Shown: positions 1 through 64,000 of the stretch, piece after piece
Layout: every line of letters begins with the position of its first letter
Position numbering within the stretch: the first letter of the stretch is position 1
Source of the DNA: Flaviflexus salsibiostraticola
Lineage (GTDB): Bacteria; Actinomycetota; Actinomycetes; Actinomycetales; Actinomycetaceae
Assembly: GCF_003952265.1 (NCBI RefSeq)
Contig: NZ_CP034438.1
Coordinates: 620,001-684,000 of the forward strand
DNA: 64,000 nucleotides
Direction: 5' to 3'
The notes under the pieces: generated by a model
Seen by the model: only the letters and a program-made list of their open reading frames with translations
The model's database searches: none
Told to the model about the DNA's origin: nothing
Translations under genes and position numbers: made by a program

Positions 1-348
1 GCGCAGCTGTCGGGTGCCGCCGAGTTCGCCGCCCAGGTGACCCGTGGCGGTGAGGGTGAGCAGGTCGTCGCCGTCACCATCCGCACAGACGGTATCGGGA
101 CGGCGGGGACGGGAAGTCTCCCGACCTCGATCACCACCTCCGGTGCAGTAGCCGCCGCCGATGCGATCGCCGTCCCGGATCTGTCGGCGGTCGATCAGCT
201 GACGTTCTCGGGTGTCGGGCAGGTGTCGAGCGGCACCGCTCCGTCGACGGCCTACGTCGAGGCGCTGAAGGCGTTCTACCAGCACCTCGGTGAACGCACC
301 GGAGCTGGCTCCGTGCTGGTCGTCACCGAACACCTCGAGGGGCGGTGA
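1..348 (+). CDS. 3' end of an unknown element gene
   Basis: An open frame enters at base 1 and stops at 348, giving the last 115 residues of a protein whose start is outside the window. The visible part is rich in Ala, Gly, Thr, Ser and Val, with no Cys, no recognisable motif and no membrane segment. Its tail reads like a small alpha/beta fold. It lies 6 bases before the next gene on the same strand, so it probably belongs to the same element operon. An internal GTG at 37 is possible but unnecessary because the frame is open upstream. I do not recognise the family. Confidence 0.6.
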   Translation, partial: AQLSGAAEFAAQVTRGGEGEQVVAVTIRTDGIGTAGTGSLPTSITTSGAVAAADAIAVPDLSAVDQLTFSGVGQVSSGTAPSTAYVEALKAFYQHLGERTGAGSVLVVTEHLEGR

Positions 349-354
349 CCGGCC

Positions 355-1455
355 ATGTCGCTCTGGAATAGGCCCACACGGGCAGGAACGCCGTCCCCGC
401 CGGACGCCGCCATCGCGCTTCGGGATGAGATGGATCAGACGGCGCTGCAGCTGGTCGACCAGGCACAGGCTGTCTCCCGTCCCGACGCGGTCGGGCACAC
501 CTACAAGGAGCTGGAGCTCGACGAGCGTGCCATCGAACAGGAGCCGCTGTTCGCCGCTGATGGCGAGCATGCCGCACGTGATGCCCGTATCGCAGCGGCG
601 GGCCTTTCACCTCGGGCACAGACCGCTCGTCAGCTGGCGGATGACCATCTGCCGTCTGTCGCGCGGGCTCGCCAGCGCTACGAGGACTGTCTCGAAGCAC
701 TCGGTGCGCATCGGGTTCGTGGTGTGCGCGGCAAGCTCTGGTACGGCGCACGCACCGCACTGCTGCTTACCGGCGACGTCGCTGGCATCTCAGGTGCCGC
801 GATCAGCCTGGGGGAGGTGCCGCTCAACGCCTTCCTGCTTGCCGGCTCGGCGTCGGTGGCGACGATCGCTGCTGGCTTGGTCGGCAAGGACGTCCGAGCT
901 GTCTATCTGCGGAACCGTCGCGCTCGCGTAGCCGAGCACCTCGGCAAGGCGCAGGAGCCGTACCGGCACCTGTTCACGGACGGGCAGGGGTTCTCTCGCA
1001 TCCTGCGCGGCATCGTGTTCGCTTCGGCTGCTGTCGGGCTCGTGGTTGGTATCAGCATCTACGGGCTGCGCACATCTATCGAGGGGTCGCTGTCCGGCCT
1101 GGTGTTCGGTGCGCTGGCGTTGTCCGTAGCGATCGGATCGTTCCTCTCGTCGTTCGCTTACGGCGACGAGGTCGCCGACCAGATCGACGCTGCCCGGCAT
1201 GACTACGAGGTCGAGCTGCGGCGAGCCCGAGCGCTCGCACGTTCTCGGGCTTGGAGCCAGTACGAGCGGCACCAGACCCGTGCCGCGTCGATCCGGGACG
1301 AGTACGCCCAGCGCGGCACGGCTGCCCGAATCGCGGTGACCGGGGCGAAGTGGCGCCTGCTGTCTCGCAATCCCGGGGTCGTAGGCCACGGCCCGGCCGC
1401 GGGACGCACTGAGGCTATCGGGCGCAAGGCACGCACGAGCGGTGATCCCCGATGA
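355..1455 (+). CDS. Membrane protein of unknown function, 366 aa
   Basis: The ATG at 355 follows a GAGGGGCGG stretch. The first 130 residues are charged, helical and probably soluble or coiled-coil. Two hydrophobic blocks follow, at about residues 140-185 and 218-265, each long enough for one or two transmembrane helices. The C-terminal 100 residues are strongly basic and cytoplasm-like. This helical-membrane-helical layout could suit a structural protein of a transfer or surface apparatus, but that is inference. Its stop overlaps the next start in an ATGA quartet (1452-1455), so the two genes are translationally coupled. I do not recognise the family. Confidence 0.65.
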   Translation: MSLWNRPTRAGTPSPPDAAIALRDEMDQTALQLVDQAQAVSRPDAVGHTYKELELDERAIEQEPLFAADGEHAARDARIAAAGLSPRAQTARQLADDHLPSVARARQRYEDCLEALGAHRVRGVRGKLWYGARTALLLTGDVAGISGAAISLGEVPLNAFLLAGSASVATIAAGLVGKDVRAVYLRNRRARVAEHLGKAQEPYRHLFTDGQGFSRILRGIVFASAAVGLVVGISIYGLRTSIEGSLSGLVFGALALSVAIGSFLSSFAYGDEVADQIDAARHDYEVELRRARALARSRAWSQYERHQTRAASIRDEYAQRGTAARIAVTGAKWRLLSRNPGVVGHGPAAGRTEAIGRKARTSGDPR

Positions 1456-2375
1456 GTCGCCTCCTGCCGTCCGCTCTGGCACTCAGCCGGATCGTCGCAC
1501 AGTCCGCTGGCACCGCTCCTCAGCCGGACGGGCTTCAGCTCGGCCACCCCGGGAGCGATCCGAAGCGCCCGGTCATCGTGCTCGTAGCGATGGATCACTC
1601 CTACTCGGTGACCGGCCTCGGCGGTGCCGATCCCATCGGCCGCCGCTTCGAGGAGCTGACCCGGGCCATCCGGCATGTCGCCCGGCATTCGAAGCGGGGA
1701 ACGCACCTCGGACTGCTGAGCTTCGACCAGCCAAGTAGTGGGGACGTACGACCTGGGGCCGTCGGGTCGACCGAGCACCGGAAGGTGCTGGAGCGCAACC
1801 TCCGGGTGCCGCTCGATGCCCGCGGCAGCAGCAGTCTCGGGCCGTCGCTCGCGGTAGCCGAGGAGGTCGCCCGGAACAACCCGACAGCCGAGGTGTGGTT
1901 CGTCCCGATCAGCGACTTCGCACTGACGGATGCCGATCTGCCCGACATCTACGAGCGACTGTCGAGCTTCCCCGGCCACGTCCTCGCCGTCGTACTCGGG
2001 CACCTCGCCCCAGCCGAACTTGCGGGGCCACGGCTGTCGGTCTGCGAGGTCACGACCCAGAGCCCGCCCGGCACCGTCGCGCTGGCGCTCTACGCGGCGC
2101 TCACCGCAGGCCGCCGGAATGCCGACCGCAGCGCAATCGGGACGGTCGTGCGTGCATCAACCAGCGAAAGCGTCGCGAAAACTACAACGCGCATTTCATT
2201 TCCCAAACACACCGCTTCACCTCAAGAACGCGGTGTCCTGCCGCCTGTCCTGCCGCCCGACAGGACTATTGCCAACTATTCGCCCCTCGCGCATAACCAG
2301 TACCCAGCTCGGCCACCAGCCGCATCAATGCGGCGCAGCAATACCAGTTCGGCCCAGCAGAAAGGAATGAAGTAA
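1452..2375 (+). CDS. vWA-like (MIDAS) domain protein, 307 aa
   Basis: Residues about 40-230 look like a von Willebrand factor A fold. A hydrophobic strand leads into D48-x-S50-x-S52, the DxSxS metal-ion site, followed by an SSSLGPS loop near residue 126 and an ISDFALTD segment that could supply the remaining metal ligands. No signal peptide or membrane helix is seen, so it is probably cytosolic. Such domains bind a partner through a divalent metal. It is coupled by ATGA to the preceding membrane-protein gene, suggesting a two-component unit. From about residue 233 the protein turns low-complexity and the DNA more AT-rich, and this tail contains a tandem 12-bp repeat. The tail may be degenerate or regulatory DNA that happens to be open. 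Confidence 0.6.
   Translation: MSRLLPSALALSRIVAQSAGTAPQPDGLQLGHPGSDPKRPVIVLVAMDHSYSVTGLGGADPIGRRFEELTRAIRHVARHSKRGTHLGLLSFDQPSSGDVRPGAVGSTEHRKVLERNLRVPLDARGSSSLGPSLAVAEEVARNNPTAEVWFVPISDFALTDADLPDIYERLSSFPGHVLAVVLGHLAPAELAGPRLSVCEVTTQSPPGTVALALYAALTAGRRNADRSAIGTVVRASTSESVAKTTTRISFPKHTASPQERGVLPPVLPPDRTIANYSPLAHNQYPARPPAASMRRSNTSSAQQKGMK
2234..2266 (+). repeat. Tandem 12-bp repeat with inverted repeat
   Basis: TGTCCTGCCGCC occurs twice in tandem (2234-2245 and 2246-2257). The second copy contributes to an inverted repeat, CCTGTC (2244-2249) with GACAGG (2259-2264). The same 12-mer recurs at 5978-5989 in front of the relaxase-candidate gene. A second shared word, GGAATGAAGT, lies at 2364-2373 and 5952-5961. 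This looks like a protein-binding or transfer-origin signal of the element. Confidence 0.5.
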
Positions 2376-2377
2376 TC

Positions 2378-3079
2378 ATGAACATCAACAAGGAGCCTGT
2401 GGCCGGGCCGGATAATGCGGGCCGGGACTTCGCTCATAAGCGGTACGCCACGGTGGTGATGGATCCGCCGTGGGGTCACCAGCAGAAGGGGCGACTCGGC
2501 GCGCAACGCCACTACGACCTCATGACAACGGAGCGCATCGCGGGCCTCCCGATCCCCGATCTGCTCGAAGAGAATGCCCACGTCTGGATCTGGTGCTTCG
2601 TCGCCTCCCGCATGGATGCCCAGCGCATCGCCGAGGAGCACTGGGAGATGACCTTCCGATCGGAGCTCATCTGGGATAAACGCAAGACCGGACTCGGGAA
2701 TTTTCTCCGCAACAGCCACGAGCATCTGCTGCTGTTCACCCGAGGCAAGGCGCCGGTGCTCTATCGGGGGCAGCGCACCGTGGCGGACTGGCCGGTACAA
2801 GATCACAGCCACAAGCCGGAAGAGGCCATGGCGATGATCCAGCGCGTCAGCCCCGGCCCGTTCCTCGAGTTGTTCAGCAGGCGTCGGTTCCCCGGCTTCG
2901 ACCACTGGGGCAACGAGGTTCCCGGTGGCTCCGACGTCCACATCCCCGGCTACCCGGTGCCGGAGTACTCGGCACGCGCCTACGACCCGACAGCCGGTGA
3001 TCCGCTCTGGCCTGACGGCGTCATCCGGGGCGGCGGGGTCTTCCGTCACGTCCTCCAGATCGAGGAGGGGAAGTCGTGA
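2378..3079 (+). CDS. MT-A70 family DNA adenine-N6 methyltransferase
   Basis: The 233-residue protein has the DPPW catalytic tetrad at residues 29-32, preceded by the strand YATVVM. The order of segments (DPPW, then a helix and the IWCF strand, then the NSHEHLLLFTRG segment) is that of MT-A70 enzymes. In phages and mobile elements these methylate adenine N6 in DNA and are thought to protect against host restriction. No restriction endonuclease is visible beside it, so it is best read as an orphan protective or regulatory methyltransferase. The ATG at 2378 has AAAGGA about 12 bases upstream. The next gene starts inside its stop codon region (3076). Family confidence is high; the role is inferred. 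Confidence 0.9.
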   Translation: MNINKEPVAGPDNAGRDFAHKRYATVVMDPPWGHQQKGRLGAQRHYDLMTTERIAGLPIPDLLEENAHVWIWCFVASRMDAQRIAEEHWEMTFRSELIWDKRKTGLGNFLRNSHEHLLLFTRGKAPVLYRGQRTVADWPVQDHSHKPEEAMAMIQRVSPGPFLELFSRRRFPGFDHWGNEVPGGSDVHIPGYPVPEYSARAYDPTAGDPLWPDGVIRGGGVFRHVLQIEEGKS

Positions 3080-3306
3080 GCTGGCTCAACCCCGACGAGG
3101 GCAAGAAGAACGACGAGAAGGAGAAGGACACCATGAGCCAGCGCTTCTTTACTGCCTGTCTTCTCATTCTCGGCGGCGCTATCGCCCTGACGATCGCCAT
3201 CGAATTTCTCGCTCAAATCTGGGGCTGGCTGGTACTCGGGGTAGTCGTGGCAATCGTGATCTGGATTCTCGCAAGAGTCGCGAAGTCGCGGCAGGACAGG
3301 TGGTGA
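3076..3306 (+). CDS. Small two-helix membrane protein, 76 aa
   Basis: The gene starts GTGA, overlapping the methyltransferase stop. About 19 mostly charged residues (rich in Lys, Glu and Asp) precede two hydrophobic helices at about residues 24-45 and 49-67, and the tail is basic. An internal ATG at 3133, preceded by GAGAAGGA, would give a 57-residue protein of the two helices only; both starts are plausible. Small membrane proteins are common beside coupling ATPases in conjugative elements, so a transfer-complex or entry-exclusion role is possible. There is no sequence signature to prove it. Confidence 0.55.
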   Translation: MSWLNPDEGKKNDEKEKDTMSQRFFTACLLILGGAIALTIAIEFLAQIWGWLVLGVVVAIVIWILARVAKSRQDRW

Positions 3307-3309
3307 AGC

Positions 3310-3468
3310 ATGAGCACGTTTACCTCCGTCAAGTCGTTGTGCTTTTCACAAACACCATTGACTGTCCATCAAAGTGGACGTATAAACAGCGCTTGGAGTG
3401 CTGTCCACCAAAGTGGGCACTCTGGCCGCGTTCGACATCTCACTTCGGGAGGTGTCCGCGATGCCTAA
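3310..3468 (+). CDS. Possible 52-aa ORF across repeat DNA
   Basis: An ATG at 3310, four bases after the previous stop and with AGGTGG nearby, opens a 52-residue frame. It encodes no recognisable motif, and two direct dyad repeats lie inside it. The repeats give the same VHQSG word twice. It may be a leader ORF, or simply non-coding DNA carrying binding sites. I favour the non-coding reading. Confidence 0.2.
   Translation: MSTFTSVKSLCFSQTPLTVHQSGRINSAWSAVHQSGHSGRVRHLTSGGVRDA
3362..3422. repeat. Two direct dyad repeats (GTCCA-N6-TGGAC type), 39-bp period
   Basis: CTGTCCATCAAAGTGGAC (3362-3379) and CTGTCCACCAAAGTGGGC (3401-3418) match at 16 of 18 positions. Each is an inverted repeat: GTCCA/TGGAC in the first and CCAC/GTGG in the second. 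The second is enclosed by GAGTGC (3396-3401) and GCACTC (3417-3422), so it can form a longer bulged hairpin. They precede the coupling-ATPase gene. They are candidate operators or recognition sites for DNA-processing proteins. Confidence 0.5.
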
Positions 3469-3727
3469 GCCCTCCCCACGCCGCAGGCGGAGAAGTAGCA
3501 CGGGATCACTGCCAGTCCGTGTGACCAGCCTGCGCTTCAATCCGGCCGATCCCTCCCGGCTCGCCAATGCCTTGCTGCTGAACGCATCAGAGCAGGCGGC
3601 GCGCCTGGAAGGGAAGCCTCGGCCGTTCCTCGCCGGCATCGACCGGCTGAGCGACATCACCACGAACACCACCAACACGCAACGAAAGGAGCAGACCAAT
3701 GACGATCACCCCGACACCAGCACATAG
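3461..3727 (+). CDS. Small basic protein, 88 aa, unknown
   Basis: The ATG at 3461 has a good ribosome-binding site, GGGAGGTG, seven bases upstream. The first 20 residues are very basic (a run of five arginines), which suggests DNA or membrane contact. The middle is helical with Leu and Ala, and the end is Thr/Asn-rich and hydrophilic. The last 29 bases overlap the start of the coupling-ATPase gene in another frame, consistent with translational coupling. It could be an accessory transfer protein. The family is not recognised. Confidence 0.45.
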   Translation: MPKPSPRRRRRSSTGSLPVRVTSLRFNPADPSRLANALLLNASEQAARLEGKPRPFLAGIDRLSDITTNTTNTQRKEQTNDDHPDTST

Positions 3728-5939
3728 CCCGGTCGCCGATGCCAGCGGACTGGTCTACTCCCGACTGTTTCTGCCAACGCCGCTCGAACTGTCCCAGGCG
3801 GGGCAGTTCCTGCGGCGACTGGCGGCCGAACGCCGCCCCCACCGGATCGTCCTGGAGACCCTCGCCACACCGGGCGGCATCCTCCACCTGATCGGAACAG
3901 AGGCGACGCACATCCACCAGCTCCGCCGCCTGCTCGGGGATCTCATCCCCGGCGTCGTGATGGCCGGTCTGGGCAGTGAGCAGCGCATCGCCCCGGTCTC
4001 GGTCGGACGCATCACGGTGAAGCCAGCCGGCCTGCCGCTCGAGGCATCGGCAGCGGAGCAGGCAACCAGGGCGCTCTACTCGGCGCTCTCGCATCGGCTC
4101 CATACAGGCGAGGCCATCTGCCTCCAGGTCGTGCTCGGCCACGGCATCCATCCAGCGCACACTCCGGCGAAGATCGCCGATCCGAGACCGCTCGGCATCT
4201 GGCAGGCGCTCACGACCGGCACGACACCGGCACCAACCGACCTGCGTTCTCGGATCCGTGACCGCCAGTCCGACTACGGGCTCCAGGTCAGCATCCGAGT
4301 CGCAGCGGCAGGAGATGATCCGGCCAGGCGGCAGCGTTTCATCTTCGAGGTGCTCTCCGCGCTGTCCATCCTGGAAGCGCCCGGCGTGGACGTTGCCGCC
4401 TCCCGCGACAAGCCCGAACGCTTCACCCGCGCTGTGCTTCATCGTCCACTGCGGTTGTCGGTGACGGAGCTGGTCGGTGTTACGGGGTGGCCGGTGGGCG
4501 CCGAGCGTCTGCCGGGCATGCCGCCTGGGCATCCGAAGCTGCTCCGGCTTGACCCGGCAGCGAACTCGACCGAGCGCGTCTTCGCTCGTTCAGCCATCCC
4601 CGGTGACGAACGGCTCGTCGGCATCACCCGAGCCGATTCCGGCATGCATGGGATCGCCGTTGGCCCCACCGGCGTCGGCAAGTCCACCGCCCTGGAGCAC
4701 CTCATCCTCGCCTCCATCCGAGACGGCGATGCCGTCGCCGTGATTGACCCCAAGAGCGAGATGCCCGAGTTTCTGCGCGCCCGGATCCCCCGGGAGCGGT
4801 GGAAGGACATCCGCGAGATCGACGGTGCGGCCGGTGAGCCACTCGGCTTCAACCCGCTCGACGCCACCGGACGCGACCCCGATGTCGTCGCCGATGGCAT
4901 CCTGGCGGTGTTCGCCAAGATCTTCTCAAGCGGCTGGGGCCCTCGAACGGCGGACATTTACTCGGCGTCGCTGCGCACCCTGATCCGTGCCTCCGATCCG
5001 AAAGTTCCGAGCACGTTGCTCGACCTGCCCCGGCTCTGGACGGATGACCGCTACCGACGCCGGCTGGTCGCCGCCGTCCCGAGCGACCCTGGGCTGGCCG
5101 GGTTCTGGGCCTGGTTCGACGCGCTGAAGCCAGCGCAGCGGATGAACGTGCTCGCCGCGCCGATGAACAAGCTCCGCCAGGTGCTCCTCAAGCCCGCGGC
5201 GGTGAAGATCCTCGGGCAGCGCAACCCCGGCTTCCGGCTCCGGGACATCTTCCGGGACCGACTCATCGTCATCCTGCCGACCAATCCGGCGCTCATGGGT
5301 GAGGAGACCGCCGCCCTGATCTCTGCGCTGGCCATCGCGGACGTCTGGCAGGCAGTCCAGGAGCGCGTCACCGACCCGGAGCGCTCGAAGCATCAGGGGC
5401 ATGTGTTCGTCGACGAAGCCGACCGACTCATGCACCTGCCGGTCTCCCTCAGCGACGCACTCGCCCGCAGCCGCTCCATGCACGTGTCGTGGTGGCTGGC
5501 CGTACAGGGGTGGCACCAGATGCCCACCGAGATGCAATCCGCCGCGAAGACCAACGCCCGAACGAAGCTCATCTTCAAGGCCGAGGACGACGACGAAGCG
5601 AAGGTCATCGCCCGCATGGCGCCCGAGCTCGAGCCGATCGATCTACTCAAGCTCGACCGCTTCCAGGCGTATCTGAAGCCGGTTATCCAAGGAGTGACCC
5701 GCGACTGGGCGCTCGTACAGACCCTTCCACCCGAGCCCGCCCAGCACGATCCGGACGAAGTGCTGGCCGCATCCCGTGAAGCGTGCCCACCGTCCGCGCC
5801 GGACAACTACACGCCGCAGGCGACGCCGTCCACCGATGAGGACGAGCAGTCCGCAGCGACGGAGACCGGCGACAGCGAGACGAACACGGAAGGTGCAGCG
5901 GACGAGGTGTTCGGCGTGAAGAAGAGGAGGCGGCAATGA
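3699..5939 (+). CDS. VirD4/TraG-like conjugative coupling ATPase
   Basis: This 746-residue ATPase has Walker A GPTGVGKST at residues 322-330 and Walker B VFVDEAD near residue 571. A VIDPKSEMP segment after Walker A is typical of VirD4/TraD-type proteins, as is the final domain that inspects the substrate. The roughly 300-residue N-terminal region lacks clear membrane helices, unlike classical VirD4, so it may be a soluble T4CP-like form as seen in actinobacterial elements. The last 60 residues are acidic and disordered and end in a basic patch. It would bring the DNA-relaxase complex to the transfer channel. The ATG at 3699 has AAAGGAG upstream. It is followed by an ATGA-coupled small ORF and a relaxase candidate, a logical conjugation pair. 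Confidence 0.85.
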   Translation: MTITPTPAHSPVADASGLVYSRLFLPTPLELSQAGQFLRRLAAERRPHRIVLETLATPGGILHLIGTEATHIHQLRRLLGDLIPGVVMAGLGSEQRIAPVSVGRITVKPAGLPLEASAAEQATRALYSALSHRLHTGEAICLQVVLGHGIHPAHTPAKIADPRPLGIWQALTTGTTPAPTDLRSRIRDRQSDYGLQVSIRVAAAGDDPARRQRFIFEVLSALSILEAPGVDVAASRDKPERFTRAVLHRPLRLSVTELVGVTGWPVGAERLPGMPPGHPKLLRLDPAANSTERVFARSAIPGDERLVGITRADSGMHGIAVGPTGVGKSTALEHLILASIRDGDAVAVIDPKSEMPEFLRARIPRERWKDIREIDGAAGEPLGFNPLDATGRDPDVVADGILAVFAKIFSSGWGPRTADIYSASLRTLIRASDPKVPSTLLDLPRLWTDDRYRRRLVAAVPSDPGLAGFWAWFDALKPAQRMNVLAAPMNKLRQVLLKPAAVKILGQRNPGFRLRDIFRDRLIVILPTNPALMGEETAALISALAIADVWQAVQERVTDPERSKHQGHVFVDEADRLMHLPVSLSDALARSRSMHVSWWLAVQGWHQMPTEMQSAAKTNARTKLIFKAEDDDEAKVIARMAPELEPIDLLKLDRFQAYLKPVIQGVTRDWALVQTLPPEPAQHDPDEVLAASREACPPSAPDNYTPQATPSTDEDEQSAATETGDSETNTEGAADEVFGVKKRRRQ

Positions 5940-6178
5940 GGAGAGAGTTTCGGAATGAAGTGAAGCAGCGTCCTCTCTGTCCTGCCGCCCGTCCTATCGA
6001 CCGTCCAGCCACGTTGCCCATGCACCAGCGATTTCCGCACAGTTCGGGCCGTCTCGGCCCCCTACGGGATGGGACTCACCCCTGTTCCAGGGGTGACGCG
6101 CGGCTCCGCCAGGTCGTCGCCCAGGCCAGCATGATGGCTCGCTTCCGAGCCGCCTTCGGCAGACAGGAGGCGTCATGA
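5936..6178 (+). CDS. Possible 80-aa coupled ORF in candidate oriT region
   Basis: This frame starts in the ATGA of the ATPase stop (5936) and ends in the ATGA of the next gene start (6175-6178), so both ends would be translationally coupled. The product is basic, with Arg, Pro and Cys and no known motif. The DNA beneath it carries the 12-mer TGTCCTGCCGCC (5978-5989), GGAATGAAGT (5952-5961) and a perfect 9-bp hairpin (6076-6096). It may be a small protein, or an open frame over a transfer origin. Confidence 0.3.
   Translation: MRREFRNEVKQRPLCPAARPIDRPATLPMHQRFPHSSGRLGPLRDGTHPCSRGDARLRQVVAQASMMARFRAAFGRQEAS
6076..6096. repeat. Perfect 9-bp hairpin in candidate oriT
   Basis: TCACCCCTG (6076-6084) and CAGGGGTGA (6088-6096) pair perfectly around a TTC loop. 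The hairpin lies between the coupling ATPase and the relaxase candidate, about 80 bases before the latter. No T tract follows, so it does not look like a terminator. Its position is that of an origin of transfer; no nick site can be assigned. Confidence 0.45.
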
Positions 6179-6990
6179 TGCCACCGACCACAGACGCACT
6201 CATAGCGAAGCTGTCGCCTCGGGATCTGGCGATCCTCGACGACCTCCAGCAATTCCGATTGCTCTCGACTCGGCACATCCAGCGACTGCATTTCCCGATC
6301 GCGCCAGATACTCATCGCACCGCAGCAGGCGCGACCAAGGCGACCTGGCGGGTACTGACGCGGCTGGAGCGGGACGGACTCATCTCGCACCTCCAGGGCC
6401 GGATCGGCGGTGTGCGGCAGGGCAGCCAGGGCTACGTCTGGCAGCTCGGCTCCACCGGCGAACGCCTGCAACGGCAGCGACACGGCTACAAGACCCGTCG
6501 CCGCTATACCGCCCCGAGTCAGCCGTTCATGGAGCACCGGGCCGCGGTCAATGACCTCGTCGTCCGGCTCCGCGAGTTGCAACGCGAGGGCGATATCGAG
6601 CGGGTCGAGGTGGAGGCAGAGCCGCAGTGCTGGCGCACCTACACCGGCCCGCACGGCGTCCCGCAGACCCTCAAGCCGGATCTGTATGCCGTGATCACCC
6701 GCGGAGAGTACGAGAACCACTGGTTCATCGAGGTAGACCTCGCCTCCGAGCACCTCCCGCAGATCGTCCGCAAGGCAGGCGTCTACCGTGCACACGCCGC
6801 GACTGGGCTCGAACAGCGGCGCCTCGGCATCTACCCAGCGGTGCTGTGGATCACGACCGATCCGCCCCGGGTTGCCGCCATGCGTGCCGCACTGCGTACC
6901 GATCCGGGACTGCCGAAAGGCATGTTCACCGTCATCGCCGCGAGCGAGGTTGACGCGTTCCTGCGCGGTAGCGAGGGAGGTGCTGGATGA
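6175..6990 (+). CDS. Replic_Relax-family protein, relaxase candidate
   Basis: The 271-residue protein opens with a winged-helix-like part (residues about 10-75, including RDLAILDDLQQFRLLSTRHIQ and a second helix with RLERDGLI). A mixed domain follows with conserved-looking HRAAVNDL, LKPDLYAV and WFIEVDLASE. This layout matches the replication-relaxation family (Pfam Replic_Relax), whose members occur on plasmids and ICEs and are used as a relaxase class in ICE detection. By inference it would bind and process the transfer or replication origin. The start is ATG 6175 or 6178 behind AGGAGG. Overlapping its stop is a 15-codon ORF (6987-7034) that may be a leader. It follows the coupling ATPase, which supports a conjugation role. 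Confidence 0.75.
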   Translation: MMPPTTDALIAKLSPRDLAILDDLQQFRLLSTRHIQRLHFPIAPDTHRTAAGATKATWRVLTRLERDGLISHLQGRIGGVRQGSQGYVWQLGSTGERLQRQRHGYKTRRRYTAPSQPFMEHRAAVNDLVVRLRELQREGDIERVEVEAEPQCWRTYTGPHGVPQTLKPDLYAVITRGEYENHWFIEVDLASEHLPQIVRKAGVYRAHAATGLEQRRLGIYPAVLWITTDPPRVAAMRAALRTDPGLPKGMFTVIAASEVDAFLRGSEGGAG

Positions 6991-7078
6991 GCCTGCCGCA
7001 CCACTTCAACCCGCCACCGAGCGCTCCGGGATAGGGGCAGGGAGGGAGACATCACCTAAACGAAAGGACTACATCACC

Positions 7079-7429
7079 ATGACAATTCATCACGAACGAG
7101 ACCTGCGTCGCATCGCGCGCGGTCTCGACCAGGAATCCCGCATGCGAGAGCACATCGGACGACTCCTCGAGGAAGGCCACCCGATCACCCGGGAGACGGC
7201 TCGTCTCATCGCCGCTTGCATCCACAGCGGAGACGGCTCCGCCCTGGAGCGCTTCGCTGCCTCCGACCAGCTCGACACCGCAGCTGCGCTTGCCGAACTC
7301 ACCTCGATCCGAGTGCCGAGCTACCAGACCGGCTGGGTCATCGCGCTGTGGACGTTCCTCGAAGTGGAATCCGACGTCGAACCGCTCGGCGCCCTTCAAA
7401 CGGCACCCGCTGCACAGGAGGGCTGGTAG
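7079..7429 (+). CDS. Hypothetical helical protein, 116 aa
   Basis: I start this gene at ATG 7079, behind CGAAAGGAC. An open frame extends further upstream, but it would run antisense-like through the relaxase-candidate gene. The product is mainly alpha-helical with alternating charged and hydrophobic residues, and has no Cys, membrane helix or motif that I recognise. It ends directly before the ATG of the next gene (TAG then ATG, 7427-7432), so the pair is likely co-translated. It may be an accessory or regulatory protein of the element. Confidence 0.55.
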   Translation: MTIHHERDLRRIARGLDQESRMREHIGRLLEEGHPITRETARLIAACIHSGDGSALERFAASDQLDTAAALAELTSIRVPSYQTGWVIALWTFLEVESDVEPLGALQTAPAAQEGW

Positions 7430-8212
7430 ATGGAACGCTTCCGAGCACGACACAAGCAGCCAGAGAACGACTACAACGTCGACCTCGACGAAGCCGTGAA
7501 GCCCGAGAACCTCACCGGCGACGGCGAAGTACGAGCCAAAGCCTCCGGTGCAATCGCGGCAGAACTCGTCCGCTATGCCGGCCTCGACGAGAACTCCGCG
7601 CTGGCGCGCTACGCCACGACCGGACGAGGGCGCAACGAGGAACTCCGCGAGGAGTACCTCCTGATCCACCACGACCCCAGCGCACCAGAACCGATCCGTG
7701 AGCTGGTCGCCTGGTTCGCCAGCGGCGTCATCGCTGCTGAGAACACCTACGGACGCTTCCCGCACCGGCCGCACGGCCAGACACCATCCCTCCGCGCGAT
7801 CCTCTGGGAAACCAGCACCGGCGAGGGTAAGGAAGCGATCGCCGTCAACGTGCCGGCCGACACTCCGACGGAGATCATCCGGAGGTTGCGTGACCGCCTC
7901 ACACCGCTGCTGGACGAGCTGGGCGCACCGTTCGAGGCGTTCCTGAAACTGCCCGACGTAAACGCCACGGCCGACAACCTCCAGAAGACGTTCCAGGACT
8001 TCTATATAGGCAGCTTCGACGACCGCGAAGCGCTCGTCCGTGAACTCACCGAATACAACCAATGGGAGGAGGAGATCACCAAGCTCTGCCACCAGCACGG
8101 CATCCCCGAAGGTGTCGTGACGATCGACCTCGACGAGCTGTGGCACTACGTCGAGGGCGGCTGGGACATCATCCCCGGCATCGACGGGCGTCTCCACGTC
8201 TTCATGACGTAG
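7430..8212 (+). CDS. Hypothetical acidic protein, 260 aa, ArdA-like tail?
   Basis: The ATG at 7430 directly follows the previous stop. The protein is acidic overall. Its last 75 residues (YIGSFDDREALVREL, then a helix, then IDLDELWHYVEGGWDII) faintly recall ArdA-type antirestriction proteins, which are acidic DNA mimics with FxEAYVGEF-like motifs. The resemblance is weak, and the first 180 residues are unlike anything I recognise. If real, it would pair with the MT-A70 methyltransferase as a second defence against host restriction. It ends the transfer gene run. About 290 bases without a gene follow. Confidence 0.6.
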   Translation: MERFRARHKQPENDYNVDLDEAVKPENLTGDGEVRAKASGAIAAELVRYAGLDENSALARYATTGRGRNEELREEYLLIHHDPSAPEPIRELVAWFASGVIAAENTYGRFPHRPHGQTPSLRAILWETSTGEGKEAIAVNVPADTPTEIIRRLRDRLTPLLDELGAPFEAFLKLPDVNATADNLQKTFQDFYIGSFDDREALVRELTEYNQWEEEITKLCHQHGIPEGVVTIDLDELWHYVEGGWDIIPGIDGRLHVFMT

Positions 8213-8505
8213 GCCGCCCGGAGCGCCCACCAAACGACGCATATCCGCTGCTTGTTGCGAAAAGCACTACGCCTACGCGGATCGCGTCGTCATCCAATGG
8301 CGATCTGCTCGCTTCGCTACCTGTAGCGGCGTGACAGAGAACGCCTACACCACATCCATCTATTACCAGCACCCATCACTGCATATGCATCTCGGAAGTT
8401 CGCCAACGGCAGACCCGTAAAACGTTGTAGAAAATGCCTTTGACCGGGACTTATTGCGAGCAGCGAGGTAAAATAGCGAGAGTAATGTAAACGGAGATTA
8501 CCGCA
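8213..8505. other. Intergenic regulatory region before the XRE repressor
   Basis: There is no credible gene here. It holds a short palindrome, CGCTAC-CT-GTAGCG (8315-8328), and near the right end three GCGAG words (8456-8460, 8463-8467, 8476-8480) around the -10-like TAAAAT. No terminator is seen for the preceding operon. Confidence 0.5.
8469..8474 (+). promoter_or_regulatory. Candidate -10 box TAAAAT with GCGAG operator words
   Basis: TAAAAT lies 37 bases before the repressor ATG and is flanked by repeated GCGAG words. A TTGACC at 8440-8445 looks like a -35 box but is 23 bases away, which is too far, so the -35 is unresolved. The arrangement suggests an autoregulated promoter. Confidence 0.35.
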
Positions 8506-8895
8506 ATGAACAACGCGGAAGAACCCACAACCAAGCTTGGCGAATTCATCCGCCAGAAGCGCATCGAAAAGGATCTCTCGATCCGGAAGCTCGCCGAGCT
8601 GTCAGGTGTCGTGAACAACACCGTCTGGCGTATCGAGCACGGCGAGATCGTCCAACCTCGACCGGAGATCCTCACCGCGATCGCCCGCTCGCTCAGCATC
8701 CCCGCAGCCGACCTGTACGCACTGGTCGACTACCCGTCGCTCACCAAGCTCCCGTCCTTCGGGGCATACCTCCGCGCTCGCTACCAGGAGCTCACTCCGA
8801 GCCAGGTCGCCCAGCTCGAGGGCTACTTCGCTGCCATAGCGCAGCAGAGCGGCATCAACCTCGACGGGCCAGAGCCCGGCGAAGACGAGTTCTAG
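8506..8895 (+). CDS. XRE-family (Cro/CI-type) transcriptional regulator
   Basis: The 129-residue protein has a helix-turn-helix at about residues 12-66. It begins LGEFIRQKRIEKDLSIRKLAELSGV, written here only as the landmark pair IRKLAELSG and NNTVWRIEHG, and a short helical C-terminal part follows. It is followed by an ImmA-type protease gene, the arrangement of ImmR-ImmA in ICEBs1 and of many prophage switches. There the repressor holds excision and transfer genes off until the protease cleaves it. GGAGA precedes the ATG at 8506. The repeated GCGAG words upstream are candidate autoregulatory operators. Confidence 0.85.
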   Translation: MNNAEEPTTKLGEFIRQKRIEKDLSIRKLAELSGVVNNTVWRIEHGEIVQPRPEILTAIARSLSIPAADLYALVDYPSLTKLPSFGAYLRARYQELTPSQVAQLEGYFAAIAQQSGINLDGPEPGEDEF

Positions 8896-8962
8896 GCAGC
8901 AGACGACGAGACGTATCAGTGATGGCTAACTCCCCGGGTGGGAATGAGAGGAGGAGAACTTC

Positions 8963-9577
8963 ATGACATACCAAATCGGCGAGCTGACTGAGCAGGCGCC
9001 TCGAGTGCCCTCGGGCCTCATCCGGTGCCTGCGCAACCTCGCTCGCGAACACCGCGCCCGCCCGGTCAGCTGGGTTGCCGCCCAGCGCATCGCAGCCCGC
9101 CAAGGCGCACTCGTCGCCCGAGAAGCGGCCATCCGGAACATCACCGTCGATGTCCTCGTCGCCAGCCTCCCGCAGGTGAAAGTCGAAACGGATCGCGAGC
9201 TGCCGGCCTCCGGGCTTGCCGTCTGGAACCGGGACGAACGCACCTGGATCATCCGACTCAACGCCAAGGACGCCCCGGAACGACAGCGCTTCACGCTGCT
9301 GCACGAGTTCAAGCACATCCTTGATCACAACACCAGCGTGCACCTCTACGACCCGCGCTACCTCAGCGGGCACGCCCAAGCCGAGATGGCAGCCGATGGC
9401 TTCGCCTCAGCCGCCCTCATGCCCGCACGCGTCGTTCGTCGCCTCGTCAAACGAGACCGCTGCGACGTCGTCGAACTCGCCCGCAGACTCCGCGTCAGCC
9501 GCGACCGCGCGGCCCTACGGCTGTCCGACCTGAATCTGCAAGCAACGAAAACCACGAGAGGAGGGAACCCATCGTGA
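8963..9577 (+). CDS. ImmA/IrrE-family metallopeptidase
   Basis: The 204-residue protein carries the zinc-protease motif HEFKH at residues 114-118, with a downstream AEMAAD helix that could give the third ligand. This is characteristic of the ImmA/IrrE (COG2856) family. The roughly 60-residue N-terminal extension is basic and helical. It is placed directly after the XRE repressor gene, so the simplest reading is that it cleaves that repressor to induce the element. The ATG at 8963 has a strong AGGAGGAG. The stop overlaps the GTG of the excisionase gene (9574). Confidence 0.85.
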   Translation: MTYQIGELTEQAPRVPSGLIRCLRNLAREHRARPVSWVAAQRIAARQGALVAREAAIRNITVDVLVASLPQVKVETDRELPASGLAVWNRDERTWIIRLNAKDAPERQRFTLLHEFKHILDHNTSVHLYDPRYLSGHAQAEMAADGFASAALMPARVVRRLVKRDRCDVVELARRLRVSRDRAALRLSDLNLQATKTTRGGNPS

Positions 9578-9819
9578 CCATGACCAACATTCACCAACCA
9601 GGCGAACGCGCCGTCCACCACGATGCGCCCCGCCTCTACACGCTCGACGAGGCCGGGCAGGTGCTGCGCGTCAGCAAGTGGACAGTCCAGCGCCTCATCC
9701 AACGCGAACTGCTCGGCTCCGTGAAGGTGGGCGTCCGAACGCTCGTGCCTGCAGAGGACATCGAGCGCTACATCGCCGAGCAAAGCACCGGCCGCATCCG
9801 TGGAGGCTTTCATGGGTAG
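9574..9819 (+). CDS. Excisionase / MerR-like helix-turn-helix protein
   Basis: The 81-residue protein has the excisionase-type winged helix: LYTLDEAGQVLRVSKWTVQR, then a basic wing and VPAEDIERYI near residue 65. Such proteins bend the att DNA and direct the integrase to excise. GTG 9574 overlaps the preceding stop, and ATG 9580 would also fit behind AGGAGGG (9559-9565). The integrase ATG (9812) lies inside its last codons, the classic xis-int overlap. Confidence 0.85.
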   Translation: MTMTNIHQPGERAVHHDAPRLYTLDEAGQVLRVSKWTVQRLIQRELLGSVKVGVRTLVPAEDIERYIAEQSTGRIRGGFHG

Positions 9820-11398
9820 GCGAGCCAACGGCGAAGGAACCCTGGTGCGGCGCGGAGACGGCCGCTGGCAGGCTTCTGGCTACGTGCTTGTCGCCGGTGG
9901 CGGCCGCAAGCGCGTCCACTTCTACGGCACGACTCAGCAGGCCGCACGAGAGAAGCTCCAGGCGGCGCTCGAGCAGGCACGCCGCAACATACCTGTGCCG
10001 GAAACGAGCTGGAGTGTGGGGCGGTACCTCGATTACTGGATGCGTACGGTCGTGCCGATCAAGACCAGGCCACGCACAGCCGAACTGTACGAGTCGACGG
10101 TTCGGCTCTACATCTCGCCGTTCATCGGCAAGAAGCGCCTCGACAAGCTCTCCGTCCAGGACGTCCAGGAACTCATCAACCGCCTCTACGCCGACGGCAA
10201 CTCCGAACGCACCCTGCACCGCGTCCGCACCGTGCTCTCGTCAGCACTCAGCCGGGCCGAGAAGGAGGAACTGGTCTACCGCAACGTCGCCCGCCTGATC
10301 GACCTGCCCAAGTACGAGCGCAAGGCGATCACACCTTGGACGGGCGAGCAGGCCACAGCTTTCCTCGCAGCCTGCGCGGGGCACCGCTGGGAGATCGGCT
10401 ACCACCTGCTGCTCACCTACGGCATGCGCCGCGGCGAGGTACTCGGGCTGCGCTGGAGCGACATCGACTTCGAAGGCGACATCATCCACGTCCGGCAGCA
10501 ACTGCAGCGCATCCACGGCCTGCTGCAAACCGGGCCGGTCAAGACCAGCGCCGGCAAGCGCGACCTGCCGCTCCTGCCGAGCATTCGCGAGATGCTTCTG
10601 CAACTCCGCGAGATGCAGGCGCCCGGAGCCGACGATCTCGTCCTACTCAGCTCGACGGGCACACCAGTCGATCCGAAGAACTTCGTGCGCACCTTCCACG
10701 AGATCCGCGACCGGGCAGGCCTGCCACGTATCACCGTGCACCATACGCGCCATACGGCCGCGACGCTCCTGAAGAACCTCGGCGTCCCTGTACGCGACGT
10801 CCAGCTCATCCTCGGGCACTCGAACATCACGACAACGCAGGAGATCTACCAGCACGGTGACGTCACCGGCCAACGCGAAGCGCTCGAACGAGTCGCCGCA
10901 GCTCTCACGGCACCGCGCCAGACGAGTGCAGCATCGGGCAGCCTGGAGCACGCCGCATCAGGGAATTGTTGTCAGGAATGGTTGTCAAATGGCTGTCATG
11001 CCATCGAATGCGAAGAAGGGCAAGCAAAGAAAAACCGCCGATCAACGGGGGTCGATACGGCGGAATTTCTTGGAGGGCCAGGAGGGGCTCGAACCCTCGA
11101 CACCCTGCTTAAGAGCCTGACTTGTCACCTTTTGGTGGACGCCCCGACCCCTGTTATTCGGAGCATCAGCGAGCAGGCAAAAGCACGAATTATTGGCTCT
11201 GTTGCTGTCAGAAACAGTTGTCAAACCGTCCTGCCGAACGTTCGCCAAAACGAGCGCATGACTCTCCAAGCACAACATCATCTCGCCCTCCGTCGCTCGT
11301 GCAACGCCGCACTCATGACCAAGCTCAGTCGGGCATCGTTCCCGCTATCGCTGTTGCCCACAACGCCTCTGCTGGGCGATCAGAAAGGGGGCAGGTAA
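9812..11398 (+). CDS. Tyrosine site-specific integrase with read-through tail
   Basis: The order of parts is an AP2-like arm-binding domain (residues about 1-50, GRRANGEGTLVRRGDGRW), a SAM-like core-binding domain (about 60-150), and the catalytic domain with R near residue 206 (YGMRRGE), the HTRH box, LGHSN, and the nucleophile Y346 in EIYQH. A normal integrase would end near residue 370. This frame stays open to residue 528, because it crosses a tRNA 3' half from residue 420 (reading GGPGGARTLDTLLKS) and both repeat clusters. The tail is probably an accident of frame. I choose ATG 9812, as MGRRANGEG is a common integrase start and the GTG at 9800 lacks a better site. Confidence 0.9.
   Translation: MGRRANGEGTLVRRGDGRWQASGYVLVAGGGRKRVHFYGTTQQAAREKLQAALEQARRNIPVPETSWSVGRYLDYWMRTVVPIKTRPRTAELYESTVRLYISPFIGKKRLDKLSVQDVQELINRLYADGNSERTLHRVRTVLSSALSRAEKEELVYRNVARLIDLPKYERKAITPWTGEQATAFLAACAGHRWEIGYHLLLTYGMRRGEVLGLRWSDIDFEGDIIHVRQQLQRIHGLLQTGPVKTSAGKRDLPLLPSIREMLLQLREMQAPGADDLVLLSSTGTPVDPKNFVRTFHEIRDRAGLPRITVHHTRHTAATLLKNLGVPVRDVQLILGHSNITTTQEIYQHGDVTGQREALERVAAALTAPRQTSAASGSLEHAASGNCCQEWLSNGCHAIECEEGQAKKNRRSTGVDTAEFLGGPGGARTLDTLLKSLTCHLLVDAPTPVIRSISEQAKARIIGSVAVRNSCQTVLPNVRQNERMTLQAQHHLALRRSCNAALMTKLSRASFPLSLLPTTPLLGDQKGGR
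10968..10998 (+). repeat. Arm-type repeats, integrase side of attP
   Basis: GTTGTCA occurs at 10968-10974 and 10981-10987, and GCTGTCA at 10992-10998. The first two are 13 bp apart and the third 11 bp on. Their position between the integrase catalytic end and the tRNA-like core suggests integrase arm-binding sites. Confidence 0.5.
11026..11063 (-). terminator. Intrinsic terminator behind the tRNA-like core
   Basis: On the minus strand, CCGCCG plus ATC (after a one-base bulge) pairs with GAT plus CGGCGG, followed by TTTTTCTTT. It lies eight bases after the CCA end of the tRNA-like core, where a tRNA terminator belongs. It would end the host tRNA transcript after integration. Confidence 0.65.
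11071..11115 (-). other. tRNA 3' half, core of an attP site
   Basis: Read on the minus strand, this is a perfect tRNA 3' half: loop CTCTTAA, stem GCAGG, five-base variable loop, T arm GAGGG-TTCGAGC-CCCTC, acceptor CTGGCCC, then TCCA. The loop would read anticodon CTT (Lys), though a U discriminator is unusual for Lys. No 5' half exists: the bases at 11116 onward cannot complete the anticodon stem or a D arm. It is a tyrosine-integrase core copy, not a working tRNA gene. Confidence 0.65.
11204..11223 (+). repeat. Arm-type repeats, far side of attP
   Basis: GCTGTCA (11204-11210) and GTTGTCA (11217-11223) are 13 bp apart, the same word and spacing as at 10968-10987. A near copy, CTTGTCA, lies at 11121-11127. 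Repeats on both sides of the core are expected for attP, not for an attL or attR junction. Confidence 0.5.
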
Positions 11399-11567
11399 TG
11401 GATACAGCCATGCAGACGAAGAGTCGTGATGACTTCTCCATTTTACCATTTCGTGCCCTTGTGAACAGAAATTCATGCCATTCCACTGCAGAGCGCCTCG
11501 TCGCTCATCAAACACGCCTGACGCTTCCCGCCACACCGCTCATGCCCGAGAAGAAGGAGCCCCGTCC
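11399..11567. other. Gap between attP region and serine recombinase
   Basis: No gene or RNA is seen. The frame of the serine recombinase is open back to 11475, but the strong start is at 11568. The stretch includes AT-rich DNA at 11430-11470 that could hold the recombinase promoter. Confidence 0.4.
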
Positions 11568-13457
<1,890 letters not shown>

Positions 13458-13542
13458 TTCGCTTTCGCGACTTCTCAAGATTAGCCCACGCCGACGCGGA
13501 ATCTCCAATCCGACCGGCCCTCAGAAGGGTGGTCGTCGCCAC

Positions 13543-14307
13543 TCATTCGCGGATTCGGATCGAGAGGCAGGTGACGCAGCCTTCCGTCTTCTCGAACTCC
13601 GTCATCGGGGTGGTGATGACATCGAAGCCATCGGCCTTGAGCATCGCCTCTGTCTGAGGGGCGGATGCGGACATGAGGACCGTGTCGCCACCGAGCAGGA
13701 CGACCTGCGAGCCTTCGAATTCGGGGGTCCTGCGATATCCCGGGAAGTAGGACTCCGGCGGGGCGTAGGCGGGATGGGCGAGGAACGTGCCATCGGGCAG
13801 CGCCGTGATGGCGGACTTGAGGTGAAGGGCGTGCTGAACGGGGACGGGGATGATCGTCGGCTCGTATGCGGCGAGAGCCTTCCCGAGCCACTCGACCCCC
13901 TCCATATCCGACCGCGTCGACAGGCCGACCCAGACCGTGTCATCGAACTTGAGGATGTCGCCGCCCTCGAGGTAGGCCCAGTCGGCCAACCTCTTCATCT
14001 CAAAACCCAATCCCTCGAGCGTCTCGGCCACGGCCGCATGCTCAGGCTGGCGCGAGGGGTAGCGGAGCTTCGTCATGACGGCCGTGTTCCCGTAGACGAA
14101 GGCCGTGTCCTCAATGTAGACAGAGTCGGCGTAGTTCGGGGCAGGCTCGACCTCGATGACCTCGGTGTAGTCACGGAGGATCTCGCAGTAGTCCTCCCAC
14201 TGAGCGAGAGCAAGAGCCGGGTCGGTCTCCTCGCGCTTGAGGTGCGTGAGCAGGCCGTTCTGGTGATTGGGAGAGGGTCGGCGCACAAGCGCCTTGAGCA
14301 GCCTCAT
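13543..14307 (-). CDS. Dimethylarginine dimethylaminohydrolase-like enzyme
   Basis: The 254-residue protein belongs to the guanidino-group-modifying superfamily. The signs are the EDTAF acidic site near residue 67, the histidine in HALHLKS near 160, and the nucleophilic cysteine in EGCVTCLS near the C terminus. DDAH enzymes hydrolyse N-omega-methylated arginine to citrulline and methylamines. A related arginine or ornithine activity cannot be excluded. It starts three bases after the der stop, behind GAGGAG, so it is the last gene of the ctaB-to-der run. The length is normal for the family. Confidence 0.8.
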   Translation of the reverse strand: MRLLKALVRRPSPNHQNGLLTHLKREETDPALALAQWEDYCEILRDYTEVIEVEPAPNYADSVYIEDTAFVYGNTAVMTKLRYPSRQPEHAAVAETLEGLGFEMKRLADWAYLEGGDILKFDDTVWVGLSTRSDMEGVEWLGKALAAYEPTIIPVPVQHALHLKSAITALPDGTFLAHPAYAPPESYFPGYRRTPEFEGSQVVLLGGDTVLMSASAPQTEAMLKADGFDVITTPMTEFEKTEGCVTCLSIRIRE

Positions 14308-14310
14308 CGT

Positions 14311-15747
14311 CTAGCTCCTCTTCCGTCGTTCTCGGACTCGGACTGAGATCTCGATTGGGGTTCCCGCGAAGTCGAAGGACTCGCGGAGCCGGTTCTCGAT
14401 GAAGCGGCGGTAACCGTGGTCGAGGAACCCGGTCGTGAAGATGACGAACCTCGGCGGGCAGCTCGACGCCTGCGTGGCGAAGAGGATGCGGGGCTGCTTG
14501 CCGCCGCGCACGGGGTGCGGATGGGCGGCCGACAGCTCGCCGAGGAAGCTGTTGAGCTTCGCGGTGCTGATCCGGCGATGCCAGTTCTCGTACGCTGCGT
14601 TCATCGCCTTCGACAGCCGATTCGTGTGCCAGCCGGTCAGCGCCGACAGGTTGACGCGCTGCGCCCAGCTCAGCTGGACGAGCTCACGCTCGAGCTCCCG
14701 GTTGAACTCCTCCTGACGATCGACGTCGACAAGGTCCCACTTGTTCGCGATGATGACGAGGGCCCGCCCGGCATCGACGACCTGCTGGATGACGCGGACA
14801 TCCTGCTCCGTCAGCGGCTCCGAGGCGTCGAGCAGAACGAGGCCGATGTCGGCCTTCTCGATCGCGCTCTGGGTGCGCAGGGAGGCGTAATAGTCCGCCC
14901 CGGTCGTCTGGTGGACGCGGCGGCGGATGCCGGCGGTGTCGATGAAGGTCCACGCCTCACCGTCGAGCTCGATCCGCTCATCGACCGGGTCACGCGTCGT
15001 CCCGGCGATCTCGTTGACGACGACGCGCTCCTCCCCCGCCAGTCGGTTGAGGAGCGAGGACTTGCCGACGTTCGGGCGGCCGACGAGGGCGACGCGGCGG
15101 GTGCCGCGGTCGATGCGGCGTCCGCCGACCTGGGACACCTCGGGAAGGACCTCCATGACGCGGTCGAGCAGATCGCCGGACGCACGGCCGTGAAGGGCGG
15201 AGACGGGATAGGGCTCACCGAGTCCGAGGGCCCACAGGTAGGCCGCATCAGCCTCCTGCATCTGCGAATCCACCTTGTTGGCGGCGAGGATGACCGGCTT
15301 ACCAGAGGCTCTCAGGAGCTTGACGACCTCCTCATCGGTCGCCGTCGCGCCGACCGTGGCATCGACGACGAAGAGCACGGCATCCGCCTGCTCGATGGCG
15401 GCCTCAGCCTGCTGGGCGACCGACAGGTCGAGTCCCTCGACCTTGACCTCCCATCCACCCGTATCGACGACGATGAAGTCCCGACCGTTCCACGACGCCT
15501 CGTAGCGCACCCGGTCCCGGGTGACGCCCGGGGTGTCCTGGACGACGGCGACGCGCTTGCCGAGGATGCGGTTGATGAGCGTCGACTTGCCGACGTTGGG
15601 TCGGCCGATGATCGCGAGGACCGGCGGCAGCGGCCGTTCGGTGCGGGTGGGACCCTCCTCTCGCCATTCGAGCTCGGCGAGATCCTCCTCCGTGAGGTCG
15701 TACTGGTCGAGTGCGCTGCGAAGCGCCTCTGTCTGGTCATCGGTCAT
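14311..15747 (-). CDS. der: Ribosome biogenesis GTPase Der (EngA)
   Basis: The 478-residue protein has two tandem G domains, each with GRPNVGKS (near residues 48 and 218), DTGGW or DTAGI switch motifs, and NKVD or NKWD specificity motifs. A KH-like C-terminal domain closes the protein. Der acts in assembly of the 50S ribosomal subunit. The first 40 residues form a short acidic extension common in actinobacteria. Its ATG overlaps the cmk stop (ATGA), showing coupling within the cmk-der pair. Confidence 0.97.
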
Positions 15748-16436
15748 GTGACCCTCCCGGCGAGGTTCTCAATAGTCTCGACGACGTCGGAGATCGACAT
15801 GGTCGAGGAGTCAATGGTGAAGACCCCATCAGCGGCCTCCAGGAACTGTGTGACGGCAGAATCCTGCCTGTCCCGTTCGGATACGATACCGCGCGTCTTC
15901 TCGATCGTCACGGCGTCGACGGTGCCGACGAGCTCTTTCGCGCGGCGGGCGAGACGCGCCTCCTCGGAGGCGGTCAGCAGGACCCGGAGGTCGGCGTCCG
16001 GCTTGACGACGGTCGTGATGTCCCGGCCCTCAGCGACGATGCCGCGGCCGTGCGAATACGAGTCGGGCTCGCCCTCGGCGGCGATGATGTCGCGCTGGAG
16101 GGCGATGAGGATGTCGCGCACGGGAAAGTAGGAGGAGACCCTCGAGACGACGCGGGAGAGCTCGGGGGTGCGGATGGCATCGGTGATGTCGTGGCCGGCG
16201 CAGAGGATGACCTGGTCGTCGGGGTCGACGGGGACCGTCAGCGGCATCTCCCGCACGGCCGCGATGACGGCATCCTCATCGGCCGGGTCGATGCGCTGGT
16301 CGAGCACCCACCAGGTCGCGGCGCGATACATCGCGCCGGTGTCGAGGTAGGCGAGGCCGTTGCGGCGGGCCACCTCCTTCGACACGGTGGACTTGCCCGA
16401 GCCGGACGGCCCGTCGATGGCGATCGTCGTCGACAT
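15744..16436 (-). CDS. cmk: Cytidylate kinase
   Basis: The 230-residue kinase starts with the P-loop GPSGSGKST (residues 9-17). It carries a [10 protein letters not shown] segment for CMP binding and a GRDITT motif further on, all typical of CMP kinase. It phosphorylates CMP and dCMP for nucleotide supply. Its ATG shares one base with the tyrA stop (TGATG), and its stop overlaps the der start. Confidence 0.97.
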
Positions 16437-17518
16437 CAGCTCTCCTCCATCTCAACCGAGGCGATTGTCCAGCCCCGCTCCTCGAGCCCGTCGGCGAGCG
16501 GCTTCGCCCGGGACGGGTTGACGCTGATCGCCGCGCGGCCGACGGGCTGCGCAGCCGAATGCTCGAGCGTGAGATCTTCGATGTTGACGCCGATCTCACC
16601 GGCCTCGGTGAAGAGCCGGCCGAGCTCGCCCGGCTTGTCGGGCACGAGCACGTAGACGGTCGCGTAGCGGACCGGCGCGCCGCCGTGCTTGCCGGGAATG
16701 CGGGAGACGCCGATATTGCCGTCGCTGATGACCTTCGCGACGCTCGCGACACCGGTGTAGGCGTTCTGCTCCGCCATGGTCTCGACCCCGTCGATGAGGG
16801 AGTCGAGGCGGGAGCGGACCTCTCGAAGGATGTCGGCGACGGAGCTCGGGTTGCCGGCGATGATCGTCGACCAGAGCTTCGGATCGGAGCCTGCGATGCG
16901 GGTGACGTCGCGCAGTCCCTGTCCCGCCAGGTCGAGGCTCGACGGCGGCGCATCGACGAGGGTCGCGGCGACGAGGGAGGACATGAGCTGCGGCACGTGG
17001 GAGACGCGGGCGACCGCGCTGTCGTGGGCGGCCGCGCTCATCTCGATCGGGAATCCGCCGACCTCCATGGCGATCCGCTTGACCGTCTCGACGGCGTCCG
17101 GGCGCGAGGTCTCGTGCGGGACGACAACCCAGGGCCGGCCGATGAAAAGGTCCCCATCGGCGGCGATCGCGCCGGAGCGTTCCCGTCCTGCCATGGGATG
17201 GGAGCCGACGTAGCGCTCCCTGCCGGAACCGACCTCGGCGAGAACAATGGCCTTGACGGAGGCGACGTCGGTGACGAGGGCATCCGGGAAGTCCGTGAGC
17301 GCGCGGTTGACGGTATCGGCCGCGACGTCGGGCGGTGTCGCGACGATGACGAGATCGGGGGCCGCCGACTCGTCGGTGACCTCCGTGCCCGCGCCGAGGT
17401 CCTGCGCGAGTGCGGCAGTCATCGGCGACGCATCCTCAAGCTGGATCTCGTGCCGAGGGGACAGTGCGAGACCGAGTGAGGTGCCCAGCAGCCCCGTGCC
17501 GATGATCCGAATGATCAC
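16436..17518 (-). CDS. tyrA: Prephenate dehydrogenase
   Basis: The 360-residue protein has an N-terminal Rossmann site (GTGLLGTSLG, residues 7-16), SHPMAGRE at about residue 105 for prephenate binding, and a helical dimerisation part. A C-terminal ACT-like domain runs from about residue 275 (VYVLVPDKPGELGRLFTEAG) and probably mediates feedback by tyrosine. The enzyme converts prephenate to 4-hydroxyphenylpyruvate. The GTG start overlaps the rluB stop (GTGA). Placement between rluB and cmk is the usual actinobacterial order. Confidence 0.95.
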   Translation of the reverse strand: MIIRIIGTGLLGTSLGLALSPRHEIQLEDASPMTAALAQDLGAGTEVTDESAAPDLVIVATPPDVAADTVNRALTDFPDALVTDVASVKAIVLAEVGSGRERYVGSHPMAGRERSGAIAADGDLFIGRPWVVVPHETSRPDAVETVKRIAMEVGGFPIEMSAAAHDSAVARVSHVPQLMSSLVAATLVDAPPSSLDLAGQGLRDVTRIAGSDPKLWSTIIAGNPSSVADILREVRSRLDSLIDGVETMAEQNAYTGVASVAKVISDGNIGVSRIPGKHGGAPVRYATVYVLVPDKPGELGRLFTEAGEIGVNIEDLTLEHSAAQPVGRAAISVNPSRAKPLADGLEERGWTIASVEMEES

Positions 17519-18243
17519 AGGTCGACCGATTTCATGAGGGCACCGAGCTCGCTGCCCCCGACGATACGCGTGCGGCCCGGCTTGAGCCTGCCGAGGGTGA
17601 TGGTGCCGAAGGAGGTCCGGACGAGCCGGACGACGGGAAGGCCCGCCGCCTCAAACATGCGGCGCACGACGCGGTTCGCGCCGGAATGCAGGGTGATCTC
17701 GACGATCGAGTTCGGCAGGCCCATCTCGATGATCTTGACCGCATCGGCCTTGACGAGGCCCTCCTCGAGGTTGACGCCGTTCTCGAGGGTGCGCTGAAGG
17801 GTGCGGTTGACCTGGCCCTCCACCGTGGCGACGTACGTCTTGGGCACCTCGTAGGACGGGTGGGTGAGACGGTGCGTGAGCTCGCCATCGTTCGAGAGAA
17901 GGATGAGGCCCTCGGTCTCCTGGTCAAGCCTGCCGACGTGGTAGAGGCGCTCGGTGCGGTCCTCGACGTACTGGGCCAGCGACGGCCTGCGCATGTCGTC
18001 CTCCATCGTCGAGACGACGCCGGCCGGCTTGTGCAGCGCAATCGTCACCTTCGACTCGTCGAACGTCACGCGCTCACCATCGACCCGGATCACCTGGCCG
18101 GGCATCACCCGGGTGCCGAGCCTCGTCACGGTCTTCCCGTCGACAGAGACGCGGCCCCGTTCAATCATCTCTTCGCAGGCGCGACGTGAACCCACGCCGG
18201 CATGCGCCATCGCCTTCTGCAGCCGCTCGCCCTGTTCGCTCAT
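17515..18243 (-). CDS. rluB: 23S rRNA pseudouridine synthase, RluB/RsuA family
   Basis: The 242-residue protein has an N-terminal S4 RNA-binding domain (about 1-60, with GSRRACEEMIERG) and then the RsuA-family catalytic domain with the active aspartate in GRLDQETEGL. RluB modifies U2605 of 23S rRNA in E. coli; the exact target here is inferred. It overlaps scpB by four bases (ATGA), and the order scpA-scpB-rluB is conserved widely. Confidence 0.93.
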   Translation of the reverse strand: MSEQGERLQKAMAHAGVGSRRACEEMIERGRVSVDGKTVTRLGTRVMPGQVIRVDGERVTFDESKVTIALHKPAGVVSTMEDDMRRPSLAQYVEDRTERLYHVGRLDQETEGLILLSNDGELTHRLTHPSYEVPKTYVATVEGQVNRTLQRTLENGVNLEEGLVKADAVKIIEMGLPNSIVEITLHSGANRVVRRMFEAAGLPVVRLVRTSFGTITLGRLKPGRTRIVGGSELGALMKSVDL

Positions 18244-18884
18244 CGTCGATCCTTCTCCATCTCATCCAGCTCATCGAGCTCTGGCAGGTGCGGGGCCGTC
18301 GGCGGCAGTTCCGCAAGCGACGTCATCCCCATTTTCTCAAGAAAATATCCAGTAGTACCATACAGGACGGCGCCACTGCCCTCCTGACCGGTGGGCTCGA
18401 TGAGGCCCCGGGTTGTGAGGGTCCGCACGACGCCGTCGACGTTGACGCCGCGGATCTCGGCGATCTGGGAGCGGGTGACGGGCTGGCGGTAGGCGATGAC
18501 GGCGAGAGTCTCGAGCGCGGGGCCCGAGAGGCGTGATGACTGTCCCCACGTGACAAATGCCGCAACGGCGTCCGCAAGCCGGGGCGAGGAGTAGATCCGC
18601 CACCCCTCCCCCGCCTCACGCAGCTCGAAACCGCGCCGTGTGCCCGTCTCGCCGCGATAGTCGGCCGCGAGCGCCCGCAGCTGACGATCAATCAGTGACT
18701 CGGGCACGCCGAGCACCTGGGACAGGTGCCGCGTGGAGACCGGCTCGGTCACGACCATGAGGATCGCCTCGAGGACCTCCCGCAGCTCTCCACTGGAGAC
18801 CTCCCCCGCCTCGAGGGGCGTGTCCTCGGAGGCGCCCGGGCGCCTCGCGTCGAGCTCGGCCTGGTCGAGGTTCACGCTGTCCAT
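18240..18884 (-). CDS. scpB: Segregation and condensation protein B
   Basis: The 214-residue protein consists mainly of two winged-helix domains: LREVLEAILMVVTEPVS near residue 33 and the ALETLAVIAYRQPVTRSQIAEIRG signature near residue 124, cited here by its AYRQPVTR core. With ScpA and SMC it forms the bacterial condensin that compacts and segregates chromosomes. It overlaps scpA by 13 bases and rluB by four, so the three are co-translated. Confidence 0.95.
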   Translation of the reverse strand: MDSVNLDQAELDARRPGASEDTPLEAGEVSSGELREVLEAILMVVTEPVSTRHLSQVLGVPESLIDRQLRALAADYRGETGTRRGFELREAGEGWRIYSSPRLADAVAAFVTWGQSSRLSGPALETLAVIAYRQPVTRSQIAEIRGVNVDGVVRTLTTRGLIEPTGQEGSGAVLYGTTGYFLEKMGMTSLAELPPTAPHLPELDELDEMEKDRR

Positions 18885-19636
18885 AGGACCTCCAGTTCTG
18901 ACAGTGCCGCGTCCTGGCGGATGTCGACAGACCTCTGTCTCAGCAGCTCGAGCACGGCGAGGAATCGGGCGACAACGGCGGCCGCGCTCGGAGCATCGTC
19001 GCAGAGCTCTCTGAAGGTGACGGCCCCCCGGCCGGCGAGCCGGACCCTGAGGACCTCGACCTGGGAGTCGACGGAGACGAGCGGGGCATGGAGATGGTCG
19101 AGGCGGATCTCGGGGGTCGACGTGTCGCGCTCGAGGGCGCGGCGCGCCAGGACCGCGAGCCCCTCCGGAGTGATCCGAAGGTCGATCTCGGGCATGAGGG
19201 CCGCGAACTCCTGCTCGAGCGGCACGTCGCGGGGCACCGCGAGGGAATTCTCCGCGAGCGTGCGGGTGATGAGGACCGCGAGGTCTTTGTAGGCCTTGTA
19301 CTGGAGGAGTTTCGCGAAGAGAAGATCGCGGGCCTCGAGCAGCTCAAGATCCTCGTCGTCGTCCTGCTCGCTCGGCAGGAGCCGGGCGGCCTTGAGTGCG
19401 AGGAGTGTCGAGGCGATGAGGAGGAACTCGCTCGCCTGCGAGAGGTCCATCTCCGCCCGCGCCCGGGCGTGGGCGAGGAACTCGTCGGTCACCTCGGCGA
19501 GTGCGACGTCGGTGATGTCGAGACGCCGCTTGGCGATGAGGGAGAGAAGAACGTCGAAGGGGCCGGAGAAGATGTCGAGGCTGACGTCGAATCCGAGGGT
19601 CCCCTCGGTCTCGAAGAGAGTCTCCTGTCTACGCAC
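18872..19636 (-). CDS. scpA: Segregation and condensation protein A
   Basis: I start this 254-residue protein at GTG 19636, which gives VRRQETLFETEGTLGF. The frame is open much further upstream, but there it only overlaps the parA-like gene. The kleisin signature is clear: DIFSGPFDVLLSLIAKRRLDI, cited by its FSGPFDVLL core, then a helical middle rich in acidic residues and a C-terminal winged helix (VTFRELCD). It bridges the SMC heads with ScpB. The start overlaps the preceding stop by eight bases. Confidence 0.94.
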   Translation of the reverse strand: MRRQETLFETEGTLGFDVSLDIFSGPFDVLLSLIAKRRLDITDVALAEVTDEFLAHARARAEMDLSQASEFLLIASTLLALKAARLLPSEQDDDEDLELLEARDLLFAKLLQYKAYKDLAVLITRTLAENSLAVPRDVPLEQEFAALMPEIDLRITPEGLAVLARRALERDTSTPEIRLDHLHAPLVSVDSQVEVLRVRLAGRGAVTFRELCDDAPSAAAVVARFLAVLELLRQRSVDIRQDAALSELEVLWTA

Positions 19637-20489
19637 TGTGGCCGCGGGCGATGACTTCACGGGCGAGCCGGCGGTAGGCGTGCGCGCCGGGGTGGGAGGG
19701 GGCGTACGACGTGATCGGCTCCGCCGCGATCGTCGCATCCGGGAACTTGACCGTGCGGGCGATCTTTGTGTTGAACACCTTGTCGCCGAAGCCCTCTTCG
19801 ACCGAGGCGATGACCTCGCGAGAGTGGAGGGTCCGCATGTCGACCATCGTGAGCAGCACACCGTCGAGGCGCAGCTTCGGGTTAAGGCGCTCGGTGACGC
19901 GTTCGATCTGTTCGACGAGGAGCGCGACGCCCCTCATGGCGAAGTATTCGGCCTCGAGGGGGATGAGGACGCCGTGGGCGGCCGTGAGCGCGTTGACGGT
20001 CAGCAGGCCGAGTGAGGGCTGGCAGTCGATGATGATGACGTCGTAGTCGTCCATGACGGGGCGCAGCACCCGGGCGAGCGTCTGCTCCCTGCCGACCTCC
20101 GTGACGAGCTGGATCTCCGCGGCCGACAGATCAATGTTCGCGGGTACGAGGTCGAGGCCGTCGACCGAGGTCTCGTGGATGATCTCGTCGATGTTCGGCT
20201 TGGCGGCGAGCAGTTCCGTGTAGATCGTGCGGTCGAGGCCGCGTGCGTTGATGCCGAGGCCGGCGGAGGCCGCCCCCTGCGGGTCGAAGTCGACGAGGAG
20301 GACCCGACGGCCATACTCAGCGAGCGCAGCCGCGAGATTGATGGACGTCGTCGTCTTGCCGACGCCGCCCTTCTGGTTGCACATGGCGATGATGCGGGCC
20401 GGCCCGTGCCCGTCCAAATCCGGCGGGTACGGGAAGTCGTCGCCGGTCGGGTCGCTGATGAGCGGAGGCTGCTTGGGGTTCTCGGTCAC
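19629..20489 (-). CDS. ParA-family ATPase (Soj-like)
   Basis: The 286-residue protein has the deviant Walker A KGGVGKTTT near residue 40, DFDPQGAAS (A') near 68, and the IIDCQPSLGLL Walker B region near 152. There is a roughly 30-residue disordered N terminus. No parB gene is adjacent. This copy is the one usually found between xerD and scpA in actinobacteria, distinct from the origin-linked parA. It probably helps position chromosomal or other cargo. A GTG start 17 bases after xerD suggests one operon. Confidence 0.9.
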   Translation of the reverse strand: MTENPKQPPLISDPTGDDFPYPPDLDGHGPARIIAMCNQKGGVGKTTTSINLAAALAEYGRRVLLVDFDPQGAASAGLGINARGLDRTIYTELLAAKPNIDEIIHETSVDGLDLVPANIDLSAAEIQLVTEVGREQTLARVLRPVMDDYDVIIIDCQPSLGLLTVNALTAAHGVLIPLEAEYFAMRGVALLVEQIERVTERLNPKLRLDGVLLTMVDMRTLHSREVIASVEEGFGDKVFNTKIARTVKFPDATIAAEPITSYAPSHPGAHAYRRLAREVIARGHSA

Positions 20490-20506
20490 CCCTCAACAAT
20501 AGCGAA

Positions 20507-21418
20507 TCAATCCCTGCTCCGTGCGCGAGGGTGTGAGATCGCGTATGTCTCGCGCAGAGTCTCGATGGTGACGGCCGTGTAGATCTGTGTGGTCGTCACG
20601 GAGGCGTGTCCGAGCAGCTCCTGGACGACACGGATGTCGGCGCCGCCCGACAGCAGATGCGTCGCGTAGGAGTGGCGGAGCGTGTGCGGGGAGATGTGCT
20701 CCTCGATGCCGGCACGGGCGGCGGCGTCCTGGATGACGGCCCACGCCGACTGGCGCGACAGGGGCCGGCCGAGAAGATTGAGGAAGAGACGGGGGGTGCC
20801 CCGGCCCTTCTGGCCGAGCGCGGGGCGCGCCCGCACGAGGTAGGCGCTCACCGCCTCGACCGCGTAGGAACCGAGGGGCACGATCCGCTCCTTATTGCCC
20901 TTGCCGAACAGACGGACCGAGCCGCCCTCTGTGTCGACGTCGTCGACGTCGAGGCTGAGCGCCTCGGTGATGCGGGCGCCGGTGCCATAGAGGAGCTCGA
21001 TGAGAGCGGCGTCCCGCGGACCGACCGGCGGGTCCTGTGCGCCTGCCGCCTCGATGAGTGCCGTCACCTGCTCGATCGTGATCGGCTTGGGCAGGCGCCT
21101 GTCCTGCTTTGGGAGGGTGAGGTCGCGGGCGGGACTGCTCTGCGTCCAACCCTCCGACGTGCAGAAGCGATGGAAGGAGCGGACGGCCGTCAGCGTCCGG
21201 GCGATCGAGGAGCGGGAGAGCCCCTCATCCGCCAAGAATTCGGAGAAACCCGCAGCATCGGCGGCGTCGATGTCGTCGAGGGCATCGATGCCGAGGGTCG
21301 ACAGGTAGGTGAGGTAGCGCTCGAGATCGCGCGAGTAGGCGCTCACCGTGTTGCGGGAGAGCGAGCGCTCGACGGCGATCCAATCGAGGTAGCCCGAGAT
21401 CGCCCGCTGGACCCTCAC
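20507..21418 (-). CDS. xerD: Tyrosine recombinase XerD
   Basis: The 303-residue recombinase has the SAM-like N-terminal domain and a catalytic domain with the expected R (GTGARITEAL), HTLRHSYATHLL, LGHASVTTT and the nucleophile in IYTAVT. The length and absence of an arm-binding domain fit XerD, which resolves chromosome dimers at dif with XerC, rather than a mobile-element integrase. It is embedded in a housekeeping run upstream of parA-scpAB. The GTG start overlaps the ctaB stop. Confidence 0.92.
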   Translation of the reverse strand: MRVQRAISGYLDWIAVERSLSRNTVSAYSRDLERYLTYLSTLGIDALDDIDAADAAGFSEFLADEGLSRSSIARTLTAVRSFHRFCTSEGWTQSSPARDLTLPKQDRRLPKPITIEQVTALIEAAGAQDPPVGPRDAALIELLYGTGARITEALSLDVDDVDTEGGSVRLFGKGNKERIVPLGSYAVEAVSAYLVRARPALGQKGRGTPRLFLNLLGRPLSRQSAWAVIQDAAARAGIEEHISPHTLRHSYATHLLSGGADIRVVQELLGHASVTTTQIYTAVTIETLRETYAISHPRARSRD

Positions 21419-22377
21419 ACGAGGAAGGGGTCGATCGCGATCGCGAGGAAGACGATCGCCAGGTAGTAGATCGAGCCGTGGAACACCTTCATCGCCTTCG
21501 GCCGGCCCAGCTCGGGCTGCCTCGTGTGGCGGTAGAGATCAATGCACGACCAGAGGAACCAGGCTCCCGAGGCGATCGCAGCGATCGAGTACAGCAGTCC
21601 CATTGAGGCGATGGGGATGAGCGCGAGCGTGGTGAGGACTGTGAGTCCGCCGTAGAGGACGATGCGGCGGCTGACTGTCACATCGTCGGCGACGGCGCCG
21701 AGCATGGGCACGCCCGCCCTGCGGTAGTCCTTCGCGAACTTCATCGACAGCGGCCAGTAGTGCGGCGGGGTCCAGAAGAAGATGATGAGGAAGAGAATGG
21801 CGGCCGGCCAGTCGAGTGTGCCCGTCTGTGCGGCCCACGCGATGAGGACCGGCATACAGCCCGCCGCGCCGCCCCAGATGATGTTCTGGTCCGTGCGGCG
21901 CTTGAGGATCATCGTATAGAGGACGACGTAGAGGAGGATCGCGACGGCGGCGAGCGCCCCGGCGAGCCAGTTCGTGAAGATCACGAAGCCGACGATCGAG
22001 AGGATGCCGATGGCGGTCGCGAAGATCGTGGCGCTGCGCGGCGAGATCTCGCCGGTGACGAGCGGACGCTGCTTCGTGCGGTTCATGACCGCGTCGATGT
22101 CCCGATCGAGCACCATGTTGTAGGCGTTGGCCGACCCGGCGGCGAGGTAGCCGAAGAGGACGCAGGAGACGAGGACCTGCCAACTCGGCCATCCGCCCGC
22201 TGCGAGGATGACGGTGGGGATCGTCGTCGTCAGCAGAAGCTCGATGATCCTCGGCTTCGTCAGGGCGACATACGCGGCGATCGTCGAGCGCCTCCCGCGA
22301 TGGGGATGGAGGGGCTGCGGAGTCGTCTCCTCCGATGCCGTTGCTGTCTCCAGGCTGGACGTCGACCGCTGACTCAC
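21415..22377 (-). CDS. ctaB: Protoheme IX farnesyltransferase (heme O synthase)
   Basis: The 320-residue membrane prenyltransferase has about eight hydrophobic segments. It carries the first aspartate-rich motif in NMVLDRDIDAVMNRTKQRPL (near residue 105, core DRDIDAVMNRT) and ADDVTVSRR-like loops later. It attaches a farnesyl group to heme b to make heme O for cytochrome oxidase. The N-terminal 25 residues are Thr/Ser-rich and cytoplasmic. The GTG start at 22377 has AAGGTGG upstream. It is divergent from tkt, an arrangement seen in many actinobacteria. Confidence 0.95.
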   Translation of the reverse strand: MSQRSTSSLETATASEETTPQPLHPHRGRRSTIAAYVALTKPRIIELLLTTTIPTVILAAGGWPSWQVLVSCVLFGYLAAGSANAYNMVLDRDIDAVMNRTKQRPLVTGEISPRSATIFATAIGILSIVGFVIFTNWLAGALAAVAILLYVVLYTMILKRRTDQNIIWGGAAGCMPVLIAWAAQTGTLDWPAAILFLIIFFWTPPHYWPLSMKFAKDYRRAGVPMLGAVADDVTVSRRIVLYGGLTVLTTLALIPIASMGLLYSIAAIASGAWFLWSCIDLYRHTRQPELGRPKAMKVFHGSIYYLAIVFLAIAIDPFLV

Positions 22378-22551
22378 TCAGACCACCTTTTCGCGAACAC
22401 TGGTGGCCCACTCTATCGCATGGGCGCCGCTTTCGGCCATATCAAGGAATGCGAGACCACGCCGGGACCTTCGACCCGTCTGCGGATCGTGAGGCCTGCC
22501 CCATTCGCCGAAATTTTCGAGATAGAAAGAAGGGCCCAGGCCGGGGCAGTC

Positions 22552-22557
22552 TAGACT
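22552..22557 (+). promoter_or_regulatory. Candidate -10 box TAGACT for tkt operon
   Basis: TAGACT lies 41 bases before the tkt GTG in the ctaB-tkt divergent gap (22378-22598). No convincing -35 box is visible, which is common in high-GC genomes. The rest of that gap holds nothing that I can identify. Confidence 0.3.
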
Positions 22558-22598
22558 GGAGTCAATCGCCCAACACGATCGCATCACTAGGAGTCATA

Positions 22599-24680
22599 GT
22601 GGATTCTCATACCTTTACCTGGACCGACCTCGATCAGCGAGCAGTCGATACTACGCGAGCCCTTGCTGCCGATGCGGTCCAGAAGGCCGGCAACGGCCAC
22701 CCGGGCACCGCCATCTCCCTGGCCCCCGCCGCCTACGTCCTGTTCAACAAGGTCATGCGCCACGATCCCGCCGAGCCCCGCTGGGTCGGCCGCGACCGCT
22801 TCATCATGTCGGCCGGTCACTCCTCCCTCACGCATTACAACCAGCTCTTCCTGACCGGCTACGGGCTCGAGGTTGAGGACATCGCGGCCCTGCGCTCCTG
22901 GGACTCGAAGACCCCCGGCCACCCCGAATACGGCCACACGGACGGCATCGAGATCACGACCGGCCCGCTCGGCCAGGGCCTCGCGTCCTCCGTCGGCTTC
23001 GCCTACGCCACCCGCCGCGAGCACGGCCTCTTCGACCCGGAGACCGCTCTCGGCGAGTCGCCGTTCGACCACTTCGTCTACGTCATCGCCGGCGACGGCG
23101 ACCTGCAGGAGGGCGTCACCTCTGAGGCCTCGTCGCTCGCGGGCACCCAGCGCCTGGGCAACCTCATCGTCATCTGGGACGACAACCGCATCTCGATCGA
23201 GGACGACACAAACATCGCCTTCAACGAGGACGTCCTCGCCCGCTACGCCGCGTACGGCTGGCACACCCAGCACGTCGACTGGACCAACGGCGGCGACTAC
23301 AAGGAGGACCCCGAGGCCCTCTACAACGCAATCCTCGAGGCTCAGAAGGTCACCGACAAGCCGTCGATGATCCGCCTCTCGACGATCATCGCCTGGCCCT
23401 CCCCGACCGCGCAGGGCACCGGCGCAGCACACGGCTCCGCACTCGGCGCCGACGAGATCAAGGGCCTCAAGGAGGCCATCGGCTTCGACGTCGACAAGGA
23501 CTTCCAGGTCGATGATGAGGTTCTCGCCTACACGCGTGAGAACGCCAAGACGCGTGCCGCCGAGGCCCGCCAGTCCTGGCAGCAGCGCTTCGACGCGTGG
23601 CGCGAGACCGCCGGCGAGCGCGGCGAGCTGTTCGACCGTCTCGTCAAGGGCGAGCTGCCCGCGGGCTGGGAGGACTCCCTGCCGGTGTTCGGCTCGGACA
23701 AGGCTCTCGCCACCCGCGCAGCATCGGGCGCCGTGCTCAACGCACTGGCCCCCGTCCTTCCCGAGCTGTGGGGCGGCTCCGCCGACCTCGCCGGCTCGAA
23801 CAACACGACGATGAAGGGCGAGGCCTCGTTCCTGCCCGAGGACCGTCAGTCCGAGATGTTCCCCGGCAACATCTTCGGCCGCACCCTCCACTTCGGCATC
23901 CGTGAGCACGCGATGGGAGCGATCCTCAACGGCATCGCCCTCCAGGGCATGACCCGCCCCTACGGCGGTACGTTCCTCGTCTTCTCCGACTACATGCGCC
24001 CCTCGGTCCGTCTCGCGGCCCTCATGGGAGCCCCGTCGACCTTCGTCTGGTCGCACGACTCCATCGGCGTCGGCGAGGACGGCCCCACGCACCAGCCGAT
24101 CGAGCACCTGTGGGCGCTCCGTGCGATCCCGGGTCTCGACGTCGTCCGCCCCGCGGACGCCAACGAGACGGCCTACGCGTGGCGCGGCATCATCGAGCGC
24201 AACGATCGTCCGGCCGGCCTCATCCTGTCCCGCCAGGGTCTGCCCGTCTACGACCGTGAGAAGTTCGGTTCAGCAGAGGGTGTCCTCAAGGGCGCCTACG
24301 TCCTGTCCGAGTCGCCGACGGGTTCCGTCGACGTCGTCCTCATCGCCACCGGCTCCGAGGTCCAGCTCGCCGTCAAGGCACAGGAGACCCTCGCGGCCGA
24401 TGGTGTCGGTGCGCGCGTCGTCTCGATGCCCTCGCTCGAGTGGTTCAACGAGCAGGACGCGGAGTACCGCAACTCGGTCATCCCGACCGACGTCAAGGCT
24501 CGCGTCTCGGTCGAGGCGGGCTCCACCTTCGGCTGGGCCGGCATCGTCGGCGACCACGGCCGCAGCGTCGGCATCGACCACTACGGTGCGTCGGCCGATG
24601 GCGCGCTCCTGTTCGAGAAGTTCAACATCACGGCCGAGGCCGTTGTCGAGGCCGCGCGCGAGTCGCTGGCCTCTCTCTGA
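22599..24680 (+). CDS. tkt: Transketolase
   Basis: The gene starts at GTG 22599 behind AGGAG and gives 693 residues, the usual length. The open frame extends to 22335, but those codons have no start with a binding site and read as junk. Landmarks are [13 protein letters not shown] near residue 27, the thiamine diphosphate site GDGDLQEG near 165, and [11 protein letters not shown] near 440. It moves two-carbon units between sugar phosphates in the non-oxidative pentose-phosphate pathway. It is the first gene of tkt-tal-zwf-opcA. Confidence 0.96.
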
Positions 24681-24689
24681 GGAGGAACG

Positions 24690-25778
24690 ATGACCAACCT
24701 GAAGAAGCTCTCCGACGAGGGCGTCTCGATCTGGCTCGATGACCTGTCGAGGTCACGGCTGACGACCGGGAACCTCCAGTCGCTCATCGAAGAGAAGAGC
24801 GTCGTCGGCGTGACGACGAACCCGTCCATCTTCCAGGCCGCGATCTCCGCCGGCGACGGCTACGAGGAGCAGCTCGCCTCATTCGCGGGCGGCTCGGCGG
24901 AGAAGGCTGTCGAAGCGATGACGACGGACGACGTCCGCGCCGCCTGCGATCTGTTCGCCGAGATCTACTCGGCGACGGGCGGCGAGGACGGCCGGGTATC
25001 GATCGAGGTCGACCCGCGTCTCGCGCGGGAGACGGACGCGACGGTCGAACAGGCGAAGAGCCTGTGGGAGATCGTCGATCGTCCGAACGCCCTCATCAAG
25101 ATCCCGGCGACACCGGAGGGCCTGCCGGCGATCACGCAGACGATCGCCGCCGGCATCTCCGTCAACGTCACGCTCATCTTCTCGCTCGATCGCTACCGTG
25201 CGGTCGCCGAGGCCTACATCGATGGACTTGAGCAGGCCGCTGAAGCGGGCATCGACCTCAGCACCATCCACTCGGTCGCCTCCGTCTTCATCTCGCGCAT
25301 CGACGCGGAGGTCGACAAGAGGCTCGAGGAGGTCGGCGGCGATGCCCTCGACCTGCGCGGCAAGGTGGCACTCGCCAACGCTCGCCTCATGTTCGAGGCG
25401 TACGAGGAGATCTTCTCCTCGCCCCGCTTCACGCACCTCGCGGAGCAGGGCGCGAACAGGCAGCGTCCCCTGTGGGCGTCGACGGGAACGAAGAACCCCG
25501 ACTACTCCCCCACCCTCTACGTCGACGAGCTCGTGACCCGCGGCGTCGTCAACACCATGCCGGAGGCGACGCTCAACGCCGCCTTCGACGGTTCCGTCCT
25601 CCGGGGCGATACGGTCCGCGGCGGTTATGACGAGGCCCGAACGGTCCTCGCTGACCTCGCCCGGGCCGGCATCAGCCTGGCCGATGTGACCGATAAGCTC
25701 GAAGAGGAGGGCGTCGCCAAGTTCGAAGAGTCCTGGAACTCGCTTCTCGAGACCGTTAAGGACAAACTGGACTCGTGA
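24690..25778 (+). CDS. tal: Transaldolase
   Basis: The 362-residue protein contains the family segment [13 protein letters not shown] near residue 35 and the Schiff-base lysine in LIKIPAT near 132. [13 protein letters not shown] lies later. The length fits the actinobacterial TalB/Tal class. It exchanges dihydroxyacetone units between sedoheptulose-7-phosphate and glyceraldehyde-3-phosphate. The ATG follows GAGGAGGAACG, nine bases after tkt, and the stop overlaps zwf (GTGA). Confidence 0.96.
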
Positions 25779-27283
25779 CCAATCCACTTCGGCACGCCGA
25801 AGATCGCCGACTGCCGAAGATCGCGGGGCCCTCGGGCCTCGTGCTCTTCGGCATCACCGGTGATCTCTCGCAGCGCAAAGTCCTGCCCGCACTCTATGAC
25901 CTCGCCTCACACGGGCTCCTGCCTCCCTCGTTCGCGATCACCGCGGTGGCGAGGAAGCTGCGGGAGCCGTTGGCCGACATCGTCGAACGGGCGGTGCGCG
26001 ACAACGCGCAGACGCCATTCAACGAGCGGGTCTTCGCCCAGTTCATCTCCGGCCTTGAGGCCGTTGAAGGGCAGTACGACGACCCGGACACGTTCAAGCG
26101 CCTCGCAGAGCGCCTGAGGTACCTCGACAGCCATCACGGCACGGGCGGCAACCACGCCTTCTACCTGGCGGTGCCCCCGGACCTCTTCGAGACGGTGCTG
26201 ACCCAGCTCGGCAGCGCGGGACTGGCAGACACGGCGGAGGGGTGGCGACGGGTCGTCATCGAGAAGCCGTTCGGGCACAACCTCGAGTCGTCGAGGGAGC
26301 TCAACGATCTTGTGACGAAGGTCTTCGATCCGAAGGATGTCTTCCGGATCGACCATTACCTCGGCAAGGAGACTGTCCAGAACCTCATGAGCCTGCGGTT
26401 CTCGAACGAGCTGTACGAGCCGCTGTGGAACTCCGACCACATCGACCACGTCCAGATCACGATGGCCGAGAACATCGGCATCGGCAGCCGCGCCGGCTAC
26501 TACGACGGTGTCGGGTCCGCGAAGGACGTCATCCAGAACCACCTCCTTCAGCTCCTTGCGCTGACGGCGATGGAGGAGCCGGTCACCTTCAGCCCGGACG
26601 ACCTGCGCCAGGAGAAGGAGAAGGTCCTCGCGGCCCTCGACTTCTTCGGTCCGATCGAGGAATCGGCCGTGCGGGCGCAGTACGCGGAGGGCTGGCAGGG
26701 CGGCAGGTTCGTCAAGGCCTACCTCGACGAGGACAACATCGACCCCGATTCGAAGACGGATACGTACGCCGCGCTGCGACTCGCCGTCCGGACGCGCCGC
26801 TGGAACGGGGTCCCGTTCTATGTCCGCACCGGCAAGCGCCTCGCACGCCGCGTCACCGAGATCGCGATCGTGTTCAAGAAGCCCAGCTTCCTCCCCTTTG
26901 AGCCGAGGGTCACCTCTGGCCAGGAGAACAACACGCTCGTCATCAGGATCCAGCCGGATGAAGGGGTGACCTTCAGGTTCGGGGTCAAGATCCCGGGCCA
27001 GACATTCAAGGTCCGCGACGTGACGATGGACTTCTCATACGGTCACGCCTTCACCGAATACACGCCTGAGGCCTACGAGCGCCTCATCCTCGACGTCCTG
27101 CTCGGCGAGCCTCCGCTGTTCCCTCAGCAGAAAGAGGTTGAGGAGTCGTGGAAGATCCTCGACAGGGCCTTCGCCCACTGGGACACGCTCGACACAATCG
27201 ACACCTACGCGCCCGGGTCGTGGGGCCCGGCATCGTCCGATGCGATGCTGGCCCGCGACGGCCGCACCTGGAGGAGGGCCTAG
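25775..27283 (+). CDS. zwf: Glucose-6-phosphate 1-dehydrogenase
   Basis: The 502-residue enzyme has the coenzyme-binding [15 protein letters not shown] near residue 28, IEKPFGHN near 165 and the substrate-binding signature RIDHYLGKE near 191. It performs the first oxidative pentose-phosphate step and makes NADPH. The GTG start overlaps the tal stop. The next gene encodes OpcA, its activator, starting directly after the stop, so the two products are made together. Confidence 0.97.
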
Positions 27284-28216
27284 ATGATCCTGCATCTGTC
27301 ATCGACCACGTCTGCCGATGTCGCAGCCGAGCTCGATTCCCTTCGGGATAAGTCCGGGTCCGTTGCGCTCGGCAAGGTCCTCACCCTCATCGTCGTCGCC
27401 CGCAACAACGAGTCGATCGAGGCCGCGCTCGATGCGGCGGATGGCGCCTCGCTCTCCCACCCCTGCCGCATCATCGCCTACCTGCCCGACCGCCAGCCGG
27501 ACGCACACGAGGCGACCCTGTCGGCTGAGCTCCGGGTAGGCGGCGAGGCAGGCGTCTCCGAGGTCATCATCCTCCGCCCCGAGGGCGGGGCCGGTATCGA
27601 GCCGGCCTCCCTGCTCCTTCCCCTCCTCCTGCCCGACACCCCGGTCGTCGTGTGGTGGAGCGAGGATGCGCCGGCGAACCCGGCGAAGGACCCGATCGGG
27701 CAGCTGGCCCAGCGGCGGATCTCGAACTCGATCGCCAACACGAACCCCGTTCCGGTGCTCAAGGAGCTGGCGAAGAACTACACGCCCGGCGACACGGACA
27801 TGAGCTGGGCGGGGTGCACGCTGTGGCGCGGCTACCTGGCAGCCATGCTCGACGAGCCGCCCTACGAGCCGGTCGAGGCCGTCGCCGTCCAGGGCTCACT
27901 CGAGCACGCGTCAACCTACCTCATCTCCGCATGGCTTGCCCTGCGCCTCGACGTGCCGGTCTCCATCAGCAACTCCGAGGGCTATGGGCTTGAGAAGGTG
28001 ACGATGAAGAGAGCCTCCGGCGATCTCATCCTGCACCGCAGGGTCGGCGAGACGACGGCCCTCCTCCAGCGGCCCGGCCGCCAGGATCAGCGGGTCAATC
28101 TTGAGACTCGCACCCAGGAGCATCGCCTCATCGAGGAGCTCCAGCGTCTCGACCCCGACGTCGCCTACGGCCACGTCCTCGAGGCAGTCGGCAGCGGCGT
28201 CATCGACGGCTGCTGA
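27284..28216 (+). CDS. opcA: Glucose-6-phosphate dehydrogenase assembly protein OpcA
   Basis: The 310-residue protein lies directly downstream of zwf with no spacer. It has the family features: a central acidic loop with VVWWSEDAP near residue 122, DPIGQLAQRRISNS, and a C-terminal half rich in short helices. OpcA is needed for assembly or redox activation of Zwf in actinobacteria and cyanobacteria. The 6-phosphogluconolactonase gene that often follows is not here; a terminator comes next. Confidence 0.93.
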   Translation: MILHLSSTTSADVAAELDSLRDKSGSVALGKVLTLIVVARNNESIEAALDAADGASLSHPCRIIAYLPDRQPDAHEATLSAELRVGGEAGVSEVIILRPEGGAGIEPASLLLPLLLPDTPVVVWWSEDAPANPAKDPIGQLAQRRISNSIANTNPVPVLKELAKNYTPGDTDMSWAGCTLWRGYLAAMLDEPPYEPVEAVAVQGSLEHASTYLISAWLALRLDVPVSISNSEGYGLEKVTMKRASGDLILHRRVGETTALLQRPGRQDQRVNLETRTQEHRLIEELQRLDPDVAYGHVLEAVGSGVIDGC

Positions 28217-28224
28217 CCAGACGT

Positions 28225-28260
28225 TCGGCGGCGGATGGGAGTGTTCCTGTCCGCCGCCGA
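28225..28260 (+). terminator. Hairpin terminator after opcA
   Basis: An 11-bp perfect stem, TCGGCGGCGGA with TCCGCCGCCGA, and a 14-base loop start nine bases after the opcA stop. There is no T tract, which is common in high-GC terminators. The remaining bases to 28453 hold no gene that I can support. Confidence 0.5.
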
Positions 28261-28453
28261 TCTGTATCTGACCGCTCAGTCGACAGAGGCGCTCAGGCGC
28301 ATGGAGGTTCAGGGGACCCAGGAGTCCCCGTGGGCCACGTCGACGGACTCGAGGTGTCGGCGCCCTGTCTCTGCGGCGGACCGGGTGGTGGACCGCTCCT
28401 CCCCCGCTCCGATGCGCCGCCGGGCTGCTATGGGCACGGGGCGAGGCGGCATG

Positions 28454-28488
28454 AAAAAGCTCCTCCCGGGCGGGGCCCGGGAGGAGCT
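28454..28488 (-). terminator. Strong intrinsic terminator after secG
   Basis: On the minus strand, a perfect 14-bp stem (AGCTCCTCCCGGGC with its complement) closes a three-base loop and is followed by TTTT plus T. It ends the gap-pgk-tpiA-secG transcripts. Confidence 0.85.
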
Positions 28489-28503
28489 GAAGGCTTGCGC
28501 CGT

Positions 28504-28746
28504 CTACGCGAACTTGACGATGAGTCCGTAGAGGATGACGCAGACACCCCATGTCACTGCAATGCCGACGGTGATGCGGTTGAGGTTCCGCTCAGCAACG
28601 CCCGACGACCGCATGGCTGTCGACATGCCGCCGCCGAACATATCGGAGACGCCGCCGCCCTTGCCCTTGTGGAGCAGGATGGAGAGTACAAGCAGGAGTG
28701 ATGAGATCACCAGCAGAATGGTGACGATCAATTTGATGATGTCCAC
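28504..28746 (-). CDS. secG: Protein translocase subunit SecG
   Basis: The 80-residue protein has two membrane helices (residues about 6-26 and 55-76) and the conserved loop LLHKGKGGGVSDMFGGG between them. It is an accessory part of the SecYEG channel. It sits after tpiA, as in most actinobacteria, 50 bases apart, and ends in a strong terminator. Confidence 0.95.
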   Translation of the reverse strand: MDIIKLIVTILLVISSLLLVLSILLHKGKGGGVSDMFGGGMSTAMRSSGVAERNLNRITVGIAVTWGVCVILYGLIVKFA

Positions 28747-28796
28747 GATGTCCTTTCGGTCCGTCGTCCAGTCTAGAGGAGCGGGTCGGTCTCGAC

Positions 28797-29573
28797 CTAA
28801 CCCTTGAAGCGGACAATCTTCGCGAACTCGTCAGCCTTGAGAGCCGCGCCACCGACGAGCGCGCCGTCGACGTCCTTCTCTGCCATGATGTCCGCGATGT
28901 TGTCCGACTTGACCGACCCGCCGTAGAGGATGCGGACGGCGTCCGCAGTCTCCTGGTCGTACAGCTCGGCGATCTTCTCACGGATCGCTCCGCAGACCTC
29001 CTGAGCGTCGGCGGGCGTGGCGACCTCGCCGGTGCCGATGGCCCAGACGGGCTCATAGGCGATGACGAGATTCTCGACGTTCTCAGCCTTGATGTCCTTG
29101 AGCGCACCCTCGACCTGGGCGAGCGTGTACGCGACCTGGTCACCGGCCTTACGGATATCGAGACCCTCACCGACGCAGACGATGGGCGTGAGGCCCGCCG
29201 CGATCGCCTTGACGGTCTTCGCGTTGACGAGCTCATCGGACTCGTCGTGGTACTCGCGACGCTCCGAGTGGCCGAGCACGACGTACGTGCAGCCGAGCGC
29301 GGTCAGCATCGACGCCGAGATCTCGCCCGTGTAGGCGCCGCCATCGTGGGCGGACATGTCCTGAGCGCCGTAGCCGATCTCGAGCTTGTCGGCGTCGACG
29401 ACGGTCTGGACGGTGCGCAGGTCCGTGAACGGCGGGCAGACGACAACCTCGACGTCTGCGTAGTCGTGCTTCATATCTTTCAGTGTCCAGGCGAGCTTCT
29501 GAACGAGCTGATTCGCCTCAAGGTGATTGAGGTTCATCTTCCAGTTGCCTGCCATGAGCGGCGTGCGTGCCAT
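28797..29573 (-). CDS. tpiA: Triosephosphate isomerase
   Basis: The 258-residue TIM barrel has GNWKMN at residues 9-14, the catalytic histidine in VLGHSERR near 100, the catalytic glutamate in [11 protein letters not shown] near 172, and LYGGSVK near 215. It interconverts dihydroxyacetone phosphate and glyceraldehyde 3-phosphate. I choose ATG 29573 behind GGAGGG; a TTG six bases upstream overlaps the pgk stop and lacks its own site. Confidence 0.97.
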
Positions 29574-29575
29574 GA

Positions 29576-30766
29576 TCAACCCTCCAGGATCGAGATGCCC
29601 GGCAGGATCTTGCCCTCGAGGAACTCGAGGGAAGCGCCACCGCCGGTGGAAATGTGGGAGAAGGTCGCCTCATCGAATCCGAGAGTGCGAACTGCGGCTG
29701 CGGAGTCTCCGCCGCCGACGATGGTGTAGCCCGACGCGTCGGACATGGCCTGGGCGACGGCTTTCGTGCCGCCCGAGAAGGCCTCGAACTCGAAGACGCC
29801 CATGGGGCCGTTCCAGACGATCGTCTTCGCATCGGCGATCTTCGAGGCATAGAGCTCGGCCGACTTCGGGCCGATGTCGAGGCCCATCTGATCATCCGGG
29901 ATGGAGTCCGCGTCGACGGCGGTCGCGGGTGCGTCCGCCTTGAACTCGGGAGCGACGACAACGTCGACGGGCAGGACGATCTCGACACCGCGCTCTTCGG
30001 CGGTCTTGAGGTAGCCCTTGACGGTCTCGACCTGATCCTCCTCGAGGAGGGAGGAGCCGACACCGTGGCCCTGCGCCTCGAGGAACGTGAACGCCATGCC
30101 GCCGCCGATGAGGAGGCGGTCGGCCTTCTCGAGGAGGTTCTTGATGACACCGAGCTTGTCGGACACCTTCGAGCCACCGAGGATGACGACGTAGGGGCGC
30201 TCGGGGTTGTCGGTTGCCTTCGAGAGGCTGTCGATCTCCTTGAAGACGAGCTCGCCGGCTGCCGAGGGCAGCTTCTGGGCGATGTCGTAGACGGAGGCCT
30301 GCTTGCGGTGGACGACGCCGAAGCCGTCCGAGACAAACAGGTCGGCGAGGCTGGCGTATTCGTCCGCGAGGGCGGCGCGCTCAGCATCGTCCTTCGAGGT
30401 CTCGCGAGCATCGAAGCGCACGTTCTCGACGAGGGCGATCTGGCCGTCCTTCAGTTCGGAGGCGACCTTCTTCGCGCTCTCGCCGACGGTGTCCTCAGCA
30501 AGGACGACGTCGTGGCCGACGAGCTCACCGAGACGCTTGGCGACGGGGGCGAGGGAGTACTTCGGATCCGGCTCGCCCTTCGGGCGGCCGAGGTGGGCCA
30601 TGACGAGGACCTTCGCGCCGGCCTCGGCGAGCCGGGTCAGGGTCGGCAGTGCAGCGCGGATGCGGCCATCATCAGTGATGGTGTCCCCGTCGAGCGGCAC
30701 GTTGAAATCGGAGCGGACAAGGACAACCTTGCCGCGGACATCCCCAAGGGAGTCAAGAGTCTTCAT
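29576..30766 (-). CDS. pgk: Phosphoglycerate kinase
   Basis: The 396-residue kinase shows [13 protein letters not shown] near residue 14, [10 protein letters not shown] near 60, and the nucleotide-binding end [14 protein letters not shown] near 352. It makes ATP and 3-phosphoglycerate. The order gap-pgk-tpiA is conserved; its stop lies two bases before the tpiA start. AAGGAAG precedes the ATG. A terminator stands between gap and pgk, which may lower pgk expression relative to gap. Confidence 0.97.
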
Positions 30767-30778
30767 GTTCTTCCTTCC

Positions 30779-30819
30779 AAGAAAGACGCCCGCGCCCCGA
30801 GTGTGGGTGCGCGGGCGTC
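30779..30819 (-). terminator. Intergenic terminator between gap and pgk
   Basis: The minus strand has a perfect 11-bp stem, GACGCCCGCGC with GCGCGGGCGTC, a 13-base loop and then TTTCTT. It lies 20 bases after the gap stop and directly before the pgk binding site, so partial termination is likely. Confidence 0.65.
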
Positions 30820-30839
30820 AGTTCTTCACTACCTGATGA

Positions 30840-31922
<1,083 letters not shown>

Positions 31923-31956
31923 TCACGGTCGACGTAGGTCGGCCGATCCAGGTTTC

Positions 31957-31962
31957 AGTATA
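31957..31962 (-). promoter_or_regulatory. Candidate -10 box TATACT upstream of gap
   Basis: TATACT on the minus strand lies 110 bases before the gap start, implying a leader of about 100 bases. The -35 region is weak. No riboswitch fold was recognised in the leader. Confidence 0.35.
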
Positions 31963-32006
31963 CAAGCCTTGGGGTGTTTCCATACGGGACAGAGGGAATT
32001 GGTGAA

Positions 32007-33005
32007 CTATTTCTCCCCCGGCGAAGGTCGCCTGCGGCGCCGTTCGTTCACCGCATCCAAAGTCGACGGAATGCCCAGTTCTGCCGCCCTCTTATCGGCC
32101 ATCGTATTGAGCCTGCGGAGCCGTCCCGCGACGGCATCCTTCGTCGCAACGGGGCTCATCCTCTCCCCGAGAAGATTCAGGGAATCCTCAGGATATTGAA
32201 TGCGGAACTCGCCCGCCTCCCTCAGGTTGTCCGGAAGATCGTCGCCGAGGATCTCGAAGGCGCGCCTGACACGGATGACGGCGACAACGGCGGCGTCGGC
32301 GCTGCGGCGCATGTTCGCGTCGTCGAAGTTCGCCAGTCTGTTGGCCGTGCCGGTCACCTCTCGCTCAGTGCGCAGCTCCTCCCAGCGGATGACGGCGTCA
32401 TTCGCCCCCATGCGGGTGAGCATGGCGGCGATCGCATCCCCTTCGCGAATATCGACCCGATGCGCGCCCCTCGATTCGCGGGCGCGGTAGGGGATACCGA
32501 GTCGACGGGCGAGCCCGCCGAGTGCGTAGGCGGACTCGAGGCCCGGGCAGATCACCTCGAGGGCGGCGTTCCGGCCCGGCTCGAGGAGCGCGCCGCGGGC
32601 GAGGAAGGCGCCGCGCCACGCCGCGGCGGCGTCGGCCTTTGACCCGCCGATGATCGAGGGCGGCAGGCCGCGCACCGGGCGCCCGTAGGTGTCGATGAGA
32701 CCGATGCGGCGGGAGATCCGCTCGCCGTCCCGACCGATCCGGACCACGTAATGATGTGCCCCGCGAGCCCCGCTGGAGACGGTGTGGAGCTCCGGATCGA
32801 CGCGGAAGGTGCGGTTGACGAGGTCACGGAGACGACGGGCGGTCCCGGCATGGCCGAGCTCGGCCTGGAGCGTGACTCGGCCAGAGTTGATGTGGATCCC
32901 GCCGGCGAAGCGAAAAACGGTCGCGATCTCGGCGACGGCTGCAGACGCCATGCTGGCTTCGACTCCAACCAGCTCATCTTTCACACTTGCGGTGAGGGCA
33001 GACAT
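32007..33005 (-). CDS. whiA: DNA-binding protein WhiA
   Basis: The 332-residue protein begins with the typical MSALTASVKDEL, contains the degenerate LAGLIDADG homing-endonuclease-like fold (KADAAAWRGAFLARGALLEPGR region, core WRGAFLARG near 133), and ends in a winged-helix part with SLNLLGERMSP. WhiA controls cell division and, in streptomycetes, sporulation genes. ATG 33005 is preferred because it matches the family; a TTG at 33017 is possible. It follows yvcK, as in most Gram-positives. Confidence 0.93.
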   Translation of the reverse strand: MSALTASVKDELVGVEASMASAAVAEIATVFRFAGGIHINSGRVTLQAELGHAGTARRLRDLVNRTFRVDPELHTVSSGARGAHHYVVRIGRDGERISRRIGLIDTYGRPVRGLPPSIIGGSKADAAAAWRGAFLARGALLEPGRNAALEVICPGLESAYALGGLARRLGIPYRARESRGAHRVDIREGDAIAAMLTRMGANDAVIRWEELRTEREVTGTANRLANFDDANMRRSADAAVVAVIRVRRAFEILGDDLPDNLREAGEFRIQYPEDSLNLLGERMSPVATKDAVAGRLRRLNTMADKRAAELGIPSTLDAVNERRRRRPSPGEK

Positions 33006-33059
33006 TCCTCTGGTCAATCCTTTGCTTGAGGGATAGGTGCCCAGGAGGGCTCAGCCATC

Positions 33060-34040
33060 TTACCGCTTCTGCTGACTGCGCGACTGGCCAACGTCGTGCA
33101 TCGTCCCCTCGAACGCGTCGCGCAGTGCCGCCGCGAATCGCAGGGGGTCATGGACAGCCGGATTATCCGCCGTATGGATCTGGCGCAGAATCAGGCCGGC
33201 ATCAATGGCCGAGACGGCCTCGTCGAGCGATCCGAGATCGTCGATCGCGGTCGGATCCGCGATGACGACGTTCGGCGCGAGCCCCTCCGAGTGTGCGAGA
33301 AAACTCCGAATGTGGTCCGCATGCTCCATGTCCGACGTCTCCGTGTCAGAGGTGAGATTGAGCGCGAGAAGGATCTTCGCAGGGCTCGCCGCCAGGGCCT
33401 GTCGGATATCGGGGAGCATGAGGTGCGGGATGACGGATGTGTACCAGGAACCGGGGCCGAACACCGCCCAATCCGCGTTCGCGATCGCGTCGAGGACGGC
33501 AGGATGCGCTGTCGCGTCCTGCGGTATGAGTCGCAGGCTCTCAAGCCTGCCGGGCGCGACCGCGACCTTCGACTGTCCGCGGACGATCTTCTTGTGCCCC
33601 GACTCGTCGAACTCCGCCTCGATGTCCATCGGCTGGTCACTCATCGGGAGCACTCGGCCGTGAACGCCGAGCAGACGACCGACGAAGTCAAGCCCCTCCG
33701 CATTGTCACCAAGGAGGCTCCACACGGACGCGATGAGGAGATTGCCGGTCGCATGATTGTTGAGGGGGCCGTCGGTGGCGTAGCGGTGCTGGAGGACGTC
33801 GCGCCACATCTGGCCCCACTCCCCGTCGTCGCACAGCGCCGACAGCGCCATCCGCAGGTCGCCGGGCGGGAGGATGCCGAGCTCGGACCGGAGGCGGCCC
33901 GAAGAGCCGCCATCATCGGCGACCGTGACGACGGCGGTGAGATTGCCGGTCACGTGACGGAGGGCGGACAGGGTGGCATAGAGGCCGTGGCCACCACCGA
34001 AGGCGACAACGTGGGGCCCGCGGGAGCCGGTCGGCAGCAT
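33060..34040 (-). CDS. yvcK: Gluconeogenesis factor YvcK/CofD-like protein
   Basis: The 326-residue protein has the nucleotide-binding FGGGHGLY near residue 13, VTVADDGGSSGRLR, and PPGDLRMALSAL, all family hallmarks. In Bacillus and mycobacteria YvcK/CuvA supports cell-wall homeostasis and gluconeogenic growth and binds UDP-sugars. I choose ATG 34040, spaced five bases from GGGAG; a GTG at 34046 overlaps the rapZ stop. It sits in the conserved rapZ-yvcK-whiA cluster. Confidence 0.9.
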   Translation of the reverse strand: MLPTGSRGPHVVAFGGGHGLYATLSALRHVTGNLTAVVTVADDGGSSGRLRSELGILPPGDLRMALSALCDDGEWGQMWRDVLQHRYATDGPLNNHATGNLLIASVWSLLGDNAEGLDFVGRLLGVHGRVLPMSDQPMDIEAEFDESGHKKIVRGQSKVAVAPGRLESLRLIPQDATAHPAVLDAIANADWAVFGPGSWYTSVIPHLMLPDIRQALAASPAKILLALNLTSDTETSDMEHADHIRSFLAHSEGLAPNVVIADPTAIDDLGSLDEAVSAIDAGLILRQIHTADNPAVHDPLRFAAALRDAFEGTMHDVGQSRSQQKR

Positions 34041-34042
34041 CG

Positions 34043-34978
34043 TCACTCCCGTCCGAGATCGCGGTGGACGGTGACGGCGCGCGAGCCGCGCCTGCGCAGA
34101 CCCTCGGCGATCCGCTCGGAGAGCGCGACGCTGCGGTGCTTCCCGCCCGTACATCCGACCGCAATCGTCACTGTCGGCTTGAGCTCGCGCTCATACCCCT
34201 CGAGAACGGAGGCGATGAGGTCGACGTACCTATCGACGAATTCGGTGACCCCATCCTGGGCCAGGACGTATTCCTGGACGGGGGCATCGTGCCCTGTCAG
34301 ATTGCGCAGCTCGCCGATCCAGTAGGGATTGGAGATGAAGCGGACATCGACGACATGGTCGGCATCGAGCGGAAGCCCGTACTTGAAGCCGAAGGACATG
34401 ACCGTCACCCGGGTGGCGAGCTCGCCCTCGGCGGCGACGAGGGTGCGCACCTGGCGCGCGAGGTCGTGGACCGACATGTCGGACGTGTCGATGATCGTGT
34501 CCGCGCGCCCGCGCAGCGCGGTGAGCATTTTTCGCTCCTCATGGACGGCATCGAGCAGCCTGCCCTCCTCCTGCAGCGGGTGGGGCCGGCGGACCGATTC
34601 GTAGCGCTGGACAAGGACGTCATCATCGGCGTCGAGGAAGATGATGCGGTGGTCCACACCTGAGGTCTTGAGATCATCGAGCACGGTCAGCAGCTCGGCA
34701 AAGAACTCCCGACCGCGCACGTCCGCGACGACGGCGACCCGGCGGGCCCCGCCGACGGGCGACATGAGGCCGGTGAGCGCCTTGAGGAGGCGGGGAGGCA
34801 GATTATCGACAACGTACCAGTCGAGATCCTCGAGCACGGCGGCCGTGCGGCTCTTGCCGGCTCCTGACATTCCCGTGATGACGACGAGCTCAGGGGCCTG
34901 CGGCTCGGGGGCCACGGCCTGCGCCTCCGCTCCGGGAACCCATGCGGGGAACGAATCCGTCTGGTCGATGTCTCTCAT
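34043..34978 (-). CDS. rapZ: RNase adapter / nucleotide-binding protein RapZ
   Basis: From ATG 34978 the protein has 311 residues. Walker A GMSGAGKSRTA lies near residue 36, and the conserved DVRGREF and FGFKYGLPLDADHVVDVRF (core GFKYGLPLDAD) follow. The C-terminal domain has the GCTGGKHRSV motif that binds small RNAs or sugar amines in E. coli RapZ. The frame is open to a GTG at 35020 overlapping the uvrC stop; neither start has a strong site. It is coupled to yvcK. Confidence 0.9.
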   Translation of the reverse strand: MRDIDQTDSFPAWVPGAEAQAVAPEPQAPELVVITGMSGAGKSRTAAVLEDLDWYVVDNLPPRLLKALTGLMSPVGGARRVAVVADVRGREFFAELLTVLDDLKTSGVDHRIIFLDADDDVLVQRYESVRRPHPLQEEGRLLDAVHEERKMLTALRGRADTIIDTSDMSVHDLARQVRTLVAAEGELATRVTVMSFGFKYGLPLDADHVVDVRFISNPYWIGELRNLTGHDAPVQEYVLAQDGVTEFVDRYVDLIASVLEGYERELKPTVTIAVGCTGGKHRSVALSERIAEGLRRRGSRAVTVHRDLGRE

Positions 34979-35016
34979 GTGCCTATCGTGCCAGGTTTGG
35001 TCGCGCTTCGGCACGC

Positions 35017-37029
35017 TCACGGCGCCTGATCTGCCCCGTCCTCGCCGCTCGGGTGGAAGTGGTCGTGGATCCTGGCGGCGAAGGCAGGGCCGATGCCGGG
35101 GGCTGTCGCCAGCTCCTCGACAGTTGCCGACCGGATCTTCGCCACCGTGCCGAAGCGCTCGAGCAGCGCAGTCTGCTTGGCCGGACCCAGCCCCGGGACG
35201 GCGTCGAGCTGGGAGCGCGTCATCGCCTTCGACCGGCGTTTGCGGTGGTGGGAGATCGCGAATCGGTGCGATTCGTCGCGCAGGTGCTGGAGCAGATGGA
35301 GGGAGGCGGAGCTGCGGGGGAAGATGACCGGGAAGTCATCCCCGGGCACCCAGACCTCCTCAAGCCGCTTCGCGAGCCCGACCACGGCGACATCGACGCC
35401 GAGCTCGTCGACAACACTCTGCGCCGCGTTGACCTGCGGGAGTCCACCGTCGACGACGATGAGGTGCGGGCGGTACGCGAATCTCTTGACCCGGCCCGTG
35501 TCTGGATCGATCGCGCCGGATGTCGCGTCCTCATCGACATCGCGCGATCCCTCGACGACCCGGGCAAGGCGCCTGCGCAGCACCTCGTCCATCGCCGCCG
35601 TGTCGTCGCGGGCGCCGTCGCCGTTCTCGCCGCGGATGATGAAGTGGCGGTAGTCAGACTTGCGGGGCATGCCGTCCTCGAAGACGACCATCGAGGCGAC
35701 CTGATGGGTGCCCTGCGTGTGGGAGACATCGAAGCATTCGATGCGGAGGGGGGCCGTCTCCATGCCGAGAACGTCTCGGAGATCCTCGAGCGCTTTCGCG
35801 CGCTGCGTGAGGTCACCGGAGCGCTTAATCTTGGCGCGGGCAAGCGCCTGCCGCGCGTTTTCGTGGACGGTCTCGGCGAGCCTGCGCTTGTCGCCGCGCT
35901 GGGCCACGTGGAGGTTGATGCGGGCCCCGCGCCGCTCCTCCAGCCACGACTGGAGAGCATCCCCATCATCGGGCATGACCGGAACGATGATCTCGCGCGG
36001 GATCGCCGTCGTCGGCGTATGTGTGCGGTCATCGACGGACCGGGCCTGGCCCTCGGGGAGGTCCCGAGAGCCCCGCAGGAGCCTGTTCTCTCCCTGCTCG
36101 CCGTAGACCTGCAGGAGCAGGGCGGTCATGAGCCCCGCATCATCGAGATTCTCCACCCGCTCCGTCACCCACCCGCGCTGGCCGCGGATACGCCCGCCCC
36201 GCACATGGAAGACCTGGACCGACGCCTCAAGCTCATCGGCCACGAGGCCGAAGACATCGACGTCCGTCCGATCGGGGAGGACGACCGCGTTCTGTTCGAC
36301 GACGCGCTTGAGGGCCTCGACGTCGTCCCGCAGCCGTGCCGCGCGCTCGAAGTCGAGCCCGGAGGCCGCCTCCCTCATCTCCTTCTCACGGGCACGGATG
36401 TGCCGGCCGGTGTCGCCGTCGAGGAAGCCGCACAGCTCGAGCGCGAGATCTCGGTGGTCCTCGGCGCTGATCCGCCCCACGCAGGGGGCTGAACACTTAT
36501 CGATGTAGCCGAGCAGGCACGGCCTGCCGGACCGCTCCGCCTGCCGGAACACGCCCGGCGAGCAGGTCCGCACGGGGAAGGTGTGGAGGAGCGAATCGAG
36601 CGTGTGGCGGATCGCCCAGACCTGCGTGTACGGGCCGAAGTAGCGGTTGCCGCGCCGGTGGGCGTTCCTCGTGATCATCGCCCGCGGGTGCTTCTCCGAC
36701 ATCGTGACAGCCAGATACGGGTACGACTTGTCGTCGCGGTACATGACGTTGAACCGCGGGTCGAACTCCTTGATCCACTGGTACTCGAGCGTGAGTGCCT
36801 CGACCTCGGTATTGAGCACGACCCATTCGACCCGCCCCGCCGAGGTCACCATCTGGGCGGTGCGCGGGTGCAGCAGGGCAACGTCCTGGAAGTAGGAGAC
36901 GAGGCGCTGGCGCAGGTTCTTCGCCTTGCCGACGTAGATGACCCGGTCATCCTCGTCGATGAAGCGATAGACACCCGGATCGGTTGGGATGTCAGATGTC
37001 TTGGGACGGTATGTGGAGGGGTCTGCCAT
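35017..37029 (-). CDS. uvrC: Excinuclease ABC subunit C
   Basis: The 670-residue protein has an N-terminal GIY-YIG nuclease domain (PGVYRFIDEDDRVIYVGKA, core VIYVGKAKNLRQRL near 30), a UVR motif near 215 (AASGLDFERAARLRD), an RNase H-like C-terminal nuclease (IECFDVSHTQG near 410) and a tandem helix-hairpin-helix end (VPGLGPAK and APGIGPAF). It makes both incisions in nucleotide excision repair. It lies three bases after uvrA, a useful pairing. Confidence 0.97.
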   Translation of the reverse strand: MADPSTYRPKTSDIPTDPGVYRFIDEDDRVIYVGKAKNLRQRLVSYFQDVALLHPRTAQMVTSAGRVEWVVLNTEVEALTLEYQWIKEFDPRFNVMYRDDKSYPYLAVTMSEKHPRAMITRNAHRRGNRYFGPYTQVWAIRHTLDSLLHTFPVRTCSPGVFRQAERSGRPCLLGYIDKCSAPCVGRISAEDHRDLALELCGFLDGDTGRHIRAREKEMREAASGLDFERAARLRDDVEALKRVVEQNAVVLPDRTDVDVFGLVADELEASVQVFHVRGGRIRGQRGWVTERVENLDDAGLMTALLLQVYGEQGENRLLRGSRDLPEGQARSVDDRTHTPTTAIPREIIVPVMPDDGDALQSWLEERRGARINLHVAQRGDKRRLAETVHENARQALARAKIKRSGDLTQRAKALEDLRDVLGMETAPLRIECFDVSHTQGTHQVASMVVFEDGMPRKSDYRHFIIRGENGDGARDDTAAMDEVLRRRLARVVEGSRDVDEDATSGAIDPDTGRVKRFAYRPHLIVVDGGLPQVNAAQSVVDELGVDVAVVGLAKRLEEVWVPGDDFPVIFPRSSASLHLLQHLRDESHRFAISHHRKRRSKAMTRSQLDAVPGLGPAKQTALLERFGTVAKIRSATVEELATAPGIGPAFAARIHDHFHPSGEDGADQAP

Positions 37030-37032
37030 CGT

Positions 37033-39864
37033 CTACCTCAGGAGCGGGGCGAGGAACTGGCCAGTGTAGGACTGGGACACCTTCGCGACGTCCTCGGGAG
37101 TTCCTGCGGCAATGACCTCTCCTCCCCCCGCCCCGCCCTCCGGGCCCATGTCGATGACCCAGTCCGCCGACTTAATGACATCGAGGTTGTGCTCGATGAC
37201 GATGACCGTGTTCCCCTTGTCGACCAGTCCATTGAGGACCTTGAGGAGCTTGGAGACGTCCTCGAAGTGGAGGCCGGTCGTCGGCTCGTCGAGCACGTAC
37301 ACGGATCGGCCATTCGAGCGTCGCTGGAGCTCGGAGGCCAGCTTCACGCGCTGGGCCTCGCCGCCCGACAGGGTCGTCGCCGACTGGCCGAGGCGAACAT
37401 AGCCGAGGCCGACCGACTCGAGGGTCGACAGGTGGCGGGTGATGCCGGTGACGGGACCGAAGAACTCGTGGGCCTCCGAGATCGTCATCTCAAGAACATC
37501 CGAGACCGACTTGCCCTTGTACTTCACCTCGAGGGTGTCCCGGTTGTACCGCTTGCCGTCGCATACCTCGCAGGGGACGTAGACGTCGGGCAGGAAGCTC
37601 ATCTCGATCTTGATCGTGCCATCGCCCTTGCACGACTCGCACCGGCCGCCCTTGACATTGAAGGAGAAGCGGCCCGGGCCGTAGCCGCGGATCTTCGACT
37701 CCGGCACCTCGGCGAACAGCTTCCGCACCCGGTCCCACACCCCCGTGTAGGTGGCGGGGTTCGAGCGGGGCGTCCGGCCGATCGGCGACTGGTCGACGTG
37801 GATGACCTTGTCGAGATCCTCAAGACCGGTGACGGAGGTATGCCGCCCGGGTACGATGCGGGCACGATTGAGCTGGTTGGCCAGCGAGTTGTAGAGGATC
37901 GAGTTGACGAGGGTGGACTTGCCGGACCCCGAGACGCCGGTGACCGCGACGAAGCAGGCCCGCGGGAACTCGACCGTCACGTCCTTGAGGTTGTTCTCCC
38001 GCCCTCCGGTCACGACGATCCTCTTCTCCGGATCGATGGGGCGCCTCGTCTTCGGAAGCGGGATGCTGCGCCTGCCGGCGAGGTAGGCGCCCGTCACCGA
38101 CTTCTCCTCGGCGAGCAGACCCTCGTAGTCGCCCGCGTAGACGATCTCGCCCCCGTGCTCACCGGCGCCCGGGCCGATGTCGACGATGTAGTCCGCGGCC
38201 CTGATCGTGTCCTCGTCGTGCTCGACGACGATGAGCGTGTTTCCAAGATCGCGCAGCTTCGTCAGTGTCTCGATGAGGCGCGCGTTATCCCTCTGGTGGA
38301 GTCCGATCGACGGCTCGTCGAGGACATAGAGGACGCCGACGAGGGCGGCGCCGATCTGGGTTGCGAGCCGGATTCGCTGCGCCTCACCGCCCGAGAGGCC
38401 CGCGGCCCCGCGCGCCAGGGTGAGGTAGGTGAGGCCGACGTCGATGAGGAAACCGAGCCGGAACTGCGTCTCCTTGAGCACCGCATCCGCCACCGCCCGC
38501 TGCTTGGCGTCGAGCTCGAGCCGGCCGAGGAACTCGGAGACCTCGAGGATCGACATGTTGGCGAGCTCCGAGATGGACAGACCGCCGACGGTGACGGCGA
38601 GGACCTCCGGCTTGAGCCGAGCACCCCGGCAGACCGGGCACGGGATCTCCCGCATGTAGGCCTCGTAGCGGCCCTTCGACCACTCCGACTCCGTCTCCTC
38701 ACGCTTCCTCTTGACGAAGTCGAGAACACCCTCGAACCCTGTCGAATAGGTGCGCTCGCGGCCCCAGCGATTGCGGTACTTGACCTCGACCTTGTAATCG
38801 CGGCCGTAGAGGAGGATGTCGCGCACCTCCTGCGAGAGCTCGCCCCACGGGGAGTCGATCGAGAACCCGACCTCCTTGCCGAGTGCGGTCAGCTGCCGCG
38901 TGAAATAGGCCTTGTTGCCCGCCCAGGGCAGGATCGCGCCATCGCGGAGGGAGAGTGACTCATCCGGGACGACGAGCTCGGGGTCGACCTCGAGCTTGGC
39001 CCCGATGCCGGAGCATTCGGGGCAGGCGCCGTAGGGCGCGTTGAACGAGAACGTGCGGGGCTCGATCTCCTCGAGGGCCAGGACATGATCGTTCGGGCAG
39101 GCGCGCTTCTCGGAGTACCGCCGGTACCGTTCCCTCTCCCCCTCTTCGACGTCCATCCGCTCGACGACCACGAGGCCATCGGTCAGGCGCAGGGCCGTCT
39201 CGACCGAGTCGGAGAGGCGCCGTGTCGAATCCTTCCGGACGAGCCGGTCGACGACGATGTCGATGTCATGACGGAGCTTCTTGTCGAGCGTCGGCGGGCT
39301 GTCGAGCCGGATGAGCTCGCCGTCGACCTTCGCGCGGGAGAAACCCTGCTGCTGGAGGTCGGCGAAGAGCTGGCTGTACTCCCCCTTGCGGCCGCGGACG
39401 ATGGGCGCAAGGATCTGGAAGCGGGTGCCCTCGGGCAGCTCCATGATGCGGTTGACGATCTGCTCGGCCGACTGGGAGCTCACCTCCTCCCCGCATTCCG
39501 GACAGTGCTGGATCCCGGCTCGGGCATAGAGCAGTCGCAGATAGTCGTAGACCTCGGTGATGGTGCCGACCGTAGAGCGAGGGTTGCGACTCGTCGACTT
39601 CTGGTCGATCGACACAGCGGGCGATAGGCCACCGATGTAGTCGACGGCAGGCTTGTCCATCTGCCCGAGGAACTGCCGGGCATAGGACGACAGCGACTCG
39701 ACGTACCGGCGCTGACCCTCGGCGAAGATCGTGTCGAAGGCAAGCGAGGACTTGCCCGATCCGGAGAGTCCCGTGAAGACGATGAGACGATCTCGCGGCA
39801 GATCCAGGTCAACGTTGCGGAGGTTGTGCTCTCGTGCGCCTTGGACGACAATTTGTTCGGTCAC
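37033..39864 (-). CDS. uvrA: Excinuclease ABC subunit A
   Basis: The 943-residue protein carries two ABC ATPase modules, with Walker [14 protein letters not shown] near 33 and [11 protein letters not shown] near 640, LSGGE signatures in both, and zinc fingers (CPECGEE, CPNDH...CPECSG and CESCKGDG). It finds DNA damage together with UvrB. The GTG start at 39864 lies inside an inverted repeat (39854-39872), so a bound protein could block initiation. Confidence 0.97.
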
Positions 39865-39913
39865 GCCGAACAGTGTACCCGCCGAACAGGACGATCGAAC
39901 AAGTGTACTGATC
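39854..39913. promoter_or_regulatory. Repeated GTTCG half-sites at the uvrA start
   Basis: TGTTCGG-TCACG-CCGAACA (39854-39872) is a perfect inverted repeat over the uvrA start codon. Further GTTCG words (minus strand) lie near 39885 and 39896, two of them behind GTACACT. CGAAC-N4-GTACT at 39896-39909 resembles the actinobacterial LexA box CGAAC-N4-GTTCG with two mismatches. This suggests damage-linked control, unproven. Confidence 0.4.
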
Positions 39914-39970
39914 GAGGTTCGCTCCCGGCTTCAATCGTCCTTTGACCCGGCGGAGCGCTACCCTGGTGGC

Positions 39971-40609
39971 ATGAGTACGACATATCACACAGGCCCGGAT
40001 CAGCCGCCCGTCACCATCGCCCTCGGGGATGTGACGATCACGAAGATGTCGGTCGGGTCCATGGACAACAACGTCTACCTCATCGAGAACCGCCGGGGCG
40101 ACGCTGTCATCGTCGATGCCGCCGCCGAACCGGATCGGATCGTCGAGCTCGCGGCGGGCAGGACCGTCCGCGCCATCATCACGACCCACGAGCACGCGGA
40201 CCACATCGAGGCCCTCGAGACGGTCTCTCACGTGTTCCCGACCGCGAAGATCGCGGCGACTGCCGCAACCGCCGATGCCCTCCCCGTCGAGGTCGACGTG
40301 ACCATCGAGAACGGCGCCATCCACGCCTTCGGCGATCTCGAACTCGAGTTCATCACCCTCCGCGGACACACACCCGAGGGCTGCGCGGTCGTCGTCGGCA
40401 CTCACATCCTCACCGGCGATTCCCTCTTCCCCGGCGGAATCGGCAAGACGCCCTCCGATCAGGCATTCTTCCTCCTCTTCAACGACGTCCGGGACCGCAT
40501 CTTCGAACGGTTCGATGACTCGACGGCCATCCACCCCGGCCATGGAGATTCCACCACTGTGGGCGAGCAGCGCCCGCACCTCAGCGAATGGGAAGGACGG
40601 CGCTGGTGA
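39971..40609 (+). CDS. MBL-fold metallo-hydrolase (glyoxalase II-like)
   Basis: The 212-residue protein has the metal-binding THEHADH at about residues 73-79, plus downstream GHTPEGC, LTGDSLF and HPGHGDS motifs that complete a two-metal metallo-beta-lactamase centre. The pattern is that of glyoxalase II-type thioester hydrolases. The substrate is unknown. The ATG at 39971 is divergent from uvrA. Its stop overlaps the GTG of the next gene (GTGA). Confidence 0.88.
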   Translation: MSTTYHTGPDQPPVTIALGDVTITKMSVGSMDNNVYLIENRRGDAVIVDAAAEPDRIVELAAGRTVRAIITTHEHADHIEALETVSHVFPTAKIAATAATADALPVEVDVTIENGAIHAFGDLELEFITLRGHTPEGCAVVVGTHILTGDSLFPGGIGKTPSDQAFFLLFNDVRDRIFERFDDSTAIHPGHGDSTTVGEQRPHLSEWEGRRW

Positions 40610-40875
40610 TCTTCGCAGCCCTCTACACATACGATCCGGCCCGGACCGACATCTCCGATCGTCGGCCTTCGCACCGCGCCTACCTCAAATCGCTCAACGA
40701 GGGTGGGTCGCTCCTTGCAAGCGGCCCCCGCGGGGGCGGCGCCCTCCTCATCCTCTCCGCAGACGATGAGGCGGCGGCGCGCGCCCTCATCGACGCGGAC
40801 CCGTTCGTCACCTCCGGCATCGTCACCGACATCGACCTTGAGGAGTGGACCGTCGTCTACGGCCCGTGGTCGTGA
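40606..40875 (+). CDS. YciI-like protein
   Basis: The 89-residue protein shows the dimeric alpha-beta barrel pattern of the YCII family: a first strand ending ALYTYDP, HRAYLKSLNEGG, ASGPRGGGALLIL, and DPFVTSGIV near residue 65. Family members include chlorocatechol-type enzymes and many of unknown role. GTG 40606 follows GGAAGGACGG and overlaps the preceding stop; the upstream frame at 40588 is not needed. Its stop overlaps the next GTG. Confidence 0.82.
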   Translation: MIFAALYTYDPARTDISDRRPSHRAYLKSLNEGGSLLASGPRGGGALLILSADDEAAARALIDADPFVTSGIVTDIDLEEWTVVYGPWS

Positions 40876-41834
40876 AGAAGCTCGATCCGTTCCTCGTCGC
40901 GATCATCGCGGCGCTCGTCGTCGGCCTCATCTGGCCTGCCCCGGACGGCCTGCGCTCCGGAATCTCGACGGCGGGAGACGTCCTCGTCGCCCTCCTCTTC
41001 CTCCTCTACGGGCTTCGCCTGCGCACGACCGAGGTCCTGTCGGGCCTGACGAACTGGAAGGTCCAGGGCCTCATCTTCGCCTCGACCTACATCGTCTTCC
41101 CGCTCGTCGGGCTCGCCATCCACCCGCTGCTCGTGCCGGTGGTCGGCGACGGATTCGCGACCGGTTTCCTCTATCTCGCCTTCCTTCCCTCGACGATCCA
41201 GTCATCGGTGACCTTCACATCGATCGCCGGGGGTGATACCGGTGCGGCTGTCTGCGCGGCGACCTTCTCGAACGTCATCGGTATGTTCCTCACGCCCCTC
41301 TATGTCCTCGTGTTCATGAACATCGCAGGAGCCTCAGCCGGGTCGCTGACGAATGTTCTCACCCAGCTGCTCCTGCCCTTCATCATCGGTCAGCTGCTGC
41401 AGCCGAAGCTCGGCGACCGAATCCGACGACACCCGCGGTCGCTGCGGGTCTACGACCAGGGCACGGTCGTCGTCATCGTCCTCGCCGCCGTCCTCGACTC
41501 GACGGCCGCGAACACGTGGGATGGGGTGTCGGCCTGGCAGATCATCGGACTCATCGCTATCTCCTCCGCCCTGCTCGCCTTCATCCTCTCGTTCACGTGG
41601 TACGTGTCCGGCTGGGCGAAGATCACGCGCGCCGGCCGCATCGCGGTCCTCATGTGCGGCTCGAAGAAGTCCCTCGCGACCGGTCTGCCCATGGCGCAGG
41701 CGATCTTCCCCGCCGCGGTCATCGGCCCCATTGCCGTCCCCGTCATCGTGTTCCACCAGATCCAGCTGCTCGTCTGCGCGGTCATCGCCTCCCGCATGGG
41801 ACGCCTCCCGGAAGATGCGTGGTCACGGCCGTAG
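40872..41834 (+). CDS. SBF-like (bile acid:sodium symporter family) transporter
   Basis: The 320-residue membrane protein has about ten hydrophobic helices and no signal peptide. The segments FLPSTIQSSVTFTSIAGG near residue 110 and GSKKSLATGLPMA near 265 match the SBF-like CPA family, usually annotated as bile acid:sodium symporters. The true substrate is unknown. GTG 40872 overlaps the YciI stop. The frame is open to 40845. Confidence 0.85.
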   Translation: MKKLDPFLVAIIAALVVGLIWPAPDGLRSGISTAGDVLVALLFLLYGLRLRTTEVLSGLTNWKVQGLIFASTYIVFPLVGLAIHPLLVPVVGDGFATGFLYLAFLPSTIQSSVTFTSIAGGDTGAAVCAATFSNVIGMFLTPLYVLVFMNIAGASAGSLTNVLTQLLLPFIIGQLLQPKLGDRIRRHPRSLRVYDQGTVVVIVLAAVLDSTAANTWDGVSAWQIIGLIAISSALLAFILSFTWYVSGWAKITRAGRIAVLMCGSKKSLATGLPMAQAIFPAAVIGPIAVPVIVFHQIQLLVCAVIASRMGRLPEDAWSRP

Positions 41835-41853
41835 CACCGGCTATCGTGTCACC

Positions 41854-42627
41854 ATGAAGCCCTTCCTGCTGATCGCCACCCGCGCCGAGGACAAGGCCGC
41901 GGACGACGAGTTCGACCAGATCCTCCGATTCGGGCGCCTCACCGCGTCCGATGTGCGCCGGGTCCGCCTCGAGCAGGCTCCCATGCCCGCGCTCGATCTC
42001 GACGACTACTCGGGGATCATCGTGGGCGGCAGCCCCTTCACGGGGTCCGAGCCGGAGGAGACGAAGTCGCCCACCCAGGTTCGGGTCGAGGCCGAGATCG
42101 CCACCCTCCTCGATGAGGTCGTCGACCGTGACTTCCCGTTCCTCGGCGCCTGCTACGGGGTCGGCACCCTCGGCCGGCACCAGGGCGCGGTCATCGACTT
42201 CACGTACGGCGAGCCCGTCGGCGGCACCACCATCCATGTGACCGACGCCGGCAGGGACGATCCTCTGCTCGCCGATATGCCCGAGCGCTTCTCCGCGTTC
42301 GTCGGGCACAAGGAGGCCGTCCGGTCCCTACCCGACCATGCGGTCCTGCTCGCGGAGTCGGCCGCATGCCCTGTCCAGATGTTCCGGATTAGGGAGAACC
42401 TCTACGGCACGCAGTTCCATCCAGAGCTCGATGCCGAGGGTATCGCCACCCGCATCCGCATATACAGGAATGCCGGCTACTTCGAACCCGAAGAAGCCGA
42501 CACCCTGGTTGAGGCCGCGTATCAGTGGGACGTGAGCGATGCGAACAGAATCATCGCCAACTTCACCGCGCGCTACGCGCGCTCAGAATCCCCGTCGTCG
42601 CTCCGGCGCGCCCCGGGCTCTGAGTAG
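41854..42627 (+). CDS. Class I glutamine amidotransferase domain protein
   Basis: The 257-residue protein has the nucleophile elbow LGACYG with C100, an oxyanion strand GIIVGGSP near 55, and the catalytic histidine in QFHPELD near 190. It resembles stand-alone GMP-synthase-like GATases of unknown acceptor. The 50 residues after the catalytic domain are helical. The last 55 bases overlap terC, which is read from the other strand. Confidence 0.85.
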   Translation: MKPFLLIATRAEDKAADDEFDQILRFGRLTASDVRRVRLEQAPMPALDLDDYSGIIVGGSPFTGSEPEETKSPTQVRVEAEIATLLDEVVDRDFPFLGACYGVGTLGRHQGAVIDFTYGEPVGGTTIHVTDAGRDDPLLADMPERFSAFVGHKEAVRSLPDHAVLLAESAACPVQMFRIRENLYGTQFHPELDAEGIATRIRIYRNAGYFEPEEADTLVEAAYQWDVSDANRIIANFTARYARSESPSSLRRAPGSE

Positions 42628-43754
42628 GCCTCGAACCCCTCGCCCGCTGCCGCGTCGTGGTCGCGGTGGCCCTCGTCGCCCGTCTCGTCGGTGATCCGCT
42701 CACCGGTATTGGACTCGAGGTTCGCCTTCGTCCGCCGCTTGTTACCCCAGAGGGAGGCGATGACGGTGACGGTGATGACACCGAGGATGACGCCGAGTGA
42801 GACGCTGATCGGCGGCTCGGGAATGGCGAGCAGCAGGTCGTAGCCGTGGAAGGCGTGGATGATCAGCTTGAAGGAGATGAAGCCGAGGATGACGGCGAGG
42901 CCGTAGTGCAGGTAGATGAGCTTCTCGAGCAGTCCATCGACAAGGAAGAACAGCTGGCGGAGGCCGAGGAGCGCGAAGGCGTTGGCCGAGAAGACGATGA
43001 ACGGCTCGCGTGTGAGGCCGAAGATCGCGGGGATCGAGTCGAGCGCGAAGACGAGGTCAACCGTGCCGATGGAGACGATGCAGAGGAAGAGCGGCGTGAG
43101 CCAGGTCTTGCCCTCGCGGCGAACGACGAGGCGCTGGCCGACGAAGCCTTCGGTGACGCGGAAGCGCTTCTCCGTCCATCGGACGATCGCGTTCGGCTTG
43201 TACTCCTCGATCTCCTTCTTCTTCTCGTTTGGATCCTCGACACCCTCGCGAACCTGCGCGATCGCGGTGTAGAGGAGGAAAAGACCGAAGATGAAGAACA
43301 CCCAGACGAACCGCTGGATGAGGGCATCGCCGAGCAGGATGAAGATGAGTCGCATGACGAGTGCCATGACGATGCCATACAGCAGAACCTTCTGCTGATA
43401 GAGGCGCGGCACCTTGAAGGAGGCGATGACGATGATGAAGACGAAGATGTTGTCAACCGACAGGGCCTTCTCGACTGCGTAGCCGCCGAAGTATTCACCC
43501 GCGAAGGTCGATCCGTGGCGCCAGAACATGACCGCGCCGAAGATGAGCGCAATGGCGACGTAGAAGCTCGACCAGATTGCCGCTTCCTTGATCGTCGGCT
43601 CGTGGGCCTTGCGGACGTGTCCGAACAGGTCGATGAGGATGAGGACGATGACGACCGCGCCGAGAGCGAACCACTCCCACGTATGGACGACCATCTGTTC
43701 GGCCGTGGACGCCGCCATCGGCAGGGGGACATGGGGCAGCTGGTGTGCCAGCAA
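42573..43754 (-). CDS. TerC-family membrane protein (Mn efflux, Alx/MeeF-like)
   Basis: The 393-residue protein has about nine membrane helices. It carries the paired acidic motifs of the family, ALSVDNIFVFI near residue 95 and VDLVFALDSIPAIFG near 232, and ends in a 60-residue charged tail. TerC/Alx proteins export manganese, some for loading secreted enzymes. It starts with TTG 43754, six bases from GGAGG, downstream of a yybP-ykoY element. The 55-base overlap with the GATase gene means convergent transcripts interfere. Confidence 0.92.
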   Translation of the reverse strand: MLAHQLPHVPLPMAASTAEQMVVHTWEWFALGAVVIVLILIDLFGHVRKAHEPTIKEAAIWSSFYVAIALIFGAVMFWRHGSTFAGEYFGGYAVEKALSVDNIFVFIIVIASFKVPRLYQQKVLLYGIVMALVMRLIFILLGDALIQRFVWVFFIFGLFLLYTAIAQVREGVEDPNEKKKEIEEYKPNAIVRWTEKRFRVTEGFVGQRLVVRREGKTWLTPLFLCIVSIGTVDLVFALDSIPAIFGLTREPFIVFSANAFALLGLRQLFFLVDGLLEKLIYLHYGLAVILGFISFKLIIHAFHGYDLLLAIPEPPISVSLGVILGVITVTVIASLWGNKRRTKANLESNTGERITDETGDEGHRDHDAAAGEGFEAYSEPGARRSDDGDSERA

Positions 43755-43777
43755 AACTTACCTCCGGTTTGTTGATC

Positions 43778-43867
43778 CGAAGGTCTCTTCCCACCGTTTC
43801 CGGTCGCGAACCGAGTGCCGTGGCACCGTGATGGCGGCTCGCTGTTGTGCGGGAATACTCCCCTTCG
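43778..43867 (-). ncRNA. yybP-ykoY manganese riboswitch
   Basis: On the minus strand, CGAAGG at the 5' end pairs with CCTTCG at the 3' end. Inside are the two conserved elements of the class, GGGGAGTA after the first strand and GAGACC before the second, with intervening hairpins. This motif binds Mn2+ and usually turns on exporters, matching the TerC gene 24 bases downstream. Confidence 0.85.
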
Positions 43868-43882
43868 CTAGCTTCACCGGCA

Positions 43883-43888
43883 ACTATA
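43883..43888 (-). promoter_or_regulatory. Candidate -10 box TATAGT for terC leader
   Basis: TATAGT on the minus strand is 16 bases before the riboswitch, a fitting place for its promoter. No convincing -35 is seen. Confidence 0.4.
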
Positions 43889-43951
43889 GGGGAGAAAAGT
43901 CCCAGTTCCCAGCCGCAGGGGAAGCTGTCGGTTATGACGTTGACGACTGCC

Positions 43952-46024
43952 CTACCCCGTTGCCGACTCCATCTGGCGCAGCTCCTTCTTGAGATCTCTG
44001 ATCTCGTCTCGCAGACGCGCTGCCAGTTCGAAACGCAGATCCTCTGCCGCCTGCCGCATCTGCTCGTCGAGTTCAGCGATGAGAGAACGCAGATCTCCGG
44101 TCGCCTTCGTCGCCATACTCTCCCGTGTCTCAGACGCGGGCGCCGGCCGGCGGTAGCCGCCCTCGAGCAGTGCCGCTGTGTCGATCTCCTCGCGGACGAG
44201 CATGTCCGTCACGTCGGCGATCTTCTTGCGCAGCGGCTGCGGATCGATGCCATGGGCCTCGTTGTAGGCGACCTGCTTCTCCCGCCGGCGATTCGTCTCG
44301 TCGATTGCCTCCCGCATGTTCGGCGTGATGGTATCCGCATACATGTGGACCTGGCCGGAGACATTGCGGGCCGCTCGGCCGATCGTCTGGATGAGGGACG
44401 TGGTCGATCGGAGGAAGCCCTGCTTGTCGGCGTCGAGGATGGCGACGAGCGACACCTCGGGCAGGTCCAGCCCCTCGCGAAGCAGGTTGATGCCGACGAG
44501 AACATCGAACACGCCCATGCGAAGCTCACGCAGGAGCTCGACCCTGCGGAGAGTATCGACGTCCGAGTGGAGATATTCGACGCGGACACCCCGCTCGGCA
44601 AGGTAGTCGGTGAGGTCCTCGGCCATCTTCTTCGTCAGGGTCGTCACGAGCACGCGCTCGTCGCGGGCAGTGCGGGCCTTGACCTCGCCGAGAAGGTCAT
44701 CGATCTGGCCTTCGGTCGGCTTGACGACCACCTCAGGGTCGACGAGGCCTGTCGGTCGAATGATCTGCTCGACGACCCCGTCGGACTGCTCGAGCTCGTA
44801 CTTGCCGGGCGTCGCGGACAGGTAGACGGTCTGCCCGATCCGCTCGAGGAACTCATCCCACTTGAGGGGCCTGTTGTCCATCGCCGAGGGCAGGCGGAAG
44901 CCGTGCTCGACGAGCGTGCGCTTGCGCGACATGTCGCCCTCGTACATGGCGCCGATCTGGGGAACGGTCACATGGGACTCGTCGATGACGAGGACGAAGT
45001 CGGAGGGGAAGTAGTCGAGCAGCGTGTTGGGGGCGGTGCCGGGGCCACGGCCGTCGATGTGGCGGGAGTAGTTCTCGATACCCGCGCAGGCACCGACGTT
45101 CCGCATCATCTCGAGGTCGTACGTCGTCCTCATCGAGAGCCTCTGCGCCTCGAGCAGCTTTCCCTGGCGTTCGAGCTCGGCGACGCGGACATCGAGCTCC
45201 TCCTCGATCGACTTGATCGCCCTCTCCATCCGCGCCGGGCCAGCCACATAGTGGGAGGCAGGGAACAGATGAGCGTGGTCGGTCTGGCGGATGACGGTGC
45301 CGGTCAGGGGGTGGAGGAAGGACAGCTCATCGATCTCATCGCCGAACATCTCGATCCGGATCGCGAGCTCCTCGTACACCGGGATGATCTCGATCGTGTC
45401 GCCCCGCACGCGGAACGTGCCGCGGGTGAAGGCGATATCGTTCCGGGTGTACTGCATGCCGACAAATCTGCGCAGCAGCTCGTCCCGGTCGATCTCCTGA
45501 CCGACCTCGAGGCGAACCATTCGATCAACATACTCCTGGGGAGTGCCGAGGCCGTAGATGCACGAGACGGAGGCGACGACGACCGTGTCCCTCCGGGTGA
45601 GGAGCGAGTTCGTCGCGGAGTGGCGCAGCCGCTCCACCTCGTCGTTGATCGACGAGTCCTTCTCGATGAAGGTATCGGTCTGAGGCACGTAGGCCTCGGG
45701 CTGATAGTAGTCGTAGTACGACACGAAGTATTCGACCGCGTTGTTGGGCAGGAGTTCGCGGAACTCGGATGCCATCTGTGCGGCCAGCGTCTTGTTCGGC
45801 TCGAGGATGAGGGTGGGGCGCTGGATCTGCTCGATCAGCCACGCGGTCGTTGCCGACTTGCCGGTGCCGGTCGCGCCGAGCAGGACGATGTCCTTCTCGC
45901 CATTGTTGATCCGCTCCGTCAGCTCCGCGATCGCCGTCGGCTGGTCGCCCGACGGCGTGTAATCGGAGACAACTTCGAACGGCGCCTCAGCGCGTACCAG
46001 GTCAGTCACGGGTCGCATGCTCAT
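43952..46024 (-). CDS. uvrB: Excinuclease ABC subunit B
   Basis: The 690-residue helicase-like protein has Walker [13 protein letters not shown] near residue 52, the [12 protein letters not shown] beta-hairpin near 105, DESH near 345, and a C-terminal UVR motif ([23 protein letters not shown], core [15 protein letters not shown]). It verifies damage and recruits UvrC. It lies downstream of coaE with a 27-base gap. The downstream terC starts about 200 bases later with its own control. Confidence 0.97.
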
Positions 46025-46051
46025 AGGCTAGCGCGACCCGGAGGCAGTCTC

Positions 46052-46888
46052 CTAGGGTGTCTCCTCGAAGCGGACTTCGACGTAGGCCTCGGCATCGGGA
46101 CGGACCCACGCATCGCCGTGTGGGATGCAGCAGACGTGCCGCAGGTTGCCCTCGGGCGTCCCCGCCGGGACGATGACATCCATCCCCTTGACGCGGGCGT
46201 CGACTCCCGTGTGTGCGAGCTTCCCTGTCAACCGCTCGGCGTGCATGATGTGCCTGCCCCGCGCCGTGGGAAGCGTCTCGGTGCGGACATTCTCATGGAA
46301 TGCCTTGACGCGGTCGATGACCGCGGCGATCTGCTCATCGAGCTGGGCGAGTGAGCCGCTGTTGTCGATGACAGCATCGGCGAACGGGATACGCTCCTCG
46401 TCCGTGAACTGGGTGCTGATGCGCGCCCGCGCATCGTCGACCGTCATGCCACGATGCTCGACCAGGCGGTGCACCCTCGTGTCATCCGGCGTCGTGATGA
46501 CGATGAGGAACTGCGGGACGTAGCCCCGGCCGGTCTCGATCAGCAGAGGGGACTCCTCGACAACGATGGCGTCGGGATCCTCGGCGACGTACTCCTGGAA
46601 CAGGGCCCGCACGCCCTCGTGGACGAGAGGGTGGACGATGCTGTTGAGCTCGCCCAGACGCTCGGCGTCCTTGAAGACGATCGCGGACAGCGCCTCACGG
46701 TCGATCGACCCGTCGCGCATCGCCTCCGGGAACCGCTCCTCGATCGCGGGCACGGCCGCTCCCCCGGGCCCGGTCACCGCACGCGATATCGCATCCGCAT
46801 CCATCACCTTCATTCCCGCTTCTGCGAGGCGGGGGGCGACGATGGACTTGCCCGAGGCGATGCCGCCGGTCAAACCGACATAGAGCAT
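46052..46888 (-). CDS. coaE: Dephospho-CoA kinase with C-terminal extension
   Basis: The first 200 residues are a standard dephospho-CoA kinase: GLTGGIASGKS at residues 6-16, DADAISR near 37 and VVEESPLL near 108. It performs the last CoA step. About 75 further residues follow, including GVDARVKGMDVIVPAG and HVCCIPHGDAWVR. Many actinobacterial CoaE proteins carry an extra GrpB-like domain; this extension is shorter and may be a remnant or a different module. The ATG lies inside the end of the upstream peptidase gene. Confidence 0.93.
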   Translation of the reverse strand: MLYVGLTGGIASGKSIVAPRLAEAGMKVMDADAISRAVTGPGGAAVPAIEERFPEAMRDGSIDREALSAIVFKDAERLGELNSIVHPLVHEGVRALFQEYVAEDPDAIVVEESPLLIETGRGYVPQFLIVITTPDDTRVHRLVEHRGMTVDDARARISTQFTDEERIPFADAVIDNSGSLAQLDEQIAAVIDRVKAFHENVRTETLPTARGRHIMHAERLTGKLAHTGVDARVKGMDVIVPAGTPEGNLRHVCCIPHGDAWVRPDAEAYVEVRFEETP

Positions 46889-47406
46889 TCGATGATCCTT
46901 CCGATCAGGTCAACACCCTGTCCGAGGCCAAGATGCTCGGCGGGCGGAATGTGGAGGAAACAGGAGTTCCTCTGGTGACGATACAGGGAATACGACAGGG
47001 CGTTGCACACGTACGCGCCCGCACTGAGCGAGACGCCGATACCCGCAGCCTCGGCCACCGCACCGACGTCCCATCCCGTGGTGACGGAGTCCGGTCCGTC
47101 TGGATCAATGGGCTCACCGCGGGCGATGTGCCCGTCGATATCGGCGATGCTCGACTCCCGCCAGTTGGTCGCCTGCTTCTCCAGCATGGGGGCGCGCCGA
47201 GAACCGGCCACGCCAATGGACAGGACCAGGTCCGCGTCGGCCAGGAGCCTGCCCACGTTCGCCACAGCAGAGTACGACACGGGCAGGATCTCGACATGGG
47301 CGCCGAGCGCCCGTCCCGCCTCGGTTGCCAGGAGCTCGCTCGGGTTACTCTCGTGGGCCACGCTCTCGGGCGGGCCGAAGGGACCGAATCCGGTGAGGAC
47401 AATCAT
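46870..47406 (-). CDS. pcp: Pyroglutamyl peptidase I (C15 family)
   Basis: The 178-residue protein starts MIVLTGFGPFG, the family signature. The catalytic triad is visible as E76 (MLEKQATN), C134 (GAYVCNALSY) and H152 (FLHIP). It would remove N-terminal pyroglutamate from peptides. It is about 30 residues shorter than usual, with gaps in the middle, but nothing essential is missing. It overlaps coaE by 19 bases. Confidence 0.85.
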   Translation of the reverse strand: MIVLTGFGPFGPPESVAHESNPSELLATEAGRALGAHVEILPVSYSAVANVGRLLADADLVLSIGVAGSRRAPMLEKQATNWRESSIADIDGHIARGEPIDPDGPDSVTTGWDVGAVAEAAGIGVSLSAGAYVCNALSYSLYRHQRNSCFLHIPPAEHLGLGQGVDLIGRIIECSMSV

Positions 47407-47492
47407 GCACGTGCTTTCATCTCAACTTCGTTGACGATATCCCGTGCCGGGGAGAGACGACGCCGTGTCGTCTCATCGCGGACAGGGACGCA

Positions 47493-47522
47493 GAGAGGGG
47501 ACCGCCGTGGCGGTCCCCTCTC
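47493..47522 (-). terminator. Terminator after rpsA
   Basis: GAGAGGGGACCGCC pairs with GGCGGTCCCCTCTC around a minimal loop, 15 bases after the rpsA stop on the minus strand. No T tract follows. The perfect 13-bp stem makes termination likely. Confidence 0.7.
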
Positions 47523-47536
47523 ATCGATCTATCCGA

Positions 47537-49006
47537 TCAGTGGCCGGTCAGCTTCTCGCGGAGGGCGGCAAGCGCCTCATCCGATGCGAGGGTGCCGGTC
47601 GACTCCGAGCCGGACGAGTAGGTTGCAGGAGCCTGCTCACGCGGTGCCGGGGCGGCCTCGACGGCCTCCTCTTCGACCTGCGCGGCGTTGGAGACCTGCT
47701 CCTTGTGGGCGAGCCACAGGGCGTAGGCCTGGTTGTACTCGGCCTCCCACGCCTCGCGCTCCTTCTCGTAGCCCTCGAGCCATTCGCCGGACTCGGCGTC
47801 GTAGCCCTCGGGGTACTTGTAGTTGCCCTCTTCGTCGTACTCGGAGGCCATGCCGTAGAGCGACGCGTCGAAGTCCTCGGACTCCGGGTCGACGCCCTCG
47901 TTGGCCTGCTTGAGCGACAGGGAGATGCGGCGGCGCTCAAGATCGATGTCGATGACCTTGACGAACAGCTCGTCGCCAACCTTCGCGATCTGCTCGGGCT
48001 GCTCGATGTGGCGCTGGGCGAGCTCGGAGATGTGGACGAGGCCCTCGATGCCGTCCTCGACGCGGACGAACGCACCGAACGGAACGAGCTTGGTGACCTT
48101 GCCGGGCACGACCTGGCCGATGGCGTGGGTACGTGCGAAGACCTGCCACGGGTCCTCCTGCGTCGCCTTGAGCGACAGGGAGACACGCTCGCGGTCCATG
48201 TCGACCTCGAGGACCTCGACGGTCACCTCCTGGCCGACCTCGACAACCTCGTTCGGGTGGTCGATGTGCTTCCACGACAGTTCGGAGACGTGGACGAGGC
48301 CGTCGACGCCACCGAGGTCCACGAAGGCGCCGAAGTTCACGATGGAGGAGACTACGCCCTCGCGAATCTGGCCCTTCTGGAGGGTGTTGAGGAAGTGGCT
48401 GCGGGTCTCGGACTGCGTCTGCTCGAGGAAGGAGCGGCGCGAGAGGACCACATTGTTGCGGTTCTTGTCGAGCTCGATGATCTTCGCCTCGATGTCGCGG
48501 CCGATGTACGGCTGGAGGTCGCGAACCCTGCGCATCTCAACCAGCGATGCGGGCAGGAAGCCGCGCAGGCCGATGTCGACGATGAGGCCGCCCTTGACGA
48601 CCTCGATGACACTGCCGGACACAACGCCGTCCGTGTTCTTGATCTCCTCGATCTTGGCCCATGCGCGCTCCTGCTGGGCGCGGCGCTTCGAGAGGAGGAG
48701 GCGGCCTTCCTTGTCTTCCTTCTGGAGGACGTAGGCCTCAACGCGATCACCGACGGCGACAACCTCATCGGGGTTGATGTCGTGCTTGATCGACAGTTCC
48801 TTCGAGGGGATGACACCCTCGGTCTTGTATCCAATGTCGAGAAGGACCTCGTCGTGGTCCACCTTGACAATGGTGCCCTCGACAATGTCCCCGTCGTTGA
48901 AATACTTGATGGTCTCGTCAACAGCGGCGAGGAGTTCTTCCCTCGAGCCGATATCGTTGACTGCGACCTGCGGGGAGGTCGGCTGCTCGGGCGTAGATGT
49001 TGTCAT
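47537..49006 (-). CDS. rpsA: 30S ribosomal protein S1
   Basis: From ATG 49006 the protein has 489 residues; the frame is open 26 codons further without support. Four S1 domains follow each other at about 33-105, 120-190, 205-275 and 290-360, with the typical GFLPASL and GAFVDLGGVDGLVHVSELSW patterns (core FVDLGGVDGLVHVSE). The C-terminal 100 residues are disordered and acidic. It helps mRNA bind the ribosome. GGAG is 11 bases before the ATG, a weak site. Confidence 0.96.
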   Translation of the reverse strand: MTTSTPEQPTSPQVAVNDIGSREELLAAVDETIKYFNDGDIVEGTIVKVDHDEVLLDIGYKTEGVIPSKELSIKHDINPDEVVAVGDRVEAYVLQKEDKEGRLLLSKRRAQQERAWAKIEEIKNTDGVVSGSVIEVVKGGLIVDIGLRGFLPASLVEMRRVRDLQPYIGRDIEAKIIELDKNRNNVVLSRRSFLEQTQSETRSHFLNTLQKGQIREGVVSSIVNFGAFVDLGGVDGLVHVSELSWKHIDHPNEVVEVGQEVTVEVLEVDMDRERVSLSLKATQEDPWQVFARTHAIGQVVPGKVTKLVPFGAFVRVEDGIEGLVHISELAQRHIEQPEQIAKVGDELFVKVIDIDLERRRISLSLKQANEGVDPESEDFDASLYGMASEYDEEGNYKYPEGYDAESGEWLEGYEKEREAWEAEYNQAYALWLAHKEQVSNAAQVEEEAVEAAPAPREQAPATYSSGSESTGTLASDEALAALREKLTGH

Positions 49007-49221
49007 TGAGTTGTAGTCTCCGATGGGACAGTAGAATCGAATGGATAGGTTGAGTGGATGTCCGATGGACGTCCAAGAGTCCACACTAACGCCTCTCCAC
49101 CGCGGATGCCAGGCAATAAGGCCGGGAAATTCTGTTCATGTGACACGCACGACCATGCGCGGCGTGGGAGGTTTCTCGCGAGCCGATCGCGGTGATCATG
49201 CCTTCATGGGACACTTCCGCT

Positions 49222-50010
49222 ATGGAGCCACACGTCCGGCCCGCTTCGGCCGTTCCCGACCCCGCCCTCATCGCCCGATCCTGGTGGGACCGCAACGCTG
49301 AGGAGTATCTCAGCGAACATCCCTCACTCGGTGACATCCGTTTCCAATGGGGCCCTGAGGGTTGGACGGAGGAGGAGCTGCAGCTCCTGCCAGACCGCCC
49401 CGGCCGCATACTCGAGATCGGCGCAGGTGCCGCCCAATGCTCCCGCTGGCTGGCTGCGGCAGGCCACTCCCCCGTCGCGAGCGATGTCTCGTCCGGCATG
49501 CTCAAGGCCGCCGCCCTCCTCAACGAACGGACGGGCGTCCATTTTCCCCTGGTTCAGGCAGACGTCACCGCCCTGCCCTTCGCCGATGCGTCATTCGACA
49601 CCGTCTTCACCGCTTTCGGCGCCCTCAGCTTCCTCCCCGACCTGTCGCCGCCGTTCGCCGAGATCCTCCGCGTCCTCGCCCCGGGCGGATGGTGGATCTA
49701 CTCCGTCACCCACCCGTTCTCCTGGGTCTTCCCGGATTCGCCGCATGCTGCGGACCTCACTGTCATCCGCCCCTACGGGACGGGCGACGCCTATGTCGAG
49801 GAGGATCGGGGCAGGGCGGACTACGCCGAGTTCCCCCACACGATCGCCGACCATATCAACGGACTCACCGGTGCCGGGTTCCGCATCGAGAGCGTGCTCG
49901 AGCCCGGGTGGAAGGCCGGTAATGAGGAGACGTGGGGTGCCTGGGGGCCCGACCGGGGAGCCATGCTCCCCGGCACCCTCATCGTCAGTGCGCAGCGGCC
50001 CGCCAGCTAG
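49222..50010 (+). CDS. Class I SAM-dependent methyltransferase
   Basis: From ATG 49222 the protein has 262 residues. The SAM-binding motif I is LEIGAGAAQCSRWLA near residue 75, followed by DVSSGML and ALPFADASFDTVF. The substrate cannot be told. The N-terminal IARSWWDRNAEEYLSEH is typical of an actinobacterial subfamily. A GTG at 49192 would add ten residues; neither start has a clear site. The last 26 bases overlap the polA end on the other strand. Confidence 0.88.
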   Translation: MEPHVRPASAVPDPALIARSWWDRNAEEYLSEHPSLGDIRFQWGPEGWTEEELQLLPDRPGRILEIGAGAAQCSRWLAAAGHSPVASDVSSGMLKAAALLNERTGVHFPLVQADVTALPFADASFDTVFTAFGALSFLPDLSPPFAEILRVLAPGGWWIYSVTHPFSWVFPDSPHAADLTVIRPYGTGDAYVEEDRGRADYAEFPHTIADHINGLTGAGFRIESVLEPGWKAGNEETWGAWGPDRGAMLPGTLIVSAQRPAS

Positions 50011-52687
50011 GACCGACACCGACGCCGACAGAGAGCGGGACCGATAGGTCGACGGCTGATTCCATCTGCTGGGTCACGACCCGGCGCACCTTCTCCTCCT
50101 CGCCGGAGGCGATCTCGAGCACGAGCTCATCGTGGACCTGGAGGAGCACTCGTGAGGCGAGGCCTTCGACGGTCAGGGCGCGGTCCACCCCGAGCATCGC
50201 GATCTTGATGATGTCGGCGGCCGACCCCTGAATCGGTGCATTGAGGGCCATCCGCTCCGCCGCCTCCCGACGCTGACGATTGTCGGAGGTGAGATCGGGC
50301 AGGTATCGCCGGCGCCCGAGGATCGTCGACGTGTAGCCGTCCCTCCTGGCCTGCGCGACGACGGATTCGAGGTAGTTGCGCACCGCGCCGAACCGTTCGA
50401 AGTAGTCATTCATGAGCTGCTGGGCCTCTGAGCGCTCAATCCTCAGCTGGCGGGACAGACCGAAGGCCGACAGGCCGTAGGCGAGGCCGTAGCTCATCGC
50501 CTTGATCTTGTTCCTCTGCGCAGGGCTGACCTCAGTCGGATCGATTCCATAGACACGGCCGGCGACATAGGAATGGAGATCCTCACCATCGATGAAGGCT
50601 TGGATTAGAGCGGCGTCACCGGATTGATGGGCCATGAGCCGCATCTCGATCTGCGAGTAGTCGACCGTCATGATCGACTCGTAGCCGTCGCCCGGCACGA
50701 AGGCCTCTCGGATCCGCTGGCCCTCCTCGGTGCGGGCGTGGATGTTCTGCAGGTTCGGCTCCGTCGACGAGAGCCGTCCGGTCGCGGCCACCGTCTGCTG
50801 GAAGCTCGTGTGGATGCGGCCGTCATCGAGGACCGACTTCGACAGGCCCTCAACGGACTGCTTGAGCTTGATGGCGTCCCTGTGCTCGAGGAGCTGGCCG
50901 AGGAACTCCCTGCCGGCGGCCGCGCGATCGTCCTCCCGGAGAGCAAGCTGCGTGAACAGGTCGGTCAGGGCCTCGGCGTTGGTCGTGTACCCGGATTTGG
51001 TCTTCCGGGTCGGCGGGAGGCCGAGCTCGTCGAAGAGGACCACCTGCAGCTGCTTCGGGCTCGAAAGATTGACCTCGTGGCCGATGGCGGCATAGGCGGA
51101 CTCGGCGGCCCGAGTCACCCGCGAGTCGAACTCCTTGTGCAGGTCATCGAACACCGCCGTATCGGCGGCGATGCCGACGTGCTCCATCCGGGCCAGCACG
51201 GTCATGAGCGGACGCTCGATGCCGTGGAGAAGCTCGGTGGAGCCCCGCGCATCCACCTCCCGCTCGAGGACGTCGGCGAGCGGCAGAAGCGCCCACGCGC
51301 GTGCGGCTGGACCGTCGACGGCGCCCCCGCCGAGGGACAGGCCGAGGTCGAGCTCGTCGGCCGCCATGTCCGGCAGCACCATGCCGACGTGCCGGACGAT
51401 GAGGTCATTGAGGTCGTAGCTGCGCTGGTCGGGATGGAGGATGTAGGCGGCGAGCTCCGTATCGACGCCGACGCCAGCCAGCTCCGCATCGAACGATCCC
51501 TTGATGGCGTGCCAGGCCGCCTTCGCCTCGTGGACGACCTTGATCGCCTCGCTGTCCTCACACCAGGTGGTGAACGCGCGGACATCCTCCTCCGACAGGT
51601 CGACCCTGTCGGCGACGAGGGCGTCGCCCGATGACGAGGCGACGGCGATCATCTCGATGTCGCCGCGCCTCGGCTGGCCTCGGCCAACGAGGAAGAGCCC
51701 GAGCCGTTCGCTCGCGTGCGCCGCCAGCCACGCCGCGAGATCACCGGGTGCGGCCGTGACCGCCTCAAGCCCGGCCAGGCTCTCCGACGCCATCTCGGAG
51801 TCGCCCTCGGCGAGCGGCAGCTCGGCTAGGACCCGCCCGCGGAGCGACGTGAAGTCGAGGGTGTCGAAGAGCTGGTGGACAGCCTCGCGATCCACTCCCC
51901 TCGGCTTCAGCTCATCGAAGTCGACCTCGAGCGGCATGTCACGCAGCAGCTCGTTGAGCCTCCTGTTGAGCTTGACCTGCTCGAGGTTCTCCCGGAGCGA
52001 ATCGCCGACCTTGCCGCCGATCTCGTCCGCATGCTCGATGATCCCCTCGAGCCCGCCGTAGGTGTCGATCCACTTCTGGGCCGTCTTCGCTCCGACGCCC
52101 GGAACCCCGGGCAGGTTATCCGCCTTCTCCCCGACAAGGGCCGCCAGATCCGAGTAGAGCTCGGGCGGAACACCGGTGCGCTCCTTGACGACATCCGGGG
52201 TCATCTCCAGCATCTGCGACCGCGGCATCGGATAGAGAACCGTCACCGCGTCGCTCACGAGCTGATAGACGTCCTTGTCGCCCGAGGAGACGACAACCTT
52301 CATGCCCGCCTTCTCGCCGCGGTCGGCGAGAGTGGCGATGATGTCATCCGCCTCGAACTGATCCTTCGTGATCCACTCGATCCCCAGGGCGTCGAGGACC
52401 TCCTGGATGAGGGGGATCTGGCCCTCGAACTCCTCCGGCGTGTCGGCGCGCCCGCCCTTGTACGCCGCATACTCCTTCGTGCGGAACGTGCCGCCCGACA
52501 GGTCGAACGCGACCGCGACGTGGGTCGGCTTCACATCGGCGTAGAGCTTGAGCAGCGTATTGATGAACCCGTGGATGCCGTTGGTGTACTGGCCCTGGTC
52601 CGTGCGGAAGGAATCCTTGGGCAGAGCGAAGAAGCTTCGGAACGCGAGCGAATGGCCGTCGAGAAGAAGGAGTCGTTGATTCACCAC
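49985..52687 (-). CDS. polA: DNA polymerase I
   Basis: The 900-residue polymerase has a 5'-3' exonuclease (residues 1-290, with LDGHSLAFRSFFAL and GVPGVGAKTA), a degenerate 3'-5' exonuclease-like middle, and family A polymerase motifs: DYSQIEMRLMAH (A), RNKIKAMSYGLAYGLSAFGL (B, core KAMSYGLAYG) and VLLQVHDELVLE (C). It fills gaps in repair and Okazaki processing. The start is GTG 52687 or the next GTG at 52684. Confidence 0.97.
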   Translation of the reverse strand: MVNQRLLLLDGHSLAFRSFFALPKDSFRTDQGQYTNGIHGFINTLLKLYADVKPTHVAVAFDLSGGTFRTKEYAAYKGGRADTPEEFEGQIPLIQEVLDALGIEWITKDQFEADDIIATLADRGEKAGMKVVVSSGDKDVYQLVSDAVTVLYPMPRSQMLEMTPDVVKERTGVPPELYSDLAALVGEKADNLPGVPGVGAKTAQKWIDTYGGLEGIIEHADEIGGKVGDSLRENLEQVKLNRRLNELLRDMPLEVDFDELKPRGVDREAVHQLFDTLDFTSLRGRVLAELPLAEGDSEMASESLAGLEAVTAAPGDLAAWLAAHASERLGLFLVGRGQPRRGDIEMIAVASSSGDALVADRVDLSEEDVRAFTTWCEDSEAIKVVHEAKAAWHAIKGSFDAELAGVGVDTELAAYILHPDQRSYDLNDLIVRHVGMVLPDMAADELDLGLSLGGGAVDGPAARAWALLPLADVLEREVDARGSTELLHGIERPLMTVLARMEHVGIAADTAVFDDLHKEFDSRVTRAAESAYAAIGHEVNLSSPKQLQVVLFDELGLPPTRKTKSGYTTNAEALTDLFTQLALREDDRAAAGREFLGQLLEHRDAIKLKQSVEGLSKSVLDDGRIHTSFQQTVAATGRLSSTEPNLQNIHARTEEGQRIREAFVPGDGYESIMTVDYSQIEMRLMAHQSGDAALIQAFIDGEDLHSYVAGRVYGIDPTEVSPAQRNKIKAMSYGLAYGLSAFGLSRQLRIERSEAQQLMNDYFERFGAVRNYLESVVAQARRDGYTSTILGRRRYLPDLTSDNRQRREAAERMALNAPIQGSAADIIKIAMLGVDRALTVEGLASRVLLQVHDELVLEIASGEEEKVRRVVTQQMESAVDLSVPLSVGVGVGPSWRAAAH

Positions 52688-52740
52688 TCCAGGGTACGTC
52701 CCGGCCCCGCCATTTTCAGCCGTCGGCTACTGTGGGGCGC

Positions 52741-53133
52741 ATGGAGAATCACCTGGAACTCGGCATGGGAGCCCTCGCGGAGCGCATCGGCCTGCAGATC
52801 ACACACGTCGGCGAGGACACAATGGAGGGGACGCTGCCCGTTGAGGGCAACACCCAGCCGTACGGCCTGCTACATGGCGGGATGAACGGCGTCCTCGTCG
52901 AGCACCTCGCCTCGGGAGTCGCCATGATGAACTGCCCGCCCGGTCTCGTCCCCGTCGGCACCGACCTCCACGTGTCGCACGTGAGTCCGGCGACGTCCGA
53001 CACGGTGCGCGGTGTCGGCACCGTCGTGTCGAAGTCGCCGGGCACGATCTGGGTCAAGGTCGACGTCTACTCCGGGGACCGCCTGACGGCGTTCGGCTCG
53101 CTGACCGTCCGGTTCGTCAAGCCCCGGATCTGA
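52741..53133 (+). CDS. PaaI-family hotdog thioesterase
   Basis: The 130-residue single hotdog domain contains GLLHGGMNGVLVEHLAS near residue 41, with the HGG loop and the acidic E52 of acyl-CoA thioesterases such as PaaI and MenI. Its acyl substrate is unknown. ATG 52741 is 54 bases from the divergent polA start. The stop directly abuts the end of the convergent regulator gene. Confidence 0.87.
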   Translation: MENHLELGMGALAERIGLQITHVGEDTMEGTLPVEGNTQPYGLLHGGMNGVLVEHLASGVAMMNCPPGLVPVGTDLHVSHVSPATSDTVRGVGTVVSKSPGTIWVKVDVYSGDRLTAFGSLTVRFVKPRI

Positions 53134-53781
53134 TCAGCTGCCGACCTGGTCGATGACCGCGTCGGCCACCTCGCGCATGGTGAGCCTGCGGTCCATCGAG
53201 GTCTTCTGGATCCAGCGGAACGCCTCGGGCTCGGTCAGTCCCATCTTCGACATGAGGAGACCCTTGGCGCGGTCGACCTGCTTGCGCGTCTCGAACTGCT
53301 CCGTGAGGCCCGCGACCTCGCTCTCGAGGGAGACGATCTCATGGAAGCGGGAGACGGCGATCTCGATGGCGGGGATGAGGTCGGCCGGGGTGAAGGGCTT
53401 GACCACATATGCCATCGCGCCCGTGTCTCGCGCCCGGTCAACCAGCTCGCGCTGGGAGAAGGCGGTGAGCATGACGACTGCGCACGTGCGGTTCGCGAGG
53501 ATCTGCTCGGCCGCGGTGATCCCGTCCATGCCGGGCATCTTGATGTCCATGACGACGACATCGGGCTCGAGCTCCTGGGCCTTCTCGATCGCGGTCTCGC
53601 CGTCGCCGGCCTCGCCGACAACCTCGATGCCGGCATCCGTCAGGGTCTCGACGATATCGAGGCGGATGAGCGCCTCGTCCTCAACGACCAGGGCGCGATA
53701 CGTGCGCTCCTCGCCGTCGTCGGCAACTTCGTCGACGAGGAACTCCAAGTTCTCCGCTCGACTGTCTTCACTCTTTACCAT
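53134..53781 (-). CDS. pdtaR: Response regulator with ANTAR RNA-binding domain (PdtaR-like)
   Basis: From ATG 53781, with a strong AAAGGAGG five bases upstream, the protein has 215 residues; the open frame runs further. The receiver domain (about 30-145) has VVEDEALIR, the phosphoacceptor in VVMDIKMPGMDG and the KPF lysine. A C-terminal ANTAR domain has AKGLLMSKMGLTEPEAFRWIQK (core AKGLLMSKMGL). ANTAR proteins prevent termination by binding dual RNA hairpins. The partner kinase is not nearby. A 14-bp palindrome lies upstream at 53893. Confidence 0.92.
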   Translation of the reverse strand: MVKSEDSRAENLEFLVDEVADDGEERTYRALVVEDEALIRLDIVETLTDAGIEVVGEAGDGETAIEKAQELEPDVVVMDIKMPGMDGITAAEQILANRTCAVVMLTAFSQRELVDRARDTGAMAYVVKPFTPADLIPAIEIAVSRFHEIVSLESEVAGLTEQFETRKQVDRAKGLLMSKMGLTEPEAFRWIQKTSMDRRLTMREVADAVIDQVGS

Positions 53782-53892
53782 CGTGGCCTCCTTTGGCATG
53801 AGACGGCTCAAGGCACGGTACTGCTGGCATTATCTCCTCCAGATTAGCCGCCGACGCCGCCATTCCTCATATCCTTGGGCGGTGTTGCACAG

Positions 53893-53906
53893 ACTTCCAT
53901 GGAAGT
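53893..53906. promoter_or_regulatory. 14-bp palindrome upstream of the ANTAR regulator
   Basis: ACTTCCATGGAAGT is a perfect palindrome 111 bases before the regulator start, in the gap between that gene and tRNA-Leu (53782-54058). It may be an operator. Nothing else was found in this gap. Confidence 0.35.
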
Positions 53907-54017
53907 TCCTATGCTCTGTTCGGAATTTTCCCGACATTGTGCCAAGAAATGCCGGTTCACCAGCGCTGTGACATCGCTAACCATCGTCGGACTGCGTGCC
54001 GAACGCGGAGCGACAGA

Positions 54018-54051
54018 GCCCCGGATCGCAGTGTGAGCTGCGATCCGGGGC
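54018..54051 (-). terminator. Terminator after tRNA-Leu
   Basis: GCCCCGGATCGCAG pairs perfectly with CTGCGATCCGGGGC around a six-base loop, seven bases after the tRNA 3' end on the minus strand. There is no T tract. Confidence 0.7.
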
Positions 54052-54058
54052 CGTGCTG

Positions 54059-54140
54059 TACTCCGGGCGGGACTCGAACCCGCATGCCTCTCGGCGCCGC
54101 ATTTTGAGTGCGGTGTGTCTACCGATTCCACCACCGGAGC
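54059..54140 (-). tRNA. tRNA-Leu(CAA)
   Basis: An 82-nt cloverleaf is visible with acceptor GCTCCGG/CCGGAGT, the Leu-type D arm TGGTGGAATCGGTAGACAC, anticodon loop CTCAAAA with anticodon CAA, a long variable arm and T loop TTCGAGT. The CCA end is not encoded. It follows pyk by 28 bases on the same strand. Confidence 0.93.
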
Positions 54141-54168
54141 GGGGGCCCGCAGGCGGGCCGAGAGGGTG

Positions 54169-55614
54169 CTACTCCTCTTCGATGACGAGGGGACGGTCCG
54201 GGATCGTCTCCCCGATCTTGTGGACGCGGATCGTGTTCGTCGAGCCGACGGTGCCGGGGGGCATGCCGGAGACGATGACAACGCGCTCGTCGATCTCGGC
54301 CATGTTCCGCTGGCGGAGGATGTAGTCGACCTGGTTGACCATGTCGTCGGTGTGCTCGACCTCGGGGACGATGACCGCCTCGACGCCCCAGGACAGCGCG
54401 AGGGCGTTCCGGGTCGACTCGAACGGGGTGAAGACGAGGTTGGGGATCGGCGAGCGGAGTCGAGAGATCCTGCGCGCGGTCAGGCCCGACGTCGTGAACG
54501 TCACCGCGAAGCGGCAGTCAAGCGCCTCGGCGATGTCGAGAGCGGCGCGGGTGATGACGCCGTTGCGGCTGCCGCGCAGACCGTGCAGCGGCGCGATCTT
54601 GTCGAGGCCGTGCTGCTCGGTGTAGGTGATGATGCTGTCCATGACCTCGACGCACTCGATCGGGTACTGGCCGACCGAGGTCTCGCCCGAGAGCATGACG
54701 GCATCCGCGCCATCAAGGATGGCGTTCGCGCAGTCAGAGGTCTCGGCGCGGGTAGGACGCGGGTTCGTGATCATCGACTCGAGCACCTGGGTGGCGACGA
54801 TGACCGGCTTGGACTTGCGGCGGGCGAGGTCGATCGCGGCCTTCTGGACGGTCGGGACCTGCTCGAGCGGCAGCTCAACGCCGAGGTCGCCGCGGGCGAC
54901 CATGATGCCGTCGAAGACGTTGACGATCTCCTCGAGGTTCTCGACAGCCTGCGGCTTCTCGATCTTGGCGATGACGGGGACCTTGCGGCCGACCCGGTCC
55001 ATGACCTCGTAGACGTCGTTGATGTCGTCGGCGGAGCGGACGAAGGAGAGCGCGATGAGATCCGCGCCGAGGTTGAGGGCCCACTCGAGGTCGATCTTGT
55101 CCTTCTCGGACAGGGCGGGGACAGAGACGGCGACACCGGGAAGGTTGACGCCCTTGTGGTTGGAGACGGGGCCGCCGACGACGACCTCGGTGACGACGCG
55201 GGGGCCGTTCACCTCCTTGACGGTGACAAGGATCTTGCCATCATCGATGAGAATGTCGTCGCCCGGCTTGCAGTCACCGGGGAGACCCTTGAACGTGGTC
55301 GACACCATTTCCTTATCGCCGAGGATGTCCTCGGTCGTGATGGTGAAGATGTCGCCCTTGCGCAGGACGACCGAGCCGTCGGCGAAGTTGCCGAGACGAA
55401 TCTTGGGGCCCTGGAGGTCGACGAGCACAGCGACTGCCTTGCCTGTCTCCTCCGCGGCGGCGCGGACGTTCACGTAGGTCAGTTCATGATCTTCATGGGT
55501 GCCGTGGGAGGCGTTGATGCGGGCGACGTTCATGCCAGCATCGACCAGCTCGCGGGTTTTTTCCCGGCTGGACGTAGCAGGACCTATAGTGCAGACAATT
55601 TTGGCTCTTCGCAT
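54169..55614 (-). CDS. pyk: Pyruvate kinase
   Basis: The gene starts at ATG 55614 (MRRAKIVCTIGPA) and gives 481 residues. Substrate and metal sites are visible: NASHG near 37, KIEKPQAVENL near residue 220 with the catalytic lysine, and MVARGDLGVELP. The C-terminal allosteric domain is complete. It makes pyruvate and ATP at the end of glycolysis. A GTG three codons upstream is an alternative start. Confidence 0.97.
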   Translation of the reverse strand: MRRAKIVCTIGPATSSREKTRELVDAGMNVARINASHGTHEDHELTYVNVRAAAEETGKAVAVLVDLQGPKIRLGNFADGSVVLRKGDIFTITTEDILGDKEMVSTTFKGLPGDCKPGDDILIDDGKILVTVKEVNGPRVVTEVVVGGPVSNHKGVNLPGVAVSVPALSEKDKIDLEWALNLGADLIALSFVRSADDINDVYEVMDRVGRKVPVIAKIEKPQAVENLEEIVNVFDGIMVARGDLGVELPLEQVPTVQKAAIDLARRKSKPVIVATQVLESMITNPRPTRAETSDCANAILDGADAVMLSGETSVGQYPIECVEVMDSIITYTEQHGLDKIAPLHGLRGSRNGVITRAALDIAEALDCRFAVTFTTSGLTARRISRLRSPIPNLVFTPFESTRNALALSWGVEAVIVPEVEHTDDMVNQVDYILRQRNMAEIDERVVIVSGMPPGTVGSTNTIRVHKIGETIPDRPLVIEEE

Positions 55615-55733
55615 GGGGTCCACATTACCGAAGAACCATCGTTCATTGCTGTGCGGAGGTGATTAATCGCGACACACGCCCGGTGACCAGCGTCGTCGCC
55701 TCCGGCGCACGATCGTCCGTCCAGGATGGAGAG

Positions 55734-55761
55734 CACCCCGCGCACGTTCGTGCGCGGGGTG
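55734..55761 (-). terminator. Terminator after lgt
   Basis: CACCCCGCGCAC pairs with GTGCGCGGGGTG around GTTC loop bases, 21 bases after the lgt stop on the minus strand. It closes the his-trp-lgt operon before pyk. Confidence 0.7.
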
Positions 55762-55781
55762 AAGCGATGAGGTTTCGGAGA

Positions 55782-56705
55782 TCAGTCAGCCGTCGGCGAT
55801 CCGCCGGCCTCTTCGGCGCTCCCCTCGGTCGTCTCCGACCGCTGGTTCACCCTCTCCGGCTGCGACGGCGTCTCGCCGTCGATGTAGATGTCATCCGAAT
55901 AATCCTCGCGGCGAACAACGCTCGTGCGCCAGAGGAAGAGCGCGGTGGCGATGACGAACATGATGACCGCCGTCCACACGTTGAGCCGCAGTCCGAGGAC
56001 GATCTGCGCCTCGTCGATGCGCAGGTTCTCAACCCATAGCCGACCGGCTGTATAGATCATGACGTAGAGCCAGAATGCCTGACCCCCGCGCAGCCTGAAC
56101 CTGCGCTCGAGGGCGACGAGGAGGACCGCGCCGGCCAGGCACCACAGCGCTTCGTAGAGGAACGTGGGATGGAAGGTTGTGCCCGGCGGATATCCGCCGA
56201 CAATGTTCTCCGGGTCGATCTCAAGCGCCCACGGCAAGTCCGTGGGTCGGCCGTACAGCTCCTGGTTGAAGTAGTTGCCGAGCCTGCCGATCGCCTGGGC
56301 GATGAGAAGACCGGGTGCGAGGGCATCGGCGAACGGCGCCAGGCGCAGGCCCCGCCGGCGCAGGCCGATCCAGGCGCCGACGGCGCCGAGCGAGATGGCG
56401 CCCCAGATGCCGAGGCCGCCCTCCCACACCCGAATGATCTTCGTCAGGTCGCCGTTCTCCCCGAAATAGGGTCCCGGGGTCGTGATGACGTGGTAGATGC
56501 GAGCACCGACAATGCCGAAGATGATCATCCACACGGCGATGTCGAGCGAGACATCCTCGGGACCGCCCTTGGCGCGGTAGCGGCGCTCGAGGAGCCACCA
56601 GGCGACGAGGATCCCGATGATGATCGCGATTGCGTAGGCGCGGAGAGGCAGCGGACCGATCATCCACACGCCCTGATCCGGAGACGGTATCGACATCGCC
56701 AGCAT
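55782..56705 (-). CDS. lgt: Prolipoprotein diacylglyceryl transferase
   Basis: The 307-residue membrane enzyme has about seven helices and the family signature GRLGNYFNQELYGRPT near residue 140 with the essential arginine, plus an RIYHVIT segment near 70. It transfers diacylglycerol to the lipobox cysteine of lipoproteins. The last 45 residues are hydrophilic. ATG 56705 lies three bases after the trpA stop behind GGGGAGGGG. lgt after trpA is a common actinobacterial order. Confidence 0.95.
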   Translation of the reverse strand: MLAMSIPSPDQGVWMIGPLPLRAYAIAIIIGILVAWWLLERRYRAKGGPEDVSLDIAVWMIIFGIVGARIYHVITTPGPYFGENGDLTKIIRVWEGGLGIWGAISLGAVGAWIGLRRRGLRLAPFADALAPGLLIAQAIGRLGNYFNQELYGRPTDLPWALEIDPENIVGGYPPGTTFHPTFLYEALWCLAGAVLLVALERRFRLRGGQAFWLYVMIYTAGRLWVENLRIDEAQIVLGLRLNVWTAVIMFVIATALFLWRTSVVRREDYSDDIYIDGETPSQPERVNQRSETTEGSAEEAGGSPTAD

Positions 56706-56708
56706 GGG

Positions 56709-57494
56709 TCACCCCTCCCCGTGAGCGCCGGCGGCGATGTCCGACGCCAAGGCGCGCAGCCTGGCCAGCGACGGGTCATCCCGCAGGGCCTCGATGAGGG
56801 CGGAGCCGACGATGACGCCATCCGCGTACTCGGCGATCTCCGCGGCCTGCTCCCCCGTCGAGACGCCGAGCCCGACGCAGACGCGCTCAGCGCCGTGCGC
56901 ACGAGTGTCGGCGACCAGTTCGCGCGCACGATTGTCGACGGAGCTGCGCGCTCCGGTCACACCCATCGTCGACGCGGCGTAGACGAATCCACGGCAGCTG
57001 TCGGCGACGAGCTTGAGCCGCTCGGGTCGGGATGACGGGGCGACGAGGAAGATCTTGTCGAGGTCGTACCTGTCGGCCGCCTCGATCCACGGGTCCGCCT
57101 CGTCGGGGATGAGGTCCGGGGTGATGAGCCCAGCTCCACCGGCATTCTTGAAGTCGCGGGCGAAGGCGTCGAAGCCGTAGCGGAAGATCGGGTTGATGTA
57201 GGTCATGACCTCGACGGCCGCACCCGTCGCCGCGACCTGTTCGACGATGCCGAAGAGGTCCTTCATCTTGAAGCCCTTCGACAGGGCCTCGTGGGTCGCG
57301 GCCTGGATGAGCGATCCGTCCATGCCCGGGTCGGAGTATGGGAAGCCGAGCTCGATGATGTCGGCCCCGGATTCGACGACGGCGATCGCGGCGTCCGCGC
57401 TCGCCTGCACGTCCGGGTAGCCGGCGGGGAGATAGGCGATGAACGCGGCCCCACCCTTGGCCTTGGCGGCGTCGATCTTCTCAGCAGCACCCAT
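56709..57494 (-). CDS. trpA: Tryptophan synthase alpha subunit
   Basis: The 261-residue TIM barrel has the catalytic glutamate in IIELGFPYSDPGMDG near residue 47 and the second acid in LITPDLIPDEAD near 130. It cleaves indole-3-glycerol phosphate and passes indole to TrpB. The start overlaps the trpB stop (TGATG), which keeps the subunits in equal amounts. Confidence 0.97.
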   Translation of the reverse strand: MGAAEKIDAAKAKGGAAFIAYLPAGYPDVQASADAAIAVVESGADIIELGFPYSDPGMDGSLIQAATHEALSKGFKMKDLFGIVEQVAATGAAVEVMTYINPIFRYGFDAFARDFKNAGGAGLITPDLIPDEADPWIEAADRYDLDKIFLVAPSSRPERLKLVADSCRGFVYAASTMGVTGARSSVDNRARELVADTRAHGAERVCVGLGVSTGEQAAEIAEYADGVIVGSALIEALRDDPSLARLRALASDIAAGAHGEG

Positions 57495-58696
57495 CAGAAC
57501 ACCTCTCGCGTTGCAGAGCCGTCCAGCCCGAACCAGGCGGCGGCCGTTTCGACATCCTTATCGCCCCGTCCGGACAGGTTGACGAGGATCGTCGCGTCCG
57601 GGTTCGCAGTGCCGATCTTCATGGCGCCGGCAAGCGCGTGGGCCGACTCGATGGCGGGGATGATGCCCTCTGTTCGGGACAGAAGTGCAAAAGCCTCCAT
57701 GGCCTCCGCATCCGTCACCGGGCGGTACTCGACCCGGCCGATGGCGGACAGGTGAGCATGCTCGGGGCCAACCCCCGGGTAATCAAGACCTGCGGAGATC
57801 GAATGGGATTCGAGTGTCTGACCGTCCTCGTCCTGCAGGAGATAGGTCTTCGCACCATGCAGGATGCCGACATCGCCGACGCTGATCGGGGCGGCGTGCC
57901 TGCCCGATTCGATGCCCTCGCCCCCAGCCTCGAGGCCGACGAGCCTGACATCCTCATCGTCGAGGAACGCGGTGAACATGCCGATGGCATTGGAGCCTCC
58001 ACCAACGCAGGCGAGAACCCAGTCGGGCAGACTGCCCGTCAGGGCGAGGACCTGTTCGCGGGCCTCGTCGCCGATGATCCTCTGAAGGTCGCGGACGAGG
58101 GCCGGGAAGGGGTGGGGACCCGCCGCGGTGCCGAAGATGTAGTTCGTCGTATCGACGGTGGCGACCCATTCGCGGAACGCCTCGTTGATCGCGTCCTTGA
58201 GAGTGTTCGAGCCCTGGTTGACGGAGACGACCTCCGCGCCCAGCAGCCTCATCCGCGCCACATTGAGCGCCTGCCGGCGGATATCCGCCGCACCCATGTA
58301 GATCGTGCACTCAAGCCCGAGAAGCGCCGCGGCGGTTGCGGTGGCGACACCGTGCTGTCCCGCGCCCGTCTCCGCGATGACTCGGGTCTTTCCGAGGCTG
58401 CGTGTCAGCAGAGCCTGACCGAGAACGTTGTTGATCTTGTGGGAGCCGGTGTGGTTGAGATCCTCGCGCTTGAGGATGACGCGCGCGCCGCCGCAGTGCT
58501 GCGAGAAGCGCGGCACCTCCGTGATGATCGACGGCCTGCCGGTGTAGGTCCGGTTGAGCTCGGCCAGCTCTTCCTTGAACGCGGGATCGATCTTGAGCTT
58601 CTCCCAGCCATCGCTGAGGTCGTCGAGCGCCGCAATGAGAGCCTCGGGGATGTAGCGTCCACCAAACTCTCCGAAGTAGGGGCCGGTCAGGTTCAT
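57494..58696 (-). CDS. trpB: Tryptophan synthase beta subunit
   Basis: The 400-residue PLP enzyme has GGRYIPEAL near residue 12, the PLP lysine in HTGSHKINN near 85, ETGAGQHG near 110 and the phosphate-binding GGGSNAIG near 232. It condenses indole with serine. Its ATG overlaps the trpC stop (ATGA). Confidence 0.97.
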
Positions 58697-59481
58697 GCTT
58701 CACTCACAATCTTGATCATCTGCGCAACCGCCTCCCGCGGCTTCCCGGACTTGACGAGGGCCTCTCCCGTGAGCACGGCGTCGGCCCCGGCCCGCCAGTA
58801 GGCGAGCACGTCCTCGGGTCCCGCCACACCGGACTCCGCCACCTTGACGACGGGATCGGGAATGAGGCCGACGAGACGCTCGAAGACCGACATGTCGACA
58901 TCGAGAGTCTTGAGATTGCGCGCGTTGATGCCGATGATCTGCGCACCGGACGCGACGGCGCGCCTCGTCTCCTCCTCGTCATGCACCTCGACGAGCGCCC
59001 TCATCCCCAGCGAGTGGGTGACGGCGAGCAGTCTCGCGAGCTCGGCATCGGTCAGGGCGGCGACGATGAGCAGAACGAGGTCGGCGCCGTGGGCACGTGC
59101 CTCGTAGATCTGGTACTCGGTGACGACGAAGTCCTTCCGGAGGACCGGAACAGCCACCTTCTCCCGTACACGGTCAAGGTCGGCGAGCGACCCGCCGAAC
59201 CGTCGCTTCTCGGTGAGGACCGAGATCGCGGCCGCACCGCCCGCCTGGTACTCGATCGCAAGGGCACCCGGTTCGGGGATCTCGGCGAGCGCCCCCTTCG
59301 AGGGGCTCGATCGCTTGACCTCCGAGATGATGGAGATGCCCGGGCCGACGAGTGCGGCGAGAGCGTCGAGAGCGGGTGCCTGCATCTTCGCATGCTCCAT
59401 CATCTGCTCGAGCGGCACGGCCGCCTCGCGCTCAGCGAGATCTTCGCGCACGCCGACGATGATGTCGTCAAGTACTGTCAT
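58693..59481 (-). CDS. trpC: Indole-3-glycerol phosphate synthase
   Basis: The 262-residue barrel shows [11 protein letters not shown] near residue 53, [16 protein letters not shown] near 115 and INARNLKTL near 182, the expected catalytic segments. It converts CdRP to indole-3-glycerol phosphate. AAAGG precedes the ATG. The U tract of a terminator ends only 15 bases before the start, so trpC expression must depend on read-through or on a very short separate leader. Confidence 0.97.
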
Positions 59482-59496
59482 GACTGCCTTTCACTT

Positions 59497-59521
59497 AAAA
59501 AAGGGGGCGCCGAGGCGCCCC
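59497..59521 (-). terminator. Attenuator-like terminator before trpC
   Basis: On the minus strand, GGGGCGCC (59521-59514) pairs with GGCGCCCC (59511-59504), followed by one C and six T. It sits inside the his-trp operon between the HGxxPAAW gene and trpC. Being unbroken by any promoter space, it looks like a regulated terminator rather than an operon end. Confidence 0.75.
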
Positions 59522-59534
59522 GTCAGTGCCTCGG
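59510..59534 (-). promoter_or_regulatory. Antiterminator competing with the trpC terminator
   Basis: CCGAGGC (59534-59528, minus) pairs perfectly with GCCTCGG (59516-59510), taking bases from both arms of the terminator. The first strand starts two bases after the stop codon of the HGxxPAAW gene, whose last Trp codon is at 59550-59548. A ribosome paused at that Trp would leave the strand free, while one at the stop would mask it. Confidence 0.55.
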
Positions 59535-59535
59535 T

Positions 59536-59811
59536 TCACTCGTGGTACCAGGCTCCGCCCTTGGCGGTATGTGTGAGTCTGTTCGGCTGCCCTCTGCCCG
59601 CGGCCTTGAGACCGAGGCTGACGGCCGTGACGACGGCGATGAGGCCCACGCCGATCCACGCGACGATCGCGGAGAAGACGAGGCCGAGGCCGATGACGAA
59701 GGCGGCGACGCAGATGCCGATCGCCCATGTCCACCCAGCAACAGTACGGCCATGGTTGTCAAAGGGCCTCGCCTCGGGGAGGCGGTACTTTTCGAGTTCG
59801 GGGGTAGACAA
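59536..59811 (-). CDS. HGxxPAAW-family membrane protein
   Basis: The 91-residue protein carries the motif variant NHGRTVAGW at residues 19-27 and two membrane helices (about 28-50 and 52-70). It ends GGAWYHE. The function of the family is unknown; genes lie beside trp genes in many actinobacteria. TTG 59811 has GAAGGAG at the right distance. It contains four Trp residues, the last four codons from the stop. Its end may serve as the leader of a trpC attenuator. Confidence 0.85.
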   Translation of the reverse strand: MSTPELEKYRLPEARPFDNHGRTVAGWTWAIGICVAAFVIGLGLVFSAIVAWIGVGLIAVVTAVSLGLKAAGRGQPNRLTHTAKGGAWYHE

Positions 59812-59843
59812 TGGTGCTCCTTCGTCGTTTTCCTGGGGACAGC

Positions 59844-61436
59844 TTAACGCGGTTCGCCGGAGATGTCCCCTTCCGACTCCCCCGGTGAGACGAGCGACTG
59901 CGCAATCTGCACTGCACGAATCGCCGCCGCGGCCTTGTTCCGCGTCTCGATGTCCTCTGTCTCAGGGACAGAGTCGGCGACGATACCCGCGCCCGACTGG
60001 ACGGACGCCGTGCCGCCCTCGATGATCGCGGTGCGGATCGCGATCGCGAGGTCGGCATTGCCCGCGAAGTCGAAGTAGCCGGCCACGCCTCCGTAGATGC
60101 CGCGGCGGGTGGGCTCGAGCTCATCGATGATCTCGATCGCCCGCGCCTTCGGCGCGCCGGACAGCGTACCCGCCGGGAAGGCGGCCGCGAGTGCCTCGAC
60201 CGCGCTCACACTATCGCGCAGCTCGCCCGTCACCGTCGAGGTGATGTGCATGATGTGGGAGAAGCGGGCGATGTCCATGAAGGCGCCGACCTCGACCGTG
60301 CCGGGCTTGGAGACCTTCGCGAGATCGTTGCGGGCGAGGTCGACGAGCATGACATGCTCGGAGATCTCCTTCGGATCCTTGAGCAGCTCCTCGGCGAGCT
60401 CGCGATCCTCGGCGGGTGTCGCTCCCCTGGGCCGCGATCCGGCGATCGGGAAGGTTGTCACCGTGCCATCGCGCACGGCGACGAGGGTCTCCGGGCTGGA
60501 GCCGACCACATGGAAGCTGCCCTCCCCATCCTGCAGGTTGAAGCAGTACATGTAGGGCGAGGGGTTGATGGATCGCAGGACGAGATAGACGTCGATCGGA
60601 TCTCCGTCGAAATCGATGTCGGCGCGCTGGGAGAGGACGACCTGGAAGACATCGCCGTCGCTGATGTGCCGCTGGGCGGTGCGCACAGCGTCCTGGAACT
60701 GCTCGGACGTCACTCGCATGCGGGGCGTCGAGCTGGGCTCGCCGCTCATCGCGAGCGCGAGGGCGGGCTGCGGGGCGCAGATTGCCTCAATCATCTCCTG
60801 GACCTTGGCGCGGGCCCGGTCGTAGGCCGCCTCAGCCCCCTCGGGGAGACCGTTTCGGTTGACAGCGTTGGCAATGAGCCAGACGACGCCGCGACGATGG
60901 TCGATCGCGACGAGCTCTTCTGTCAGACACATGGCGACGTCGGGGGTGGAGTGTTCGGCGGGGGCCGACCTGCCGAGGGTGGGCTCCCAGTCGTACAGGA
61001 GATCCCAGCCGAGGACTCCGACGAGTCCGCCGGTCAGCGGCGGCATGCCGGGGAGAGGTTCGGAGGCGAGGGTGTCGAGCGCGCTCCGGAGGAGCTCGGT
61101 CGCCGAGCCCTCTCGCTGGAGGCCTGCGGGCACCTCGCCCGTCCACGTCGCCGTGCCCCCGCGAGCGGTGAGTGTGGCGGAGGAGGAGACGCCGACGAAG
61201 GACCAGTTCGACCAGTAGTTCTGCTCGGCGGATTCGAGGATGAACGATCCGGGTCTGCCCGCCGCGAGGCGTCGGTAGATGCTCGTGGGAGACGTGTCGT
61301 CGATGAGAAGCTTGGCCGCGACAGGGACGACACGTCTGGTCTGCGCGAGCGTGAGGAACTGGTCGCGGGTGGGGAAGATGTCGCCCCACGCCGCGGCCTC
61401 GGGATCGATTCCGGCGCGTGCCGCATCAGTCGCCAT
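59844..61436 (-). CDS. trpE: Anthranilate synthase component I
   Basis: The 530-residue enzyme has the N-terminal feedback site region ([17 protein letters not shown], core [13 protein letters not shown] near 67) and the catalytic part with [18 protein letters not shown] near 330 and [20 protein letters not shown] near 425 (cores SRPRG and GTLSGAPK). It makes anthranilate from chorismate with TrpG, which is not in this window. It overlaps hisI by 11 bases and is followed by the HGxxPAAW gene. Confidence 0.96.
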
Positions 61437-61749
61437 CGGTCACCACCTCGAGTTGGCGTCCATCGAAGCACGAGCGGGTGCCGGTGTGGCAGGCCGCACC
61501 GACCTGCTCGACCTGGATGAGAAGAGTGTCCTCATCGCAGTCCACCTCGATGCCGCGCACGTACTGACGGTGTCCGGACGTGTCGCCCTTGCGCCAGTAC
61601 TCCTGGCGGGAGCGGGACCAGAACCAGACGCGTCCGGTGGTCTGTGTGCGGTGGAGCGCCTCGCTGTCCATCCACCCCATCATGAGGACTCTGCCCCCGT
61701 CCTGGTCCTGGATGACGGCGGGGATGAGGCCCTGCTCGTTGAACTTCAT
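61426..61749 (-). CDS. hisI: Phosphoribosyl-AMP cyclohydrolase
   Basis: The 107-residue enzyme has the zinc and magnesium sites of His[22 protein letters not shown] near residue 25 (core MDSEAL) and DCDEDTLL, with cysteines C71, C87 and C94. It opens the purine ring in histidine synthesis. There is no fused HisE part. It overlaps hisF by four bases. Confidence 0.95.
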
Positions 61750-62513
61750 CGGACTGTGATCCCCGCTTCCCGAAGGCCGTCTTTGACCTGCCCGATCGTC
61801 AGTGTTCCGAAGTGGAAGACGGATGCGGCCAGGACGGCGTCGACGCCGACGCGTGCGACGTTGATGAAATCCTCGACGGTCCCGGCTCCGCCGGAGGCGA
61901 TGAGGGGGACGCTGCAGATCTCCCGCGCGGCCGCTGTCATCTCGAGGTCGAAGCCCTTCGTCGTGCCATCGTGATCCATTGAGTTGAGAAGGATCTCTCC
62001 CACTCCCCGCTCGACGCCCTCCCTGATCCAGGCCAGTGCATCGACGCCCGCGGAGCGGCGTCCGCCATGGGTCGTGACTTCATAGCCCGAGGCTGCGTGC
62101 GGCTCGGCCGACCTGCGTGCATCAACCGACAGGACGAGGACCTGGCTGCCGAATTCTGAGGCGATCTCCGTGAGGAGTTCGGGGCGGCTGAGCGCCGCGG
62201 TGTTGACGGAGATCTTGTCGGCGCCGGCACCGAGGAGACGCGCGACGTCCTCGACGCTGCGGACCCCACCGCCGACGGTGAGGGGGATGAAGACCTGCTC
62301 AGCGGTCCGCGTCACGACGTCGATCATCGTGCCGCGATCCTCAACGGACGCGGACACGTCGAGGAACGTGAGCTCATCGGCGCCTTCGGCGCCGTAGCGG
62401 CTGGCGAGCTCGACGGGATCGCCCGCGTCGGCGAGATTCTCGAAATGGACTCCCTTGACCACGCGCCCGCCCGAGACGTCGAGGCAGGGGATGACCCGCA
62501 GCGCAACACCCAT
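61746..62513 (-). CDS. hisF: Imidazole glycerol phosphate synthase, cyclase subunit
   Basis: From ATG 62513 behind AAGGAG (five-base spacer) the protein has 255 residues; GTG 62519 is too close to the site. The half-barrel motifs [17 protein letters not shown] (catalytic D near residue 10), TVGGGVRS and [10 protein letters not shown] are present. It closes the imidazole ring using ammonia from HisH. It is the first gene of the his-trp run in this window. Confidence 0.97.
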
Positions 62514-62551
62514 GTTCACTCCTTCTGTTTGGACAAGGCTAGGCTATACGC

Positions 62552-63118
62552 GTGAAGAGGACACTCGCCAACCGCATCGCGGACCTCGCCCCCCGGCCTG
62601 CGATCGTGACGATCGACGGGCTCTCGGGCGCCGGTAAGACGTTCCTCGGTGAGGCCCTCGTCCGAGAGCTCGCGGCAGGCGGCCTGCACAGTCTCCTCCT
62701 CGAAGTGGAGCTGTGGGCCCACGGATGGTCCGACCTCACGGGCGCGGTCGATCGCGTCCGCCGGGTTGTCGCCGACCTTCAGGAGGGCTCGGCGACGACA
62801 CGAACATGGAACTGGTGGACGGAATCCGAGGAGCCGCCGATCGTCCTCCATCCCCGGCCCGTCATCATCGTCGTCGGGTGCGGGGCGGGCCAGATCCCCT
62901 CGCACCTGTCGATCTGGATCGACGCCGACGAGGAGCTGCGAGCGAGTCGGGTCTCCGCTCGCGATCCCTACGACTGGTCGGAGCACTGGGATGAGTGGGC
63001 GCGTCAGGAGCAGCGTCTCCTGACGCAGTGGGACGCGCGGGCGCAGGCCGACGTCAGGCTGACGGCGTCCCCGTCGGGTGATCTCACGGCGTCCTGCGAG
63101 AAGTCCCTCGGCGAGTGA
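62552..63118 (+). CDS. P-loop kinase-like ATP-binding protein
   Basis: The 188-residue protein has Walker A DGLSGAGKT at residues 22-30 and a likely lid with VSARDPYDWSEHW near 137. It resembles uridine-kinase or chloramphenicol-phosphotransferase-like small kinases; the substrate is unknown. GTG 62552 is divergent from hisF by 38 bases. Confidence 0.75.
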   Translation: MKRTLANRIADLAPRPAIVTIDGLSGAGKTFLGEALVRELAAGGLHSLLLEVELWAHGWSDLTGAVDRVRRVVADLQEGSATTRTWNWWTESEEPPIVLHPRPVIIVVGCGAGQIPSHLSIWIDADEELRASRVSARDPYDWSEHWDEWARQEQRLLTQWDARAQADVRLTASPSGDLTASCEKSLGE

Positions 63119-63119
63119 G

Positions 63120-63136
63120 GGGCGCCCTCGGCGCCC
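63120..63136. terminator. Bidirectional hairpin terminator
   Basis: GGGCGCC-CTC-GGCGCCC is perfect and lies between the convergent kinase-like gene and the Nudix gene, two bases after the former's stop. Confidence 0.55.
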
Positions 63137-63142
63137 ACACGC

Positions 63143-63751
63143 TCATCTCAGCCAGGCGGCGTCCGGGCTGCGCAGCTCGCCCCGGCCGGCAAGTGCCGAT
63201 GCGGCGGATAGGAGGCCGGTGATCGTCGTCGCGTTGTGGATCGAGCCCTCGTGGACGAGGCGCACCGCCTCATCGAGCGGGATCCATGCGTGCTCCATGT
63301 CGGCCTCCTCCTCCGTCCGCTCATACACGAGATCCGAGTGGCGCACGTCGCGGGCGAGGTAGACCCGCAGGCTCTCCGAAAGGCAGCCGGGCGATGAGAA
63401 GAGATCGACGAGCACGTGCCACGTGTCGGCATCGAGCCCTGCCTCCTCGGCGAGCTCCCGCTTCGCCGCCTCGAGGGGGTCCTCGCCGCCCTTGTCGAGC
63501 AGGCCAGCCGGGATCTCCCAGAGGACGGCACCGACCGGGTGGCGGTACTGGGAGACAAGGAGGACTTCCGGGGTCTCCCGCATGCGGACCGGGACGATCG
63601 CGACGGCACCGGGATGGGCGATGTACTCGCGCCTGATCGACGACTCCTGCCCGTCGAGGGTGATGTCGTCTGAGACGAAGGAGAACACTCTGCCCTCGTA
63701 GATCGTCTCACTGTGGTGCAGCGTGTGTCCGGCATGCTTGCGGTCGATCAT
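63143..63751 (-). CDS. Nudix hydrolase (ADP-ribose pyrophosphatase-like)
   Basis: The 202-residue protein has the complete Nudix box, GLLDKGGEDPLEAAKRELAEEAGL (signature residues G, E, REL-EE-G near 83-104; core KRELAEEAG). EIPAG before it is typical of ADP-ribose pyrophosphatases. It would hydrolyse ADP-ribose or a similar nucleotide sugar. The start has GAGGAGG upstream. Confidence 0.9.
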   Translation of the reverse strand: MIDRKHAGHTLHHSETIYEGRVFSFVSDDITLDGQESSIRREYIAHPGAVAIVPVRMRETPEVLLVSQYRHPVGAVLWEIPAGLLDKGGEDPLEAAKRELAEEAGLDADTWHVLVDLFSSPGCLSESLRVYLARDVRHSDLVYERTEEEADMEHAWIPLDEAVRLVHEGSIHNATTITGLLSAASALAGRGELRSPDAAWLR

Positions 63752-63819
63752 GGTGCCTCCTCGATCATCCGGCCCGTTCTGGCCTCACCGAACTCTACCG
63801 TCAGGCCGCAGACAGCGGC

Positions 63820-64000
63820 TCAGGCGGGTGATGGCGTGGACTGGAGGCCGGCCCGCTGCCGGTTGGCCGTCAGCAGCTCATACCGGCGAGTCCAGAGCTG
63901 GGCGATCTCAGGGTACTGAAGCTGTTCGGCGATGCGGCCGCGAGCGGCGTCGGTGAGGCTCTGCGCGTAGTCGGGTTCAGCGAGGATGCGTCGGACCGCG
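63820..64000 (-). CDS. 3' end of a probable glycosyltransferase
   Basis: The frame enters from the right edge and stops at 63820, giving the last 59 residues. AVRRILAEPDYAQSL, AARGRIAEQ and the helix with WTRRYELL are like the C-terminal helices of GT-B group 1 glycosyltransferases. The start and most of the gene lie beyond the window. Confidence 0.5.
   Translation of the reverse strand, partial: AVRRILAEPDYAQSLTDAARGRIAEQLQYPEIAQLWTRRYELLTANRQRAGLQSTPSPA

Follow-up and report, generated by a model that had tools for sequence, protein, structure and literature searches.

Gene content and borders of the element

The window, by which the whole analysed stretch of 64,000 nucleotides of Flaviflexus salsibiostraticola is meant (genome positions 620,001 to 684,000), begins with the right-hand 13.4 kb of an element that is 48,035 bp long and bounded by one pair of serine junctions; its left 34.7 kb (genome 585,348-620,000) lie outside the window. 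The features are listed below, where G450 and G495 denote two Saccharibacteria genomes carrying relatives of the element.

1..13390: right-hand 13.4 kb of the element, delimited by junctions sharing GTCGGGCT
3699..5939, + strand: TraG/TrwB-like conjugation coupling ATPase (Pfam TrwB_AAD_bind, T4SS-DNA_transf, TraG-D_C)
6175..6990, + strand: Replic_Relax (replication-relaxation) protein, relaxase-like (PF13814, E 1.6e-40; 38% identical to the G450 copy)
8506..8895, + strand: HTH regulator (HTH_31/HTH_3; collinear in G450)
8963..9577, + strand: M78/IrrE peptidase (PF06114; collinear in G450 and G495)
9574..9819, + strand: excisionase (TIGR01764 excise, above cut-off; HTH_17)
9812..11398, + strand: tyrosine integrase, 528 aa (PF00589, E 6.5e-27; catalytic part about 9812-10930)
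10968..10998, + strand: integrase-side arm words GTTGTCA, GTTGTCA and GCTGTCA (-103, -90 and -79 from the core)
11071..11115, - strand: attP core, the 3' half of a Saccharibacteria tRNA-Lys(CTT), identical to the 3' half of 15 complete tRNA-Lys genes
11204..11223, + strand: far-side arm words GCTGTCA and GTTGTCA (+89 and +102 from the core)
11475..13418, + strand: large serine integrase (Resolvase and Recombinase domains), 3' end running into tRNA-Pro
13381..13457, - strand: host tRNA-Pro(GGG), target of serine integration (ARAGORN)
13383..13390: right serine junction, GTCGGGCT, common to the left and right junctions and lying in the tRNA-Pro 3' end

An integrase, an excisionase and defined att junctions, the features that mark an ICE, are all present. 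The conjugation genes detected in the element with Pfam are the coupling ATPase (42.5% identical to the G450 copy over 322 aligned positions) and the Replic_Relax protein, and two genes neighbouring these have no match in Pfam and NCBIfam searches. No FtsK/SpoIIIE-type Tra protein, which would mark an actinomycete AICE, was found in this partly annotated element, whose ATPase fits the TrwB/TraG models and no FtsK model.

The serine integrase has the resolvase and recombinase domains of the large serine class and junctions with a short common core, and the C-terminal part of its coding sequence now lies at the opposite end of the element. Searches for repeats did not reveal the left end; it was located through this displaced C-terminal (HTH) part at genome 585,348-585,740, which stands alone and is 36% identical over 136 positions (E 2e-16) to the C-terminus of the G495 serine integrase. 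The left junction reads CACTCTGTCGGGCT followed by CCTGCG, and the right junction, at window position 13383, reads CACCTGGTCGGGCT followed by GACAGG. Because both serine junctions are located in tRNA-Pro, the chromosomal seat of the element is that of the serine system, with the tyrosine attP uncrossed. A preliminary description of this DNA had proposed that the element is held by the serine recombinase at tRNA-Pro, and the two junctions bear this out, the left end mapping to the tRNA-Pro repeat through its copy of GTCGGGCT. From 11116 rightwards the sequence was also considered as host DNA or as a second element, but it belongs to this element as far as the serine junction at 13383-13390.

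The target tRNA-Pro and its chromosomal neighbours are conserved in relatives of the genus. The T stem of the host tRNA-Pro (13384-13405) is unlike that of four genus relatives, whereas the gene finds matches of 99-100% in several further genera of the family; the stem may have been replaced in an earlier exchange. The difference was considered as an element-borne 3' half and this was rejected, since the junctions place it on the host side. In another genome (G005 C4, 66000-66157) a complete second tRNA-Pro stands beside a partial one and what reads, in translation, as the end of a tyrosine integrase, which makes tRNA-Pro(GGG) a possible integration hotspot in the genus. The inverted-repeat likeness of the serine half-sites in the window's genome (no offset) is reached by 559 of 5000 shuffles and is thus no better than theirs.

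The uncrossed tyrosine attachment site

The tyrosine integrase has its catalytic domain, an attP core that is a tRNA 3' half, and arm words on both sides of that core. The core extends from the anticodon loop (CTCTTAA) to CCA, and neither ARAGORN nor Rfam calls a tRNA at 11071-11115. No 5' half is found to the right of the core, in agreement with the preliminary description, which had also read 11071-11115 as an intact, uncrossed attP; the two serine junctions, the gene order shared with the other actinobacterial loci and the crossed relatives found elsewhere support that reading.

GYTGTCA starts at 10968, 10981, 10992, 11204 and 11217, always on the + strand. The 13-bp spacing claimed for both clusters is found between the two outer words on either side (-103/-90 and +89/+102) and fails for the third left word, which follows 11 bp further on. 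It had also been asked whether these words occur all over the element. GYTGTCA as a single word is not rare, with 17 occurrences on both strands of the window and an expectation of 12.0 from shuffled sequence (15 of 100 shuffles have at least 17); its clustering at the core is, since a 256-bp stretch has 5 words where 0.024 would be expected on one strand (Poisson P = 6.5e-11, for a stretch picked post hoc).

The integrase ORF continues through the attP core as far as 11398, and among relatives it is about 528 aa long when uncrossed versus 422-425 aa when crossed. The serine integrase shows the same arrangement: in G495 its ORF runs through an uncrossed attP into the C-terminal HTH part and has 749 aa, versus 647 aa in the crossed form of the window. 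With each reading frame continuing across its own attP, either enzyme exchanges its C-terminus whenever it integrates the element, a feature suggestive of a built-in switch.

The tRNA matched by the core

The preliminary description had expected a matching attB among the tRNA-Lys genes of the host, and this expectation failed. The host tRNA-Lys genes differ from the core, no other host tRNA matches it, and a search of the host genome outside the window returned 21 bases (E 0.66) as its best hit. The host's own tRNA-Lys was therefore excluded as the tyrosine target. Among 396 genomes of the host phylum, the window's own is the only one with the core within 3 mismatches over 41 bases. The matching tRNA genes belong instead to another phylum, the Saccharibacteria, which are epibionts of Actinobacteria.

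The exact 34-mer of the core occurs at 20 loci in 84,980 species genomes. Fifteen of these are complete tRNA-Lys(CTT) genes, identical over 77 bases, nine of them in records named Saccharibacteria, Saccharimonadia or TM7 and six in other bacterial MAGs; this comparison with the tRNA-Lys of all phyla covers the exact core alone among the core variants. The remaining five are lone 3' halves, in Mycolicibacterium wolinskyi, M. sphagni, Mycobacterium sp. BK086, Sinomonas and a Pseudonocardiales MAG. In the family of G450 the core is present within 3 mismatches in 49 of 394 genomes, and exactly in 11. A viral contig collection gave neither a hit to the core nor a confirmed integrase relative, and plasmid and phage collections gave distant matches only, with 41-base stretches 85% alike in Enterococcus plasmids and phages.

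Actinobacterial relatives with an uncrossed core

The order tyrosine integrase, lone core, serine integrase is common to the window and all of the five other actinobacterial loci, the latter selected by exact core match and hence for having the core. Their tyrosine integrases are 42-56% and their serine integrases 35-52% identical to those of the window (that of M. sphagni being seen in a longer stretch). The serine integrase neighbours tRNA-Pro in the window, tRNA-Ala in M. wolinskyi, tRNA-Tyr in M. sphagni, the first of two tandem tRNA-Ala genes in Sinomonas and the tmRNA in the Pseudonocardiales MAG. In BK086 it adjoins a tRNA-Ala-like 3' part at which ARAGORN finds no tRNA, and the tyrosine integrase has an early stop codon; this tRNA-like part stands without a 5' half, and the copy is perhaps decaying. 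The earlier proposal of two integrases with two target tRNA genes is thus upheld by the junctions, by this common order and by the crossed relatives described below.

Far-side words, mostly GCCGTCA, lie at +89 and +102 in M. wolinskyi, M. sphagni and BK086. The Sinomonas element has a far-side word at +89 only and an integrase-side word at -103. Integrase-side words stand at -58/-45 in the three mycobacterial elements and at -56 in G450. Nothing in the Pseudonocardiales element matches the arm word.

Crossed relatives in Saccharibacteria

Crossed forms of the tyrosine site were found in G450 and G495, two genomes of one family group known from assemblies, not from reads. G450 is the MAG BP5.bin99 (0.8 Mb; coverage 2.9 according to its record), one of the six further MAGs with the exact core in a complete tRNA-Lys. 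Organism names are given for three of the nearest 120 proteins listed for its MurB, two being Saccharibacteria and the third Streptomyces. P0235, a MurB with 64% identity to the G450 protein, comes from a contig of 957,675 bases that bears the name Streptomyces caniscabiei and may be a complete epibiont chromosome filed under its host. In G450 an integrase 59% identical to that of the window comes after an intact tRNA-Lys, at which the GC content changes from 0.42-0.53 to 0.61-0.68, and the gene order is that of the window: excisionase, M78, HTH, Replic_Relax and TraG-like ATPase. The contig stops inside the element, so that the visible junction is that on the tRNA-Lys side. No close serine integrase was found in G450, where the best match has 25% identity and contains one stop; of the six Saccharibacteria genomes tested, G495 alone has a close one. 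Integrase homologues at E <= 1e-40 occur in 20 of 394 genomes of the G450/G495 family group, 18 of them just 28-46% identical.

G495, near whose Ddl the names listed are two Saccharibacteria and one Candidatus Angelobacter, shows both ends of an insertion. One contig starts in the element and carries M78, excisionase, integrase (53% identical) and an intact tRNA-Phe. A second leads from chromosomal DNA of low GC (0.51-0.55) across 48 bases that repeat the tRNA-Phe 3' half (47/48 matching) and the far-side arm words to a serine integrase 54% identical to that of the window. The arm words are GCCGTCA, at -103/-90 on the integrase side and +89/+102 on the far side, which are the positions found in the window. 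Its serine attP, which has the perfect 9-bp inverted repeats GGGGGTTTG/CAAACCCCC, is uncrossed. In G537, of the same genus as G495, a single 4,091-bp contig holds parts of both G495 flanks, namely part of a DedA gene from one and tRNA-Phe-SPFH-Ddl-RarA from the other, around a remnant of about 1.4 kb that keeps the arm words of the integrase; a second core copy was not seen on this contig. As both flanks lie on this one contig, they represent one site. In sequence, then, G495 is the mirror image of the window, with the tyrosine site crossed and the serine site uncrossed. With integrases 53-59% identical, the Saccharibacteria copies are, by the same comparison, relatives of the window's element and not the same element.

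A broader sample of integrases

A protein search with the catalytic part of the tyrosine integrase scored 7,999 proteins, 980 of them at E <= 1e-70, and the best 120 of the 980 were examined, a sample not selected by core. As attP lies within the integrase ORF, the protein sequence reveals the core in translated form. With a pattern that selects cores ending in LLK, 101 of the best 120 have an in-frame uncrossed tRNA-Lys core, and 4 carry the same core in another frame. Three are crossed (..LLKRQVL, 422-425 aa), among them G450 as the sole one with a known host, and 12 are without such a core (4 end early, 8 are other or truncated). All organism names given by the sources among these 120 are actinobacterial. 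The 104 ..LLK cores (101 uncrossed and 3 crossed) were compared with the translations of 50 distinct Saccharibacteria tRNA-Lys 3' halves, a subset of those listed, with a stop codon treated as a wildcard: 63 equal one of these translations and 92 are within one residue, whereas actinobacterial tRNA-Lys (n=3) translate to ..LIK or ..RIK. In the T loop many of the listed Saccharibacteria tRNA-Lys have A where attP has G, and A would be a stop in the ORF.

In a tree, the G450 integrase falls in a clade with Pseudonocardiales, Kribbella, Amycolatopsis and Nocardiopsis (support 100/98), the named members of which are Actinobacteria, and the window integrase stands next to Microbacterium. In a second sample not selected by core, an integrase is found at E <= 1e-75 in 6 of 394 genomes of the host class: that of the window, one at the M. 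wolinskyi coordinates, three at an intact host tRNA-Ile, and G1128. The first 800 bases of G1128 C59 hold a lone half-tRNA-like core of another kind, with GCCGTCA on both sides and adjoining an integrase relative. The single-integrase relatives of family f105 are crossed, at an intact host tRNA-Ile, which indicates that the wider integrase family can use host tRNAs.

Proposed mechanism and cargo

The element is very probably, on the sequences compared here, a 48-kb integrative and probably conjugative element having two integration systems, one for an actinobacterium and one for its Saccharibacteria epibiont, and it looks like mobile DNA built for travel between the two. In the actinobacterium the serine integrase would hold the element in a tRNA 3' end, here that of tRNA-Pro, with the tyrosine attP remaining uncrossed. 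The serine integrase and a putative directionality factor could excise it there, and the excised circle would restore the C-terminus of the serine integrase. The coupling ATPase and the Replic_Relax protein might then help the element into an attached Saccharibacterium through host-epibiont contact; alternatively, it might be taken up by a naturally competent epibiont, and natural competence of Saccharibacteria is described in the available part of PMC10633639. In the epibiont the tyrosine integrase would join attP to tRNA-Lys (tRNA-Phe in related elements) and leave the serine attP uncrossed, the exchange falling at about the anticodon loop so that the tRNA is left whole. That one and the same element shuttles between partners, and in what direction and by what route, is our inference.

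Model matches place defence cargo at genome 587,975-599,908, namely Gabija GajA/GajB, a type III restriction-modification system and DolA/DolB. The element also contains two type IV pilin-like genes in the style of Saccharibacteria, at genome 608,019-609,188 and at about 615.9 kb, and the pilin motif is absent from about 96 kb of element flank. One of these pilins is 38% identical to a pilin of the G495 element, and its neighbour gene is 62.5% identical to its counterpart there. A pilin-like gene is also present in the Pseudonocardiales stretch, whereas none occurs in the regions read from the other four actinobacterial elements. Binding of Saccharibacteria to their host involves type IV pili, as stated in the accessible text of PMC12206443, and since such pili act in epibiont-host binding the element may shape the partnership through which it travels. 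That its cargo serves the epibiont is a guess. Alternation between two hosts could tentatively be regarded as the normal life of the element, with one integrase and cargo for each partner, a reading somewhat less likely than not.

Alternative explanations

It might be argued that this is an ordinary actinobacterial element, in which the tyrosine system is a relic acquired from or through Saccharibacteria and the serine integrase alone works today. An uncrossed core at all six actinobacterial loci, that of the window included, fits such a relic, as do the low number of crossed forms (3 of the best 120 of 980 integrases) and the stop in the integrase of BK086, one of the six. A relic should drift, however, and the integrase ORF, excisionase, core and both arm clusters of the window are intact; the far arm words stay at +89/+102 in the window, M. 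wolinskyi, M. sphagni, BK086 and G495, and the cores of integrases 51-97% identical to that of the window still track the variety of Saccharibacteria tRNA-Lys. A relic is consequently considered unlikely.

A different doubt concerns the Saccharibacteria copies, which could be artefacts of binning or assembly, joined at the common 45 bases. They are known as assemblies without reads, at least G450 is a low-coverage MAG, and it lacks a close serine integrase. Against this, the window core equals the tRNA-Lys of nine named Saccharibacteria records independently of G450 and G495, both G495 junctions lie at tRNA-Phe with exact geometry, G537 has the same site with an element scar on one contig, and the protein cluster of the G450 integrase (P0045) counts two contigs, the longest of 116 kb, all of which makes an artefact very improbable. 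It is hardly credible, finally, that two separate elements, tandem or nested, contribute one integrase each, as the different classes of the integrases and the two att sites might suggest: the outer borders are a single pair of serine junctions, the same order recurs in six actinobacterial elements, and the integrases of G495 at opposite ends of one insertion, with matching arms, contradict it. A single element with two integration systems thus remains the preferred interpretation.

Comparison with known systems

Gene flow between Saccharibacteria and Actinobacteria has been suspected, and we know of no dedicated vehicle for it. No description of such a two-integrase, two-phylum element was found in the open-licence literature. 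Phages matched by CRISPR spacers of both Saccharibacteria and Actinobacteria (PMC10746230) are, in the part of that article available, likewise mobile elements inferred to meet both partners; they differ in being inferred from spacers, and that part describes no integrating element with attachment sites for two phyla. The present case provides an example of an integrating element with one recombinase per host phylum. With an attachment site for each partner in one element, the question of gene flow becomes directly testable, and since the core carried by an actinobacterial element points to the epibiont lineage with the fitting tRNA, epibiont-host pairs could be guessed from genomes.

Tyrosine-integrase ICEs and AICEs of Streptomyces and its relatives, of the pSAM2-like kind, reside at tRNA genes, and the window element shares with them an integrase whose attP core is a tRNA 3' half; it differs from them in that the core is foreign and the serine integrase does the holding. 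The f105 relatives (43-47% identical), three at an intact host tRNA-Ile and two with GCCGTCA words before it, differ from the window element in using a tRNA of their own host and in having no serine integrase in the 12-16 kb stretches read. Large serine integrases are known from the phiC31 and Bxb1 kind, with which the element shares the Resolvase and Recombinase domains, a short common crossover sequence and, in G495, an attP with inverted repeats. Unlike that kind, the serine integrase gene adjoins a complete tRNA 3' end in four of the six elements, a tmRNA in one and a tRNA-like piece in one, and its ORF runs through its own attP, so that integration displaces the C-terminal HTH part.
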